Shown here: in pieces, positions 1-64,000 of the stretch
Numbering within the stretch: position 1 is the stretch's first letter
Layout: each line of letters begins with the position of its first letter
Assembly (NCBI GenBank): GCA_947468275.1
Contig: CANIKO010000014.1
Coordinates: forward strand, 1-64,000
DNA from: Bacteroidota bacterium
GTDB lineage: Bacteria; Bacteroidota; Bacteroidia; NS11-12g; UBA9320
DNA length: 64,000 nucleotides
Reading direction: 5' to 3'
The notes under the pieces: model-generated
Seen by the model: the letters and a program-made list of their open reading frames with translations, nothing else
What the model was told of the DNA's origin: nothing
Databases searched by the model: none
Translations under genes and position numbers: made by a program

Positions 1-316
<316 letters not shown>

Positions 317-393
317 CATTTTTTTTATTTACTTCCAATTTTTGTCAATTTTTCTTACAATTAGTAAGATTATAAAGAACTTTAAAGATTTTA

Positions 394-505
394 TGGTGAC
401 TATATCAGGGGTGTTCACCTCTTCCCTTTTCGAACAGAGAAGTTAAGCCCCCTCGAGCCGATGATACTTGGGTGAAACCTGGGAAAGTAGGTCGTTGCCA
501 AATTA
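394..505 (+). rRNA. 5S ribosomal RNA
   Basis: About 110 nt after 23S with typical 5S signature (cacctcttcccttttcgaacagagaagttaagcc ... gatgatacttgggtgaaacctgggaaagtaggtcg). Confidence 0.93.
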
Positions 506-510
506 GTGAA

Positions 511-538
511 AACCCTTCTTCGGAAGGGTTTTTTTTTA
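511..538 (+). terminator. Rho-independent terminator of rRNA operon
   Basis: aacccttcttcggaagggtt hairpin followed by T-tract. Confidence 0.9.
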
Positions 539-738
539 CCAATTTTTTATGAAATAGTATCTGAAGTTAGGCTTTTATTAAATTCTTATTCTAAATCTCA
601 GCTTCAATGACGATCAGTTTCAATTTAGAAATACATTAATAATTGTTAAAATTTATTTCTATAAAATAAGTCTGTTTGAATTTTAAGTTATCTTCAATGA
701 AATCCTTACAAAATTTATTTTTTGGGATTAATTACCAA

Positions 739-1407
739 CTAGTTTAATTGAAATAACTTAAATATAATTGAAATAAATTTTTGGTTTACAACTTCATAAT
801 CAATATCCTTTGCTAATTCTTTTTCCAAACTTGTTACTTCCTTGCCAACAATCCCACAAGGTATTATTAAATCAAAATATTTAAGATCTGGTTTAATATT
901 AAAAGCTAAACCATGCATTGTTATATGTCGACTTGATTTTACACCGATGGCGGCAATTTTTTTCGGTTTATTTGTATCGTTATTAATCCAAACGCCTGTA
1001 AATTCTTTAATACGACCAGATTTAATACCATAAAAAATTAGTGTATCAATAACAGCTTGTTCTAATTTGTAGATGTATTCTCGCAAACTCATCCCAAATT
1101 GTTCTAAATCGAGAATGGGATATACGACTAATTGACCAGGACCATGATATGTTACATCTCCTCCTCTGTCAATTTTAACATATTCTACTCCTGGAAATTC
1201 GGGAACTTGAATATTACTTTCGTTACCAGATTTCCCTAATGTTAACACATGATTGTGTTCGCATGTAATTAAATAATTAATGTGGTTTTTATTGCCTTTT
1301 AACTTAGCTTGAAGTTTTTCATTAAAAAGATTTTTTTGTATATCCCAGACCTCTTGATAGTTTTTTAGTCCAAGTGGTTTAAAAATTATTTCTTTGCCGC
1401 CTTCCAT
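739..1407 (-). CDS. lipB: Lipoyl(octanoyl) transferase LipB
   Basis: GGDVTYHGPGQLVVYPILDL and CGIVGKEVTSLEKE motifs of the LipB family. Confidence 0.95.
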   Translation of the reverse strand: MEGGKEIIFKPLGLKNYQEVWDIQKNLFNEKLQAKLKGNKNHINYLITCEHNHVLTLGKSGNESNIQVPEFPGVEYVKIDRGGDVTYHGPGQLVVYPILDLEQFGMSLREYIYKLEQAVIDTLIFYGIKSGRIKEFTGVWINNDTNKPKKIAAIGVKSSRHITMHGLAFNIKPDLKYFDLIIPCGIVGKEVTSLEKELAKDIDYEVVNQKFISIIFKLFQLN

Positions 1408-2537
1408 AAACTATCGATCATTTTATCCCAACCGTATTTTTCCTTCTCTTGCTTTACAAAATCACCCATTCTATTGGCACATTTTTCAACATAAAATTTG
1501 TCAATTGCATGCGCAATTTCTTCTGAATTTTTATTAACTACAAAACCAGCTTGATTATTTGCTACCAATTCAGGTAATCCTCCAATATTGGTAACAATCA
1601 TTGGTTTATTATAGAAATATGCTACCTGGGTAACTCCGCTTTGTGTGGCATCTTTATATGGCTGGACAGTTACATCTGCAGCTGAAAAAAACAGATGAAC
1701 ATCTGAATCAGGAATAAAATCTTTATAAAAAAGAATGTCACTTTCTATTTTTAACTTATTGGCTAACTCCAGATAAGGTTTCTCATCTTCATAAAACTCA
1801 CCAGCAACAATTAAATTTAAATTTAACTTTTGCCTATCAAGTTTAGCAAACGCTTCAAATAAAAGATCTAGCCCTTTGTAAGCCCTAATGAATCCAAAAA
1901 ACAAAAGATAGTTTTTGTTTAATTCAATTTTCAAAGTTTGGCATGCTTCAAATTTTGATATTGAAGGTTTAAAACTGTTATAGATGGGATGAGGATTATA
2001 AAAAGAATTTTTAGTGTTTACAAATTTATTTAGATCAGCTAAAACACTTTTGCTCATTGCTACAAATCCATGGCAAGCGTCTAGAAAGTATTTTGTGAAA
2101 ATTGTATCCCCAAATCGTTTTTCATGGGGAATTACATTATCTGTTATTGCCACTAGTCTGCTTTTTCCATTACTTTTTATAATTCTACCAATTGTTCCTA
2201 AGCAAGGCCCCATAAAGGGTAACCAATATCTTATTATAACTAAATCGGGTTTTTGGTTTCTGTATTTTAAACCTGTAAATATCCAATTGAAAGGATTTAT
2301 AGAATTAAGTTTTACATCAATATTTAACCCTTCCGGAGCAGGATCAGAAGAATATTGGGTCTTTCCTGGAAAAAGAAAATTGGGATATTGAAGTTTAAAA
2401 GTGAGGATAGTAACTTTAAATCCTTGCTTCTGAAATTCATTAGCAAGGATTTGATTGTAAGTACTTAATCCTCCCCGTAAAGGCCATGCAGGACCTATTA
2501 TTAGTACTTTACGTTCAGTATCCTGTTTTTTCTGCAA
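1386..2537 (-). CDS. Glycosyltransferase family 4-like
   Basis: GPAWPLRGGLSTYNQILANEF N-terminus; C-terminal Rossmann region with NKPMIVTNIGGLPELV. Confidence 0.85.
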   Translation of the reverse strand: MQKKQDTERKVLIIGPAWPLRGGLSTYNQILANEFQKQGFKVTILTFKLQYPNFLFPGKTQYSSDPAPEGLNIDVKLNSINPFNWIFTGLKYRNQKPDLVIIRYWLPFMGPCLGTIGRIIKSNGKSRLVAITDNVIPHEKRFGDTIFTKYFLDACHGFVAMSKSVLADLNKFVNTKNSFYNPHPIYNSFKPSISKFEACQTLKIELNKNYLLFFGFIRAYKGLDLLFEAFAKLDRQKLNLNLIVAGEFYEDEKPYLELANKLKIESDILFYKDFIPDSDVHLFFSAADVTVQPYKDATQSGVTQVAYFYNKPMIVTNIGGLPELVANNQAGFVVNKNSEEIAHAIDKFYVEKCANRMGDFVKQEKEKYGWDKMIDSLWKAAKK

Positions 2538-3453
2538 GTTGATAATTATTTCTATCCGTAGAATTACGTGATATTAATTCACCTAAAAATCCTGCTAAGA
2601 ATAATTGAACACCAATAACCATTGCCAATATACCAAAATAGAAGATAGGGCGCTCAGTCATTTTATATTCTTGAAATGCAAATTTTGCTATAGCTAGATA
2701 AAAGGCGATCCCAAAACCTATAATGAAGGAAATAGTTCCAATTAAACCAAAAAAATGCATGGGGCGTTTACCAAATTTCCCAACGAAGTAAATACTTACT
2801 AAATCAAGAAGTCCGTTTATAAATCGTTCCCATCCAAATTTTGTAACTCCGTATTTACGGGCTCTGTGTTGAACCACTTTTTCACCAATATTTCTAAAGC
2901 CTGCGGTTTTAGCAATGACTGGAATGTATCGGTGCATTTCACCATAGACTTCAATGCTTTTTATTACATTTTTACGATATGCTTTTAACCCACAATTAAA
3001 ATCGTGTAGTTGTATATCGCTCATTTTACGGGTGGCCCAATTGAATATTTTTGTAGGAAAAGTTTTCATAATTGGGTCGTAACGTTTTTGCTTCCAGCCT
3101 GAAACCAAATCAAAACCGTCCTCAGTAATCATTTTGTAAAGGTCAGGAATTTCGTCAGGACTATCTTGTAAATCGGCATCCATAGTGATAATTACATCCC
3201 CTTCAGCATGATCAAATCCAACATTTAAACCAGCCGATTTTCCATAGTTGCGTCTAAATCGTATTCCTTTTACTGCAGGGAATTTTTTATTCAGGTTATC
3301 AATAACTTTCCACGAACTATCGGTACTGCCATCATCTATTAATACTACTTCATAGGTAAATTTATTTTCTACCATTACACGGTCTATCCATTCTACCAAT
3401 TCAGGCAGAGACTCGTCTTCATTATAAAGTGGTATAACTACTGATATATTCAT
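2515..3453 (-). CDS. Glycosyltransferase family 2 (dolichol-phosphate mannosyltransferase-like) with C-terminal TM helices
   Basis: SVVIPLYNEDESLPELVEWID, VLIDDGSTDSSW, TMDADLQDSPDEIP; two hydrophobic C-terminal segments. Confidence 0.93.
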   Translation of the reverse strand: MNISVVIPLYNEDESLPELVEWIDRVMVENKFTYEVVLIDDGSTDSSWKVIDNLNKKFPAVKGIRFRRNYGKSAGLNVGFDHAEGDVIITMDADLQDSPDEIPDLYKMITEDGFDLVSGWKQKRYDPIMKTFPTKIFNWATRKMSDIQLHDFNCGLKAYRKNVIKSIEVYGEMHRYIPVIAKTAGFRNIGEKVVQHRARKYGVTKFGWERFINGLLDLVSIYFVGKFGKRPMHFFGLIGTISFIIGFGIAFYLAIAKFAFQEYKMTERPIFYFGILAMVIGVQLFLAGFLGELISRNSTDRNNYQLAEKTGY

Positions 3454-4025
3454 TAATTTTCGGTATCAAGTGTTTTAAAATCCACTATCTTTTCAGGTGG
3501 GTTTCTTTTGACGAACATTGCGCAAATAAATGCAAAAAGGGTTGCCATTGCTACACCTCCAAATAATTGTTTAAGGTAACTTAATGGTGAATTATAATTA
3601 GCCATTTGTTTATCCATTGCCAACATTTGAGCATCTATTTTTTCATCAGGAACATTCATGTCCTGCATCCATTTCATGGTACTTTCTTTAATTACTTCTC
3701 CTAGATTTTTGTTAAAATCTGGGTCAATAAAATTTGAAAAAACAATTGTGAATATTAGGTTTACAATATACCCAATGACCCCTATGAAAAATAAATATTT
3801 AATGGCTTCAACATATTTAAGATAGCCTCCATTTGCCTTTCTTTCTGCTATCCCACCCATAGTAAGGAAGGTCACAAGAAGTAACATACTTAAGAGCATC
3901 AGCATGAAAATTCGTCCAAAGAATTCAAAATTAACAGCATAGATTACGGTAAACATTAAAATAGAGGCTATTCCATAATAGAGTCCATACCAAAAAAAAA
4001 GGCGTTTAGTTAAGGATTGATTCAT
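3453..4025 (-). CDS. DUF4199-type membrane protein
   Basis: Four hydrophobic segments and position after the GT2 gene, as in Bacteroidetes DUF4199 proteins. Confidence 0.75.
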   Translation of the reverse strand: MNQSLTKRLFFWYGLYYGIASILMFTVIYAVNFEFFGRIFMLMLLSMLLLVTFLTMGGIAERKANGGYLKYVEAIKYLFFIGVIGYIVNLIFTIVFSNFIDPDFNKNLGEVIKESTMKWMQDMNVPDEKIDAQMLAMDKQMANYNSPLSYLKQLFGGVAMATLFAFICAMFVKRNPPEKIVDFKTLDTEN

Positions 4026-4042
4026 TGTTTAATTATTTAATT

Positions 4043-4708
4043 CTAAAATGACGAAAGTACAGCCAAAAATGCACTTTGAAAAGCCGCATTATTTCCTTCT
4101 TTCAAAATTAATTCCTGCTTTTTTTCCAAACTATTTTTAGCTTCAAAAAACAAAAGAATGGGCAGCAATTGGTCATTAAGTGGGCTATCCATATTTTGTT
4201 TATTTATTTCAACCATAGTTTCTAGGTCTCCTAATACTATTTCATCTCTATTTTTAATAACTGCTTCATATACCTCATGTTCTTCATTATCAAAATCATC
4301 TTCACCAATTAAATATTCATCTAAATAATCATCAATTGAAAATTTGATATCCGAGTCTTTACATTCCTGCAAATACAATAAGATGTTCATTAACTCAGTT
4401 CCTCGGTCAATAATTACATCTTCTATTTGTTCCCACTCCTTACCTTCAAAAAAGCTTTCACCTAATCGTTGGCTGTCTTCGCTAAAAAAATTGAAAAGTA
4501 ATAAATCAAATATCAATTCTCCAATATCATTAGGGAGTTTGAATTCACTCGAAGTGGAGTCTAACGACTTTATTTTTTTTATAAAATTGTCTTTTGAACT
4601 AAATATTTCACTTAGTTTTTCATTAAGTAATAATGGGGTTTCTGTTTTATTTGCTTTAAAATAAGCATCTAAAAGTGCTGTGGTCATTGATATTGGGGTA
4701 GCAGACAT
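4043..4708 (-). CDS. Hypothetical acidic protein
   Basis: ORF collinear with neighbours, Glu/Asp-rich; no family recognised. Confidence 0.6.
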   Translation of the reverse strand: MSATPISMTTALLDAYFKANKTETPLLLNEKLSEIFSSKDNFIKKIKSLDSTSSEFKLPNDIGELIFDLLLFNFFSEDSQRLGESFFEGKEWEQIEDVIIDRGTELMNILLYLQECKDSDIKFSIDDYLDEYLIGEDDFDNEEHEVYEAVIKNRDEIVLGDLETMVEINKQNMDSPLNDQLLPILLFFEAKNSLEKKQELILKEGNNAAFQSAFLAVLSSF

Positions 4709-4741
4709 TTGAATATTTTGTTAAATTGTTTAAATATTAGT

Positions 4742-6037
4742 TTATAATTTTGAAATATTGATGGAATAATTGTTTGCCACTAAAATACACTGACCTTTCA
4801 ATTTTGTTCCCATTAAATGTGAGTTAGATGATAATGATTTATTGGTTTTTGAATTAAATTTCCATTCATTTTCCGTGTTAAAAATTGCAAGATTTGCTAG
4901 GCTATTTTCTTTTATCTTAGCAACCGGTAGGTTCAATATTGTTCTTGGATTTTGGCTTGTAGCTTTTATAAAGGTATCTAATGAAATGTCTTTTGATAAA
5001 TTGTGATTATATAGACTAAACAGTGTTTGAATGGTTATTGCACCAAAAGGTGAGTAGTTAAATTCCACCACTTTATTTTCAGGACATTGAGGATTATGGT
5101 CAGAAACAATACAGTCAATAGTGCCGTCATTCACACCATTTATTAAAGCTTTTTTATCTTCTTCACCTCTTAACGGTGGCATTAATTTTAGATTAGCATC
5201 AAAATTTCCTAAGGCTTTGTCGGTAAAAATTAGATGAAGAATGCTAACGTCACAGGTTATTTTCAAACCTTCTGATTTTGCTTTTCTAATTAAATCAACT
5301 GATTGAGTTGTGCTTATATGTGAAAAATGCAAGTGAGAATTGGTATATCGTGCAATTTCAATTTCTCTTGCTACAGCAGTATATTCAGCGTGGGATGCAA
5401 AATGCTTCAACCCTAAAGAAGCTGTATTATTACTTTCGTTTACAAATCCACCGTTGCTCAAATTTTTATCTTCAGCATGACTGAAAATAAGTCCATTAAA
5501 GTTTTTTGCGTAAAGCAATGCGCGTTGCAAAGCTCCTGAATTATATGGTGAATCCCCGTTACTAAATCCTATCGCACCACCTTGGGACATATCGTAAAGT
5601 TCTGCCAATTCTTTACCTTCGCAATCCAAAGTGGTGGACCCCAAAGGATAAACGGAAACAATTTTATTTTCAGCCTTGCGAAGCAAATATTCAATTTGAG
5701 CACGACTTTGGATGGCAGGACGAGTATCAGGCAAAGTAGTTATACCTGTAAACCCTCCAGCAGCGGCTGCATTTATAATGCTTTCCACATCTTCCGTTTG
5801 TTCGTGACCAGGTTCGCCATGCCGGCTTCGCAAATCAAATAAACCAGGGGTAGCAATACAATTTTTGCCATCAATTGTTATATCGGCTGATTTAGTAATA
5901 GTACCAATTTCACTGATTATTCCGTTAGAAATAAAAATATCAGTCGTCCGGTTATTGTAATCAGAACCGGGATCGGCAATCATAACCTGTTTTATCAGGA
6001 TAGTGCCGGACTTGGAGTCGGTTGTTTGTTTTTCCAA
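4742..6037 (-). CDS. Dihydroorotase-like amidohydrolase, possibly non-catalytic (HxH motif absent)
   Basis: ATPGLFDLRSRHGEPGHEQTEDVESIINAAAAGGFTGITTLPDTRP, FSHAEDKNL, HFSHIST, VSDHNPQCPENK align with the PyrC/DHOase layout. Confidence 0.85.
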   Translation of the reverse strand: MEKQTTDSKSGTILIKQVMIADPGSDYNNRTTDIFISNGIISEIGTITKSADITIDGKNCIATPGLFDLRSRHGEPGHEQTEDVESIINAAAAGGFTGITTLPDTRPAIQSRAQIEYLLRKAENKIVSVYPLGSTTLDCEGKELAELYDMSQGGAIGFSNGDSPYNSGALQRALLYAKNFNGLIFSHAEDKNLSNGGFVNESNNTASLGLKHFASHAEYTAVAREIEIARYTNSHLHFSHISTTQSVDLIRKAKSEGLKITCDVSILHLIFTDKALGNFDANLKLMPPLRGEEDKKALINGVNDGTIDCIVSDHNPQCPENKVVEFNYSPFGAITIQTLFSLYNHNLSKDISLDTFIKATSQNPRTILNLPVAKIKENSLANLAIFNTENEWKFNSKTNKSLSSNSHLMGTKLKGQCILVANNYSINISKL

Positions 6038-8061
6038 AATCTAAGCAAAAGTATCTCAATTGCTATAAATAGCAAAGCTAACCAAATAAATAATCGCCAA
6101 AGTGGCTTTCCATTTTCTTCTTGTTTTATAAGTGTGTTCAGCGGTATATCTGATTTTTCATACACTTTAATGCCTTCGACATTAAATATATTTTTTATTT
6201 CTGATGGCTCTAAAAGCTGTACATCTGATTCAGACCGGTTGAAATTAAAGGCCAAAGTTTGCAATACTTGTTTATTATCGGCATCCAATAATTCATATAG
6301 GCCAGCTTCTTTTACCTGGTGATTATCTGTTAAAAATAGTTCATTGTTCCTTACGATTTTTTCTGCCATTATTTCAAACGAACCCTTTTTTAAAACATTT
6401 GGTTTCTTACTGGTCTTAATCATGGCAATGGGAGTTAACAAATAATTGTTGCCAATGGTATAAGCCAAGGGAATGGATGATTTTTTCATAAATGCCATAC
6501 GAAACATAATTGGAACAAATATTTGGTTTTGTTGAAAATTGCTCCAATCTTCACTCAGGTTTATAGCAAACTGGTAAATATGCCCTTTGCCTTTATCATA
6601 CACCTTTAAAAACGCATCGCCGTTCCTCAATTTCATTAATGGAAGGGAAGGATTTATGCTGTTGGGAGCAAAAGAAAAATACTTTTTAACCTTTGGTAAT
6701 TCTAAATTTTGGCGTTCGTTTTCTACAATATTTTCAAACAATTCGTTTTGAAAATCCAAAGCACTTACTTCGGCTGAAACAGTTTTTATGGATCCAAAGG
6801 CACTGTAACCTAATTCTTGTGCAAATGCATCAATGCCTGATTTTCCTTCGTCTTCCCCAGGAAAGATGGTTAAGTTGCCTCCATTGGCCAGGTAATTACT
6901 TAATTCTTGGCTCATACCGCTGGAAACCGCAGTGGCTCCAGAAAGAATGATCAAATCGTAATTTACAAGTTTGGAGTAATCCACCTGATTAATACTCATG
7001 TTTTCCAACTTAAAGAAGGGTTCGGTATTAAATAGTTTTTGGATAAAAATATTTGGCGTGGTTTGGTACAGTGCCAAAACTTTTATCTCATTATTTATTT
7101 GAAATGTAAAATGGTAAGTATCGTCAAAAACAATCGGGTGGTCGGAAAGGCTAAGTTCAGCCTTCTGCCAGCCCGAGCCGGTTATCGAAAATCCTAGTGT
7201 TACATTCTTTGTTTCGCCGGCAGCTATATCAAAGCCTGAAATGGATTTTTGTACCGCATTTAGTTTCAAGGCAACCGTTCCACCTTCTAAACTTTCATTG
7301 CCCAGATTTTTTATTCTTACTACCAAATTCAAAGGTTGGTTGGGCTGAAAAACCGGGCTGGCAAACCACACCGAATCTATCAATAAATTATGAACAGTAT
7401 TGCTTTTTAATGGGATTAAATTAACCTCTACACCGGCTTGTGGTTTGATGGATTTATTGCCGGCAAACGACTTTTGGAAATCAGAAATGATATAGGCTTT
7501 CTTAAATTTGTAACCGCTGTTGGCCAAAAAGTTGGTTTGCTTTTGGATAATATCTTCAAGGCTTTTGGTTGTGGGGTCTATTTCTATTTCATCTAGTTTT
7601 TGAATAAACTCTTCTTTGGAATAAAACCGGTCATTGGCTCCGCTAAACACATTGCTCAAAATTTGGAATTTATCACTCTCGGCATAAGCCGAAACTATTT
7701 CGCGGGCTTTGGCCTTAGCGGTTTCCAGCAATGGGCCTTTATCCGAAACTGCACTCATACTAAACGAATTATCGACATAAATGCTGATAGCTTTTTGACC
7801 GGTCTCCGCTTTTTTATTATCTAGAGGAATGTAGGGCTGGGCAAAGGCAAATACCAAAGCGGCAATGGCCAAAATACGGGCCGCCAATACCAGCAAATGC
7901 CTTAAATTTCGTTGTTTTTGCGATTGCTGCTTTACCTCTTTTAAAAATTTAACGTTGGTAAATAAAACCTTTTTGAACCGCCTGAAATTGAATAAATGAA
8001 TAAGAACCGGAATGCCAATGGCCAATAATCCAAAAAGAAAGCCGGGGTATATAAACTGCAT
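5995..8061 (-). CDS. BatA-domain/vWA-containing membrane protein
   Basis: FIYPGFLFGLLAIGIPVLIHLFNFRRFKKVLFTNVKFLKEVKQQSQKQRNLRHLLVLAARIL N-terminal double-TM domain; VDNSFSMSAV MIDAS-like motif. Confidence 0.88.
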   Translation of the reverse strand: MQFIYPGFLFGLLAIGIPVLIHLFNFRRFKKVLFTNVKFLKEVKQQSQKQRNLRHLLVLAARILAIAALVFAFAQPYIPLDNKKAETGQKAISIYVDNSFSMSAVSDKGPLLETAKAKAREIVSAYAESDKFQILSNVFSGANDRFYSKEEFIQKLDEIEIDPTTKSLEDIIQKQTNFLANSGYKFKKAYIISDFQKSFAGNKSIKPQAGVEVNLIPLKSNTVHNLLIDSVWFASPVFQPNQPLNLVVRIKNLGNESLEGGTVALKLNAVQKSISGFDIAAGETKNVTLGFSITGSGWQKAELSLSDHPIVFDDTYHFTFQINNEIKVLALYQTTPNIFIQKLFNTEPFFKLENMSINQVDYSKLVNYDLIILSGATAVSSGMSQELSNYLANGGNLTIFPGEDEGKSGIDAFAQELGYSAFGSIKTVSAEVSALDFQNELFENIVENERQNLELPKVKKYFSFAPNSINPSLPLMKLRNGDAFLKVYDKGKGHIYQFAINLSEDWSNFQQNQIFVPIMFRMAFMKKSSIPLAYTIGNNYLLTPIAMIKTSKKPNVLKKGSFEIMAEKIVRNNELFLTDNHQVKEAGLYELLDADNKQVLQTLAFNFNRSESDVQLLEPSEIKNIFNVEGIKVYEKSDIPLNTLIKQEENGKPLWRLFIWLALLFIAIEILLLRFWKNKQPTPSPALS

Positions 8062-8160
8062 CGGTTGGTGCTGCGAATTTAGGGGATTTCTCGCAAAGAC
8101 GCAAAGGGTGTAAGTTGGGATTAGTGTAAAAATTATACTTTAAAAATTTGAATTGGACTT

Positions 8161-8181
8161 GTCCTCGTTTCAAACGAGGAC
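8161..8181. repeat. REP-like near-perfect palindrome
   Basis: gtcctcgttt-c-aaacgaggac: 10-bp stem with 1-nt centre in an intergenic region. Confidence 0.75.
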
Positions 8182-8241
8182 TAATTGGGAGATTAGTCAA
8201 GACCCTAAGAAACTACTAAAGTTGTTAAAAAAATACTTAAT

Positions 8242-8553
8242 CTAGGAATACCTATAAATAACATCGACAATACCAAGTCCCGATAGCATAATCCCGGCCC
8301 ATTTTGCATTATAAATTTCTTTTTCGATGGCTTCTATATAGTCTAAATCTTTATTTTCAGTTATTGCTTTTTTGAGTGCTAATAATTTAAGAAAGTAAGA
8401 AATTAGAACAGCAGGAAACATAAAAAAAAGCATACTAATTTTAATATGAATAAGTAAGTTGAAAATCGCAGTTAAAATTAATGCCAAAAAAATCATTGAA
8501 TAACTCAAATAGTTTAAGGTTTTGCTGTTCATGCTAATAAATAAATTGTGCAA
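8242..8553 (-). CDS. Small hypothetical membrane protein
   Basis: Two to three hydrophobic helices; no family recognised. Confidence 0.5.
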   Translation of the reverse strand: MHNLFISMNSKTLNYLSYSMIFLALILTAIFNLLIHIKISMLFFMFPAVLISYFLKLLALKKAITENKDLDYIEAIEKEIYNAKWAGIMLSGLGIVDVIYRYS

Positions 8554-8611
8554 GTTAATTGAAAATCATACAGCCCTTTTGAGGTTTAAATAAAAATATA
8601 CTTTTGCAGCT

Positions 8612-10282
8612 ATGAAATTACTCGTTGCGTTTCTATTATTTACTTCTTTTTGCTTAGGGCAAAAGGTAGATACCTCAATAAAATCAGTGGATTTGATTAT
8701 CCATAATGCCAAAATTATTTCGGGGCCATACACGCCGGAATATTCAGCTATGGTGGTAAATAATGGTAAAATAGTAGCCTTGTATAAAAACAATAACTGG
8801 AAAAAGAAATACAAATCTGACCAGAGGATTGATATGCAAAAAAAAGTGGTGTTACCAGGGTTTATTGATGCCCATTGCCATTTTATGGGATTTGGAAAGG
8901 CTATGGATGAAGTGAGCCTTTGGGGCTGTAAAAGTTGGGAGGAAACCGTGCAACGAGTTACAGATTTTGCGAAGCTTCACCCCGAACGCCAATGGATACA
9001 AGGCCGAGGCTGGGATCAGAATAATTGGATGAATAAGGGATTTCCTAAAAATCACTTATTGGATAGTTTGTTTCCTGATAAATACATTGTACTAAACCGG
9101 GTAGATGGACATGCAATAATTGCCAATTCAAAAGCTTTAAATTTTGCTAAAATAACTAGTTTGTCAACTATAGAAGGAGGGAAACTGTTGACCCAAGACG
9201 GTAAACTAACAGGTGTATTGGTAGACAATGCCAAGCAATTATTAGAAAACAAAATACCTCAAGCAAGCACAGAGCAAAAAATAAAATGGTTGTTGACTGC
9301 GCAAACTGAATGTTTAAAAAATGGATTAACGCAGGTAACGGATGCAGGACTTTCCATAAAGGATATTTTATTGATTGACAGCCTTTGCAGTGCGGATGTA
9401 TTAAAAATGCGGTTTTATCTGATGGCCAATCCCGAAACCGAAACCTGGAAATATTTGGACGAACATGGTCCGTTTATGAATAAAAATGTGAAATGGCAAA
9501 GCATTAAAATTTATTCTGATGGCGCTTTGGGGTCACGCGGAGCACTGCTCAAAAAACCGTATTGTGATGATAATTCAAATTATGGATTGCAATTGATTGA
9601 CCCGGTTAAATTGGACAGTTTATTAACTATTTGCTACAATCATGGATTGCAAGTTTGTACACACTCTATAGGCGATTCTGCCAATGCGATGGTGCTGAAG
9701 GCCTACGCCAAATTTTTAAAAACCACCACAAACGATAAGCGATGGCGTATTGAACATGCTCAAGTGGTAGATACGGCAGATTGGTACTATTTTAAAACAT
9801 ATTCAATAATTCCATCCGTGCAGCCAACCCACGCCACCAGTGATATGGGTTGGGCTGAAATTAGATTGTGTAAAACTAGAATGGCAGGTGCTTACAGTTA
9901 TAAATCTTTATTGAATAATTCTGCATTTATGCCTTTGGGTACCGATTTTCCAGTTGAATATATGTCACCATTTAATACTATCCGAGCGGCTCGATTTAGG
10001 CAAAATGCGGATGGATTGCCAAAGGAAGGGTTTAACAAAAATGAAGTTTTGAGCTCAACTGAAACCTTTGCAGGGATGAGTATTTGGGCAGCAATGGGGG
10101 GTTTTTGGGAAGATCAAACTGGAACATTAGAGGCTGGGAAATTGGCTGATTTTATTGTGTTGGATAAAAATCCTTATACAGCTTCGTTAAATGAATTGAA
10201 TACAATGAGAGTGAATGCTACATTCAATGAAGGGCGTTTGGTGTATGAGTATTTTAAAGGTTTGTGGACACCAGAATTTTAA
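8612..10282 (+). CDS. Exported amidohydrolase family protein (YtcJ-like)
   Basis: Signal peptide MKLLVAFLLFTSFCLGQ; LPGFIDAHCHFMGFG, GRGWDQNNW, YSDGALGSRGA, LGTDFPVE, GKLADFIVLDKNP. Confidence 0.92.
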   Translation: MKLLVAFLLFTSFCLGQKVDTSIKSVDLIIHNAKIISGPYTPEYSAMVVNNGKIVALYKNNNWKKKYKSDQRIDMQKKVVLPGFIDAHCHFMGFGKAMDEVSLWGCKSWEETVQRVTDFAKLHPERQWIQGRGWDQNNWMNKGFPKNHLLDSLFPDKYIVLNRVDGHAIIANSKALNFAKITSLSTIEGGKLLTQDGKLTGVLVDNAKQLLENKIPQASTEQKIKWLLTAQTECLKNGLTQVTDAGLSIKDILLIDSLCSADVLKMRFYLMANPETETWKYLDEHGPFMNKNVKWQSIKIYSDGALGSRGALLKKPYCDDNSNYGLQLIDPVKLDSLLTICYNHGLQVCTHSIGDSANAMVLKAYAKFLKTTTNDKRWRIEHAQVVDTADWYYFKTYSIIPSVQPTHATSDMGWAEIRLCKTRMAGAYSYKSLLNNSAFMPLGTDFPVEYMSPFNTIRAARFRQNADGLPKEGFNKNEVLSSTETFAGMSIWAAMGGFWEDQTGTLEAGKLADFIVLDKNPYTASLNELNTMRVNATFNEGRLVYEYFKGLWTPEF

Positions 10283-10330
10283 AAAATCAGGTACATTAAT
10301 CTCCTAATTGTGTAATACCCCTAAATTTAA

Positions 10331-10363
10331 TTTGGAATTCTGCATTCAAATTATCTATGTTTG
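10331..10363 (+). promoter_or_regulatory. Bacteroidetes-type promoter (TTTG / TAnnTTTG)
   Basis: tttg at 10331 and tatgtttg at 10356-10363, about 21 nt spacing, upstream of ATG 10384. Confidence 0.55.
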
Positions 10364-10383
10364 ACGCTGAAAAAATTTAATAT

Positions 10384-10749
10384 ATGAAAAAACTATTAAT
10401 AGCAACATTTGTAATTTCTTTTGGATTGTGGTCATGTAAAGGTGGAGGCGGCACTAATGGTGGAGATAATCCGGCACCTAAAACATTGGCTGATTCTGTG
10501 AATTATACCACTTTTGTTAAACCAATTATGACCAAGAGTTGTAACTTGGCAGGATGTCATTCTCAAGGGGCGGGAGGAATAGATTTAAGAACCTATGCAA
10601 AGGTGGCGGCTGAAACCCAAACCGGCAAACTAGTGGCCTCTGTTAATCGCGATCCAGGTGCTAAGTTAATGCCACAGGGTGCTGCAAAATTATCTACAAG
10701 AGATATATTAATAATTACAACATGGAAAACTAAAGGTTGTCCGGAGTAA
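10384..10749 (+). CDS. Putative cytochrome-c-like lipoprotein
   Basis: Lipoprotein-like N-terminus MKKLLIATFVISFGLWSCKGGGG; VKPIMTKSCNLAGCHSQGAGGIDLRTYAKVAAET ... KLMPQGAAKLSTRDILIITTWKTKGCPE. Confidence 0.75.
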   Translation: MKKLLIATFVISFGLWSCKGGGGTNGGDNPAPKTLADSVNYTTFVKPIMTKSCNLAGCHSQGAGGIDLRTYAKVAAETQTGKLVASVNRDPGAKLMPQGAAKLSTRDILIITTWKTKGCPE

Positions 10750-10777
10750 GTACACTAAAGTAAAGTTTATATAAAAA

Positions 10778-10811
10778 ATCCTATCTTGCTTGCAAGGTAG
10801 GATTTTTTTTA
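10778..10811 (+). terminator. Rho-independent terminator
   Basis: aatcctatcttg/caaggtaggatt hairpin plus T8. Confidence 0.88.
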
Positions 10812-12062
10812 ACTTCTTATGGCTTCTACCGGATTAAGTTTTGATGCTCGGATGGCAGGAATAATTCCAGCTAAAATGCCTGTTATCATTGATAGTGTAA
10901 TGCCAGTCAAAAAATTATTGATTGTGAAATATATAGGGAAATCAGCAGCGCTCGAAATAGCAATACTTGTTACCCAAACTAGTATTATGCCAGCCAAACC
11001 ACCTATTAAACTTAATACCACCGATTCGTATAAAAACTGAATGAGTATGAAGCTGTTTTTGGCCCCGAGAGCTTTTTGCACCCCTATCATTGGCGTTTTT
11101 TCTTTAACGGATACAAACATTATATTGGCAATACCAAACATTCCAACAATCAAAGAGAATAATCCTAATATCCAGGCTACAATATCTAGCATAACAAAAG
11201 TGCTGTCGAGTTGACTGCTGAAAAGAGTCATTTTGTTTAATGCGAAATTATCTTTTTCTGTAGGTTTTAACATACGTATTCCTCTCATCAGTCGAGTTAC
11301 CTCGGCTTCCAATTCTTCAGGTGGTCTAATTTCATACCCCCTGACAATTATTCGGCTGGAGCCTCTACCACTGCCGATGTCAGAAAAATTTCGCATGTAG
11401 GATATTGGCACCATAACACCTTTATCTGCTTGCCTATTCATCATGGAGCCTTGTTTTTCGAGAACGCCAATAATAGTAGTTTTAAGTCCTTTTATTTTTA
11501 AGGATTTGCCGACGGGATTTTCATTACCAAATAATTCCATAGCTATTTCACTTCCAATAACAGCCAAATTTTTCCCGCTCTTTTCTTCTTGCTCGTTAAA
11601 CATTCGCCCGTTTGAAATATTAAGACCATTCATTTGAGCATAATTTGATGTAATTCCTAGTAACCTTGATTTTGTGGTTGATATTTTTCCATATTTAATA
11701 GTTAAACCGGAGGTGCCAGATTCAAAACCGATATCTCTTATTATTTTAGAAGAAAACCGTTGTTGAATTAATTTATAATCCCTAAGTCCAGGATTGGGTC
11801 TGTTTAAATAATCCCACCATTTATATTCTCCTCCACCAAATCCCCAAGGCCATTTTTCAATAAAAATAACATTCATTCCTAAGGTTTCAAGGTTGGATCT
11901 AACATTGCGTTTCATGCTACTCGCAAAAGTTAGAACAGCCACGATACAAAAAATACCGATAGCAATACCCAATACGGATAATGCGCTTCTTAATTTATTG
12001 CTTTTCAGAAAGCTATTGCTTAAACTAAAAGCATTAATTATAAAACTGAGCACTTTTTTCAA
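10809..12062 (-). CDS. ABC transporter permease (MacB/FtsX type)
   Basis: LRSALSVLGIAIGIFCIVAVLTFASSMKRNV; periplasmic MacB_PCD-like region; C-terminal GALAGIILVW ... AGIIPAIRASKLNPVEAIR. Confidence 0.93.
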   Translation of the reverse strand: MKKVLSFIINAFSLSNSFLKSNKLRSALSVLGIAIGIFCIVAVLTFASSMKRNVRSNLETLGMNVIFIEKWPWGFGGGEYKWWDYLNRPNPGLRDYKLIQQRFSSKIIRDIGFESGTSGLTIKYGKISTTKSRLLGITSNYAQMNGLNISNGRMFNEQEEKSGKNLAVIGSEIAMELFGNENPVGKSLKIKGLKTTIIGVLEKQGSMMNRQADKGVMVPISYMRNFSDIGSGRGSSRIIVRGYEIRPPEELEAEVTRLMRGIRMLKPTEKDNFALNKMTLFSSQLDSTFVMLDIVAWILGLFSLIVGMFGIANIMFVSVKEKTPMIGVQKALGAKNSFILIQFLYESVVLSLIGGLAGIILVWVTSIAISSAADFPIYFTINNFLTGITLSMITGILAGIIPAIRASKLNPVEAIRS

Positions 12063-12160
12063 AACAGCTTATTTAGTAATATTTGCAAAAAAAACTACTA
12101 AGCATTTTAATAAAAACTACCATTCGATAAAAAAGGTATTAAATCCTTTGTATTTTCAAT

Positions 12161-12191
12161 TTGCCAGTGTAAGAAAATAGATATACTTTTG
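12161..12191 (+). promoter_or_regulatory. Bacteroidetes-type promoter for queA
   Basis: ttg at 12161 and tacttttg at 12184-12191 (TAnnTTTG), 20-nt spacing. Confidence 0.65.
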
Positions 12192-12220
12192 CACCCCTTA
12201 AAATAGGGTATTTTTATAGC

Positions 12221-13270
12221 ATGAAACTTTCTAAGTTTAAGTACAATCTTCCTAGCGAACTTATAGCACAATATCCTTCTGAGCACAGAGATGAATGCAG
12301 AATGATGGTGGTGAACCGAAAAGAAAAAACCATTGAACATAAAATGTTCAAGGACTTCCTTAATTATTTTGATGAAGGAGATGTGATGGTTTTCAATAAT
12401 TCAAAAGTATTTCCAGCAAGACTGTATGGAAATAAGGAAAAAACAGGCGCTCAGATTGAGGTTTTTTTGCTTAGAGAACTTAATCATGAATTGCGTTTGT
12501 GGGATGTATTGGTAGATCCTGCCCGCAAAATAAGAGTAGGAAATAAATTATTTTTTGGTGATGATGATTTAGTGGCAGAAGTAATAGATAATACTACTTC
12601 TAGAGGTAGAACAATTCGCTTTTTATTCGATGGTAGCGATGAAGAGTTTACTAAATTGATATATCGATTAGGTGAAACCCCATTGCCTAAATACATTGAA
12701 CGTCCTGTTGAAGAGGATGATGCTATAAGATATCAAACCATTCATGCTCGAGTAGATGGAGCAATTGCGCCACCTACTGCAGGTCTTCATTTTACTCGTG
12801 AAATAATGATGCGTCTTGAAATTAAAGGGGTTGATTTTACAGAAATTACACTTTTTCAAGGAGCAAGTTATGGCCGTTCAGTTGAGGTAGAAGATCTTAC
12901 CAAACATAAGATGGATTCGGAAAGTATGTTTATTCCTAAAGAAACTGCTGAAAGAGTGAACATTGCCCTAGATGAAAAAAAGCTAATTTGTGCCGTAGGA
13001 AGTGGAGCTATGAGAGCTTTGGAAACTTCTGTTTCTGCTTATGGAAGACTTAATCCTTCAGAACAATGGACAGATAAATTTTTATTTCCTCCTTACGATT
13101 TTAGAATTGCAAACACTTTTCTTACCAATTTTCATGAATCAGAAAGCACGCTAATGATGATTACCGCTGCTTTTGTAGACGATATGGATTTTTTCAAAAA
13201 GATTTATAAAACAGCCGTTGACGAAAAGTATAACTTTTTGACTTATGGAGACGCTTTGTTGATTATCTAA
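12221..13270 (+). CDS. queA: S-adenosylmethionine:tRNA ribosyltransferase-isomerase
   Basis: [88 protein letters not shown]. Confidence 0.97.
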
Positions 13271-13305
13271 ATATAATTTTTAAAGCTTTTTTAATTGGCT
13301 AGAAT

Positions 13306-13845
13306 CTATTCTTTAGATACAAACCCAATAGAAATCGAATTTATGCAATAGCGCAAGCCTGTTTTATCTATAGGACCGTCGTTAAAAACATGGCCTAAAT
13401 GTCCACCACATTTGGCACAAGTAACTTCGGTTCTTATCATCCCATGACTTCGGTCGACTATTTCTTTTATATTGCTCTTATCTATACCTTCGTAAAAACT
13501 AGGCCAACCGCAGTGTGCATCAAATTTTGTTTCTGACCTGAATAATTCTGTTCCGCAGCCTTTACAAACATAAATACCTTTCTCATGATGGTTTTCGAAT
13601 TCTCCAGAAAATGGGCGCTCGGTTCCTTTTTCTCTCAAGACATAATATTCCTCGGGTGTAAGTTTCGCCTTCCATTCTTCTTGTGTTTTAGGTGTTTTAT
13701 TCATCTCTTTTTTTTGTGTTGAGTTTGTATCAGTGCTGTTTTTATTGAAATCTAATAGGTTCGACGTTATGTTTTTTTGAGTTTTACTGGAACAATTACT
13801 TAAATATAACGCTAGCAAAATGTATAGAATTTTTTTATAAAACAT
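13306..13845 (-). CDS. msrB: Peptide-methionine (R)-S-oxide reductase with N-terminal export/lipoprotein-like signal
   Basis: [52 protein letters not shown]-terminal [20 protein letters not shown]. Confidence 0.95.
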
Positions 13846-13982
13846 ATTAAATATTAATTATTAACAATTGAAAAAAGACTTTGTTACAAAGTATTTGAAT
13901 TAAAATCTCATATTATTAACATTTACGCCATTTGAATTGTCTAATTGCAAAAAATAGCGTTGATTTGACAAGAAAAAATAAC

Positions 13983-16898
13983 ATGACAAAAATATATCAC
14001 AAATGCCTGATTTTAATTTTATTAATGGGGGTTACAATGACCGCTCAATCTCAATTAACCAATTTTCAAAGAACAATTGGAGGTAGTGGTGATGATAGGA
14101 GTTATAGTATGATGCAAACAAAAGATGGCGGATATATTTTGACTGGTTATACGGCAAGTTTTGGAGCAGGTGGGCAAGATATTTATCTTACTAAAACGGA
14201 TGGTTTGGGTAAGGTTGTTTGGAGTAAAACCTACGGAACAACGGGTGATGAAATCGGTTGGAAAGTTAAACAAACGGCCGATTCTGGATATGTTGTGGTG
14301 GGAACAACTTCAACTAAAAAAGGCGATGGTGTATTTTTTAAAACAGATTTGAATGGGACATTGAAATGGGGTAAAATATTTAACAGCGATAGCGTAGAGG
14401 ATGTATATAATATTATTGAATCTCGAGTGAATGGGGCCTTTTACGTTACTGGATTTATTAAAACTGATTCATTTGGTACGGATGCTTTTTTGTCTAAATA
14501 TAATTCAAAAGGTGATTTTTTATGGCAAAGTAAATTTGGTGGTAAGAGGAATGAAGAAGGATATTCATTAATTGAAGAAATTAATGGAAATGTTGCGGTT
14601 GTTGGAGTTGTTGTTGATGATTCAATTACTATGGGAGGTATTAATGGAAGGCCAGGTGACGAAGATATCTTTATTGCTAGATTTAAGGCAGATGGTTCCA
14701 ATAAATGGATAAAAAACTATGGATCAATTCAAAATGACCAGGCTTGGGATATTAAATATTTAAAAGGTGAGTATATTGTTACCGGTTGGACATGCGCAGG
14801 ATCGGTTAGTGGTGATGCAATGATTGGGATAATTGATACTTCAGGTAATTTTGTATCCTCGTATTATGTTAATGGTGGTGGAGGATCAAGGGCTTTTTCA
14901 TTAATTATTAATCCTGATGAATCGTATTCGATTACTGGTTATCTTGCTACCGCAGCAAAAGGACGCGAAGCTTTTTACATAAATACTAATAAGTCAGGAT
15001 ATATTAGTGCATCTAATCTCTTTGGTGGAACATCAACAGATGGTCATTGGCCAAGTGAAATTACTAGGACAATTGATGGAGGATTTACTATTTTTACTTC
15101 AACTAACTCCTTTAAGTCAAAAACGAATTATGATTTATATTTACTTCGTTTGGATAATAAAGGAACTGGAAGTTGTAATCAAACTACAAATTCCTTTTTA
15201 AGCTTTTCATTTGCAATGTCAAGTGGCAATTTTGGGAAGATAAGATATGGGGCAATCTTTGATAATTTATCAATAACAACTAAAACTATTACAGGGAATT
15301 CTGATTCAGTTTTGTGTTGCAAACTACAAGCTCAAACTGCTGGTGCCGCTTTACGTATCTGTAAAGGTGAAAGTGTAAGAATAGGGAAACCTGAAATTCC
15401 TGGATATGTATATAAATGGATAGCTATTGGCGGTTCATTTACATCTACAGAAACTAGCCCATTGGTAGCTCCAACAGCTAATACAACCTATAAATTAGTT
15501 GTAAGTTCGTCAGATGGCAAATGTGCTAAGGATTCTGCAACAGTAACTGTATATATTAGGTCAATTTTAACTAACAAAGATTTTGTAAGGGATACATTTT
15601 ACTGTATTGGCGATACTGTTCAAGTAAAAGCGCGTTCTGGTGCGATTAATTATTCTTGGGTTGGAAAGAAAACAACTTTGAATGGTCAAACCGTAAAATT
15701 GTTTCAAGAAGATCAAATTGTATTAACCATTACGGATACAACTACCTGTCAATATAAAGATACGTTTAAGGTAGTTATGAAAAAATTGCCAATTTTTAAT
15801 TTGGGAAATGATACCACTATTTGTGACAATACGAAGGTTATTTTAACAGGACCCGCCAATATGAAAAGTTACTTATGGAATGGTGGACAAGGTACAAGCC
15901 GAACTTTTGCAGCTTCTGATGAAAGAACCCATACTTTAGCTGTAGTCGATAGTTTTGGTTGTAAATTTTCTGATAGTAAAGTGATTTTTAATAATCCATC
16001 ATCTGGTTTTTCATTAGGCAAGGATACCTCCATTTGTAAAGGAATAAATTATACAATATTTGGCCCTGGTTTTCTTACAAATTGGGTCTGGAACGGGGTT
16101 TCAAGCTTTAATCCTAACAAAGTGGTAAATAATGGTGGAACTTATATTTGTCAGGCTCAAAATAGTTTTGGTTGTAAAACCGCAGATACAATAATTATTA
16201 AATTGAAAACTGACCCCACTTTTAGTTTAGGTCCTGACGGAGGAGTATGTGCAAGTGGAGGTAGGAAACTTTATGGTCCTGCAGGTTTGACTTATCGCTG
16301 GTATGATGGTTCAACGAGCCAAAATCTAGATGTATATTTCCCCGGCACTTATTGGTTAAGAGTGACTGGAGCAAACGGATGTATTTTTACTGACTCAATA
16401 AAATTAGTCACTGTATCTAACCCAACACCTGAGCTTGGAAACGATACTACAATATGCGATTTTGATTCAATTTATTTGGATCCAGGAAAATATGTAACCT
16501 ACAAATGGAATAACGTACTGGGGCCACGTATTTTAAAGGTTAAAAAAGCAAATCTTTATGAGGTGGAAGTTACAGATGCGAACACATGTGTTGGAACGGA
16601 TAATAAGTCTGTAAAAACCAAATTTTGTCAAATAGTAGTTTCAAAATCTCCTCAAATTCCAGGATTAAAGGTTCAGCCCAACCCTACGATTAATAAATTA
16701 AACGTGGAATGGTTGGCAAATGGGAAAGAATCTTTAATAACCCTTATAGATGTGAATGGAAAAAAGGTTGTTGAACAAAAATTGGCACCTGGGACAAGTG
16801 AATATAGTGTTGATGTGAGTCAATTGGCTAGAGGCGTTTATTATTTAAAAGTAACTAACGAAACTTCATCCCAATCATTAAAAGTTTTTTTAAAGTAG
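13983..16898 (+). CDS. Large secreted protein with T9SS type A sorting domain
   Basis: Signal peptide at internal ATG (MTKIYHKCLILILLMGVTMTAQSQ); N-terminal repeat/propeller-like region; LGxDxxIC repeats; C-terminal LKVQPNPTINKLNVEWL...LIDVNGKKVVEQKL...LARGVYYLKVT. Confidence 0.88.
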   Translation: MTKIYHKCLILILLMGVTMTAQSQLTNFQRTIGGSGDDRSYSMMQTKDGGYILTGYTASFGAGGQDIYLTKTDGLGKVVWSKTYGTTGDEIGWKVKQTADSGYVVVGTTSTKKGDGVFFKTDLNGTLKWGKIFNSDSVEDVYNIIESRVNGAFYVTGFIKTDSFGTDAFLSKYNSKGDFLWQSKFGGKRNEEGYSLIEEINGNVAVVGVVVDDSITMGGINGRPGDEDIFIARFKADGSNKWIKNYGSIQNDQAWDIKYLKGEYIVTGWTCAGSVSGDAMIGIIDTSGNFVSSYYVNGGGGSRAFSLIINPDESYSITGYLATAAKGREAFYINTNKSGYISASNLFGGTSTDGHWPSEITRTIDGGFTIFTSTNSFKSKTNYDLYLLRLDNKGTGSCNQTTNSFLSFSFAMSSGNFGKIRYGAIFDNLSITTKTITGNSDSVLCCKLQAQTAGAALRICKGESVRIGKPEIPGYVYKWIAIGGSFTSTETSPLVAPTANTTYKLVVSSSDGKCAKDSATVTVYIRSILTNKDFVRDTFYCIGDTVQVKARSGAINYSWVGKKTTLNGQTVKLFQEDQIVLTITDTTTCQYKDTFKVVMKKLPIFNLGNDTTICDNTKVILTGPANMKSYLWNGGQGTSRTFAASDERTHTLAVVDSFGCKFSDSKVIFNNPSSGFSLGKDTSICKGINYTIFGPGFLTNWVWNGVSSFNPNKVVNNGGTYICQAQNSFGCKTADTIIIKLKTDPTFSLGPDGGVCASGGRKLYGPAGLTYRWYDGSTSQNLDVYFPGTYWLRVTGANGCIFTDSIKLVTVSNPTPELGNDTTICDFDSIYLDPGKYVTYKWNNVLGPRILKVKKANLYEVEVTDANTCVGTDNKSVKTKFCQIVVSKSPQIPGLKVQPNPTINKLNVEWLANGKESLITLIDVNGKKVVEQKLAPGTSEYSVDVSQLARGVYYLKVTNETSSQSLKVFLK

Positions 16899-16937
16899 AT
16901 TTTACGTTTTGATTTTAAAACATAAATCTAACTCAGC

Positions 16938-17849
16938 ATGTCGATAGAAGTATTTGAACTTACCAAAGATTATGGTGAACAGAAAGCGGTTGATACTATA
17001 ACTTTTTCTATTAAATCCGGAGAAATTGTAGGTTTTTTAGGCCCTAATGGTGCCGGAAAATCTACAACCATGAAAATGCTCACCTGTTTTTTACAACCTA
17101 CTTCTGGTATTGCTAAGGTTTGCGGCTTTGATACCTCCCTTTCACCAATGGAGGTTAAAAGACAAATCGGTTATTTGCCTGAACATAATCCGTTATACTT
17201 AGATATGTATATAAAGGAATATTTGCTTTTTGTGGCAGGTATTTATGAATTACCGAATAAGTCGAAGGCTGTTTCTGATATTATTGGTAAAACGGGATTA
17301 TCTCCTGAGCAAAATAAAAAAATTGGAGCGTTATCAAAAGGATATCGACAGAGAGTGGGTTTGGCTCAGGCCATGCTTCACAATCCCAAAGTATTGATTT
17401 TAGATGAGCCAACTTCAGGACTTGACCCTAACCAGATAAATGATATTCGTAAATTAATTATTGAATTTGGGAAAGATAGAACAGTAATGCTTTCGACACA
17501 TATTATGCAGGAAGTAGAAGCAATGTGCGATCGGGTGATCATTATTAATAAAGGACAGATCGTGGCAGATGATGCCACTGGTACCTTGCAAAAAAGCTTT
17601 AAATCCTCATTGATACTTAATGTTGAGTTTAAAAATTCGGTAACAAAAGAACAACTAAAAACTATACCGGGAGTGAATATGGTAAACGAAAACGGCAAAA
17701 ATCGTTGGAAACTTTCAGCTGCTAAAGGTACAGATTTAAGAGAATTGGTTTTTAAATTTGCTGTTAATTCGGGGAATGTGATTTTGGAGCAAAACGAAGA
17801 AGAACAGCGGTTAGAAGAAATATTTCAATACCTTACAAAAAACGGATGA
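16938..17849 (+). CDS. gldA: Gliding motility-associated ABC transporter ATP-binding subunit GldA
   Basis: GPNGAGKSTTMKMLTCFLQPTSG, LSKGYRQRVGLAQAMLHNPKVLILDEPTSGLDPNQ; followed by gldF/gldG. Confidence 0.93.
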   Translation: MSIEVFELTKDYGEQKAVDTITFSIKSGEIVGFLGPNGAGKSTTMKMLTCFLQPTSGIAKVCGFDTSLSPMEVKRQIGYLPEHNPLYLDMYIKEYLLFVAGIYELPNKSKAVSDIIGKTGLSPEQNKKIGALSKGYRQRVGLAQAMLHNPKVLILDEPTSGLDPNQINDIRKLIIEFGKDRTVMLSTHIMQEVEAMCDRVIIINKGQIVADDATGTLQKSFKSSLILNVEFKNSVTKEQLKTIPGVNMVNENGKNRWKLSAAKGTDLRELVFKFAVNSGNVILEQNEEEQRLEEIFQYLTKNG

Positions 17850-18571
17850 TCCCTTTATTTATAAAAGAAATAAGAAGTTTTTTAAGCTCGTTGATAGCCA
17901 TAATTGTTATAGTGGTTTTTCTTTTGGCCATTGGTTTATTTATGTGGGTTTTCCCAGATAGTAATACTTTTGACTATGGTTATTCTAACATGGATATCCT
18001 TTTTAATATGGCTCCATGGATTTTTATTTTTCTTATTTCTGCCATTACAATGCGTTCGTTTTCGGAAGAAAAACGAATGGGAACCTTTGAATCGTTAGTA
18101 ACCAAACCCATTAGTGACTTGCAAATTGTTTTAGCAAAATATTTTGCTAGCTTGGTTCTAGTTCTATTTTCATTAATCCCCACATTGATTTATTATTATA
18201 CAATTTATCAATTGGGTTCACCTGTTGGGAACATAGATACTGGAGCAACTTGGGGTTCTTACACTGGGCTAATATTATTAGGAAGTTGTTATGTTTCAAT
18301 TGGTCTTTTTTCATCTTCAATTACAGAAAATCAAATTATAGCATTTATACTGAGCATGTTTCTATGTTTCTTTTGTTTTTCTGCATTTGAGCAAATTAGT
18401 AAATTAAGTATTTTTAGTCCAATTGATTATTTACTAGAATGGATAGGAATTAATTATCACTATCAAAGCATTAGTCGTGGGGTATTAGATACGCGTGATG
18501 TGTTATATTTTCTAAGTTTTACCACACTTTTTTTGGGATTCACTTTTAAAATGTCGAGAAAGGGGAAATGA
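17846..18571 (+). CDS. gldF: Gliding motility-associated ABC transporter permease GldF
   Basis: IKEIRSFLSSLIAIIVIVVFLLAIGLFMWVFPD, TMRSFSEEKRMGTFESLVTKPISDLQIVLAKY; ATGA overlaps with both neighbours. Confidence 0.92.
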   Translation: MIPLFIKEIRSFLSSLIAIIVIVVFLLAIGLFMWVFPDSNTFDYGYSNMDILFNMAPWIFIFLISAITMRSFSEEKRMGTFESLVTKPISDLQIVLAKYFASLVLVLFSLIPTLIYYYTIYQLGSPVGNIDTGATWGSYTGLILLGSCYVSIGLFSSSITENQIIAFILSMFLCFFCFSAFEQISKLSIFSPIDYLLEWIGINYHYQSISRGVLDTRDVLYFLSFTTLFLGFTFKMSRKGK

Positions 18572-20394
18572 AGAAAGTGATTAATTGGATAAACAAAATT
18601 ACAAAGGGTAAAATATCAGCTCCTTTTTTGCTATTCATAGCTAGTTTAATCGTAGCAAACCTTTTATCGGATGTCGTTTACTATAGATTCGATTTAACCA
18701 AAGAAAAACGCTACACTTTAGCACCTTCCACAAAAAAGCTATTAACTAAAATGGATGATGTGGCTTATTTTACAATTTACCTAGATGGTGAAATTCCAGC
18801 AGATTACAAAAGATTGAAAGAAGCAACGCGTGATATGCTGAATGAATTTAGGATGATTGCTGGGGTAAATATTGAATTCGAATTTGAGGACGTATTAAAA
18901 GATAAGGAAATCAAAGAAAAGGATGAAATTTTAAAGCAATTTGTTTCTAAAGGAATTGAAATTTCTAGGCCCGATGTAAAAGCCGATGAAGCTCCAACGG
19001 ACAGATATATTATACCTGGTGGAATGGTTTTTTATAAAGGTCAGGAGTTTCCAATCAATTTATTGAATAAAAAATTTGGGAACAGTATTGAAATGGATAT
19101 TAATGAATCCATTGAATTACTAGAATATGAAATTGGAAATGTGATTCGGAAATGTGTGGCCGGTAAAGAGGTTAAAATAGGCATGATTTCCGGACATGGC
19201 GAATTGGGTGACATGGAAGTGGCCGATATTGCCACAGAATTGGGAGATTATTATAAAGTCAATCGTTTTAATCTGAATATTAATGATACTAACTGCCTCA
19301 AACAAGTTGGTAGGGCAGTTTTGGATTCAGGAGAAAGGGGCCCACAGGTTTTAATTTCCAAATTAATTGAAAAACTTAATACATACAAAGGTATCATTAT
19401 AGCAAAACCACTTTACCGATTTCAGGATATTGAAAAATTTATGATTGACCAGTATGTGATGAATGGGGGAAAGGTAATTTGGCTCGTTGAAAGTCTTAAC
19501 GCTGAAATGGATAGCGTAAGTAAAAATAAGGAAGGCGTTTTTACCTATGATTACGACCTTAATTTGAATGACTTATTGTTTCGATATGGGGTTAGAATCA
19601 ATTTGGATTTAGTGCAAGATCTTCAATGTCATGGAATTCCCGTAATGCTGAAGGGTGGGGGGGGGAGACCCGATTTTAAACCTTGGATTTTTTTTCCACT
19701 TGTAAATGCAGCTGATAGCACACATCCCATCGTTAAAAATATGGGCAGTGTTTGGACTCAGTTTACAAGTAGTCTTGACACCACGACTAATCCAAATATA
19801 AAGAAAACCATATTACTTCATTCCTCTGGATACTCCAGAATTGCTGGAAACCCTGTAAATATATCTTTGGATATTTTGGGTATTCAGCCCAATCCACAAG
19901 TATTTAATCATCCTTATAATCCAGTTGCAGTTCTGCTCGAAGGAACCTTTAAGTCTTTGTATGAACATGTAAGTGGCATAAAACAAAATATACCTTACAA
20001 AAGTAAAATCGATAAAAATAGTATGATTGTAATTTCAGATGGAGATGTTATCCGCAATCAATTTAAGGAAGGAACAGGAGAAATCTATCCATTGGGTTTT
20101 GACCGATTTGCAAGTCAAGCTTTTGGAGAGCCGGTAATATTTGCCAATAAAAAATTTATCCTAAACTGTGTGGATTATTTATGTGACGAAACTAATTTGA
20201 TTGAAGTGCGGACTAAAGATGTTGAACTTCGGCTTTTGGATAAGGCTAGAATAAAGGAAGAGAAATTGAACTGGCAACTATTAAACATGGTAGCTCCAAT
20301 TGCAGCAGTTTTGGCCTTTGGGCTAGCTAATGCTTGGTGGCGAAGAAAGAAATACGCAAAAAAGGAATCTGAGACGTTTAAAGATTTGATATGA
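18568..20394 (+). CDS. gldG: Gliding motility-associated ABC transporter substrate-binding protein GldG
   Basis: N-terminal TM, YYRFDLTKEKRYTLAPSTKKLL, VIWLVESLNAEMDS, C-terminal TM; position after gldF. Confidence 0.92.
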   Translation: MKKVINWINKITKGKISAPFLLFIASLIVANLLSDVVYYRFDLTKEKRYTLAPSTKKLLTKMDDVAYFTIYLDGEIPADYKRLKEATRDMLNEFRMIAGVNIEFEFEDVLKDKEIKEKDEILKQFVSKGIEISRPDVKADEAPTDRYIIPGGMVFYKGQEFPINLLNKKFGNSIEMDINESIELLEYEIGNVIRKCVAGKEVKIGMISGHGELGDMEVADIATELGDYYKVNRFNLNINDTNCLKQVGRAVLDSGERGPQVLISKLIEKLNTYKGIIIAKPLYRFQDIEKFMIDQYVMNGGKVIWLVESLNAEMDSVSKNKEGVFTYDYDLNLNDLLFRYGVRINLDLVQDLQCHGIPVMLKGGGGRPDFKPWIFFPLVNAADSTHPIVKNMGSVWTQFTSSLDTTTNPNIKKTILLHSSGYSRIAGNPVNISLDILGIQPNPQVFNHPYNPVAVLLEGTFKSLYEHVSGIKQNIPYKSKIDKNSMIVISDGDVIRNQFKEGTGEIYPLGFDRFASQAFGEPVIFANKKFILNCVDYLCDETNLIEVRTKDVELRLLDKARIKEEKLNWQLLNMVAPIAAVLAFGLANAWWRRKKYAKKESETFKDLI

Positions 20395-20398
20395 CAAG

Positions 20399-20956
20399 TT
20401 ACAATACCCCACTTTCAGGATATTTTCCTTTAAATTCTCTGAAAAATGATTTCATCATTTCCAAATCGTTAATTAAATTGCCACTTGGAAAGAAGGGTTC
20501 TGCGATTACCACTATTCTTTTTTGGTAATCAAAACCTACCATTTGAATTGGAATATTTGCTTTTGTAGCCATTTGATAAAATCCTGTTTTCCATCGAGGG
20601 CTATATTTACGAGTTCCTTCAGGCGAAATAGTGATATTAAATTCTTCCTTTGAATTAAAAATTTCTACAATTTGATCCACCAAATGAGTGTTTTTCTTGC
20701 GATCAACAGGATAACCTCCCAACCCCCTAAACAGATAGCCAAAAGGCCATACAAATAATTCTTTTTTGCCAATAAACCAGGCATTTAACCGCATGGTACT
20801 TCTGGCCCAAAGACCGATCATGAAATCCCAATTGCTAGTGTGAGGTGCTACCACAATCACTAATTTTTTAAATTCCGGTTTTTTGCCAATTATTTTCCAA
20901 CCTAATATTTTTTCGAAAATTAAAATATAAATGGGTCGAAGGAATTTGCCGTACAT
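20399..20956 (-). CDS. 1-acyl-sn-glycerol-3-phosphate acyltransferase-like protein
   Basis: VVAPHTSNWDFMIGL (HX4D) and ISPEGTRKYSPRWKTGFYQMA. Confidence 0.88.
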   Translation of the reverse strand: MYGKFLRPIYILIFEKILGWKIIGKKPEFKKLVIVVAPHTSNWDFMIGLWARSTMRLNAWFIGKKELFVWPFGYLFRGLGGYPVDRKKNTHLVDQIVEIFNSKEEFNITISPEGTRKYSPRWKTGFYQMATKANIPIQMVGFDYQKRIVVIAEPFFPSGNLINDLEMMKSFFREFKGKYPESGVL

Positions 20957-20973
20957 TCTTTGAAGTATTTATC

Positions 20974-21375
20974 CTACATTTCCTCAAACACTTCTCTTAA
21001 CTCACCCACAACCGGCACAGCTTTACGCGTTTTTAAATCCATCAAAACAAAAGTAACATCAGCATCACATACACCATGACCTTTGGTTTTGTCAAACACA
21101 TCATGATGAACAACAATACTTTTGTTGCCAATATTTTTCATCACAGTTTTTACTTCTAAAATATCATTAATAAAAGAAGCCGCCCGGTAGTTGATATTGA
21201 TATTTACAATTACAAATCCAAGGTTACGAGTGGCAAAAAAGCCTGAAACAATTAAAGGTTGCAAAGCATCCCAACGGGCTATTTCCATGAATTCTAAATA
21301 GCGGGCATTGTTGGTATGACCAAATACATCAATGTGAAATCCGCGAACTGTGATATCGGAAGAATAGGTTTTCAT
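20974..21375 (-). CDS. Acyl-CoA thioesterase (hotdog fold)
   Basis: DVFGHTNNARYLEFMEIARWDAL 4HBT-type motif. Confidence 0.88.
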   Translation of the reverse strand: MKTYSSDITVRGFHIDVFGHTNNARYLEFMEIARWDALQPLIVSGFFATRNLGFVIVNININYRAASFINDILEVKTVMKNIGNKSIVVHHDVFDKTKGHGVCDADVTFVLMDLKTRKAVPVVGELREVFEEM

Positions 21376-21393
21376 TCGTTAGCAAAGTTAGGG

Positions 21394-23040
21394 CTAATTA
21401 TACATACAATTTATGAGGAACTTGGTATAATCTGATTGAGGATTTTTTATCAATTCCAAAGCATTGCCCTGTTCTTCAATCACTCCATTTTTTAGAACAA
21501 AAATAGTGTCGGCCATATAACCAACAACATTTAAATCGTGAGAAATAAATAAATAGGTCAGTCCCAATTTTAGTTGAATATCCTTCAAAAGGTTTAAAAT
21601 TTGGGATTGTACCGAAACATCTAAAGCAGCTACAGATTCATCCAAAATAAGTATGGATGGTTCGAGTGACAATGCTCTAGCAATGCACAACCGCTGCCTT
21701 TGTCCGCCGCTCATTTGGTGCGGGTATTTGTAAAAGAATTCTTCCGACAGTCCGGTAAGTTCTAATAATTTTAAAGCGTTTTGTTTGGCCTCTTGTTTAT
21801 TCGCAATCTTATGAACTAGCAAAGGTTCCATAATAGCTTCTCCTCCAGTAATGGAGGGATTTAAGGATGAAAATGGATCTTGAAATACCATTTGTATTTG
21901 GCGGCCCAATACATTTGAATTGCTTTTTTTGAAACTAATTTCACCTTTACTCACTGTTTCCAAACCTGTTAAAATTTTAGCCAAAGTGCTTTTGCCGCAA
22001 CCTGATTCACCAACAATTCCAATCGTTTGTCCTTGATTGACATTAAAACTGATTGACTTCAAAATTGGAGCTTGATTTTGGGATTTGCTAAAAAAATTCT
22101 TTTTATTGTAGGTTTTTTCTAAGTTGATTATTTCAAGAATTGTATCGCCTTGTGGAATATTGCTTCGAAATGAATTTTTAAATTCTTTTTCGGAAAATGA
22201 TCCGTCTTGGTTTTCAATTAGCAAATCAGGAATAGTTGGTAAAACAGCTCCAGCTAGTTTGTAGCTTGGACGGGTTTTCATCAGCGCTTTTGTATATGGA
22301 TGTTTGGGATTATTAAAAATTTCATCCGAAGTTCCTGTTTCTACCAAATTGCCTTTGTACATTACCAGAATTGTATCAGCCACAGATTTTAAACAACTTA
22401 AATCATGGGAAATAAACAACATCGCCATTCCTCGTTTTTTTACCATACTCACCAACAAATCAATAATGCTTTTTTGAACTGATGCATCCAAAGCAGTGGT
22501 TGGTTCATCGGCTATTAATAATCTTGGGTCATTGGCCAAGGCCATGCTAATCATCACTCGTTGTCTTTGTCCGCCTGATATTTGGTGCGGATAGGAACTG
22601 TAAATTCGCTCAATATCCGGAAGTTTTACTTCTTTAAAAAGTTCAAGTACTTTTTCTTTTCGTTGGTTTTTGTCAAGTTTTTGATGAATGTGTATAGCCT
22701 CTTCTACTTGATAACCGCAAGTATGCACTGGATTAAGCGCTGTCATTGGCTCTTGAAATATATAGGCTATTTCTTTGCCTCGTAATTTTCTTAATTGCTC
22801 ATCCGAACATTTTAAAAGGTTTATATAATTGCCTTCAACATTTTTAAAAATCACTTGACCATCAGTGGAAATACTGTCTGGCAAAAGTCTAGTAAAACCC
22901 ATACACGATACACTTTTTCCAGAACCTGATTCGCCAACTATTCCGGTAATAAATCCTTCTTCGGTATCAAATGAAACGGAATTGACCAATGTTTTTTGAT
23001 CAGAAATGGCTTTAAAATTGGAAACTGAAATAAGCGGCAT
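21394..23040 (-). CDS. Peptide-type ABC transporter, fused duplicated ATP-binding protein
   Basis: Two Walker A sites ([20 protein letters not shown]) and two signature motifs ([28 protein letters not shown]). Confidence 0.95.
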
Positions 23041-23049
23041 AAGGTTCCG

Positions 23050-23577
23050 CTAACGTATACGGTCGTATGATTTTACAAGATTGTCGTCATGCTTAATACC
23101 GGTGGTTGCTTTGTAATTGGCCCAACCTAAAATTAAAGGAAAAAGAATGGAAATTATAATTTGTCCATCGGGCTCAATATCTACATAACGTTCGCTCCAG
23201 CCATAGTAATACATCAAAAAAACCATCAATGCAATCAGACCATAAATAATATTACTTAGTAAAAATTGACGCTTTCTTTGCTTAAATAAAAAGATAGAAG
23301 CTAATGCACAAAGCCCCGTAAGGAGTGTGGTATATTTTAAGAAGGTATTTGGAACCATTTTGACTCTCTCTTTTTCAATAGTAATCTCTGTTTTTGAAAA
23401 ACCGATACTAGCTATGGCATTTTCAATTACTTTTTTATCCAGTTTGCCATCCACTTCTCTGAAAGGAATATTTATGGAAATTGCCGAAAAACATATCAAA
23501 GAAATTAGTGCAAGCCACAGGGTTTGTTTGCGTTGAATCATATCTGCAAACCAACCTAAAAAAAACCAAATGAACAA
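23050..23577 (-). CDS. DUF4293-type membrane protein
   Basis: MIQRKQTLWLAL N-terminal region and four-TM pattern; LGWANYKAT... C-terminus; real start probably internal MIQRKQT. Confidence 0.75.
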   Translation of the reverse strand: MFIWFFLGWFADMIQRKQTLWLALISLICFSAISINIPFREVDGKLDKKVIENAIASIGFSKTEITIEKERVKMVPNTFLKYTTLLTGLCALASIFLFKQRKRQFLLSNIIYGLIALMVFLMYYYGWSERYVDIEPDGQIIISILFPLILGWANYKATTGIKHDDNLVKSYDRIR

Positions 23578-23703
23578 TACTCTCTTGCATGGTTTTCATA
23601 TGTATTTTTGAAGACTAATATAAATGGTATTTAAAATGGTGGCAAAAGCCTTTTACCTTGAATTATTTCAAATTTCTTATTAGCCCTAATTAACGACTAT
23701 CCA

Positions 23704-24426
23704 ATGAAATTTATTTTAAAACTATCTTACAACGGAACCGCTTATCATGGTTGGCAAAAACAGGATAATGCCAATTCTGTTCAAAGTATGATTGAAAATG
23801 CTTTAAAAATAATAACCGGTTTGGCAATTGATATTGTGGGCTGTGGACGAACGGATACTGGCGTTCATGCCAATTGCTATTTTGCACATTTTGAAATGGA
23901 GGAATGGTTAGAAAGCGAATTGGCGTATAAACTTAATTCTGTTTTACCTTCAGATATTGCCATTGAGTATTGTGAAAATATCGATGATAATTTCCATGCA
24001 CGATTTGACGCTAAAAGCCGCGAGTACCGTTATTTTATTCATTCTCAAAAAAATCCGTTCCTAGTTAACCAAAGTTATTTCTTAAGTAAAACTCTAGATC
24101 TGCAAGCCATGAACAAAGCGTGTGAAATACTTAAAGAATATGATGATTTTGCAAGCTTTTGTAAAAAAGGGGCGGATAATAAAACCACCTTCTGCAGACT
24201 GATGCAAGCCAAATGGGAAAGAAAAAATCACCAATTTGTTTTCACCATTAAAGCCGATCGTTTTTTACGAAACATGGTGCGTGCTATAGTTGGAGCCATG
24301 TTGGACGTTGGTTTAGGTAAACTTGCTTTAGATGATTTTAGGCAAATAATAGAAGCTAAAAACAATCAGTTTTCAGGGACTTCGGTGGCTGCTTGTGGTT
24401 TGTATTTGTGGGATGTGAAGTATTAG
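23704..24426 (+). CDS. truA: tRNA pseudouridine(38-40) synthase
   Basis: LSYNGTAYHGWQKQ, VGCGRTDTGVHA, ADRFLRNMVRAIVGAMLDVG. Confidence 0.97.
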   Translation: MKFILKLSYNGTAYHGWQKQDNANSVQSMIENALKIITGLAIDIVGCGRTDTGVHANCYFAHFEMEEWLESELAYKLNSVLPSDIAIEYCENIDDNFHARFDAKSREYRYFIHSQKNPFLVNQSYFLSKTLDLQAMNKACEILKEYDDFASFCKKGADNKTTFCRLMQAKWERKNHQFVFTIKADRFLRNMVRAIVGAMLDVGLGKLALDDFRQIIEAKNNQFSGTSVAACGLYLWDVKY

Positions 24427-24657
24427 ATTAAATGAAAATTATGAGACAAAAAATTTAAATGAGGATGCACCGCTTAAAAGGATTGTGTGGTTGGCGATGC
24501 TTCATAAACGCATTTATTAATAATTAGTCATTGGGATAAATTAACTCTTCCAAAAATACACCAACTCGCATAAAATGATAATACCCTTAATTAAGTTTTT
24601 AACATTGTTTTTTATTCAAGGTGTGGCTGCTATTTTTGCCCGAATTCAATAAAGCGA

Positions 24658-25656
24658 ATGGAAACAGTTGTAAGTGGAATAAGACCTACGGGTAAGTTAC
24701 ATATTGGTAATTATTTTGGGGCTGTAGCTAATTTTTTAAAGATGCAGCACGAATACAATTGTTATTTTTTTATTGCAGATATTCATTCATTAACCACGCA
24801 TCCAACCCCCGCCGATTTGCACAATAGTGTAAAACAAGTTTTGGCTGAGAATATTGCAGTAGGTTTGGATTTAGATAAATGTACTCTCTTTATACAAAGT
24901 GATGTGCCTGAAATTTCGGAGCTTTATATTTATTTAAATATGAATGCTTACAAGGGCGAATTGGAACGGTCGGCATCCTTCAAGGAAAAAATAAGAACTC
25001 AACCCGACAATGTGAATGCTGGATTATTAACCTATCCAGTGCTTATGGCTACAGATATTTTAATTCATAAGGCGCATAAAGTTCCAGTAGGAAAGGATCA
25101 GGAGCAGCATTTGGAAATGACTCGGACGTTTGGTAATCGGTTTAATCGACTTTATAATGTTGACTTTTTTCCTGAGCCACAGGCTTTTTCTTATAGCGAT
25201 AAATTAGTAAAGGTTCCTGGCCTAACTGGCATGGGTAAAATGAGCAAGAGTGGGGGAGATGCCGATGCTATTTTCTTAGCAGATGATGAAACTGTAAATA
25301 CAAAAAAAATAATGCGGGCCAAAACAGATGCAGGTCCAACGCAGCAAAATCAAAAGAAACCAGAGGAGGTTCAAAATCTTTTTGATCTAATGAAATTAGT
25401 AAGTCCCGACAATACTATTGAAAACTTTGATATTGCGTATAATAATTGCACAATTCGTTATGGTGATATGAAGAAGCAATTAGCCCAAGATATGGAAATG
25501 TTTTTGAAACCAATGCGTGAAAAAATTGCCGATGCCTTAAAAAATGAAACGATGTTGGCTAAAGCTGCAAAGATAGGTGCCGAAAAGGCAAGAGAAAGTG
25601 CTTCCAAAACCTTGAACGAAGTGAGAGAGATAATAGGGTTTAGGAGGTTTTATTAG
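24658..25656 (+). CDS. trpS: Tryptophanyl-tRNA synthetase
   Basis: GIRPTGKLHIGNYFGAV, GKMSKSGG, PVGKDQEQHLEMTR. Confidence 0.97.
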   Translation: METVVSGIRPTGKLHIGNYFGAVANFLKMQHEYNCYFFIADIHSLTTHPTPADLHNSVKQVLAENIAVGLDLDKCTLFIQSDVPEISELYIYLNMNAYKGELERSASFKEKIRTQPDNVNAGLLTYPVLMATDILIHKAHKVPVGKDQEQHLEMTRTFGNRFNRLYNVDFFPEPQAFSYSDKLVKVPGLTGMGKMSKSGGDADAIFLADDETVNTKKIMRAKTDAGPTQQNQKKPEEVQNLFDLMKLVSPDNTIENFDIAYNNCTIRYGDMKKQLAQDMEMFLKPMREKIADALKNETMLAKAAKIGAEKARESASKTLNEVREIIGFRRFY

Positions 25657-25873
25657 TTTGATATTGACGCGTTTGCCATTTCGATGAAGGCGGATTATAT
25701 CCGAAATTACACTGCTTCGCTATTTCATATGACACAACTATAATTTAATTTAAAAATTATTGAATTAAAGAATCCACAACCTCTGTTGTAAACGATAAAA
25801 AACTATAAATTCGCCAAGCGATTAGTAAATCTAACAAATATCCTAAAATAGTAAATCTGAAATCTAAAAAATA

Positions 25874-26503
25874 ATGAGTGAATCATTAAAACATATAGCC
25901 ATAGCTGGAAATATTGGTGCCGGTAAAACGACTCTCACTAGGATGTTAGCAAAACATTATAATTGGGAACCTCATTTTGAAGCCTTGGATGACAATCCTT
26001 ATATCAGTGATTTTTATGATGATATGCATCGTTGGTCGTTCAATATGCAGATGTATTTTTTGAATACACGTTTTAATAGTATTATGGAAATTGTAAAAGG
26101 TAATTCATCTGTAATACAAGACCGAACCATATACGAAGATGCCAATATTTTTGCACCCAACCTTCACGGAATGGGCTTAATGAGCACAAGAGATTATAAT
26201 ACCTATAAAGCACTTTTTGAAAGTATTAAAAGCATGATAAAACCCCCTGATTTACTGATTTATCTTAGGGCTTCTATTCCCACTTTAGTAAATCTTATTC
26301 AAAAACGGGGTCGCCAATATGAGGATTCCATTCGTTTGGATTATTTAAAACGATTGAATGAACGCTACGAAGCCTGGATTTCAGGTTATAAAGATGGTCC
26401 GCTTTTAATAATAGATGTAGATGATATTGACTTTGAAAATAAACCTGAAGATTTCGGGTTGATTATTAATAAAGTAGAAGCCGTGTTGAACGGGTTGTTT
26501 TAG
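25874..26503 (+). CDS. Deoxynucleoside kinase
   Basis: IAIAGNIGAGKTTLTRMLA, QDRTIYEDANIFAPNLH, LLIYLRASIPTLVNLIQKRGRQYE. Confidence 0.93.
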   Translation: MSESLKHIAIAGNIGAGKTTLTRMLAKHYNWEPHFEALDDNPYISDFYDDMHRWSFNMQMYFLNTRFNSIMEIVKGNSSVIQDRTIYEDANIFAPNLHGMGLMSTRDYNTYKALFESIKSMIKPPDLLIYLRASIPTLVNLIQKRGRQYEDSIRLDYLKRLNERYEAWISGYKDGPLLIIDVDDIDFENKPEDFGLIINKVEAVLNGLF

Positions 26504-27993
26504 GGTTTTAAAACTACCAATCTATAATCCAACTTTCTACCCTCACTCCATAAACTTAAAATATAAGTTCCTGCACCAAAACGGTTTAAGTTTATTTCTG
26601 AGTTTACTTCTAGAGGATTTAAAGTCAGTAATTCTTCTCCTATAATGGAAAATACTTTTAGGGAAGCATTTACGGGTATATAATTAATATGAAAAACACC
26701 GGAGTGAGATGGATTTGGATAAATGGAAATCGTTTCAGAAATCGTGTTTGATATTGATCGTAAATCTTTTGTTACCTCTACACTATCCAAATATTTATCA
26801 TAACACCCGGTTTTAGTATCTATGGTATCAAAACTTATGTAATATCTGCCAACTGCTTTAAAAGAATAGTTAACCGAAATCCCTCGGATACTATCTTTAA
26901 AGGATGGATTGTTTTTATTTCGTATTTGCCAGGTTTTTGTATTGATGTTGGTCAATGTAAATTTATTGTTTTTTAGAGGTAAGGAATCATGGGAGATAGA
27001 AATTTTGAATGGGTCGATAATTTTTGGCAATACGGTAAAAATTTTACTACTGTATACCGAATCCTTACATCCATTATTAGATTCTGCTACTAATTTTATT
27101 GTTTTTTTACCACTGGTTATAAATGTACAATCTGCATTGTATCGAGTTGAAAAATGAATTGTATTGGGCACTTCATACCAAAAATAACGCATACTAGAAA
27201 TCCCCGCTCCAATATCTACCAATGTAGATTTGTTTTTAAAATTGAACATGTTGCCATACCAGCATTGAATTGTATCGCTTGACTCAAAATTAAATTTAGC
27301 AACCGGATGCGGGTAAACAGTATCGTTAAAGGTAAAGGAACTATAACAGCCGTTTGCCCTTACAATAAGAATAACATTTTTTATTCCTATTGATTTATAC
27401 GAATGTTTGGGTTCGTTGATATTGGATGAATCTCCATCGCCAAATTTCCAACTATAAGTAACTGGTGTAATATCTGAACTAGATTTATTCTTAAATTGAA
27501 AGCTATTACTATTAAGACACTGCCCTTTTTGACCGTTTTGCCTAATGTCATAAACATAACCATTGGCTACTATGTTTTTTGTTGTAGTGTCATTCTTTGG
27601 ATAGGTTGATGTAAGGTAATTATAACTTCCAACATTTGCATTGTATTCAAAAACTGCGACAAAATATTTAGTATTGTTTTTTAGCCCGGTAACAGTAACC
27701 GTATTACTAGTACCTCTATATACACAAAAATGGGTATTGTCATTTTTTATAGATTCACCTTTTCCAAAAATAGAGCTACTGCTATAAAATTCATTTTCTA
27801 CGGGAATATCACCAATACTTGAACCTTCTTTTATAAAAACTATCCTATAAGTTCCATTGCCATTAGTCCATGAAACGGTGAACTCATTGCATTTAACTGA
27901 TGTAAAAGCAATATTTGAAGCAGGAATAGTAGGAGGTTGCCCAATGGCCGAAACAGCAATTAAGAGTAAAAAGCTTAAGATTAAATGGCGCAT
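26500..27993 (-). CDS. Secreted protein with FnIII/PKD-like domains and T9SS C-terminal sorting domain
   Basis: Signal peptide MRHLILSFLLLIAVSAIGQ; TYSWKFGDGDSSNINEPKHSYKS (PKD); ISIYPNPSHSGVFHINY...FGAGTYILSLWSEGRKLDYRLVVLKP. Confidence 0.87.
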   Translation of the reverse strand: MRHLILSFLLLIAVSAIGQPPTIPASNIAFTSVKCNEFTVSWTNGNGTYRIVFIKEGSSIGDIPVENEFYSSSSIFGKGESIKNDNTHFCVYRGTSNTVTVTGLKNNTKYFVAVFEYNANVGSYNYLTSTYPKNDTTTKNIVANGYVYDIRQNGQKGQCLNSNSFQFKNKSSSDITPVTYSWKFGDGDSSNINEPKHSYKSIGIKNVILIVRANGCYSSFTFNDTVYPHPVAKFNFESSDTIQCWYGNMFNFKNKSTLVDIGAGISSMRYFWYEVPNTIHFSTRYNADCTFITSGKKTIKLVAESNNGCKDSVYSSKIFTVLPKIIDPFKISISHDSLPLKNNKFTLTNINTKTWQIRNKNNPSFKDSIRGISVNYSFKAVGRYYISFDTIDTKTGCYDKYLDSVEVTKDLRSISNTISETISIYPNPSHSGVFHINYIPVNASLKVFSIIGEELLTLNPLEVNSEINLNRFGAGTYILSLWSEGRKLDYRLVVLKP

Positions 27994-28097
27994 AATGAAA
28001 GCAAGATTAGGGATTTGTTTATTAGACCACTTTTTTTGAAAGGTTGCAACATAAATATAGTTTTTTCTTAAAAATGATTTTAAAATGGAATTTGTAC

Positions 28098-29570
28098 CTA
28101 AACTTCTGCATCCAAAATACTTTCTGCTTCAAACATAAAGGCAGACATTTCCATATCCTCTTTTATAAAAGGAATTTTTTCTCTTACAGTTTTTACAAGT
28201 TTTTTTGAAGCAGATGAGCATTGTGTGATATCTCTAAATTCCAAAGCCTGACAGGCGGTAAAAAGCTCAACAGCTAAAACCTTTCTAACGTTTTCAACTA
28301 CTCGAATAAGTTTCAACATCGCGTTGGCACCCATACTCACATGGTCTTCTTGCCCGTTACTGCTAACAATGCTATCGACAGAAGACGGAGTGCAAAGTTG
28401 TTTATTTAAACTAACCACTGAGGCAGCGGTATATTGAGGAATCATAAAGCCGGAATTGAGTCCGGGATTAGGGGTTAAAAATACCGGCAAACCCCGTTCA
28501 CCTGAAATGAGTTTATATATTCTGCGTTCGGAGATGCTACCCAATTCAGCCATTCCCATTGCCAAAAAATCAGCATGTAAAGCCAAAACCTGACCATGAA
28601 AATTCCCACCAGAGATAATTAAATCATCTTCTACAAAAATATTAGGGTTATCCGTTACAGCATTTATTTCGTTTGTAAAAATAGTTTCAACTTGTTCCAA
28701 GACATCGCGTGTAGCACCATGAACTTGTGGAATGCATCGGAAGGAATAGGGGTCTTGAACGGATTTTTTTTCTCCGTTCATCATATGACTATCGGCTAGT
28801 AAAGAGGAAATATTTTTAGCTGTTTCTATTTGCCCTTTTTGTTTTCTCACCTCATGAATTTGAGGAAAGAAAGGTTCGGTGCGGCAATCAAAGGCTTCCA
28901 AACTTAATGCAGCAATTCTATCTGCCCATCGGCTCAGTTTTTTTGCTAATAAAAGAGAATACATTCCATAAGCGGTCATAAACTGCGTGCCGTTTATTAA
29001 TGCTAGCCCCTCCTTTGGGCCAAGGGTTAAAGGGGAGAAATTGTGATTGGTTAAAACTTCTAAAGACGGTTTATTTCCGATTTTTCCTTTGCCGATAAGA
29101 GGTAAACATAGATGAGCCAAAGGAGCTAAATCTCCTGATGCCCCTAAAGAGCCTTGCTTGTAAACTAATGGATATAAACTAAGGTTTAAAAAATCTGCAA
29201 GTCGCGCAACGGTATCATTCTTAACACCGCTATATCCTAAACTTAATGATTTTATCTTAAACAAAAGCATCAGTTTGACAACCTCATCCGGCACGGTTTC
29301 TCCCATACCGCAGGCATGACTCATTAAAAGATTCTCTTGTAATTTAACAAGGTCGCCCGTACTAATTTGAGTATTGCAAAGTGACCCAAAACCGGTATTA
29401 ATTCCATAAAAAACAGAACCCGGTACATTGATTTTTTGTAAAAGGTAATCATTGCATTTTTGAATAGCTTCAATCGCTAGTTGGTCGATAGTAACCTTTT
29501 GGTTATTTGCTAAAAATTCAGAAACGGATTCTAATGATAATGGTTCTGAAATATTAATGTATACTGCCAT
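28098..29570 (-). CDS. hutH: Histidine ammonia-lyase (MIO enzyme)
   Basis: GSLGASGDLAPLAHLCLPLIGKG (MIO-forming ASG), FYGINTGFGSL, CIPQVHGA, FTACQALEFR. Confidence 0.95.
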   Translation of the reverse strand: MAVYINISEPLSLESVSEFLANNQKVTIDQLAIEAIQKCNDYLLQKINVPGSVFYGINTGFGSLCNTQISTGDLVKLQENLLMSHACGMGETVPDEVVKLMLLFKIKSLSLGYSGVKNDTVARLADFLNLSLYPLVYKQGSLGASGDLAPLAHLCLPLIGKGKIGNKPSLEVLTNHNFSPLTLGPKEGLALINGTQFMTAYGMYSLLLAKKLSRWADRIAALSLEAFDCRTEPFFPQIHEVRKQKGQIETAKNISSLLADSHMMNGEKKSVQDPYSFRCIPQVHGATRDVLEQVETIFTNEINAVTDNPNIFVEDDLIISGGNFHGQVLALHADFLAMGMAELGSISERRIYKLISGERGLPVFLTPNPGLNSGFMIPQYTAASVVSLNKQLCTPSSVDSIVSSNGQEDHVSMGANAMLKLIRVVENVRKVLAVELFTACQALEFRDITQCSSASKKLVKTVREKIPFIKEDMEMSAFMFEAESILDAEV

Positions 29571-29693
29571 AGTTTGGTTGCCAAAATCTTAGATATTATT
29601 GTTAATTATAAGCCCTAAATCCTCTCAAGATGCGAATTTGCTTCGATAAAGATAGATTAGTCATTTTTCAAATTGAATAATATTTTAAATTAT

Positions 29694-30461
29694 TTACTCC
29701 CCAAGCATACTCAACCTGATTTTGGTTAGTATGTTTTTGGTATTTGCTGGAAAATCACTTTGAACCATCCAGTCGTAATAGGACGGTTCCTTTTTGAAAA
29801 CATCCCTAACCAACTTGCCTTTATGTTTTCCGAAATTGAAAACTTCTTCTTTTTTTTCATTATAAACGATGCGTCCGGCCAAATCTACTTGGCCATTTTG
29901 GGCCGATAGTTTGTGGAGCCCTTCAACAGAATTATCAAGATCGGGATAACGTTCCAATTGGGCTTTTAATATATCGAAAGTAGCGATGGTATCATACTTT
30001 GCCGAATGTGCATTCTCTAAATCTTGCTTGCAATAAAACTTGAAGGCTGCGGCCAAATTGCGAGGTTCCATAGTATGGAAAATTCGCATCACATCTACAA
30101 AGTTCCTATTATTAATGTCAAGTTCCATTCCAGCTCTGTAAAATTCCTCAACCAAAAGCGGCACATCAAATTTATTGGAGTTAAAACCTGCAAAATCACA
30201 ATTATCTAAAAATGTTTTAAGCACTTGTGCTTTTTCAGAAAAGGCAGGCTTGTTTTTTACATCTTCATCTTTAATGCCATGGATCGCAGTAGCTTCTGCA
30301 GGAATTGGAATGCCAGGATTATAAAACTCATGCAAATGGTCTTCGCTTCCGTCAGGTTTTAGTTTTATTAAATAAATTTCAACAATTCTGTCTTTGGAAG
30401 TACTGATGCCGGTACTTTCTATATCAAAAAATACGAGGGGTTTTGTTAGGGATAAACTCAT
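29694..30461 (-). CDS. 3'-5' exonuclease (DnaQ/Pol III epsilon-like)
   Basis: VFFDIESTGISTSKDRIVEI, GFNSNKFDVPLLVEEF, NAHSAKYDTIATFDIL; C-terminal FNFGKHKGKLVRDVF domain. Confidence 0.92.
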   Translation of the reverse strand: MSLSLTKPLVFFDIESTGISTSKDRIVEIYLIKLKPDGSEDHLHEFYNPGIPIPAEATAIHGIKDEDVKNKPAFSEKAQVLKTFLDNCDFAGFNSNKFDVPLLVEEFYRAGMELDINNRNFVDVMRIFHTMEPRNLAAAFKFYCKQDLENAHSAKYDTIATFDILKAQLERYPDLDNSVEGLHKLSAQNGQVDLAGRIVYNEKKEEVFNFGKHKGKLVRDVFKKEPSYYDWMVQSDFPANTKNILTKIRLSMLGE

Positions 30462-30546
30462 TAATAATTTGTGGGCTATGATTTATAAATGTTCAATAAT
30501 CGATTTTCAATACTCAATTTTTAATCTTTGTTGCGGTAGCCAATTT

Positions 30547-31224
30547 TCAAATCTCCAAATTGGGCCTTTTCAACCGTGTTTTCTCCAACGCTTTTTCCTC
30601 CCGCCATTCATTTATTTTTTTAAAGTCTCCTGAAAGCAAAACTTTAGGCACTTTCCAGCCTTCAAATTCTGCTGGACGTGTATATAGTGGTGGAGCTAGT
30701 AAATCATCTTGGAAACTGTCACTCAATGCTGATTCTTCATCACTAATTACTCCAGGAACCAAACGGCAGATAGCATCAGCTAATATTATTGCCGGTAATT
30801 CGCCTCCAGTTAAAACATAATCGCCAATGGATATTTCTTTGGTTATTAAATGTTCTCGGATACGTTCATCAATGCCTTTATAATGGCCACATAGCAGAAT
30901 TATATTGGTAGAGAGGGAAAGTTTATTAGCTGTCTTTTGTTCAAAAATTTCACCATCAGGAGTTAAAAAAATGACCTCATCATAGTTTCGTTGTTTTTTT
31001 AAATCGTTAATACAATTAAAAATAGGCTCAATGCGCATTACCATTCCGGCGCCACCCCCAAATTGATAATCATCCACCGAACGAGATTTTCCCAATCCAT
31101 ATTGGCGCAAGTCAACAATATTGATATTTATTAATCCTTTGTCTTTTCCTCGTTTTAAAATGGAATGTTCCAACGGGCTTTGGATTAAGGCTGGCAATAC
31201 AGAAATAATATCAATATGTAACAT
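30547..31224 (-). CDS. trmD: tRNA (guanosine(37)-N1)-methyltransferase
   Basis: [74 protein letters not shown]. Confidence 0.97.
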
Positions 31225-31727
31225 TAGTCGTTAATGTTAATTAAACCTTCGGGTAGGTTAGTGTAAATTATTTCCTTTTCATTGTCAAAATCTATTATCA
31301 ATTCTTCGACAAATGGGATATAAAATGTTTTAGATTTGTGAATGATTTCCAACATATCTTGACCTGGCTTATGGATATGTTCAATAACTTCGCCAATTGG
31401 TCCTAATTGTTTGTCAATTATTTTAAATCCTACCGTATCATTGGTCCATGTTACGTCCTCAGAATCTTCATCAGATTCAATAAATACAGATAACCCAACT
31501 ATCTCTTCGGCTTCCTCCACAGATTGAATATCCTCGAATTTTACTTGACATTCTGTGTCTGTTTTTGAAATTTGTTCAATAAAAAAAGGAACCGCTTTTT
31601 TGTTGATTTCCAACATTAACGGTTCCTTTTGGTTAAGAGTAATTTTTGGATTTTCTATATGTATTTTAACGACACCTTTAAATCCGTGTGTTTTTTTAAT
31701 AAAACCAACGTAGACAAGGCCAGCCAA
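31224..31727 (-). CDS. rimM: Ribosome maturation factor RimM
   Basis: [33 protein letters not shown]; between rpsP and trmD. Confidence 0.95.
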
Positions 31728-31740
31728 AATTCATTAAAAA

Positions 31741-32436
31741 TTAAGCTTCTTGTTCTGGTGCAGCTTCTTCAGTTGAAGGAGTTTCAGCTACAACTTCTTC
31801 TGCTGTTTCAGACACTGGTTCAAGGGTAACTTCGGCAACTTCTTCAGCTGCTTCTGCTAAAATTTCTTCAGTTGCTTCTGCTACAACTTCTTCAGTTGAT
31901 TCTGTTACTGATTCTTCTACTTCAGAAGAAACTTCTTCAGTTTCTTCTGATTCTGTATTAGCGACTTCTTCAGCAAGTGGTGAGTTTTTGGCTAATACCT
32001 TAGCGGCAATAGCATCTTTCATTTTAGTTTCACGTTCAAGGTTTGCCGCAGCTTTAGCATCACGTGCCGAAGCTAAAGTGTCAACTTTACTAGTAATTTT
32101 ACTTTCTTTTGTTTCCAACCATTTGGTGAATTTTTCTTCTGCTTGCTCAAGAGTATGTGCACCTTTCTTTACCCCGTTAATGAGGAAATCTTTGTGTAAT
32201 ACACCTTTGTAGGATAAAATTGCTTTTGCTGTATCGGAAGGTTGTGCACCAACTTGCAACCAATGTAAAGACCTTTCAAAATTTAGGTCGATAGTTGCTG
32301 GGTTAGTGTTAGGATTATACAATCCAAGTCTTTCGATATACTTTCCATCCCTAGGAGCTCTGCTGTCCGCCACCACAATGTGGAACAAAGGACGACGTTT
32401 ACGTCCTTGTCTTTGTAATCTGATTTTTGTTGCCAT
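31741..32436 (-). CDS. rpsP: 30S ribosomal protein bS16 with long acidic C-terminal extension
   Basis: MATKIRLQRQGRKRRPLFHIVVADSRAPRDGKYIERLGLYNPNT; E/V/A/T low-complexity C-terminus. Confidence 0.97.
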   Translation of the reverse strand: MATKIRLQRQGRKRRPLFHIVVADSRAPRDGKYIERLGLYNPNTNPATIDLNFERSLHWLQVGAQPSDTAKAILSYKGVLHKDFLINGVKKGAHTLEQAEEKFTKWLETKESKITSKVDTLASARDAKAAANLERETKMKDAIAAKVLAKNSPLAEEVANTESEETEEVSSEVEESVTESTEEVVAEATEEILAEAAEEVAEVTLEPVSETAEEVVAETPSTEEAAPEQEA

Positions 32437-32510
32437 TTTTTTATAATGTTTTTAATCCCTTGGTTCTCCAAAATCCGAAGGGCTGCAAAAGTAAAAAAAT
32501 ATATTAAATA

Positions 32511-32538
32511 AAAAAAGGAACTCACGTTCCTTTTTTTT
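32511..32538 (-). terminator. Symmetric hairpin terminator between thioredoxin-family gene and rpsP
   Basis: aaaaaaggaac-tcac-gttcctttttttt. Confidence 0.8.
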
Positions 32539-32558
32539 GAATTATTTTATAGGACAAA

Positions 32559-33011
32559 TTATTTTTTAGCGAGAGCCATTTTACCAACTTCAATAAAACT
32601 TTCTGAATCAATATAGCCCAAATCACGATGCTTTACATCTCCCTTGAAATCAATAAATAGGTAAGTTGGATAAGCTTCAATTGCATAAATTGAGGCAGTG
32701 TTAACTCCTTCCTCTTCTTCCATATCCATTTTTAAGCATATAAAATTTTTGTTGAAGTAGTCTCCAACCTCTTTATTTACGAAAGTTTTTTTAGCCATGC
32801 TTTTGCAAGGTCCACACCAAGTAGTATAACAATCAATGAAAATTAATTTGTTTTCTTTTTTGGCTTTAACCTTAGCTTCTTTTAATGTTCCATGAAAAAA
32901 TTTAATTCCAGGGAGAATTGATTCCTTTATTTTATTGGATTGAAACGCGCTGCTTGCAACTATGGCAACTAATAAAATTATTAAACTTCCGATTTTTGTA
33001 AACTTGTTCAT
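32559..33011 (-). CDS. Exported thioredoxin-family protein
   Basis: Signal peptide; FIDCYTTWCGPCKSMAKKTF, AIEAYPTYLFID. Confidence 0.93.
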   Translation of the reverse strand: MNKFTKIGSLIILLVAIVASSAFQSNKIKESILPGIKFFHGTLKEAKVKAKKENKLIFIDCYTTWCGPCKSMAKKTFVNKEVGDYFNKNFICLKMDMEEEEGVNTASIYAIEAYPTYLFIDFKGDVKHRDLGYIDSESFIEVGKMALAKK

Positions 33012-33057
33012 ATTACTCTTTACTTAGTGTTTTTTTTTAATTTATGTTTGCACCTTA

Positions 33058-33699
33058 ATGAATCAGCCGTCGATATACATATATGGTTACTTAGTTCATG
33101 AGCCCGTAACTGCTTTAACCGATTTGATAATTTGTATTTGTTGCACAATATTAGGTTCAAAAGTTGGCAAATCTAGTGATAGAAATTGGTCTTATTTTTT
33201 TTACACAATTGCATTAGCATCTTTTTTTGGTGGACTTGGCCATGGTTTATACCTCTACAAAAATAATATTTTACAATTAATATCACGCAGTACTAATATA
33301 GTGGCTGTATATGTTGTTTCATTAGCATCAATTTCACTTTTGAAAAATGTGAATGTGAGATTTTTTATTAAAGTGATTTCTTTTATTCAATTAATTGTTG
33401 GTTTAGGTTATCTTATTTTTTATAATCAATTTTGGATAGTGAAATTGGATGCCGTATTAGGTCTTGGTATAATTGTAGGAGGAATTAATGTTTTCTTAGC
33501 AATTAAAGGAAATAAAGGGAGTCTATTTATTTTGGTTGGTTTAATTATTCATGGAATTGCAGCATTTCTGCATTCTAATAAAATATCAATAAGTAGATGG
33601 TTTAATCACAATGACATTAGCCATGTTATCTTGATTTTTGGTTTTTATTTTATGGCTAAAGGCGTTATTAAATTACACGAATATTATGCAATCAATTAA
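33058..33699 (+). CDS. Multi-pass membrane protein, uncharacterised (DUF6962-like)
   Basis: About seven hydrophobic segments; resemblance to DUF6962 is tentative. Confidence 0.65.
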   Translation: MNQPSIYIYGYLVHEPVTALTDLIICICCTILGSKVGKSSDRNWSYFFYTIALASFFGGLGHGLYLYKNNILQLISRSTNIVAVYVVSLASISLLKNVNVRFFIKVISFIQLIVGLGYLIFYNQFWIVKLDAVLGLGIIVGGINVFLAIKGNKGSLFILVGLIIHGIAAFLHSNKISISRWFNHNDISHVILIFGFYFMAKGVIKLHEYYAIN

Positions 33700-35086
33700 T
33701 TTGAAAAAAATACTAACATTTTTTATTTTAGGAATGTGCTTTTTTAACGCTAATTCCCAACAATCAAAGGATTCCACTCAAATCCGTCGAATCTTTGATA
33801 TGGCTTTGACAGATGATAAAGCCTATGAAAACTTAAGGGTACTTTGTAAAAATGTGGGTAATCGAATAAGCGGAAGTAAGGCTGCTGATTCGGCTGTAAA
33901 CTGGGGGTATAACGTCTTGAAATCAATGTGGGTGGATACTGTTTATAAAATACCTATTTCTGTTCCTTGCTGGAGCAGAGGCACCATTGAAAGGGCCTAT
34001 ATTTATCATACTGATTTAAGACTTAATATAACCGCTCTTGGCGGTTCGGTGGGTACCAACGGATTATTAAAAGCCCAAGTTGTTGTAGCCAATGGAATTG
34101 AAGATTTGGAACGGTTGGGTGAAAAGGAAATCAAAGGGAAAATTGTTTTTTTTAATAAACCGTTTGATCCTAAAACTATAAATGGTTTTGAAGCCTATGG
34201 GGCTTGTGTTAATCAGCGATATGCGGGTGCAAGCAAGGCCGCGGAGTATGGCGCAGTTGGAGTCTTAGTCAGAAGTATGACTCATAAAAATGATAATAGC
34301 CCACATACAGGAAGTATGGGTTACACGGATGATGCGCATAAAATCCCTGCAGCTGCTATAAGTACTGAGCATGCTGATTTATTAATTGAACAATTGAGAA
34401 TAAAACCCACTTTAAGGGTTGCATTAAAAATGAACTGTAAAACTTTAGCTGATAAGGAAAGTTTTGATGTGGTGGCAGAAATAAAAGGTGAAACAGAGCC
34501 CGAAACAATTATAACTGTTGGTGGTCATTTGGATAGTTGGGATATTGGCGAAGGAGCTCACGATGATGGAGCCGGCATCGTACATAGCATAGAGTTATTG
34601 AGATTGATTCACGCTAATGGTTACCATCCAAGACATACCATTCGTGTGGTTTTATTTATGAATGAAGAAAATGGAAATAGAGGGGGAAAGGGTTACGCCC
34701 AATGGGTAAAAGATAGAGGTGAAAAGCATATAATGGCTTTGGAAAGTGATGCCGGAGGACATACCCCACGTGGATTTGGTATTTCAGCTCCCGATAGTTT
34801 GTTTAATATAATTTCCGGCTACCGCTCTGTTTTGGAACCTTATGGTTGCCATGTGTTTAAGAAAAGTGCTTGGGGGGGAGGAGTTGATATTAATCCTTTA
34901 AAACTAGATTCAGCACTTACTATTAATCCAGATATGATTCTATTAGGATTTATGCCGGATAGCCAGCGATATTTTGATTTTCATCATGCCAAAACCGATG
35001 TTTTTGAAAATGTGCATAAACGTGAACTGGAAATGGGAGCCGGGGCCATTGGAGCGATTGTTTATTTGATTGACAAGCATTTTTAG
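33686..35086 (+). CDS. M28-family metallopeptidase (carboxypeptidase Q-like), exported
   Basis: Start trimmed to ATG 33686 (MQSINLKKILTFFILGMCFFNANSQ signal peptide); VGGHLDSWDIGEGAHDDGAGI, LFMNEENGNRGGKGYAQ. Confidence 0.93.
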   Translation: MQSINLKKILTFFILGMCFFNANSQQSKDSTQIRRIFDMALTDDKAYENLRVLCKNVGNRISGSKAADSAVNWGYNVLKSMWVDTVYKIPISVPCWSRGTIERAYIYHTDLRLNITALGGSVGTNGLLKAQVVVANGIEDLERLGEKEIKGKIVFFNKPFDPKTINGFEAYGACVNQRYAGASKAAEYGAVGVLVRSMTHKNDNSPHTGSMGYTDDAHKIPAAAISTEHADLLIEQLRIKPTLRVALKMNCKTLADKESFDVVAEIKGETEPETIITVGGHLDSWDIGEGAHDDGAGIVHSIELLRLIHANGYHPRHTIRVVLFMNEENGNRGGKGYAQWVKDRGEKHIMALESDAGGHTPRGFGISAPDSLFNIISGYRSVLEPYGCHVFKKSAWGGGVDINPLKLDSALTINPDMILLGFMPDSQRYFDFHHAKTDVFENVHKRELEMGAGAIGAIVYLIDKHF

Positions 35087-35099
35087 GTTTTCAATCGGT

Positions 35100-35723
35100 T
35101 TAGCCGTAAAGACTACAAATTGGGCAAACCTTAGGATTATGACCTCGTGCTGGGCAATAAGCTCGCCCAAAATAAATGATTTGAAGATGAAGCGTATTCC
35201 ATTTATCTTTTGGAGTAAGGCGTTTTAAATCTTTTTCGGTTTGTTCCACATTTTTTCCGGAGGTAAGTCCCCAACGGGTGGCAAGGCGGTGAATGTGAGT
35301 ATCTACAGGAAAAGCGTCAAATCCAAAGGCTTGGCTCATTAACACTGAAGCCGTTTTGTGACCAACTCCCGGTAATTCTTCCAAGGCTTCAAATGTTTGT
35401 GGAACTTCGCCATTGTATTTATCAATGAGAATATGGCTTAAGTTAAAAATTGCTTTTGATTTGGCAGGTCCAAGTCCGCAGGGAGTTATTATTTCTTTTA
35501 TTTCTTCGATACTTAGTTTTATCATATCATAAGGATTATCCGCTCGATTAAAAAGTAAAGGCGTTATTTTATTCACACGTTCATCCGTACATTGGGCTGA
35601 GAGTAATACAGAAATTAATAAGGTGTAATCGTCCTTGTGCACCAAAGGAATGGGAGGATTTGGAAATAAATCTTCTAGGATTTGGATGATATGGGATACT
35701 TTCTCTTTTTTTGACATATTCAT
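35100..35723 (-). CDS. nth: Endonuclease III
   Basis: LISVLLSAQCTDERVNKITP, LEELPGVGHKTASVLMSQAFG, VDTHIHRLATRWGL, C-terminal Fe-S Cys cluster CPARGHNPKVCPIC. Confidence 0.96.
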   Translation of the reverse strand: MNMSKKEKVSHIIQILEDLFPNPPIPLVHKDDYTLLISVLLSAQCTDERVNKITPLLFNRADNPYDMIKLSIEEIKEIITPCGLGPAKSKAIFNLSHILIDKYNGEVPQTFEALEELPGVGHKTASVLMSQAFGFDAFPVDTHIHRLATRWGLTSGKNVEQTEKDLKRLTPKDKWNTLHLQIIYFGRAYCPARGHNPKVCPICSLYG

Positions 35724-35740
35724 TTAATAATTCAGATTGT

Positions 35741-35806
35741 TGTCATTCCGACAGAGGAGGAATCTATTTTTAAAATTAAATAGATGCATCGTTCCTCAGC
35801 ATGACA
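35741..35806. repeat. Imperfect palindromic intergenic element
   Basis: tgtcattccgacagaggaggaatctattt / aaatagatgcatcgttcctcagcatgaca: 29-nt arms, 21/29 complementary, perfect termini. Confidence 0.7.
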
Positions 35807-35817
35807 AAAGAGTTACC

Positions 35818-36849
35818 TTAAAAAAACGCTCCAACTAATTCTACCTCTGATATATTATTAAAGTAAGCACTACTGGGTAAATTTTTAAGCTGTTCTAAAA
35901 TTACCTCCAGACGATGTTCTTTTCCTATCAATGCAACTTCCACTTCTTCTATCTCTTTTTTTGCAAAAAAATCACCATAAATTCTAATTTCTTGTATAAG
36001 TCCCTTGTCTACATTCATGTGAACTTCCAAATGTCCGCCCGCAGTTTTTATGCCTTTTTGAAAAGTATACTTTGGTGAGTAGCCAAAGTTCCAATGCCAT
36101 TGACTGTATTTTTCATCGGCTAGATGTTGAATGGCTTTTTTATCGGTTTCCGAAAGTTCGTAAGATTCTACATCGCTGTAAATACTTACAATATATGCCA
36201 TCACTTTATCTCTGAATTCTTCTACTGTAATGGGTGTTTTTAAGTGACTTGAAATATTTGTAACCCTGCTGCGAACTGATTTCACAGCTTTATCTTCAAA
36301 TTTTAAGGGATTTACTCGCAGTGCTGCTGATAAATCAGAAATTTGCGAAGCAAAAAGCAATGTGCCATGGTGTAGTACTCTTTTTTTCTGGTGAAAAATA
36401 TGTTCCGCATTGCCTGAAAATTTTTGGCCATCAATCAAAATATCGTTTCGCCCTGAGAACTCTGCTCTAATTCCCAACTCAGCCATTACACCAATAATAG
36501 GTCTAGTATATTTTTTAAAATCTATTTCGGGCTGGGCATCGCCATAGTTCATAATAAAGGTAAAATTAAGATTACCCAAGTCATGGAATACCGCGCCACC
36601 ACCGGTTAAACGACGCACAACTTTTATGCTTTTATCGGCAACGGTTTCTGTATTTATTTCGGCAAGAGTGTTTTGATGTTTACCAACTATTATGGCGTTA
36701 TCATTTCGCCAAAGCATAAAAATATCTTCGTCAAAATTTTTAAGTAAGTATTCTTCGGTAGCTTGATTAAAGTAGGGTTCGGTAGAGTTGTTATGGATGA
36801 CTAGCATTTTAATGAACTGTGTATTTTGAATTAAAAAATAAGTCTGCAA
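35818..36849 (-). CDS. Lipoate-protein ligase
   Basis: VVRRLTGGGAVFHDLGNLNFTFI, GRNDILIDGQKFSGNAEH, HGTLLFA; likely start at internal MLVIHNNSTEPY. Confidence 0.93.
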   Translation of the reverse strand: MQTYFLIQNTQFIKMLVIHNNSTEPYFNQATEEYLLKNFDEDIFMLWRNDNAIIVGKHQNTLAEINTETVADKSIKVVRRLTGGGAVFHDLGNLNFTFIMNYGDAQPEIDFKKYTRPIIGVMAELGIRAEFSGRNDILIDGQKFSGNAEHIFHQKKRVLHHGTLLFASQISDLSAALRVNPLKFEDKAVKSVRSRVTNISSHLKTPITVEEFRDKVMAYIVSIYSDVESYELSETDKKAIQHLADEKYSQWHWNFGYSPKYTFQKGIKTAGGHLEVHMNVDKGLIQEIRIYGDFFAKKEIEEVEVALIGKEHRLEVILEQLKNLPSSAYFNNISEVELVGAFF

Positions 36850-36949
36850 ATTTGAATAAGTAAATCGGGTATGACAATAGTAGTTTTAATATTCTTCTTG
36901 AAAATTATTTAAAATAAAAAATCCCTAAAAATAGTGTAGTTTCGTTATA

Positions 36950-38005
36950 ATGAATAGGTTAAAATATTCCTTAATATTGACTTTAGGGTTTGCGTCAATA
37001 ACTTTTGGCCAAACTTCATTAAAACTTCCAAAATCAATTGCAAAAAACTGGGTATCAATTCCAGCCTTGGATTTTAAATTAGATGGAATGCAGGGAAATG
37101 ATTCAGTAAATTTTATTAAAACCTGCTATAAGGTTAAAATACAGGCCTTTTTTGTTTTCAATAAAGAAGTAACGAATTATGAATATAGAACTTTTGTTAA
37201 TGAAACTAAAAATTCTTCCATGCTGCCGGATACCAATAGCTGGAATACTGATTTTGAAATGGCCTTTAATGACCCTTTGCGGCAATACTATTTTTGCCAT
37301 CCTAAATATGGCGAATATCCAGTTGTAGGTGTTTCCCAAACTCAGGCTATGGCCTATTGTCAATGGCTTCAGGACAAGTTAAACAAGCGATTGTCTCAAT
37401 CGGAAAATAAGGATTACATATGTGTTGTTTCGCTACCAACGGATAAGCAATGGGAGTCGGTTTATTTTTATTCCTATTTAAATGATGAAAAGTACACTCA
37501 TTTTGCCTGGTTAATTGAAAACAAACTATTAAAAACGAAAGATAAGTATAATTTAAATTACGGCATGGATTTAACCAAGGAAGGAGTTGGGATATTTGAT
37601 TATATGAAGGATGGAGCTATGTATCCCGCAGGGTATAAAAAGTATAAACCAACAAAACATGGTATTTATAACTTATTAGGAAATGTGGCCGAATGGACAT
37701 TATCACCAGCTTACAATTTTACCGATAGTTCAAAAGTGTTTTTTAATAAGGATACGAAACAAATAATTTCCTATTATCGATGCAATGGTAAAGAGTTTTA
37801 TGATACCACAAAAAGTTATGATTATTACAATAACCCTTATAATTTAAAATCGGTTTATGAAAAGGATGGCTACTTCGCTGCAAAAGGAGGAAGCTGGTGC
37901 CACAGTACCTTTTATTTACAGCCTGAGGTTTCGCTGTTTTGCAAACCCAATGAACAGCACAGTTTTATAGGATTCAGGCCGGTAATGACTTTCGTGAAGA
38001 AATAA
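36950..38005 (+). CDS. SUMF1/FGE-fold protein, GldJ/GldK-like paralogue
   Basis: FNKEVTNYEYRTFV, YYFCHPKYGEYPVVGVSQTQAMAYCQWL, GIYNLLGNVAEWTLSP, AAKGGSWCHSTFY, FIGFRPVMTF; resembles the GldK at 48096. Confidence 0.85.
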   Translation: MNRLKYSLILTLGFASITFGQTSLKLPKSIAKNWVSIPALDFKLDGMQGNDSVNFIKTCYKVKIQAFFVFNKEVTNYEYRTFVNETKNSSMLPDTNSWNTDFEMAFNDPLRQYYFCHPKYGEYPVVGVSQTQAMAYCQWLQDKLNKRLSQSENKDYICVVSLPTDKQWESVYFYSYLNDEKYTHFAWLIENKLLKTKDKYNLNYGMDLTKEGVGIFDYMKDGAMYPAGYKKYKPTKHGIYNLLGNVAEWTLSPAYNFTDSSKVFFNKDTKQIISYYRCNGKEFYDTTKSYDYYNNPYNLKSVYEKDGYFAAKGGSWCHSTFYLQPEVSLFCKPNEQHSFIGFRPVMTFVKK

Positions 38006-38120
38006 AATTGATTCAGTGAAAATCATCATTCACTCCCCTTGATAAGTAATTTATATATTTTAATTATCGGTCTTATCGAATGTAAAGCATTTCAAAGGGG
38101 CACCGTGGCTTCGACCAACA

Positions 38121-38160
38121 TTTTCAAATTTTCAAATCTCCAAATTTTCAAATTCCCAAA
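38121..38160. repeat. AT-rich degenerate tandem repeat abutting ribH stop
   Basis: ttttcaaattttcaaatctccaaattttcaaattcccaaa, unit about TTTTCAAA(T). Confidence 0.75.
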
Positions 38161-38631
38161 TCAAGCCAACATCTTCAGCAAACTAAAAGCAGCTTCTTCG
38201 CCTTTGTTGCCGTGTTTTCCTCCGGCTCGGTCTTCGGCTTGCTGCAAGGTATTGGTGGTAAGTACTCCGAAAATTACAGGTTTGTTGAATTTTAATCCAA
38301 CCTCCATTATGCCATTAGCGGTTGCTTGACAAATAAAATCAAAATGAGGGGTTTCGCCTTGAATCACACAACCAATGCAAATTACCCCATCTATTTCAGG
38401 GTTTTTTGCAAGTTTTTGAGCGGCTAATGGCAATTCAAACGTTCCGGGAACATACCTTGTAATAATATTTTGAGAAAAAACACCTGCTTTATGCAAGGTA
38501 GATAAAGTCCCTTTGTATAGGGATGAAGTTATTTTGTCATTCCATTCGGCACAAACTATGCCTAATCTATAAGTTGATCCATCCGGCAAGGGGGATGAAA
38601 AAACAGATAAATTTTTATCGGACGAAGACAT
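38161..38631 (-). CDS. ribH: 6,7-dimethyl-8-ribityllumazine synthase
   Basis: GIVCAEWNDKITSSLYKGTLSTL, VPGTFELPLAAQKLA, GCVIQGETPHFDFIC, KPVIFGVLTTNTLQQAEDRAGGKHGNKGEEAA. Confidence 0.96.
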   Translation of the reverse strand: MSSSDKNLSVFSSPLPDGSTYRLGIVCAEWNDKITSSLYKGTLSTLHKAGVFSQNIITRYVPGTFELPLAAQKLAKNPEIDGVICIGCVIQGETPHFDFICQATANGIMEVGLKFNKPVIFGVLTTNTLQQAEDRAGGKHGNKGEEAAFSLLKMLA

Positions 38632-38633
38632 AA

Positions 38634-39323
38634 TTAGTTAGGTGATTGACCCATTTTAGACATAGCTCTGGCTATATATTTATTTACTAATTGGGCTTGT
38701 TGAGCTTCTTTATATTTATCACGAATCATTTTATAAGCTATAACAGCCGATTCATAATTTTTTACAGCTTCGTAATGTTGACCGGCTTTCATTAATAAAA
38801 GCGGAGAAGTGAAAATATTTTCACGTTCCTTGGCAGCATCCATATATAAATCAGCAGCCTTGGCGGTTTCATTCAATTCAGAATAACAATCGGCTTGCAA
38901 ACCAATTATTAATGCAGCCATAATTTCATCATCAAAACTTACATCCTCCATATATTCTAAAGCACTTTTAAAATCTTTTTTGCTCATGTAGGCTCTTCCT
39001 GCATAAAATTTTGCAAGATTACCTGCATTTGTATTGCCATATTCGTCAGCTACGTCTACCGCTGAAGGATATTTTCCATCGCCTTTCAAAACCTGATTCA
39101 TTGAATCTTTTTCAAAGTAGCGTTCAGCCATAAAAAGTTGTCCAGCGGCTTCTAGTTCCTGCCCCGGTTTGTATACTTTTTGATAGTAAATTAAGCCTGC
39201 AACAGCAACAATAAGTGCTATTAAAACAATGTTGGCATTCTTACGATGGTTTTCATACCAGTTAGCAATTTGGTTTAACTTTAACGAATCTTGCCAGTTT
39301 GATTTATTATTTTCAGTTGTCAT
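38634..39323 (-). CDS. Tetratricopeptide-repeat membrane-anchored protein (YfgM-like)
   Basis: N-terminal TM, FYAGRAYMSKKDFKSALEYME TPR-like repeats. Confidence 0.8.
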   Translation of the reverse strand: MTTENNKSNWQDSLKLNQIANWYENHRKNANIVLIALIVAVAGLIYYQKVYKPGQELEAAGQLFMAERYFEKDSMNQVLKGDGKYPSAVDVADEYGNTNAGNLAKFYAGRAYMSKKDFKSALEYMEDVSFDDEIMAALIIGLQADCYSELNETAKAADLYMDAAKERENIFTSPLLLMKAGQHYEAVKNYESAVIAYKMIRDKYKEAQQAQLVNKYIARAMSKMGQSPN

Positions 39324-39326
39324 GTT

Positions 39327-40319
39327 TTATTCTATTATAAATGGGTATTCTTCTTGGTAAACATTGGTATATAAGGCATCAGCCGATGGGTATTCTGAAT
39401 TTTCGGCAAAATCAACTGATGCTAAAACAGTTTTTTCTATTCTTTCTTCTATTTGTTCAAGTTCTGCTTCTGAAGCCCATTTTTTTGAAAGAATTGTTTT
39501 TTTTACTCTTTCAATTGGGTCTTGCATTTTATAATCTTCTAGTTCTTCTTTAGTTCTGTATTTGGCAGGGTCGCTCATACTATGCCCGCGGTACCGGTAA
39601 GTTTTTATTTCTAAAAATGTAGGTCCATTGCCACTTCTGGCTCTTTCTGCTGCTTCGGCTATTGCGCTATGAACAGTTTCACATTGCATTCCATCCACTT
39701 GAAACGAAGGCATTCCGTATCCGTGACCAATTTTATATAAATCCAAGAGGTTAGTTGTTCGTTCTACAGAAGTGCCCATGGCATATTCATTATTTTCGCA
39801 AACAAATATAACGGGAAGTTTCCAAAGCATAGCCATGTTAAAAGTTTCGTGCAAAGCACCCTGACGGGCAGCTCCATCTCCAAAATAACAAACGCATAAA
39901 TTTTTGGTTCCTAAATATTGTTCTGCTAAAGCAATCCCAGCACCTAAAGGAATTTGACCACCAACAATTCCGTGGCCGCCAAAAAATCGGTGTTCTTTGC
40001 TAAACATATGCATGCTGCCGCCTTTTCCGCCGCTGCAACCGGTCACTTTCCCATAAAGTTCCGCCATTACTTTGTTAGCACTAATGCCGCAGGCTAATGC
40101 ATGGGCGTGGTCGCGATATGCTGTAATAATATTATCTTCCTTGGTAATAGCAGTCATGGTGCCGGCTACTACCGCCTCCTGACCGATATACAAATGGCAA
40201 AATCCACGAATCTTCTGCTGCCCGTAGAGTTGTGCTGTTTTCTCTTCGAACTTCCGCATTAGCGTCATTTCTTCAAACCATTTAAAGTAGGTTTCTTTAC
40301 TAAAGGTTACTTTTGCCAT
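39327..40319 (-). CDS. pdhA: Pyruvate dehydrogenase E1 component alpha subunit
   Basis: MRKFEEKTAQLYGQQKIRGFCHLYIGQEAV, GDGAARQGALHETFNMAMLWKLPVIFVCENNEYAMGTS, RYRGHSMSDPAKYRTKEE. Confidence 0.96.
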   Translation of the reverse strand: MAKVTFSKETYFKWFEEMTLMRKFEEKTAQLYGQQKIRGFCHLYIGQEAVVAGTMTAITKEDNIITAYRDHAHALACGISANKVMAELYGKVTGCSGGKGGSMHMFSKEHRFFGGHGIVGGQIPLGAGIALAEQYLGTKNLCVCYFGDGAARQGALHETFNMAMLWKLPVIFVCENNEYAMGTSVERTTNLLDLYKIGHGYGMPSFQVDGMQCETVHSAIAEAAERARSGNGPTFLEIKTYRYRGHSMSDPAKYRTKEELEDYKMQDPIERVKKTILSKKWASEAELEQIEERIEKTVLASVDFAENSEYPSADALYTNVYQEEYPFIIE

Positions 40320-40370
40320 CTATTATTTTAAGCAAGCCGCAAAAATATACATTTAACTAAAATTTGTCCA

Positions 40371-41450
40371 TTGTTTTTAAAAAACATTTCAATAAGTCAA
40401 TTTAAAAGTCATTCAACAGCTACTTTGCAGTTGGAACGGGGCATTAACTGCATCATTGGTAAAAACGGTGTGGGTAAAACCAATCTTTTGGACTCTGTTT
40501 ACTGTTTGCTCAATGGTAAAAGCTACTTTCAAATGACAGATGCTTTGTGCATTTTGCTCGGTGAAACCTATTATTTGTTAAAAGGAAATTTACAGGAAAC
40601 GGATGAAACGGAAACCCAATTAATGGTTTCATTTCAAATTGGCAAACGAAAATCCATCCGTCTAAATGATGAACCGGTAAATAAACTGGCGGAGTTTTTT
40701 GGAAAATACCCTTGTGTGGTAATCGCTCCCGATGATGTGGAGATAATAAATGGGGAAAGCGATCAGCGCAGGAGGTTTTTTGATTATATGCTTTCGGTGG
40801 TGGATCCCCTGTATTTAAAGAATTTGTCGGCTTACAACAAAGTACTGGAAACCCGCAACAAACAGTTAAAAGTTTTTTTGGAAAACGATAATTTTGATGC
40901 CGTATTACTTGATTATTATGATACAAAACTTGAACTGCATGGGTCTTATATTTTTAAAGTAAGGCAGCAATCAACCACAATTTTTGAAGGTTATTTTAAT
41001 AAAGTATACGCTGAAATAGCGGCAGGAGCGGAAGTTCCTGTGTTTAAATTTATAAGCAAATTACACGATTCTGATTTTAAAACCGGATTTGCCCAAACCT
41101 TGAATAAAGATAGAATTTTAGGACGAACCAGTTTTGGAACTCACCGCGACGACTGGTCGTTTGAACTGAATGGAATGCCTTTAAAAAAAACAGGTTCACA
41201 AGGCCAAATAAAATCCTTTTTGATAGCCCTGAAACTGGCCATGTATAATTTTATTTATGAAAAGCGAAATGTAAAACCCTTGCTATTGTTGGATGATATA
41301 TTTGAAAAGATAGATACCTCAAGGATGCAGCAATTGGTAGAAATAATTTCAAAAACCGACATGGGACAGGTAATTATTACCGATACCAATAAAAAAAGGG
41401 TGGAGGAGTATTTTGAGGGGAGGGGAGAGGTTGGGTTTTTTGAGTTATGA
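40371..41450 (+). CDS. recF: DNA replication/repair protein RecF (TTG start)
   Basis: ISQFKSHSTATLQLERGINCIIGKNGVGKTNLLDSVY, VIAPDDVEIINGESDQRRRFFDYMLS, SQGQIKSFLIALKLA, LLLLDDIFEKID. Confidence 0.96.
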   Translation: MFLKNISISQFKSHSTATLQLERGINCIIGKNGVGKTNLLDSVYCLLNGKSYFQMTDALCILLGETYYLLKGNLQETDETETQLMVSFQIGKRKSIRLNDEPVNKLAEFFGKYPCVVIAPDDVEIINGESDQRRRFFDYMLSVVDPLYLKNLSAYNKVLETRNKQLKVFLENDNFDAVLLDYYDTKLELHGSYIFKVRQQSTTIFEGYFNKVYAEIAAGAEVPVFKFISKLHDSDFKTGFAQTLNKDRILGRTSFGTHRDDWSFELNGMPLKKTGSQGQIKSFLIALKLAMYNFIYEKRNVKPLLLLDDIFEKIDTSRMQQLVEIISKTDMGQVIITDTNKKRVEEYFEGRGEVGFFEL

Positions 41451-41496
41451 ATTATAAGTGATGAGTTATGAATGTTGAATTATGAATGTTGAATTG
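41446..41496. repeat. AT-rich degenerate tandem repeat overlapping recF stop
   Basis: (ga)gttatgaattataagtgatgagttatgaatgttgaattatgaatgttgaatt. Confidence 0.7.
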
Positions 41497-41497
41497 T

Positions 41498-41598
41498 CGC
41501 TATCGCTTCGCCTCCGGCGAGTTATTTATGAATAAGCATCTTGCCAAAATTGCCGGAGGCAATGGATATGGGTCATTTGCAAGATGCAAGCGACAGCG
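41498..41598. repeat. Nested palindromic (REP-like) element
   Basis: Outer arms cgctatcgctt/aagcgacagcg (10/11), inner arms gcatcttgc/gcaagatgc (9/9), hairpins tcgcc-tcc-ggcga and attgcc-gga-ggcaat. Confidence 0.75.
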
Positions 41599-41692
41599 GG
41601 GTTAAAACTGTCACCAAATAAGAGTTCTACTAAGGTTTTAAAACGTGAAAAGATATAATAACACAAAATCCTGTAAAATATTAATTTTAAAT

Positions 41693-41717
41693 GGTACGAG
41701 TTTTGGAAACTCGCACC
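41693..41717. repeat. REP-like hairpin
   Basis: ggtacgagttt-tgg-aaactcgcacc, 10/11 bp stem. Confidence 0.65.
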
Positions 41718-41731
41718 AGCAGGGGGAGGCT

Positions 41732-42709
41732 CTAGTAATAAGCAAACTGCTCAATTCGTATATTAGGGACAGCCATATATAAATCTTTAGACTGATATCC
41801 TTGGGAAATGGTAATTCTTTCCTTTAATAAGCCTAAATAATTGTAAGTATAAAATATTTCAGGGAAATAAAAATTATTTGGCATTTTATTGGTAATGTCA
41901 TCTTCATGGGTTTTATGAGTAATACTTGTTAGTCTTTTATCCATATTGTAATTGTAAACAGTTTTTAAAGAATAAGGGTCGTAATATTTTAAATTATCAT
42001 CTTTAATAGTTTTTTCTATAATTAATCCATTTTGATAAATACTTTCAATGTGATAACCTTCTCTCCATCTTTTAATGTGATTTAGTCCATTTGTATCTAT
42101 TTCAAATGACAATGAATCTAAATGGTTTTCCCATTTGGTTTTAATTAGTTTATTCGCTTTATCAATGGTAAAAGTTGTTCCTTTCCAATGAGATGAAGTA
42201 TCTGTCAAAACAATGTTATCATTTTCATTCCTTAAGAATTTTGTATCAAAGTGAATTCTTTTTTGATACTTTGTTTTAATTTTTACCATTGAATATGAAT
42301 AATAACCAATAATTCGGCCTTCGTCGTTATAAGTTATTGAATCAATATTTTCATACTCTTTATTTTTAAATTCCGAATAAATTAATTGGCCTGATTTATT
42401 GTATTTGTAAATAGTTTCTGATAGTATCTTTTTATTATATGCATTTGATGAATTGGATAAGTTGTAATTCTGTTCCGAAATTAATTGCCCTGATTCACTA
42501 AATTCAAAATCAGTAAATGAATTATTTCCAACAAAATATTTAATCGTTCTAATTTTAGCCATTTTAAATGTTGCTATTTCACTCTCTGTAAAAGGTAACT
42601 GCCATGCGAAAGGTGAAATATAGTCAGGCTCAAAATTTTTAGGAATCTGAGAATATGTTAATATTGGGCAAACAAATATTATCAGAATAATTTGAAAAGA
42701 TATTTTCAT
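41732..42709 (-). CDS. Secreted hypothetical protein with YD/wapA-like YxxxGxL motifs
   Basis: Signal peptide MKISFQIILIIFVCPILTYSQ; FEFSESGQLISEQNY, YKYNKSGQLIYSEF, ITYNDEGRIIGYYSY. Confidence 0.75.
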   Translation of the reverse strand: MKISFQIILIIFVCPILTYSQIPKNFEPDYISPFAWQLPFTESEIATFKMAKIRTIKYFVGNNSFTDFEFSESGQLISEQNYNLSNSSNAYNKKILSETIYKYNKSGQLIYSEFKNKEYENIDSITYNDEGRIIGYYSYSMVKIKTKYQKRIHFDTKFLRNENDNIVLTDTSSHWKGTTFTIDKANKLIKTKWENHLDSLSFEIDTNGLNHIKRWREGYHIESIYQNGLIIEKTIKDDNLKYYDPYSLKTVYNYNMDKRLTSITHKTHEDDITNKMPNNFYFPEIFYTYNYLGLLKERITISQGYQSKDLYMAVPNIRIEQFAYY

Positions 42710-42783
42710 GGTTTATTATAAACGTTTTTAATAATTTTTTAACGTTTCAAATATAATTTAAAGTGTCCCTCTGTCAATAATTT

Positions 42784-42887
42784 AGGCTAAAGCCAATGGC
42801 CTTTTATTATTTTTTATCAGTTCATTAGAATGAACTGCAATGGATGGTTTGTAGCCAAATCCATTGCCGTTGGCTTTAGCCAACGGC
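42784..42887. repeat. Composite palindromic REP-like element
   Basis: ggctaaagccaatggc/gccgttggctttagcc arms (15/16), hairpins cagttcatt-ag-aatgaactg, gcaatggat..atccattgc and gccgttggct-tt-agccaacggc. Confidence 0.88.
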
Positions 42888-42993
42888 TTTAAAAGATTTT
42901 TAAAGAAATCCTGAATTTTTTAAATCCTAAAAATCATAGTCAAGACAATTAGGCAAAACAAAAATTAGCAAAACTGAAAAAAATCGTGTTGGT

Positions 42994-43296
42994 TTGAACT
43001 ATCCATTTATGTTTACCGACGAAAAACCTATAAAGCAAGTAATCAATGAATTGTTGAATGCTTATAAACTCAATGGCAAAATTGATGAACTTAAAATTTG
43101 GAACAACTGGCCGGATATTGTTGGGGTGGTTATAGCTAAAAATACAAGCAAACTTCAATTAAAGGGAAATACGCTTTACATTTATGTGGAATCGGCGCCT
43201 TTAAAAAGTGAACTCACGTTTCACCGCAGTGTTATTTTGCAAAAAATTAATGCCTACTTTGGAACTCAAATCGTTAAAGAAATCAATATCAAATGA
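42994..43296 (+). CDS. DUF721 (DciA-like) protein
   Basis: KQVINELLNAYKLNGKIDELKIWNNWPDIVGVVIAKNTSKLQLKGNTLYIYVESAPLKSELTFHRSVILQKINAYFG. Confidence 0.88.
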   Translation: MNYPFMFTDEKPIKQVINELLNAYKLNGKIDELKIWNNWPDIVGVVIAKNTSKLQLKGNTLYIYVESAPLKSELTFHRSVILQKINAYFGTQIVKEINIK

Positions 43297-43444
43297 CCAT
43301 AACAGAAATACTATCAGATTCATTGGGAATTAAATATGGTCATTCGATATGGCAAATGTTTAAAAATAAATCGCAGATTAGATAATACCAATTATTACAA
43401 AATAAAAATAAATTAATTATCAAATATTAATTACATATCAAATA

Positions 43445-44095
43445 ATGTCTTATAAAATTGCACCGTCTATTCTCTCGGCAGATTTTGCCAACTTACAACG
43501 CGATGTAGAAATGATTAATAACAGCCAAGCCGATTGGTTTCATGTGGATGTAATGGATGGCGTTTTTGTTCCTAATATTTCTTTAGGATTGCCGGTTATT
43601 TCTGGCATCAAACGCCATGCTACCAAACCGCTGGATGTGCATTTGATGATAGTGCAGCCCGAACGGTATATTGCCGATTTTAAAAAAGCCGGAGCTGATA
43701 TTTTAACAGTTCATTTGGAAGCAAGTACCCACCTGCACCGCACCATTCGCGCCATAAAAGAAAACAGTATGTTAGCTGGCGTGGCTTTAAACCCTCATTC
43801 ATCTGTTCAGTCATTGAAGGATTGTTTAATGGATATTGATTTGGTGTGTTTGATGAGTGTAAATCCGGGATTTGGCGGTCAAAAATTTATTGATAATACA
43901 TACAATAAGGTAAAAGAACTGCGCCAAATGGCCAACGAGCGAGGCAAAGATTTACTTATAGAAATAGATGGCGGGGTAACTTTAGATAATTATAAATTGT
44001 TGCTTGAAGCCGGAGCCAATGTGCTGGTAGCGGGCAATACTGTTTTTGCGTCAGCTAATCCTGCAGATACCATTGCTAAATTAAAAGGAAGGTAA
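43445..44095 (+). CDS. rpe: Ribulose-phosphate 3-epimerase
   Basis: IAPSILSADFANL, WFHVDVMDGVFVPNISLG, VNPGFGGQKFI, EIDGGVTLDN. Confidence 0.97.
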   Translation: MSYKIAPSILSADFANLQRDVEMINNSQADWFHVDVMDGVFVPNISLGLPVISGIKRHATKPLDVHLMIVQPERYIADFKKAGADILTVHLEASTHLHRTIRAIKENSMLAGVALNPHSSVQSLKDCLMDIDLVCLMSVNPGFGGQKFIDNTYNKVKELRQMANERGKDLLIEIDGGVTLDNYKLLLEAGANVLVAGNTVFASANPADTIAKLKGR

Positions 44096-44199
44096 CTGCA
44101 ATATTTTTTATGAAAAAGGCGTTAATCAATTTTTATTAGTAAATGGATTTAGAATGGTTAGAAAAGTTGAAATAGTAAGTTGTAATTATTTTTTTAATA

Positions 44200-44256
44200 G
44201 CCAATCTCTATTTTAACCAATCACAATTTTAACCAATAACCAATATAACCAATCAA
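44200..44256. repeat. Degenerate tandem repeat of AACCAAT-type units
   Basis: gccaatctctattttaaccaatcacaattttaaccaataaccaatataaccaatca. Confidence 0.75.
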
Positions 44257-44281
44257 ATCTCTTAAATACAATATCTCTTTA

Positions 44282-46738
44282 ATGTTAATGTTCGTGGGGC
44301 TTGGTTCCTTTGGGCAGTCGTTTGTAAAGGGTCATGTTTCTGATTCGTCGGGTATTGATTTGGGCGGAGTTTCTGTTTTTACAAGCGATAGGTTGAACTC
44401 AGCTATTTCTGACGAAAACGGAAATTATAAATTAAAACTCCCATCAGATAAAACCTTCATTGTTTATTTTAGCTTTGCTCAAAAGCGTGTAACCCGTGAA
44501 GTAGGACCTCTAAAAGCAGGTGAAACAATTCTTGTAAATGTTATTATTAAAACCAGTGTTGAATTATCCGAGGTTACAAAAATTCAGCAAGTGAACCGTG
44601 ACTTAATGGCCATAACTATTGAAGCCAAAAAATTTGAAAGATTTCCTTCGGTTAGTGGCTCTATTGAGTCATCATTAAAATTTTTAGGAGCCACAGGTGG
44701 CAACGAATTAAGTTCGGGCTATAACGTGAGGGGCGGAAACTATGATGAAAATTTAGTTTATATAAATGATATAGAAGTGTATCGTCCTTTCTTGGTAAGG
44801 GCAGGGCAGCAGGAAGGGTTAAGTATTATAAATCCTGATATGGTAGATAGATTGGTTTTTTCAACAGGTGGATTTGAAGCTAAGTACGGTGACAAACTGA
44901 GCAGCGTATTAGATATAACTTATAAAATTCCACGAAAATTTGAGACAATGGTAAGGAGCAGCTTGCTTGGTACCAGTATTACCATGGCCAATCAATCAAA
45001 AAATAAACGGTTCAGTTTTTTGATTGGAGGTCGCTATCGCAGCAATAAACTTATTTTAAATACACTGGATGTAAGCGGTGATTACAGGCCATTGAATATT
45101 GATTTTCAATCTCTGATTCGTTATAGGATTAATACCTCTTTAAATATCTCATGGTTAACTAATATAGCTTATAACAAATTTGCATTGGTGCCATCTAGCA
45201 GGCAAACTTCGTTTGGAACGGTTACATCAGCCTTGCGACTTAATATAAATATGGGAGGATTGGATGAAATGAAATATTTGGTAGCCTTGAATGGGCTTAC
45301 ATTGCATTATACCCCAAATAAAAACACATCCATAAAATGGATAAACTCCTATTATACAACTACCGAAAACGAACACAATACCACCGAAGGAGCGTATGGA
45401 TTATATGAATTGGATAATAATATAGGTTCAGATAATTTGGGTAAAGAAAAACGGTTACTTGGTGTAGGTTATTTTATTCAAAATGCCAGAAATGATTTGC
45501 AAGCCAATGTATTTAACTCAGGAATTGTAGCTACTCAAAAAACAAAACATTCTACTTGGTTTTATGGAACCAAATATCAAAACGAAAAAATAAATGACCT
45601 ATTAAATGAATGGCAATACAATGATTCAGGTGGACACAATATTGCAATTGATCGCCAAAACGGACAACAAATAAATTTAGATAACCGAATCCATGCCGAA
45701 AATACGGTGAGATCATTCAGGATTAGTAGCTATGTTCAGAATAGCTATTTACTCGATAAATCTAAAAATTTCAAAATTAACGGCGGAGTTCGCCATCAGT
45801 ATTGGTCGCTCAATGAACAAAATTTATTTAGCCCCCGATTTTCTTTAACCTTTGAGCCCAATAAAAAATTTAATGATTCATTATTCAAAAGGTCAACCAC
45901 TTTGGAAGCATATGATTCGTCAAAGAAAAAGGATTTATTAATTAAATTCGCTAGTGGTGTATACTATCAACCTCCCTTTTATAGAGAATTTAGAAGATTA
46001 GACGGGACTTTAAATGCCAATATTAAAGCGCAGCGAAGTATTCATTTTGTCTTAGGTTCTGATTATAATTTTTCGGCTTGGGGACGACCATTCAAGCTTA
46101 TTAATGAATTATATTATAAATATTTAGATAATCTTATACCCTATTATATAGACAATGTTAGAATTCGCTACTACGCCGAAAATAGTTCTAAGGGGTATGC
46201 CACCGGTTTCGATACTCGAGTGAATGGCGAATTTATTAAAGGTCTTGAGTCTTGGCTTAGTTTTTCAGTGCTTCAAACGCGTGAAAATATTACATATATA
46301 AATGAAGCAGGAAAAACAGTTGAGTCAGGGTTTATTAGAAGGCCAACCGATCAACGTGTTAATTTTTCTATCCTTTTTGCTGATGAATTGCCAATGGATA
46401 AAACCTATAAAATGCATTTAGGGTTAATATTTGGAGGTAGAGTACCATATTATTTTAATGGAAATGATCGTTATACAAAAACGCCCAATACCATTCCTCC
46501 ATACCGTAGAGTTGATATTGGATTTTCAAAAGAAGTAATTGGAGGGCAAGCCAAAAAGAGTGAAAAGTACAAGCATATTGAAAGTTTATGGACAAGTGTA
46601 GAAATATTTAACCTTTTAGAATTTAATAATACAGTAAGTTATATTTGGGTGAAAGATATAAGTAACAGAACTTATGGAGTTCCTAATTATCTAACAGGAA
46701 GGCGATTGAATATTAAATTTATTATAAAATTTAAATAG
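44282..46738 (+). CDS. TonB-dependent receptor with N-terminal carboxypeptidase-regulatory-like domain
   Basis: VKGHVSDSSGIDLGGVSVFTSDRLNSAISDENGNYKLKLP; plug ATGGNELSSGYNVRGGNYDENLVYINDIEVYRP; C-terminal beta-barrel pattern. Confidence 0.9.
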   Translation: MLMFVGLGSFGQSFVKGHVSDSSGIDLGGVSVFTSDRLNSAISDENGNYKLKLPSDKTFIVYFSFAQKRVTREVGPLKAGETILVNVIIKTSVELSEVTKIQQVNRDLMAITIEAKKFERFPSVSGSIESSLKFLGATGGNELSSGYNVRGGNYDENLVYINDIEVYRPFLVRAGQQEGLSIINPDMVDRLVFSTGGFEAKYGDKLSSVLDITYKIPRKFETMVRSSLLGTSITMANQSKNKRFSFLIGGRYRSNKLILNTLDVSGDYRPLNIDFQSLIRYRINTSLNISWLTNIAYNKFALVPSSRQTSFGTVTSALRLNINMGGLDEMKYLVALNGLTLHYTPNKNTSIKWINSYYTTTENEHNTTEGAYGLYELDNNIGSDNLGKEKRLLGVGYFIQNARNDLQANVFNSGIVATQKTKHSTWFYGTKYQNEKINDLLNEWQYNDSGGHNIAIDRQNGQQINLDNRIHAENTVRSFRISSYVQNSYLLDKSKNFKINGGVRHQYWSLNEQNLFSPRFSLTFEPNKKFNDSLFKRSTTLEAYDSSKKKDLLIKFASGVYYQPPFYREFRRLDGTLNANIKAQRSIHFVLGSDYNFSAWGRPFKLINELYYKYLDNLIPYYIDNVRIRYYAENSSKGYATGFDTRVNGEFIKGLESWLSFSVLQTRENITYINEAGKTVESGFIRRPTDQRVNFSILFADELPMDKTYKMHLGLIFGGRVPYYFNGNDRYTKTPNTIPPYRRVDIGFSKEVIGGQAKKSEKYKHIESLWTSVEIFNLLEFNNTVSYIWVKDISNRTYGVPNYLTGRRLNIKFIIKFK

Positions 46739-46810
46739 AGCTAAAATCTATCATATTTATTTATTCGTTTTTATTGGTAATAAGTGTGAATAATTTCTAA
46801 TAACTCAATC

Positions 46811-46839
46811 TTGTAGAAAAAGGATAAATAATAAATTTG
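46811..46839 (+). promoter_or_regulatory. Bacteroidetes-type promoter upstream of porP/sprF
   Basis: ttg 46811 and taaatttg 46832-46839 (TAnnTTTG), 18-nt spacing. Confidence 0.5.
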
Positions 46840-46882
46840 CATAGTATAAATAGAATTACCACATTTGTAAACTGTACCCAAT

Positions 46883-47968
46883 ATGGTTAAAAACTACTTT
46901 TTTAAATCATTTCTAATAGGAGGATTGCTCGTAACGTCTTTAGTTTCAAAGGCTCAACACGACCCCTATTATACTCATTTCAGATTTAATAAACAGGCAT
47001 ACAATCCTGCTGCCGCAGGTGAAAAGCTAGATTATATCTGTATAAACGGATTAACCCATTATCAATATAGGGATTATAATGACTATACAAAAGTGACCGG
47101 CACGAATCCTGATCCTGGTACTAATAAAGATTTAGTAGCCACTAATATGGCTCCTGAAACGTATAATTTAAATATTAGTACATTATTGAAACTTGATAAG
47201 GCAGGTAGGCATAAAGTGGGGGTAGGGTTAACTTTAATTGATGATAATATTGGTTTTATGAAAACTACCACTATAAAAGGAGCCATTAACTATCGCAAAC
47301 CTATTCAAGGGCAATTTGGTTATTTGGCAGTGGGGGTAGAATTTGGTTCAACCTCGTTTGCATATGTCAATCCTAAGTTTAAAGCAATTGATCCAAATGA
47401 TCCAAGAATCCCGACGGGTGATGGAAGTCAATCAAACCTTGATTTGGGAGTTGGAGTGTATTATCATCAGGCTAAATTTATGAAGGTACTTGATAATTTT
47501 TATGTTGGAGCATCGTATAACCACTTAAATGGAGCAAAATATAATTTTACGGTTCCAACAGCCATAGGTAGAGCAGCCGTTGATATGGATTTTGTGAGAT
47601 ATTTATATGTAACCTCTGGTGCTGATTGGAACTTGGCCAATAAAAATTGGAAACTTGAACCCACTGTATTAATAAAATATAATCCTAAATTACAATTAGA
47701 TTTGAATATGACCGCCTTATACTCTAACTCATTAAGAGCAGGTTTAGGGTACCGTTCAGCAGCTGATGCATTGGCAATTATTGTAGGTTACGAAAGAGGG
47801 CAATTACAAGTAGGATATTCTTATGATATCACAATGTCTAAAATTAGAAAGGTGAGTGATGGAACTCATGAAATATTTGTGAAATATTGTTTTCCAATTT
47901 CATTTCCACCTCCACCTGAGAAGAAATTTCGCTTAACCCCACGTTTTATGGGCAAAGGCGCTTATTAG
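46883..47968 (+). CDS. T9SS membrane protein PorP/SprF family
   Basis: QHDPYYTHFRFNKQAYNPAAAGEKLDY N-terminus and outer-membrane beta-strand pattern; upstream of gldK. Confidence 0.9.
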   Translation: MVKNYFFKSFLIGGLLVTSLVSKAQHDPYYTHFRFNKQAYNPAAAGEKLDYICINGLTHYQYRDYNDYTKVTGTNPDPGTNKDLVATNMAPETYNLNISTLLKLDKAGRHKVGVGLTLIDDNIGFMKTTTIKGAINYRKPIQGQFGYLAVGVEFGSTSFAYVNPKFKAIDPNDPRIPTGDGSQSNLDLGVGVYYHQAKFMKVLDNFYVGASYNHLNGAKYNFTVPTAIGRAAVDMDFVRYLYVTSGADWNLANKNWKLEPTVLIKYNPKLQLDLNMTALYSNSLRAGLGYRSAADALAIIVGYERGQLQVGYSYDITMSKIRKVSDGTHEIFVKYCFPISFPPPPEKKFRLTPRFMGKGAY

Positions 47969-48095
47969 TTTTTTTAAAATTTACACAATAATAATAATAG
48001 GGTAACCGTTTATTAGATGAATTAAACAAATTATCTTGTTTTTAAATTCAAATTAATTATAATTGCAGAGTCAAATATAAACCATAGTAACGAAA

Positions 48096-49355
48096 ATGAA
48101 CAGAGTGATTAGGATAATGGCAGTTTTTGGGATTGTAACCCTATTTAGTTGTATGGGCCAAGATCGTGGTGAGTTAACAGGCGTACCAGGTCGTAAGCCT
48201 TGGTTTCACCCTCAACCTTACGGTACAATCTATGTGCCTACAGGTACTTTCCACACAGGTCAAAGTGATCAGGATATTTTCCGCTCATATATAGCACCTA
48301 ATAAGCAGGTTTCAATTCATGCAATGTGGGTTGATGAAACTGAAATTACGAATAATGAGTATCGTCAGTTTGTATACTATGTTATAGATTCATTAGCACG
48401 TACTATTGGTGAACAAGTTACTGAAGTAGATAATGCTGGTGATAATTATACAATATTAGATTATAAGAAAAGAGTAGATTATAAGAATGAAGATCTTGAT
48501 CAGTTGTATTATACACCGGGTCAAAGATTTCGTCATAAAAAACAATATGATACTGATAAGTTGATTTTTACTTATCAATGGATTGATTATCGTGAAGCTG
48601 CCGCCACACAAAAGGTTCCAGGACAAGATCACCGTGCGAAATTTGTGAAAACTGCCATTGTTCCAATATACCCAGATACGCTTTGCTGGATACGTGATTT
48701 TGCTTTCAGTTATAATGAACCAATGACCCGTCAGTATTTTTGGCATCCAAAATATGATGATTATCCGGTAGTAGGTGTAAATTGGAAGCAAGCAAAGGCA
48801 TTTTGCAAATGGAGAACCGAATGGTTGAATCGCTATTGGGAAGATATAGGACAGCCAATTACAGAAGAATTCCGTTTGCCAACAGAATTCGAATGGGAAT
48901 ATGCTGCCCGTGGAGGAAGAGATAATAATATGTATCCATGGGGTGGACCATACACACGAAATAGTAAAGGTTGTTTTTTAGCTAACTTTAAACCTAACCG
49001 TGGTGATTATATGGGAGATGGTGGAATGTATCCTGTTCGTTCTGATGCTTATTTTCCTAATGATTACGGATTATACAATATGGCTGGTAACGTAGCTGAA
49101 TGGACTATAAATGCTTATTCTGAATCAACTCATCAGTTTGCACACGATCTTAATCCAGATTATCAATATGATGCTAGAGAAGATGAAACAATTTCAATGA
49201 AGAGGAAAGTGATTCGTGGTGGTTCTTGGAAAGATATTGCCTATTTCATTCAAAATGGTAGTAGAACCTACGAATATCAAGATACTTGTAAGTCTTATGT
49301 AGGATTTAGATGTGTACAAACCTATATTGGAAGATCTGCATTAGACAAAAAATAA
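48096..49355 (+). CDS. gldK: Type IX secretion/gliding lipoprotein GldK
   Basis: SUMF1-like: PTGTFHTGQSDQD, MWVDETEITNNEYRQFV, YDDYPVVGVNWKQAKAFCKWR, YNMAGNVAEWTINAY, IRGGSWKDIAYF. Confidence 0.95.
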   Translation: MNRVIRIMAVFGIVTLFSCMGQDRGELTGVPGRKPWFHPQPYGTIYVPTGTFHTGQSDQDIFRSYIAPNKQVSIHAMWVDETEITNNEYRQFVYYVIDSLARTIGEQVTEVDNAGDNYTILDYKKRVDYKNEDLDQLYYTPGQRFRHKKQYDTDKLIFTYQWIDYREAAATQKVPGQDHRAKFVKTAIVPIYPDTLCWIRDFAFSYNEPMTRQYFWHPKYDDYPVVGVNWKQAKAFCKWRTEWLNRYWEDIGQPITEEFRLPTEFEWEYAARGGRDNNMYPWGGPYTRNSKGCFLANFKPNRGDYMGDGGMYPVRSDAYFPNDYGLYNMAGNVAEWTINAYSESTHQFAHDLNPDYQYDAREDETISMKRKVIRGGSWKDIAYFIQNGSRTYEYQDTCKSYVGFRCVQTYIGRSALDKK

Positions 49356-49415
49356 GGTTATAATTACTAAATAGAAATTAAATAAATATAAACAAATTAA
49401 ATAAAAATTAAGAAC

Positions 49416-50048
49416 ATGAGTAAAAGTGTATTTGAAAGCAAAGGGTTTAAGAAATTAATGGCCATGTCATATGGTTTGGGTGCTTCTATCGTTATTATTG
49501 GAGCGTTATTCAAAATCATGCATTGGCCTTTAGCAGATCAATTTTTAATTGCAGGTATGACAACAGAAGCGATAATTTTTGCTATATCGGCATTTGAACC
49601 TATACATCAAGAATTGGATTGGACGCTAGTATATCCTGAATTAGCAGGAATGGATGCTGGTCCTAAGAAAAAAGCAGATCCAGTAGCTCAACAATTAGAT
49701 AAAATGCTTGCTGAAGCTAAAATTGGTCCAGAATTGGTTGAAAGCCTAGGAATAGGTTTGAAATCATTAAGTACTAACGTAAGTAGTATGGCTGATTTGT
49801 CAAATGCTACTATTGCCACTAAAGAATATGCTGAAAATGTACAAAATGCTTCAAAAAGCATTAATTCTATGACATCAACGTATTCACGTGCGGTTGATGC
49901 ATTAAATTCATTAGCAGATTCTACAGAATCTTTGAAAAACGTTTCTGGTCAAATTGATGGTGTTGGTCAAACATTTACAGATCTTCAAGGTAATTTATCT
50001 GCTTTGAACAAGGTTTACGGTGGCATGTTGACTGCCATGAGACCATAG
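49416..50048 (+). CDS. gldL: GldL, T9SS inner membrane motor component
   Basis: LMAMSYGLGASIVIIGALFKIMHWPLADQFLIAGMTTEAIIFAISAFEP; order gldK-L-M-N. Confidence 0.95.
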   Translation: MSKSVFESKGFKKLMAMSYGLGASIVIIGALFKIMHWPLADQFLIAGMTTEAIIFAISAFEPIHQELDWTLVYPELAGMDAGPKKKADPVAQQLDKMLAEAKIGPELVESLGIGLKSLSTNVSSMADLSNATIATKEYAENVQNASKSINSMTSTYSRAVDALNSLADSTESLKNVSGQIDGVGQTFTDLQGNLSALNKVYGGMLTAMRP

Positions 50049-50089
50049 TGATTTTTTTTAAACTTAACAATTAATTAATAATATAAAAT

Positions 50090-51670
50090 ATGGCAGGTGG
50101 AAAAACATCAGCAAGGCAAAAAATGATTAACATGATGTACCTCGTGTTAACAGCTCTTCTGGCATTAAATGTGTCAAAAGAAATTTTGAAGGCCTTTCAC
50201 TTGATGGAAGTAAGTTTTAATAAAGCTAATGATAACGTAAGTAAGAAAAATAAAGGACTTATTTCAGCTTTGGAGGATCAAATGAAAAGTAGACCTGAGG
50301 TGGTAAAACCTTACCTAGATAGGGCTAAAGAAGTTCGTAAAACTTCTGAGGATTTTGTAGGTTATATAGAAGATCTAAAAAAGCATCTTGTCAGTAACAC
50401 AGAAGGTCGTAAAGAGAATAAACCAGGTGAAATTAAAGGCGAAACTGAGTTAATAGAAGCAGATAATATTGAACTTCATGCTCATTATTTATTTAAAAAT
50501 CCAGGGGATGCCAAAGCAAAAGAATTAACAAATAAAGTTAATGATACTCGTGAAAAATTCTTGGCTCTTTTAAAAACTTCAAATGGTGTAGTGGTTAAGG
50601 AATCAGATATTACTAGAATTAAATTACTCACAAATCTGAAAACGGATTATGATAAGACGAATTATGCTGGTTGGGCTGAAATGTTTTTTGAACATTCACC
50701 TCTTGCTGGTGTAATAACTATGCTTTCAAAAATTCAGAATGACTGTAGAAATACTGAGGCTGATATTATTGATTTATTAGCAAGTAGTGTAGATGTTGAC
50801 AAAGCTACGTTTGATCGTTTAGAGGCAAAAGTTATAGCAAGTTCATCTGCTGTAATGGTAGGTTCTGAATATAGAGCAGAAGTTTTGTTAGTAGCTTCAA
50901 ATTCAACTTCAGATAATCCAGTAATTGTTGGAGGGAGAGAATTACCAATGGAAGAAGGGGCAGGTGTTTATACTGCTCGTCCTTCAAATGCTGGTTCTTT
51001 TACATGGGGTGGAGTTATTAGGGTTAAAGGTCCTTCTGGAGTTAAAGACTATGATTTCAAGGCTGATTATCAGGCTTTTCAAGGTGGAGCGACAATTTCA
51101 GCGGATGCTATGAACGTATTGTATATAGGTTTAGATAATCCAATTTCAATTTCTGCTGCTGGTTATTCTCCTGAAGATATAGTAGCTACTATGACTGGAG
51201 GTTCTCTTACTAAAGGTGCAAAAGGTGCTTATTCAGCTAAAGTAACTACAGCTGGTAAAGCAGTGATTAACGTGTCTGTTAGAATGAAAAAAGATAACAG
51301 CGTTAGACCAATGGGTTCTAAAGAATATAGAATAAAATCAGTTCCTAAACCAGAATCTATGTTTGGAACTTTGGAAAGTGGTTCAGCTCCTGCAGCTGCT
51401 CTACTAGCTCAAAATACCATTCGTGCAGTACTACCAAATTTTGTTTTCGAAGGTGTAACTTTTACTGTAACAAAATACAGCGCATTATATGTTCCAAAAC
51501 GTGGAAATGCGGAAGGTGTTGCCGGAGTGGGTTCTGCTATAACTACTCAGTTAAAGAGTTTTATAACAAGAGCTAAAAGAGGTGATAAGGTTTTAGTGGA
51601 CGAGATAGAAGCAGTAGGTCCTGGAGGTATTAAAAAGAGATTGGCTCCAATAGCCATCACAATTTTATAA
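50090..51670 (+). CDS. gldM: GldM, T9SS inner membrane/periplasmic component
   Basis: MAGGKTSARQKMINMMYLVLTALLALNVSKEIL; order. Confidence 0.96.
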   Translation: MAGGKTSARQKMINMMYLVLTALLALNVSKEILKAFHLMEVSFNKANDNVSKKNKGLISALEDQMKSRPEVVKPYLDRAKEVRKTSEDFVGYIEDLKKHLVSNTEGRKENKPGEIKGETELIEADNIELHAHYLFKNPGDAKAKELTNKVNDTREKFLALLKTSNGVVVKESDITRIKLLTNLKTDYDKTNYAGWAEMFFEHSPLAGVITMLSKIQNDCRNTEADIIDLLASSVDVDKATFDRLEAKVIASSSAVMVGSEYRAEVLLVASNSTSDNPVIVGGRELPMEEGAGVYTARPSNAGSFTWGGVIRVKGPSGVKDYDFKADYQAFQGGATISADAMNVLYIGLDNPISISAAGYSPEDIVATMTGGSLTKGAKGAYSAKVTTAGKAVINVSVRMKKDNSVRPMGSKEYRIKSVPKPESMFGTLESGSAPAAALLAQNTIRAVLPNFVFEGVTFTVTKYSALYVPKRGNAEGVAGVGSAITTQLKSFITRAKRGDKVLVDEIEAVGPGGIKKRLAPIAITIL

Positions 51671-51675
51671 AAAAG

Positions 51676-52494
51676 ATGAAAAGTATGCGTCATATAATTC
51701 TTGCAGTTGTTATGTTTTGCACTTTAGGAAGTGCTATGGCTCAGTATGAAGATTGGACATTTCCAAAAACTGCTGTAGCTGAACGTAAAGTTATTCCTTA
51801 CAGATATATCCGTGAGGCTAATGTTCGATGGTCAAAACGTATTGACAGGGTTATTGACGTTCGTGAAAAAATGAATAAAATTATGGATTGGCCTCGTAGT
51901 CCTTTTTACAGGGTTATCCATGATAATGTAATGAAAGGTGTTTTAAAACCTTATCGTAACGATTCATTAACATCAATTTATACTCCAGAAGAGATTCTTA
52001 AAAGAGGCACAAGAGATTTTGTTACTCAGGTGGAAAATCTTACGGATCCTGATAATCCAATAGATTCAACAGTTACAATTCCATTTGATCCTGCTTCTAT
52101 AAAGAAATATAGAATTATGGAAGATTGGATTTTTGATCACAATTATTCTGACTTTAGAGCTAAAATAATAGCAATAGCTCCTTTATTCAAACCTATTTTT
52201 GCCGGGGTCGAATTAGGAGAACAACCTATTTATTGGGTTAAAATGGAGGATTTAAGACCAATTATTGTAAATGTGGAGTTATTTAATGCTGATAATGATG
52301 CTGCTAGATTATCTTACGATGATTTCTTTCAAATGCGACAGTTTTCAAGTTATATTGTTAAAGAGTCTAACATGTATGATATGGATATAAATTTATTTGA
52401 TGAATTTAAAGATGATGGAATCGCAGCCCAATTAGAAAGTGATAGGATCAAAAATGATTTGTTCATCCTAGAGCATGATTTATGGCAATACTAG
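51676..52494 (+). CDS. gldN: GldN, T9SS periplasmic component
   Basis: EANVRWSKRIDRVIDVREKMNKIMDWPRSPFYRVI; order. Confidence 0.95.
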   Translation: MKSMRHIILAVVMFCTLGSAMAQYEDWTFPKTAVAERKVIPYRYIREANVRWSKRIDRVIDVREKMNKIMDWPRSPFYRVIHDNVMKGVLKPYRNDSLTSIYTPEEILKRGTRDFVTQVENLTDPDNPIDSTVTIPFDPASIKKYRIMEDWIFDHNYSDFRAKIIAIAPLFKPIFAGVELGEQPIYWVKMEDLRPIIVNVELFNADNDAARLSYDDFFQMRQFSSYIVKESNMYDMDINLFDEFKDDGIAAQLESDRIKNDLFILEHDLWQY

Positions 52495-52515
52495 ATTCTA
52501 GATAATAATATTTTA

Positions 52516-52545
52516 AAGGGTTGTAGAAATACAGCCCTTTTTTAT
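52516..52545 (+). terminator. Terminator after gldN
   Basis: aagggttgta/tacagccctt hairpin plus T-tract. Confidence 0.85.
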
Positions 52546-52640
52546 TTAAACAAATTTTACATATGGAATGACGATTATAATTTTTTGTCAGCAATATTTT
52601 GTATTCGATTATTTTCATGTATGTTTGGCGTCTAAAAATT

Positions 52641-54119
52641 ATGGGAAATTTATTTATTAAGAAGGACATCTATTTACTCACGAAGGAAGCATATGAAAAT
52701 GATGTTGATGATGAAAAATCTTTAAAAAGAACACTTACTGCAGGTAATTTAGTTGCCCTTGGTATTGGTGCAATAATTGGGGCGGGTCTTTTTGTTAGAA
52801 CTGCTGCTGCAGCTGCTAATAACGCGGGTCCTTCCGTAACATTAGGTTTTATTATAGCTGCTATCGGATGTGCCTTAGCCGGTTTATGTTACGCTGAGTT
52901 CGCAAGTATGATACCCATTGCTGGAAGTGCTTATACTTATAGTTATGCAACTATGGGTGAATTTATGGCATGGATAATTGGTTGGGATTTGGTTTTAGAA
53001 TACGCTTTAGGTGCAGCAACCGTTGGTATTGCTTGGAGTGAATATCTAAATAAATTATTAGAGTATGTGGGTATGCATATTCCTTATGAATGGTGTCACT
53101 CGCCGTTTGAAAATTCTACTTTAGGAGCTACCGGAATCATGAATATTCCAGCACTTTTTATTATTTTATTATTATCGCTTTTACTTATTCGTGGAACTAA
53201 AGAATCGGCATGGGTAAATGGCATTATTGTAATTACAAAAGTAGCTATCGTAATTTTATTTATTGTTTTTGGATGGTCATTTATGAATCCGGTAAATCAT
53301 GCTAACTATATTCCTGAAGCAACAGTTTATATAGATAGTCAAGGTGTAGATCATAATTATGGAGGTATAATGGGTATTCTAGGGGCAGCAGGTGTAGTGT
53401 TTTTTGCTTTTATAGGTTTTGATGCGGTGAGTACTGCGGCTCAAGAATCAAAAAATCCTAAACGCGATATGCCCATTGGTATTTTAGGCTCATTGGCTAT
53501 ATGCACAGTTCTTTATATATTGTTTGCACACGTTCTTACTGGAGTAGCTACAATTGATGATTTTAGAAATCAAGGGAAAGAAGCCTCAATAGCTTATGCA
53601 ATTAAAACATATATGATTGGTTATGATTGGTTAGCAAAGTTAGTTACGGTAGCTATTCTAGCTGGTTTTAGTTCTGTTATTTTAGTGATGTTGATGGGGC
53701 AGAGCCGCGTATTTTATTCTATGAGCCGTGATGGATTAATTCCACCGGTATTTAGTGTATTGCATAAGAAATTTAGAACACCTTATAAATCTAATTTAAT
53801 ATTTTTCGTTTTTGTAGGCAGTTTTGCCGCTTTTGTTCCTGGAGATATTGTTGGAGATATGACGAGTATTGGAACCTTATTCGCATTTATCTTGGTTTGT
53901 GCTGGAGTTATGATATTGCGTAAAACAAATCCTGAAATTCCCCGTAACTTCAGAACACCCTTAGTGCCTTTAGTTCCTATTTTAGGTATCGTTGTTTGTC
54001 TTGCTATGATTCTTGGATTAGGATGGACGAATTGGACTCGCTTATTGGTTTGGCTTGCAATAGGTTTTGTTATTTATTTTGGATATAGTAGTAAACATAG
54101 CAAATTACGTAACCCGTAA
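52641..54119 (+). CDS. APC family amino acid permease
   Basis: ATG 52641; LTAGNLVALGIGAIIGAGLFVRTAAAAANNAGPSV, FFAFIGFDAVSTAAQESKNPKRDMPIGI; 12+ TM. Confidence 0.93.
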   Translation: MGNLFIKKDIYLLTKEAYENDVDDEKSLKRTLTAGNLVALGIGAIIGAGLFVRTAAAAANNAGPSVTLGFIIAAIGCALAGLCYAEFASMIPIAGSAYTYSYATMGEFMAWIIGWDLVLEYALGAATVGIAWSEYLNKLLEYVGMHIPYEWCHSPFENSTLGATGIMNIPALFIILLLSLLLIRGTKESAWVNGIIVITKVAIVILFIVFGWSFMNPVNHANYIPEATVYIDSQGVDHNYGGIMGILGAAGVVFFAFIGFDAVSTAAQESKNPKRDMPIGILGSLAICTVLYILFAHVLTGVATIDDFRNQGKEASIAYAIKTYMIGYDWLAKLVTVAILAGFSSVILVMLMGQSRVFYSMSRDGLIPPVFSVLHKKFRTPYKSNLIFFVFVGSFAAFVPGDIVGDMTSIGTLFAFILVCAGVMILRKTNPEIPRNFRTPLVPLVPILGIVVCLAMILGLGWTNWTRLLVWLAIGFVIYFGYSSKHSKLRNP

Positions 54120-54146
54120 TAATGCGTCGAATAAGTTAAAAATAAA

Positions 54147-54182
54147 AAACCCTCTGATTATTTAATTCGGAGGGTTTTTTTT
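54147..54182. terminator. Terminator between convergent permease and DUF2480 genes
   Basis: aaaccctc..gagggttt hairpin plus T-tract. Confidence 0.85.
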
Positions 54183-54196
54183 ATTGAAAAAATGAA

Positions 54197-54703
54197 TTAT
54201 TGTTTCTTTTTGTAAATAGGAACTGTGCTACAAGGTTCCCCGTACATAATACTTCCTACTATTGGAAGTAAAAGTCTAGAAATTTCAACATATGCATTAA
54301 TAGGAACTGGTAAATTTCCACATCCTTTTATTACAACTTTTTGATTTCTAAAGTTCTCAAAATCAACCTCTGATAATGCTTTTTGGAATAATGAATTTTC
54401 AAGATTATTTAAATCTCCAAATGCATAATGATAAGCGATACTCGAAAGTTTGGAAGCTATAAGCATATATGCCCAAGTAGGAACAATAGCATCTGCAGAG
54501 CATATAATTGCCACGTTTTTATTTCTATATTTTTCCCAATCATTTACTTTAATAAATTCTCTGAAATCTTTTTCTCTCAGTATCAATCCCATGAAAAGGC
54601 AATCTTTTATATCGAAAATTAACCGTTCATTTTTATCATAATAATCCTCTAGATTAAAAGTTATTAAACCACTCTGAGCTACTTTATTTATAAGAGTTTC
54701 CAT
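54197..54703 (-). CDS. DUF2480 family protein
   Basis: VAQSGLITFNLEDYYDKNERLIFDIKDCLFMGLILREKDFREFI, AIICSADAIVPTWAYMLI, IKGCGNLPVPINAYVEI, GEPCSTVPIYKKK. Confidence 0.85.
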   Translation of the reverse strand: METLINKVAQSGLITFNLEDYYDKNERLIFDIKDCLFMGLILREKDFREFIKVNDWEKYRNKNVAIICSADAIVPTWAYMLIASKLSSIAYHYAFGDLNNLENSLFQKALSEVDFENFRNQKVVIKGCGNLPVPINAYVEISRLLLPIVGSIMYGEPCSTVPIYKKKQ

Positions 54704-54735
54704 ATTAATTCATCAATTATGTTTTAGCTAATTAT

Positions 54736-56196
54736 CTAAATAACAACACTCACTTTCAAAGTGTTTGTTCTTTGTTTCAAATGAATAGGCATGCTGGCGC
54801 AATTTATTACAATATCATCCTTTTTTACAAAGCCCTTATCTTTCAAAAACTCTAAAGCATCACTAATTGTTTTATCCGTACTTTCTTCGTTTTTATAATA
54901 AAAACCCCTTACTCCCCAAACGAGATTTAAGGTTCTTAAAACAGGTTGATTATGGGTGAAAATGAATATATCGCAATTAGGGCGATAAGAACTTATTTTA
55001 ATTCCAGTATACCCTGAATACGTCATTCCTATTATAGTTTTAGCCTTCAAGTGTTCGCTCATTCTCACGGCTGTAAAACAAATTTCATCAGAAATAAATG
55101 TAGGACTTTCATTAGTTGGCTTAATCCCTTTGTAGTATGGGTTGGCATTCGACTCCACTTCACTCAATATTTTTTCTACTACTTGAATTGTTTTTAAAGC
55201 ATGTTTACCCACTGAAGTTTCAGCACTTAGCATAACGGCGTCGGCCCCATCAAGCACTGCATTTGCCACATCATTTACCTCAGCTCGGGTAGGGGTGGGG
55301 TTTTCTATCATGCTTTCCATCATTTGGGTAGCTATTATTACGGGCTTGGCAGCTATAATACATTTTTCAACAATCTGCTTTTGAATGATAGGTACTTTTT
55401 GCATCGGCATTTCCACACCTAAGTCTCCACGTGCAACCATTATTCCATCCGAAACATTTAATATAGCTTCAAAATTTTTAACGGCTTGTGGTTTTTCTAT
55501 TTTTGCTATGATCCGGGTTCGAGGATTGTGTTCATTAATAATTTTTCTTAACCCAATAATGTCTTTTGCTTCTCTAACAAAGGACAGCCCAATCCAATCA
55601 ATATCATTTTTCAAAGCAAAAAGAAGGTCAATATGGTCTTTTTCGGTAAGGCTAGGTACAGATAAATTTGAATTTGGAAGATTAAAGCCCTTGCGAGAGG
55701 TAAGTAATCCGCCAACTATAACATGGGCCATAACAGAGGTTTTGTTTATTATTTCAGTAAATTTAAGTTCTATTTTCCCGTCATCCAGCAATACTCTTTC
55801 TCCCGGTTTAACATCTTGAGCGAGACTATTATAATTTATATAAATTTTGTGTTTGTTCCCAATACATTTTTCGGTGGTAAGCACAACTTTTTCACCCCGT
55901 TTCAATTCGATAAACCCTCTTTCAATTTCGCCTATCCTAAGTTTTGGTCCTTGTAAGTCACCGAGAATACAAATGTTAGTCCCTAATTCTTCATTTATTT
56001 GTTTAATTCTTTCAATAACCTCCAGATGTGCAGCATGTTCGCCATGTGAAAAATTGATGCGACAAACATCAACACCGGCCTCGATTATTTTTTTTAACAT
56101 TTCATAGCTAGAAGTGGCGGGACCTATAGTAGCTATTATTTTGGTTTTGTTATAACGCGGATAGTTGGTGCCTTTTTGTACTGGCGAAATTTTCAT
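54736..56196 (-). CDS. pyk: Pyruvate kinase
   Basis: NKTKIIATIGPATSSYEMLKKIIEAGVDVCRINFSHG, IARGDLGVEMP-like MVARGDLGVEMPMQKVP, ATQMMESMIENPTPTRAEVNDVANAVLDGADAVMLSAETSVG. Confidence 0.97.
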   Translation of the reverse strand: MKISPVQKGTNYPRYNKTKIIATIGPATSSYEMLKKIIEAGVDVCRINFSHGEHAAHLEVIERIKQINEELGTNICILGDLQGPKLRIGEIERGFIELKRGEKVVLTTEKCIGNKHKIYINYNSLAQDVKPGERVLLDDGKIELKFTEIINKTSVMAHVIVGGLLTSRKGFNLPNSNLSVPSLTEKDHIDLLFALKNDIDWIGLSFVREAKDIIGLRKIINEHNPRTRIIAKIEKPQAVKNFEAILNVSDGIMVARGDLGVEMPMQKVPIIQKQIVEKCIIAAKPVIIATQMMESMIENPTPTRAEVNDVANAVLDGADAVMLSAETSVGKHALKTIQVVEKILSEVESNANPYYKGIKPTNESPTFISDEICFTAVRMSEHLKAKTIIGMTYSGYTGIKISSYRPNCDIFIFTHNQPVLRTLNLVWGVRGFYYKNEESTDKTISDALEFLKDKGFVKKDDIVINCASMPIHLKQRTNTLKVSVVI

Positions 56197-56307
56197 ATTA
56201 ATTTTAAGAATTAGGGCTCACAAAGGTATGCTTTATAGGAAATTTATAATTTATTAATGAGTTATCTTTCTGTTATTTTACAAACAATTAAGATAGACAG
56301 GCATTGT

Positions 56308-56736
56308 TCAGAAGTATAATAAATTCCTTATTTTATCAGATATTTTCTGAATTTCAATTTCAATAATTGCTTGAACAAATTTTTGTTTAAAAAGCATTTC
56401 TTTTACTGATAAAATAGGTTCCAGATTTTCAGGACTAGGGATTAATATATAATCCAAACCTTTAAATTCTTTACTTAAAATACCTTTGGTTCCCTTGTTT
56501 TTAATCAATCTATACGAATTGTTACCTTCGGTATCATTATTGGTAAAGCTTATAAAATAGGATTTGTCGGAATTTGATTCAACCTCGAATTCTGCATCTC
56601 GTTCAAAATTAAAATAATCCGTAGAATTAAGAAAATGAACAAATGAAAGATGCGACGAAGATGAAACTATTCCTAAAATATAGTTTTCACTAGTATCGTC
56701 TTCCCATTCTAATATCAGTTTCTTTTTTTTACTCAT
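56308..56736 (-). CDS. IPExxxVDY-type family protein
   Basis: Internal ATG start MSKKKKLILEWEDD; EFKGLDYILIPSPENL; pyk-adjacent. Confidence 0.7.
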   Translation of the reverse strand: MSKKKKLILEWEDDTSENYILGIVSSSSHLSFVHFLNSTDYFNFERDAEFEVESNSDKSYFISFTNNDTEGNNSYRLIKNKGTKGILSKEFKGLDYILIPSPENLEPILSVKEMLFKQKFVQAIIEIEIQKISDKIRNLLYF

Positions 56737-57295
56737 TTTTATTAACCTTTGCCATGGATCTCTCGCAACCCTCAAGTACAAATAGTTCAATAGCTTTTTC
56801 GGCTTTTTCGATCCCTTGTTTTACCTGCTCAATTTCATCATTGCCCCATTTACCTAAAACAAAATCTACTTGACGGCCTTTTTCGAAATTGTTTCCTATT
56901 CCAAATCTAAGACGAGGATATTCATTGGAATTAAATATTTCATTAATACTTTTTAGCCCGTTATGGCCAGCATCACTTCCTTTTCCTCGCAATCTTAATT
57001 TTGCAAGTGGCAAGGCCAAATCATCGGCAATTATCAAAATATTTAGGCGGTCAATATTGAATTTGTTGGCCCAATACAATACTGCCTTTCCGCTCAAATT
57101 CATATATGTGGTAGGCTTTATGCAATGCAATTGTTTGCCTTTTAGTTTTATCAAAGCGTAGTTGGCAAGTCGGTCTGAGCTAAAAGTTGTATCATGATTT
57201 TGCGCAAAATTATCCAACACGTCAAAACCAATATTGTGTCGGGTGTGCTCATAATCGGTTCCGATATTGCCTAAGCCTACTATTAAAAATTTCAT
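56729..57295 (-). CDS. pth: Peptidyl-tRNA hydrolase
   Basis: FLIVGLGNIGTDYEHTRHNIGFDVLD, KPTTYMNLSGKAV, DDLALPLAKLRLRGKGSDAGHNGLKSI. Confidence 0.97.
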   Translation of the reverse strand: MKFLIVGLGNIGTDYEHTRHNIGFDVLDNFAQNHDTTFSSDRLANYALIKLKGKQLHCIKPTTYMNLSGKAVLYWANKFNIDRLNILIIADDLALPLAKLRLRGKGSDAGHNGLKSINEIFNSNEYPRLRFGIGNNFEKGRQVDFVLGKWGNDEIEQVKQGIEKAEKAIELFVLEGCERSMAKVNKNE

Positions 57296-57335
57296 CGTTT
57301 GGGTTATTCAGTTATTGTATAGTAAAAATTCATAA

Positions 57336-58526
57336 TTAAATTTTCCTTGTTGGAATCCATGCGGTTAATAATCCTATAAAAATAGAAATGGATAATATCA
57401 TTACAAAGTCCATAGGATTCAATGCCATTGGATAAGCTTCAACTACACTATTTTCAATACCAAGGAATCCATATTTTATTTGTAACCAACAGACAATTAG
57501 TCCAATGATGAGGCCAATAATTGAACCTATTAATGAAATAATCAAACCGGACGAAATGAAAATTTGTTTAATTGTTCGATTCGTTGCCCCCATACTTTTG
57601 AGTATTGAAATATCTTTTTCTTTTTCAATGATGAGCATCGTAAGCGCTCCTGCCATATTAAATGCGGCTATCAAAAGTATAAAACTGAGAATGGCAAATG
57701 TGGCTAATTTTTCGCTTTTAAAAATTTTATATATACTTTCCTTTTGTTGGTATTGGTCTTTTATTGAAAATTTGGGGCCTAAAATTTTTGCTATTTCTTT
57801 TTTGATTTTTGCTATTTTATATCCGGGTTGTACAGCTATTTCAATTGCTGAAAGTTCGCGGTTGTATCCAAAAAGTTGGCGGGCAAAAGCTAATGAAACC
57901 AATACATACCTGCTGTCTATTTCCTCTTGAACAAAGAAAGTGCCGGTGGGCAATACTCGGTCGATGGTTAAATTTTGTTCGGGATTAAGATTTTCAAATT
58001 CACCTTTTTTAGGGACATAAATCGTTACGAATCCACCGGTGTTATTAATACTTAACCCAAGTTTTGAAGCTAATTCATATCCGAAAACTCCTCCTGAAAT
58101 GTCTGAATTACCTAATAAAAAATTTCCTTCCACAATGGTGCAATCAATTTGTGTAACCTTGTTATAATTGGCTGAAACTCCTTTAATAATCGCAATTTCC
58201 TGTGATTCGCCATATTTTATCATGGCATTATCTTCCAACACTTCGGCGATGTTGGATATCCCTTTAGTTTTATTTAACTGTTCGTATTTGGCCGAGTCAA
58301 TTGTAAATGTTTTACCTTTTAATGCCTCAATTTTTAAGGATGGGTCAAACGATGTGAATAATCCGGTAAGTGTAATTTCAAATCCATTGAGTGCCGATAG
58401 GACAATAATCATTGCTGCTGCACCTACTGCAAACGCTAAAGCTGTTATGGCCGAGATAATATTTATTGCATTAGTTTTCTTTTTGGAAAACACATAGCGA
58501 ATGGAAAATATCAGTGGCAGTTTCAT
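57336..58526 (-). CDS. LolC/LolE-type ABC transporter permease
   Basis: FSIRYVFSKKKTNAINIISAITALAFAVGAAAMIIVLSALNGFE; KEKDISILKSMGATNRTIKQIFI. Confidence 0.92.
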   Translation of the reverse strand: MKLPLIFSIRYVFSKKKTNAINIISAITALAFAVGAAAMIIVLSALNGFEITLTGLFTSFDPSLKIEALKGKTFTIDSAKYEQLNKTKGISNIAEVLEDNAMIKYGESQEIAIIKGVSANYNKVTQIDCTIVEGNFLLGNSDISGGVFGYELASKLGLSINNTGGFVTIYVPKKGEFENLNPEQNLTIDRVLPTGTFFVQEEIDSRYVLVSLAFARQLFGYNRELSAIEIAVQPGYKIAKIKKEIAKILGPKFSIKDQYQQKESIYKIFKSEKLATFAILSFILLIAAFNMAGALTMLIIEKEKDISILKSMGATNRTIKQIFISSGLIISLIGSIIGLIIGLIVCWLQIKYGFLGIENSVVEAYPMALNPMDFVMILSISIFIGLLTAWIPTRKI

Positions 58527-58651
58527 ACTACAAAGAATAAATTCTCAAAAGAAAAATAACATATAAATTTCAAAATGGGCTATAATTATTGATTTAATAA
58601 AACGTATAGACCTGTAATTTAGTGAAATTGTTAAAATTTGGTGCTTAAAAA

Positions 58652-59011
58652 TTATCCTTTATCCTCTTCCCTTATTTTTTCAAGTAGCCGTTCTATGTGT
58701 TCAGCGTTATCTAAAGTGGTATCTAAATAAAAATGAAGATTAGGAATCTTTCTTACCTGATTTCTTATTTTATCGCTAAGGGCTTTTCGTATTAGAGGAT
58801 TATGGAATTCAATAAGTTCAAGTAGTTCTTGCTTCTTGGGGTAATTCATTACACCAATATACACTTTTGCAATACCTAAATCTGCTGACAATCTAACCTC
58901 CATGATAGTGATAAATGCATTTTCAAAAATCTTCGAAGAAAGTGAATTGAATATTTCGCTTAAGTCGCGCTGTATTTGTCTTGCTAGTTTATCTGTCCGT
59001 TTTCCACTCAT
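58652..59011 (-). CDS. rbfA: Ribosome-binding factor A
   Basis: RTDKLARQIQRDLSEIF, ITIMEVRLSADLGIAKVYIGVM, RNQVRKIPNLHFYLDTTLDNAEHIERLL; internal Met start. Confidence 0.93.
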   Translation of the reverse strand: MSGKRTDKLARQIQRDLSEIFNSLSSKIFENAFITIMEVRLSADLGIAKVYIGVMNYPKKQELLELIEFHNPLIRKALSDKIRNQVRKIPNLHFYLDTTLDNAEHIERLLEKIREEDKG

Positions 59012-59190
59012 GTCACAAACGTACAACATTTTTTTTTATTAGTCTTTAATGGCTTCTAGCATGAATATATTGAATCAAAAAAAAGGCTCTTGATTTTTTA
59101 TAAAATTAATTCTTTAAATTGCATGAAAATTTAGGACCCAAGCAACATATCATGTACTTAGGTAGTCTTAATATTAGTTAGGAAATAGGA

Positions 59191-62100
59191 ATGAAAAATT
59201 TAGTGTTTAAATTGTCGCTGATTGCTTGTCTATTTGCAAGTAATATAGCCAAAGCCGACCATATTATGGGGTCGGATATTACCTATCGATGCTCTAAGTC
59301 GAACGATAGTGTCTTTACTATTATTATAAATTTCTATCGGGACTGTCGAGGGTGCTATGTTTTAGGGCAAAGTCCTAAATGTGGAACTAGTGAAAACTGT
59401 GCAAGTTCAAGTACCGTGCCAACAGAACTCGCACTGACATGTTCTTCTAATTCAGCCAATTTAGGAACCGTAACAATGACAAGGACTGCAATTGTAGATA
59501 TTACAAAAACATGTAAAAAAGAAATTAGCAAATGTCAGCAACCTTGCAATGGTAGTTATCCATATGGAATAGAAAAACACACTTTTGAAGGTACTATCGA
59601 TTTAAGAACCGCCATGAAAAATGGGTGTTGCATATTTAGAGTTTCGACTGGCAATATTTGCTGCCGAAGTGTTTATATTACAACTGGACCTTCTGGTGGA
59701 TTTTATACTTATTTAGAAATAGATGCCTGCAAAAAACCATGTAATACCTCGCCTCAATTAACCAATGACCCAGTGTCAATTTTGTGTTGTAATCAACCTT
59801 ATTTTTTTAATAACGGGGCAGTAGATACAGTAAATTATGATTCGTTGTCCTATTCACTCGTTACTGCTTGGTCTGGCTCAGGAACAAAATCTAATTATTC
59901 TGGTGGATTTTCAGGAGCTTTTCCTATGACCCCGTATTTTCCTACAGGTTGGACAGATAAAACAAAATCTAGCCCTAGTGCTGACCCACCAATTGGACTG
60001 TTTATGGATCCCATAACAGGTGATTTGATTTTTACACCTACTGAATGTGGCCAAGAAGCTGTTGTTGTGATGCAAATTGATGAATGGCGAAAAAATAGTA
60101 AAGGAGTTTATGAGCATATAGGACTTACCCGGCGTGATATGCACTTTATAGTTCAAACCTGTCCAGCCAATAATCCTCCCAAAATCACGAACAAAGTATT
60201 TAAGTATAGTATATGTGCTGGTTCGCAATTGTGCTTTGATGTTACCACAGAAGATAAACCGTTCGTTCCGCCTCCACCAGCTAAGACTCCTGCGCCGGAT
60301 ACAGTTAATTTGACATGGAATCGCGGTATACCTGGAGCTACTTTTACCATAAAAAACAATAAGGCTAGAGAGAAAGTTGGTACATTTTGTTGGACTCCTA
60401 AAAAAAATCAGGCCAGTGATTTACCTTACACTTTTACCGCCACGGCTATAGATGATGCCTGTCCCAAAAATGCTTTAACTACACGCTCTTTTTCAATTAT
60501 TGTAAAACCAATGGCTGAAACAGTTAGAAATGTCGATACCTTAATTTGTGGGAAGTATATTTTTGAAAGTAAACCCTATCCGAATTTCAAATATCCAGCA
60601 TCCTATTTATGGGATGTGTCCGATTCTAATAACCAATCATTATCAAAAAAATATTATTCTTTTAAAAGTAATAATGGATTGTCCTCAAATAAGCAGAAAG
60701 ATACGATTACCTTCAGAAAAGGAGGAAAGTATATTATTCACCATAGAATTAATAATGTAGTTAACTGCCCCACTGATTATTTTGACACATTGATTGTTCC
60801 ACCATTATTGGAGGTTGATTTAGCTCTAGGACCCGATACATTTGTTTGTGCAGGAACAACTTTAAGATTAGGTACTAAGGTTGCTCACGGAGTGCCTAAT
60901 TTTAAATATCAATGGTTTACGCCAGTTAATTTCAATAAAAAGGATTCGATTTACTTCATTGATGTTACAATGAGTACTCATGATTCTACCTTTAGGGTTG
61001 AAATATCTGATAAGAATAAATGTACAGCTTATGATACCATAAATGTGTTTTTAAAGGCAAACCCAAAAGTGGATATGGGTAAAGATATTCGAATTTGTTG
61101 GTATGACAGTGTAACCCTAACCCCAAATGCAAACTTTGCCTTTTGGATTGATCCAAATTTAGGAGATACTTTACAACAAGGGGATACTTTGATGTGGAAA
61201 TGGCAATATGGTGGTATGGATTTTAGTACCGATACCTTTGTTAGAATTGCCAAAGGTGGAATGTATACAGCAACTGTAACTGACACACTTGGTTGTACAT
61301 GGACGGATACAATGAATTTGTTTGTAAATGATACTTTATATCCTAATGCAGGCCCTGATCAAACCAAATGTTTCAATGATACCCTAATTATTAATGCATC
61401 TGGTTTAGATACAATTGGAAATGGTAAAAAAGGAACTTATCTATGGTATAAAGGGGTACCCAAAACTCCGCCATCATTTAGCACTGCTGAAAAATTAAAG
61501 TTTAATATTAAAACCAGTAGTCCTTATTTGTTGGAGTTACAAGTTCAAGAAGATACAGTGAGATGTTACGGTTATGATACAGTTGTTATTACTGTAAACG
61601 CTTTACCAAAACTTACTTTAATTTCACCGCAAAAGTATTGTTGTGATAATGGAAATATATCACTCGGAAGCAGCACGTATGCTACTCCGGTGGGCGGAAC
61701 TTGGAATTGCAGGCAAGATGCTTCTGCTATAAGTTCTGGTATATTTGATACAAGAAAAGTTTGCAGTCCAACTAAAGCTGGGGTATTTACCTTGATTTAT
61801 ACTTATACTGACCCTGTTACAACTTGCATAAATAAAGACAGTACCGTTTTTACAGTTAATCCGCTTCCAGCTCTGCAATTGGATGGTGCGACAATTTGTC
61901 AAAATGCTGAAGAAGTTCCGATAAAACAGTTTATTAAAGCACCTAACAATCTAAATGCAATGGTAGATGTGCAATTTCGATTGCTTCAAGGTATAGCAAA
62001 AACAGGCGGAGGAGTAATTTCTTTATCAGATATTGTTTACGATAAAGATTTAGGATTAGGCTATGATTTCAGATTGATAGTTAGTAAAAGTATTATTGAC

Positions 62101-63858
62101 CTTAAAGGAAAGAACAAAGATTCAATAAAGTTAGAGATAAGCATAATGAACGGAGATGGTTGCTCCAATAAAGATACCGCTTGGTTTTATATAATTGGCC
62201 TTCCTACAATTACTTTTAGTGGATTTCCTGATTTATGTATTGATGCTGGTATTGTAAATTTAAATACAATTAGTATTACTAAGCCTCTTACAGGCAAATG
62301 GAGCGTTATAGACAGTTCTGCAACCAAAGCCAAGGCACTTTTGCAAATTGGTTTGGATAATAATAACGGAGATACCTTAAATACCAACAAGTTGAGTTTG
62401 CAAAATGGCCCTGGGCTTTATAAACTTCGATATACCGATATATCGACAGGTTGTTATATAAAACGCGACACGGTGATACGAATTAATCCGCTACCTAAGG
62501 TAAATATTAGTATAAATCCAACGGGAGATAAAGGTAAGTTTTGCGAAATAGACCCAGATGTAACACTTATTGCTAATCCCTCAGGTGGTATTTGGACAAG
62601 TTCAGTTGTTGGAGTAATTAGCGGCGGTGTATTTAAGCCAAGCAAAGTAACCTCTGCCGATCGCGATAAGTATATTACACTTACTTACACTTATGTTCAT
62701 CCCACCACAAATTGTGATACAGCTAAAAGTTTACAAGTATTTGTACAAAGTAAACCTATTATTGATATAATAACCCCTGATATAGAGCAGTGTAGAGCTA
62801 ATAATATGCAATTTAATATTACTGCGAATTATAAGTTTACAAGTAAAATTAGTTGGGTTCATAGTGCAGGAAGTAATAGAGGTTATTTTGATAATAACTT
62901 ACAATTAACGAATTCCAATCCTACAGTTTATAATTTAAAGGCAAGAAGTGATAGCACTACAAATTTATTAATTACAGCATTTACTGAGGCGGAAGGTGTT
63001 TGTCCATTTGCTCAGGATTTCATGAATATTACTATTAATCCCAAACCTCATGGAATTATAGCTGTGGATGACCCTGATGGATGTGTCCCTCATAAAGCCA
63101 ACTTTACTTCAAGTATTAATAATGGAGTGGATCCATCAAAATCAAATTTTACTTGGAAATTTGGAGATGGAGATTCTTCAAAAAATCAAAACCCAACCCA
63201 TACGTATCTCAAAGCTGCCACTAATACTGTTACACTGAAAATTGTTAGTGATAAAGGATGCGACACTATACTCGGACCAATGATTGTTGATGTTTATCCA
63301 ATTCCAGTAGCTGATTTTGTGCCAAATCCCAATAACAGTACAACAGCGGCATTACCTCGTTTTCGATTTACAGACCAAAGTAGCATTATTCTTAAAAATA
63401 AAATAACAAATCATACATGGGATTTTGGAGATTTGCAAATTAATACAGACACTTCTACACAATTAAATCCAGAGTATTATTATACAAGTGATACGGGAAC
63501 CTATTATGTGACTTTAATTGTCGAATCGGAGCACGGGTGCAAAGATACCATTGTAAAACCTGTAATAATAGGGCCAGATATTTTGGTATACATTCCGAAT
63601 GTATTTAGTCCTGATGGTGCCGGCCCACTAAAAAATGATAAGTTTTGGGTAGAAGCGAGTGGTTATGAAACCTATCAGATTTTAATATTTAATCGTTGGG
63701 GTGAAAAATTATATGAATCTCATAAACTTGATGAGCCCTGGGATGGGAAATATAAAGGAGAGCTAGTTCAGATGGATGCTTATGTTTTTGAAGTGCAGGT
63801 AACTAGTTTTAGTAAAAAATTATATAAATACTCAGGAACTGTTATTTTGGTTAGGTAA
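59191..63858 (+). CDS. Giant secreted protein with PKD domains and T9SS type B (gliding motility-associated) C-terminal domain
   Basis: Signal peptide; KADHIMGSDITYRC...FYRDCRGC Cys-rich N-terminus; WKFGDGDSSKNQNPTHTY and HTWDFGDLQ PKD; VYIPNVFSPDGAGPLKNDKFWVEA...ILIFNRWGEKLYES...WDGKYKGE. Confidence 0.93.
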   Translation: MKNLVFKLSLIACLFASNIAKADHIMGSDITYRCSKSNDSVFTIIINFYRDCRGCYVLGQSPKCGTSENCASSSTVPTELALTCSSNSANLGTVTMTRTAIVDITKTCKKEISKCQQPCNGSYPYGIEKHTFEGTIDLRTAMKNGCCIFRVSTGNICCRSVYITTGPSGGFYTYLEIDACKKPCNTSPQLTNDPVSILCCNQPYFFNNGAVDTVNYDSLSYSLVTAWSGSGTKSNYSGGFSGAFPMTPYFPTGWTDKTKSSPSADPPIGLFMDPITGDLIFTPTECGQEAVVVMQIDEWRKNSKGVYEHIGLTRRDMHFIVQTCPANNPPKITNKVFKYSICAGSQLCFDVTTEDKPFVPPPPAKTPAPDTVNLTWNRGIPGATFTIKNNKAREKVGTFCWTPKKNQASDLPYTFTATAIDDACPKNALTTRSFSIIVKPMAETVRNVDTLICGKYIFESKPYPNFKYPASYLWDVSDSNNQSLSKKYYSFKSNNGLSSNKQKDTITFRKGGKYIIHHRINNVVNCPTDYFDTLIVPPLLEVDLALGPDTFVCAGTTLRLGTKVAHGVPNFKYQWFTPVNFNKKDSIYFIDVTMSTHDSTFRVEISDKNKCTAYDTINVFLKANPKVDMGKDIRICWYDSVTLTPNANFAFWIDPNLGDTLQQGDTLMWKWQYGGMDFSTDTFVRIAKGGMYTATVTDTLGCTWTDTMNLFVNDTLYPNAGPDQTKCFNDTLIINASGLDTIGNGKKGTYLWYKGVPKTPPSFSTAEKLKFNIKTSSPYLLELQVQEDTVRCYGYDTVVITVNALPKLTLISPQKYCCDNGNISLGSSTYATPVGGTWNCRQDASAISSGIFDTRKVCSPTKAGVFTLIYTYTDPVTTCINKDSTVFTVNPLPALQLDGATICQNAEEVPIKQFIKAPNNLNAMVDVQFRLLQGIAKTGGGVISLSDIVYDKDLGLGYDFRLIVSKSIIDLKGKNKDSIKLEISIMNGDGCSNKDTAWFYIIGLPTITFSGFPDLCIDAGIVNLNTISITKPLTGKWSVIDSSATKAKALLQIGLDNNNGDTLNTNKLSLQNGPGLYKLRYTDISTGCYIKRDTVIRINPLPKVNISINPTGDKGKFCEIDPDVTLIANPSGGIWTSSVVGVISGGVFKPSKVTSADRDKYITLTYTYVHPTTNCDTAKSLQVFVQSKPIIDIITPDIEQCRANNMQFNITANYKFTSKISWVHSAGSNRGYFDNNLQLTNSNPTVYNLKARSDSTTNLLITAFTEAEGVCPFAQDFMNITINPKPHGIIAVDDPDGCVPHKANFTSSINNGVDPSKSNFTWKFGDGDSSKNQNPTHTYLKAATNTVTLKIVSDKGCDTILGPMIVDVYPIPVADFVPNPNNSTTAALPRFRFTDQSSIILKNKITNHTWDFGDLQINTDTSTQLNPEYYYTSDTGTYYVTLIVESEHGCKDTIVKPVIIGPDILVYIPNVFSPDGAGPLKNDKFWVEASGYETYQILIFNRWGEKLYESHKLDEPWDGKYKGELVQMDAYVFEVQVTSFSKKLYKYSGTVILVR

Positions 63859-63899
63859 AACCGGATCATAGAAAACATAATACCCTAACCCTTAGTATT

Positions 63900-64000
63900 T
63901 TGAATAACATACTCGTTCCATTTATCTCTGGCATTATTATGGGAGTTGTTTTGGGATTTGGGTTTGGAACTATATTTTTTGCCTTAATTCAAAATAGCAT
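63900..64000 (+). CDS. Partial CDS, N-terminus of LysE-type transporter (truncated by window)
   Basis: TTG-start frame NNILVPFISGIIMGVVLGFGFGTIFFALIQNS. Confidence 0.5.
   Translation, partial: MNNILVPFISGIIMGVVLGFGFGTIFFALIQNS

Follow-up and report, generated by a model that had tools for sequence, protein, structure and literature searches.

A probable REPIN-like palindromic element in a Bacteroidota genome and its association, in related genomes, with a clade of IS200-type Y1 transposases

Structure and copies of the element

The window, i.e. the whole stretch of 64,000 nt analysed here, belongs to a 3.3-Mb Bacteroidota genome of 32 contigs and 99.3% completeness (G000). Between two divergently read genes it contains a composite of hairpins, the parts of which are listed in Table 1. 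The individual hairpins described for this region by the first-pass annotation are all present at the positions given there, namely CAGTTCATT-AG-AATGAACTG at 42818-42837, the pairing arms GCAATGGAT (42837-42845) and ATCCATTGC (42859-42867), and GCCGTTGGCT-TT-AGCCAACGGC at 42866-42887. DNA folding of the 127 nt from 42774 to 42900 yielded -26.1 kcal/mol compared to a mean of -11.6 for shuffled sequences (z -5.7), which is far better than chance, as none of 200 shuffles folded as well. The annotation had also proposed long-range arms, and GGCTAAAGCCAATGGC (42785-42800) and GCCGTTGGCTTTAGCC (42866-42881) indeed match at 15 of 16 positions; however, these arms are best read as belonging to two different hairpins, hp2' and hp1, which both contain GGCTTTAGCC, and not as the two sides of one large stem. 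The copy has the anatomy of a REPIN: it contains two 20-nt palindromes in inverted orientation, the 9-bp stem of each being immediately preceded by ATTG on its 5' side, and the GGCTAAAGCC hairpin lies outside them. Outside the genus, the full element comprises about 165 nt in the order AATGGGGCTAAAGCCCC, about 20 nt, CCGTCAGTTAAAACTGACGG-CAATGGAT, spacer, ATCCATTG-CCGTTGGCTTTAGCCAACGG, about 20 nt and GGGGCTTTAGCCCCATT, and the right-hand hp2 of this arrangement is absent from the window copy.

Table 1. Features of the composite copy, in window coordinates
Feature	Position	Strand	Remarks
Whole composite copy	42784..42887		Order hp2'-hp1'-foot-spacer-foot-hp1; based on hairpins, folding and comparison with full copies
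hp2', left outer hairpin GGCTAAAGCC	42785..42794	-	GGCTTTAGCC on the minus strand; followed by AATGGCC
hp1', left palindrome CAGTTCATTAGAATGAACTG	42818..42837	-	9-bp stem, 2-nt loop
Left foot CAATGGAT	42838..42845	-	ATCCATTG on the minus strand; ATTG directly 5' of the palindrome
Spacer separating the inverted halves	42846..42858		13 nt
Right foot ATCCATTG	42859..42866	+	ATTG directly 5' of the palindrome
hp1, right palindrome CCGTTGGC-TTTA-GCCAACGG, as a whole CCGTTGGCTTTAGCCAACGG	42867..42886	+	9-bp stem, 2-nt loop

A DNA search of G000 identified three further composite copies (C19:13428, C3:124502 and C3:124618, the latter two side by side), hence about four in all, and several single right-hand hairpins. 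A degenerate pattern matched 15 sites in G000, 20 in G005 and 11 in G004, all of one genus, and none in four other genomes of that genus (G001, G002, G003 and G006); the reversed pattern, used as a control, matched nowhere. At least one of the 15 sites in G000 (C5:29221) is a coding coincidence, and weak matches inside coding genes (L007, L013, L019, L047 and L051) were rejected as chance. The genuine copies of the three positive genomes occur in varied gene contexts and mostly between ORFs, a few single hairpins touching or lying in long ORFs, and in the sister copies the left palindrome reads CAGTTCAC-TAAA-GTGAACTG. Several sites are common to G000, G004 and G005 by descent. The window copy itself also occurs at its orthologous site in G005, between what we take, from our own reading of the ORFs, to be a recF-like and a DUF721-like gene; it is absent in G001 and G002, and a trace of it may persist at the orthologous place in G006. 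Sister species lack two of the G005 copies, one near an atpD-like gene and one at L046, at the orthologous place. The element is present or absent at orthologous loci between species, with spacers too diverged to fix its exact ends or a clean empty site. In G000, but not at the orthologous position of G005, a minus-strand ORF of 325 aa (41732-42709) separates the recF-like gene from the element. The AT-rich spacer at 43328-43444, a candidate for a further repeat, has many partial matches elsewhere in G000, G004 and G005, shows no structure and is possibly of low complexity. A second dispersed repeat, gatgcctcgttcctcggcatgac...gtcatcccgac...gagggatctca, adjoins element copies in the flanks of L002 and L038.

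Across the phylum, the hairpin is carried by 26 of 396 sampled Bacteroidota genomes, and an exact scan of GTDB genomes for CCATTGCCGTTGGCTTYAGCCAACGG returned 50 stretches, all of them from Bacteroidota or Balneolia MAGs by title. One MAG titled Chitinophaga pinensis TrH-25oct19-45 (L107, G068) apparently represents the G005 genome of the window's genus, and its name is therefore probably wrong. Up to 28 palindrome sites per genome were counted in the sample, and a genome that was picked for carrying palindromes has 112. While the ATTG core of the foot is conserved, the outer GGAT differs between genomes, and some lineages have an ATAG foot. Similarly, the letters of the stem vary while pairing is kept: among 112 distinct 16-mers, 62% of stem cells pair in register compared to 7-36% when slid by 1-3, and three pair types are common at several stem positions. 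Only the foot was used to locate these 16-mers, but some of the sites belong to loci that had been retrieved by means of the hairpin, and the count is therefore biased towards it. Measured from start to start, the offset of the two halves is 41 nt in the window copy, while eight contigs of genome G059 show 42 nt. This spacing suggests that the element spreads as a doublet; single hairpins also occur.

Association with one clade of IS200-like Y1 genes

An IS200-like Y1 gene lies directly beside the hairpin at L096, L104, L103 and L130. In a first survey, the Y1_Tnp genes of 22 hairpin-holding genomes and relatives yielded 84 ORFs for analysis. The right palindrome hp1 flanks the Y1 genes at L096/L186, L104/L173, L170, L246, L247 and L253, and CAGTTCACTTTAGTGAACTG is located just upstream of the Y1 gene at L155. 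Within this survey, foot-bearing palindromes at near-fixed positions, about -97/-99 and +43/+46 at the three closest genes and -54 and +51 at L186, occurred only at members of one clade, and in the tree all six strictly flanked genes fell into a single clade of eight rows (98/90 for seven rows, 80/79 for all eight). A sister line, which includes a gene of G006 from the window's genus (L064), shares GGCTTTAGCC but differs in its palindromes (CTCCGCCTTTTAAGGCGGAG; CCACGCCCTTTAGGGCGTGG); the G006 gene (contig C189) is located among several CTCCGCCTTTTAAGGCGGAG palindromes with the GGCTTTAGCC companion.

The clade alignment (A1) was searched over the 396 Bacteroidota genomes and identified a member in 64, 58 of which have one gene copy. 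From these hits the best 30 were picked by protein score only, 29 with a readable ORF. Of the 29 clade genes, 25 had a palindrome with a minimum of 8 bp at a distance of up to 160 bp, either on one side or on both. Such palindromes were present in 5 of 109 distant control windows (540-1000 bp) and at 15 of the 57 other IS200-like genes (p 1.5e-7); the thresholds were set after a first inspection, with controls treated alike. The apex was TTTA/TTCA or the complement (TAAA, TGAA) in 42 of 43 hairpins of clade genes, whereas the loops of the other IS200-like group were mixed. When ten earlier clade and sister genes were included and the hairpins were read with the foot 5', 40 of 47 had TTTA or TTCA, directly preceded at the stem mostly by ATTG and in some cases by ATAG. 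The GGCTTTAGCC hairpin in matching orientation, i.e. GGCTTYAGCC upstream or GGCTRAAGCC downstream, accompanied 23 of the 29 clade genes compared to none of the 57 other IS200-like genes and none of 14 RAYTs (p 1e-15). At some clade genes the palindromes differ or were not detected. At the level of genomes, a clade member is present in 10 of 12 with at least four hairpin sites (G000 left out) and in 54 of 383 others (p 3e-7), and in 11 sampled genomes hairpin sites lie beside a Y1 gene by coordinates. No clade match was found in G183 (12 sites) and G203 (6 sites), and no Y1_Tnp match at all in G064 (46 sites) and G062 (33 sites), both draft MAGs.

The clade enzymes comprise about 145-148 aa with a Y---Q--HH motif. 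HxH, Y114, Q118 and H122 are invariant in alignment A1, and the first H of HH is K in two of the eight rows. A profile search matched the enzyme to the TnpA proteins of IS608 and ISDra2, and an AlphaFold model (mean pLDDT 86.7) matched ISDra2 and IS608 TnpA and, lower down, E. coli TnpA_REP (4er8) in the PDB. By motif, length and phylum, the clade would fit TnpA subclass 1.2, and the partner enzyme is probably not a RAYT.

Origin of the window copy and alternative explanations

No member of the partner clade was found by profile search in G000. The clade profile gives far lower scores to the three IS200-like Y1 genes of this genome, of which two branch elsewhere in the tree and one is interrupted by a stop codon; they were rejected as partners, being of the wrong clade and without flanking palindromes. 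The G000 genes at L031 and L032 share the Y---Q--HH motif and yet have no terminal palindromes. As no clade enzyme was found, the copies of G000 appear to be orphans, relics that were inherited together with those of two sister species, and they are best read in this way unless the enzyme resides in the missing part of the assembly; accordingly, the link to the enzyme runs through relatives only. We consider it probable that the window holds a copy, now in decay, of a non-autonomous palindromic element of REPIN-like type that is partnered in relatives with an IS200-type Y1 clade. The first-pass annotation had suggested a Bacteroidetes REP/BIME-type element moved by an enzyme encoded elsewhere. 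The assignment is supported, and since the element is multi-copy, intergenic, arranged in inverted pairs and, in other genomes, adjacent to Y1_Tnp genes, it is neither a single-copy sequence nor one without a similar hairpin beside such a gene, the two findings named there as speaking against it. The enzyme elsewhere holds for relatives or for the past, and not for the almost complete own genome.

The mechanism that we envisage is based on analogy. Each half-unit consists of a 9-bp perfect palindrome with the apex TTYA, which is immediately preceded on its 5' side by ATTG and followed by the small GGCTTTAGCC hairpin, and two such half-units in inverted orientation make up the dispersed element. 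The putative partner, an HUH Y1 transposase clade of the IS200 type, is usually encoded by one gene per genome between two inverted half-units. As for TnpA_REP and IS608 (PMC8266576, PMC3116915), the enzyme may bind the hairpins in single-stranded DNA, with the ATTG foot serving as the guide sequence; the conserved tyrosine would nick and rejoin the DNA, and the paired unit might be copied or moved in trans, thereby spreading inverted doublets. More broadly, and with somewhat better than even confidence, it might be hypothesized that this is a second, RAYT-independent REPIN system, in which an IS200-type clade turned into a resident single-copy gene maintaining ATTG-TTYA palindromes across Bacteroidota, the stem having changed with the enzyme lineage and the foot, apex and companion hairpin having remained largely fixed.

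Alternatively, the copies might be ordinary MITE-like derivatives, i.e. ends of a mobile IS200-type IS and not a REP-type population that an enzyme resident in the genome keeps up. The partner is IS200-like by sequence and fold, and its gene resides between inverted half-units as an IS does between its ends; however, this gene is single copy in 58 of the 64 positive genomes, as opposed to the up to 28 palindrome sites in the sample and 112 in the genome picked for them, and the two ends are mutually inverted, which renders this explanation unlikely. The ends of IS608, in comparison, are not inverted relative to each other.

It is very improbable that a RAYT (TnpA_REP) of the same genome moves the element, which would then be a canonical REP/BIME. 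Its architecture is REP-like, and G000 does contain RAYTs, two near-identical ones (L034 and L035; one was scanned and lies above the NCBIfam cut-off) and a further RAYT-like gene (L036) below the cut-off. These were rejected as partners, as their flanks lack the palindrome and carry other repeats; in addition, none of the surveyed RAYTs is accompanied by the GGCTTTAGCC hairpin, the foot is ATTG and not GTAG or GTGG, and the enzymes that are associated with the element belong to the IS200-like Y1 clade. The RAYTs at L034 (G000:C7:111054) and L035 (G000:C20:9250) are 93% identical and reside amid a different palindromic family, cgagtt...aactcg with ggctggttcgag, possibly the REP family that belongs to these two genes. 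The more distant gene at L036 (G000:C1:80291) is flanked by the inverted repeats gccaagtcagccc...gggctgacttggcggc.

We regard as similarly remote that the element belongs to a family of structured RNAs or transcription terminators without any link to transposition. The strong folding and the position of hp2, 4-9 nt past the stop codon of many Y1 genes, would be in line with such a role, and hp2 could also end transcription of the Y1 gene. However, no Rfam family was found for the window element beyond weak chance matches, the window copy lies between divergently read genes and copies elsewhere in varied contexts, and the tie to one transposase clade would be left unexplained. Finally, chance palindromes in AT-rich spacer DNA, as are some weak genome matches in coding genes (L007, L013, L047 and L051), are ruled out by repetition, given the folding z-score, the many exact 26-base matches in other genera and the lack of any match to the reversed pattern.

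Comparison with known systems

Like REPINs and REPs with their RAYT/TnpA_REP enzymes (PMC3116915, PMC8049555, PMC8266576), the elements described here are short extragenic palindrome repeats in inverted doublets of set spacing with a conserved tetranucleotide 5' of the stem, and their many copies contrast with a single enzyme gene that has such palindromes on its flanks. The TTYA apex is in line with T-T-N-A, a rule that has been reported for the Marinomonas REP. The differences reside in the foot, which is ATTG or ATAG and not GTAG/GTGG (or CGTC), in the flanked enzyme, which is IS200-like with Y---Q--HH and not a RAYT with YIxxNP, and in the second conserved hairpin, GGCTTTAGCC, that accompanies each half-unit. 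Thus, the element works like a REP/REPIN but departs from it in two defining features, the GTAG foot and the RAYT partner. With the GTAG- and CGTC-tagged palindromic repeats (PMC3733652), it shares tagged short palindromes that occur intergenically as singles and inverted dimers; those families are defined by GTAG or CGTC ends, unlike the tag found here. The enzyme resembles IS200/IS605 members such as IS608 and ISDra2 in its fold, its catalytic residues and the subterminal hairpins with a 5' guide tetranucleotide. However, several complete copies of gene plus ends per genome, as in that family, were not observed (one gene in 58 of 64 genomes), the ends are inverted instead of like-oriented, and there is a large population of palindromes without a gene. 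Motif, length of about 145-148 aa, low copy number and occurrence in Bacteroidetes agree with TnpA subclass 1.2 (PMC6006769). This subclass has been reported to be generally without typical terminal secondary structures (PMC6006769), whereas the present clade has terminal hairpins at near-fixed positions, and the pairing of palindrome and enzyme therefore looks new. Neither the palindromes nor this pairing are described in the literature searched, mostly without subscription papers and preprints, and a search for REP repeats with IS200 in Bacteroidetes returned only known REP papers. Our analysis proposes DNA partners for a group of transposases for which none had been described, in a phylum in which REP-type repeats are little charted. 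It also provides a natural comparison with RAYT/REPIN, as two enzyme lines seemingly reached the same design of a tetranucleotide foot, a perfect stem and a TTNA apex.
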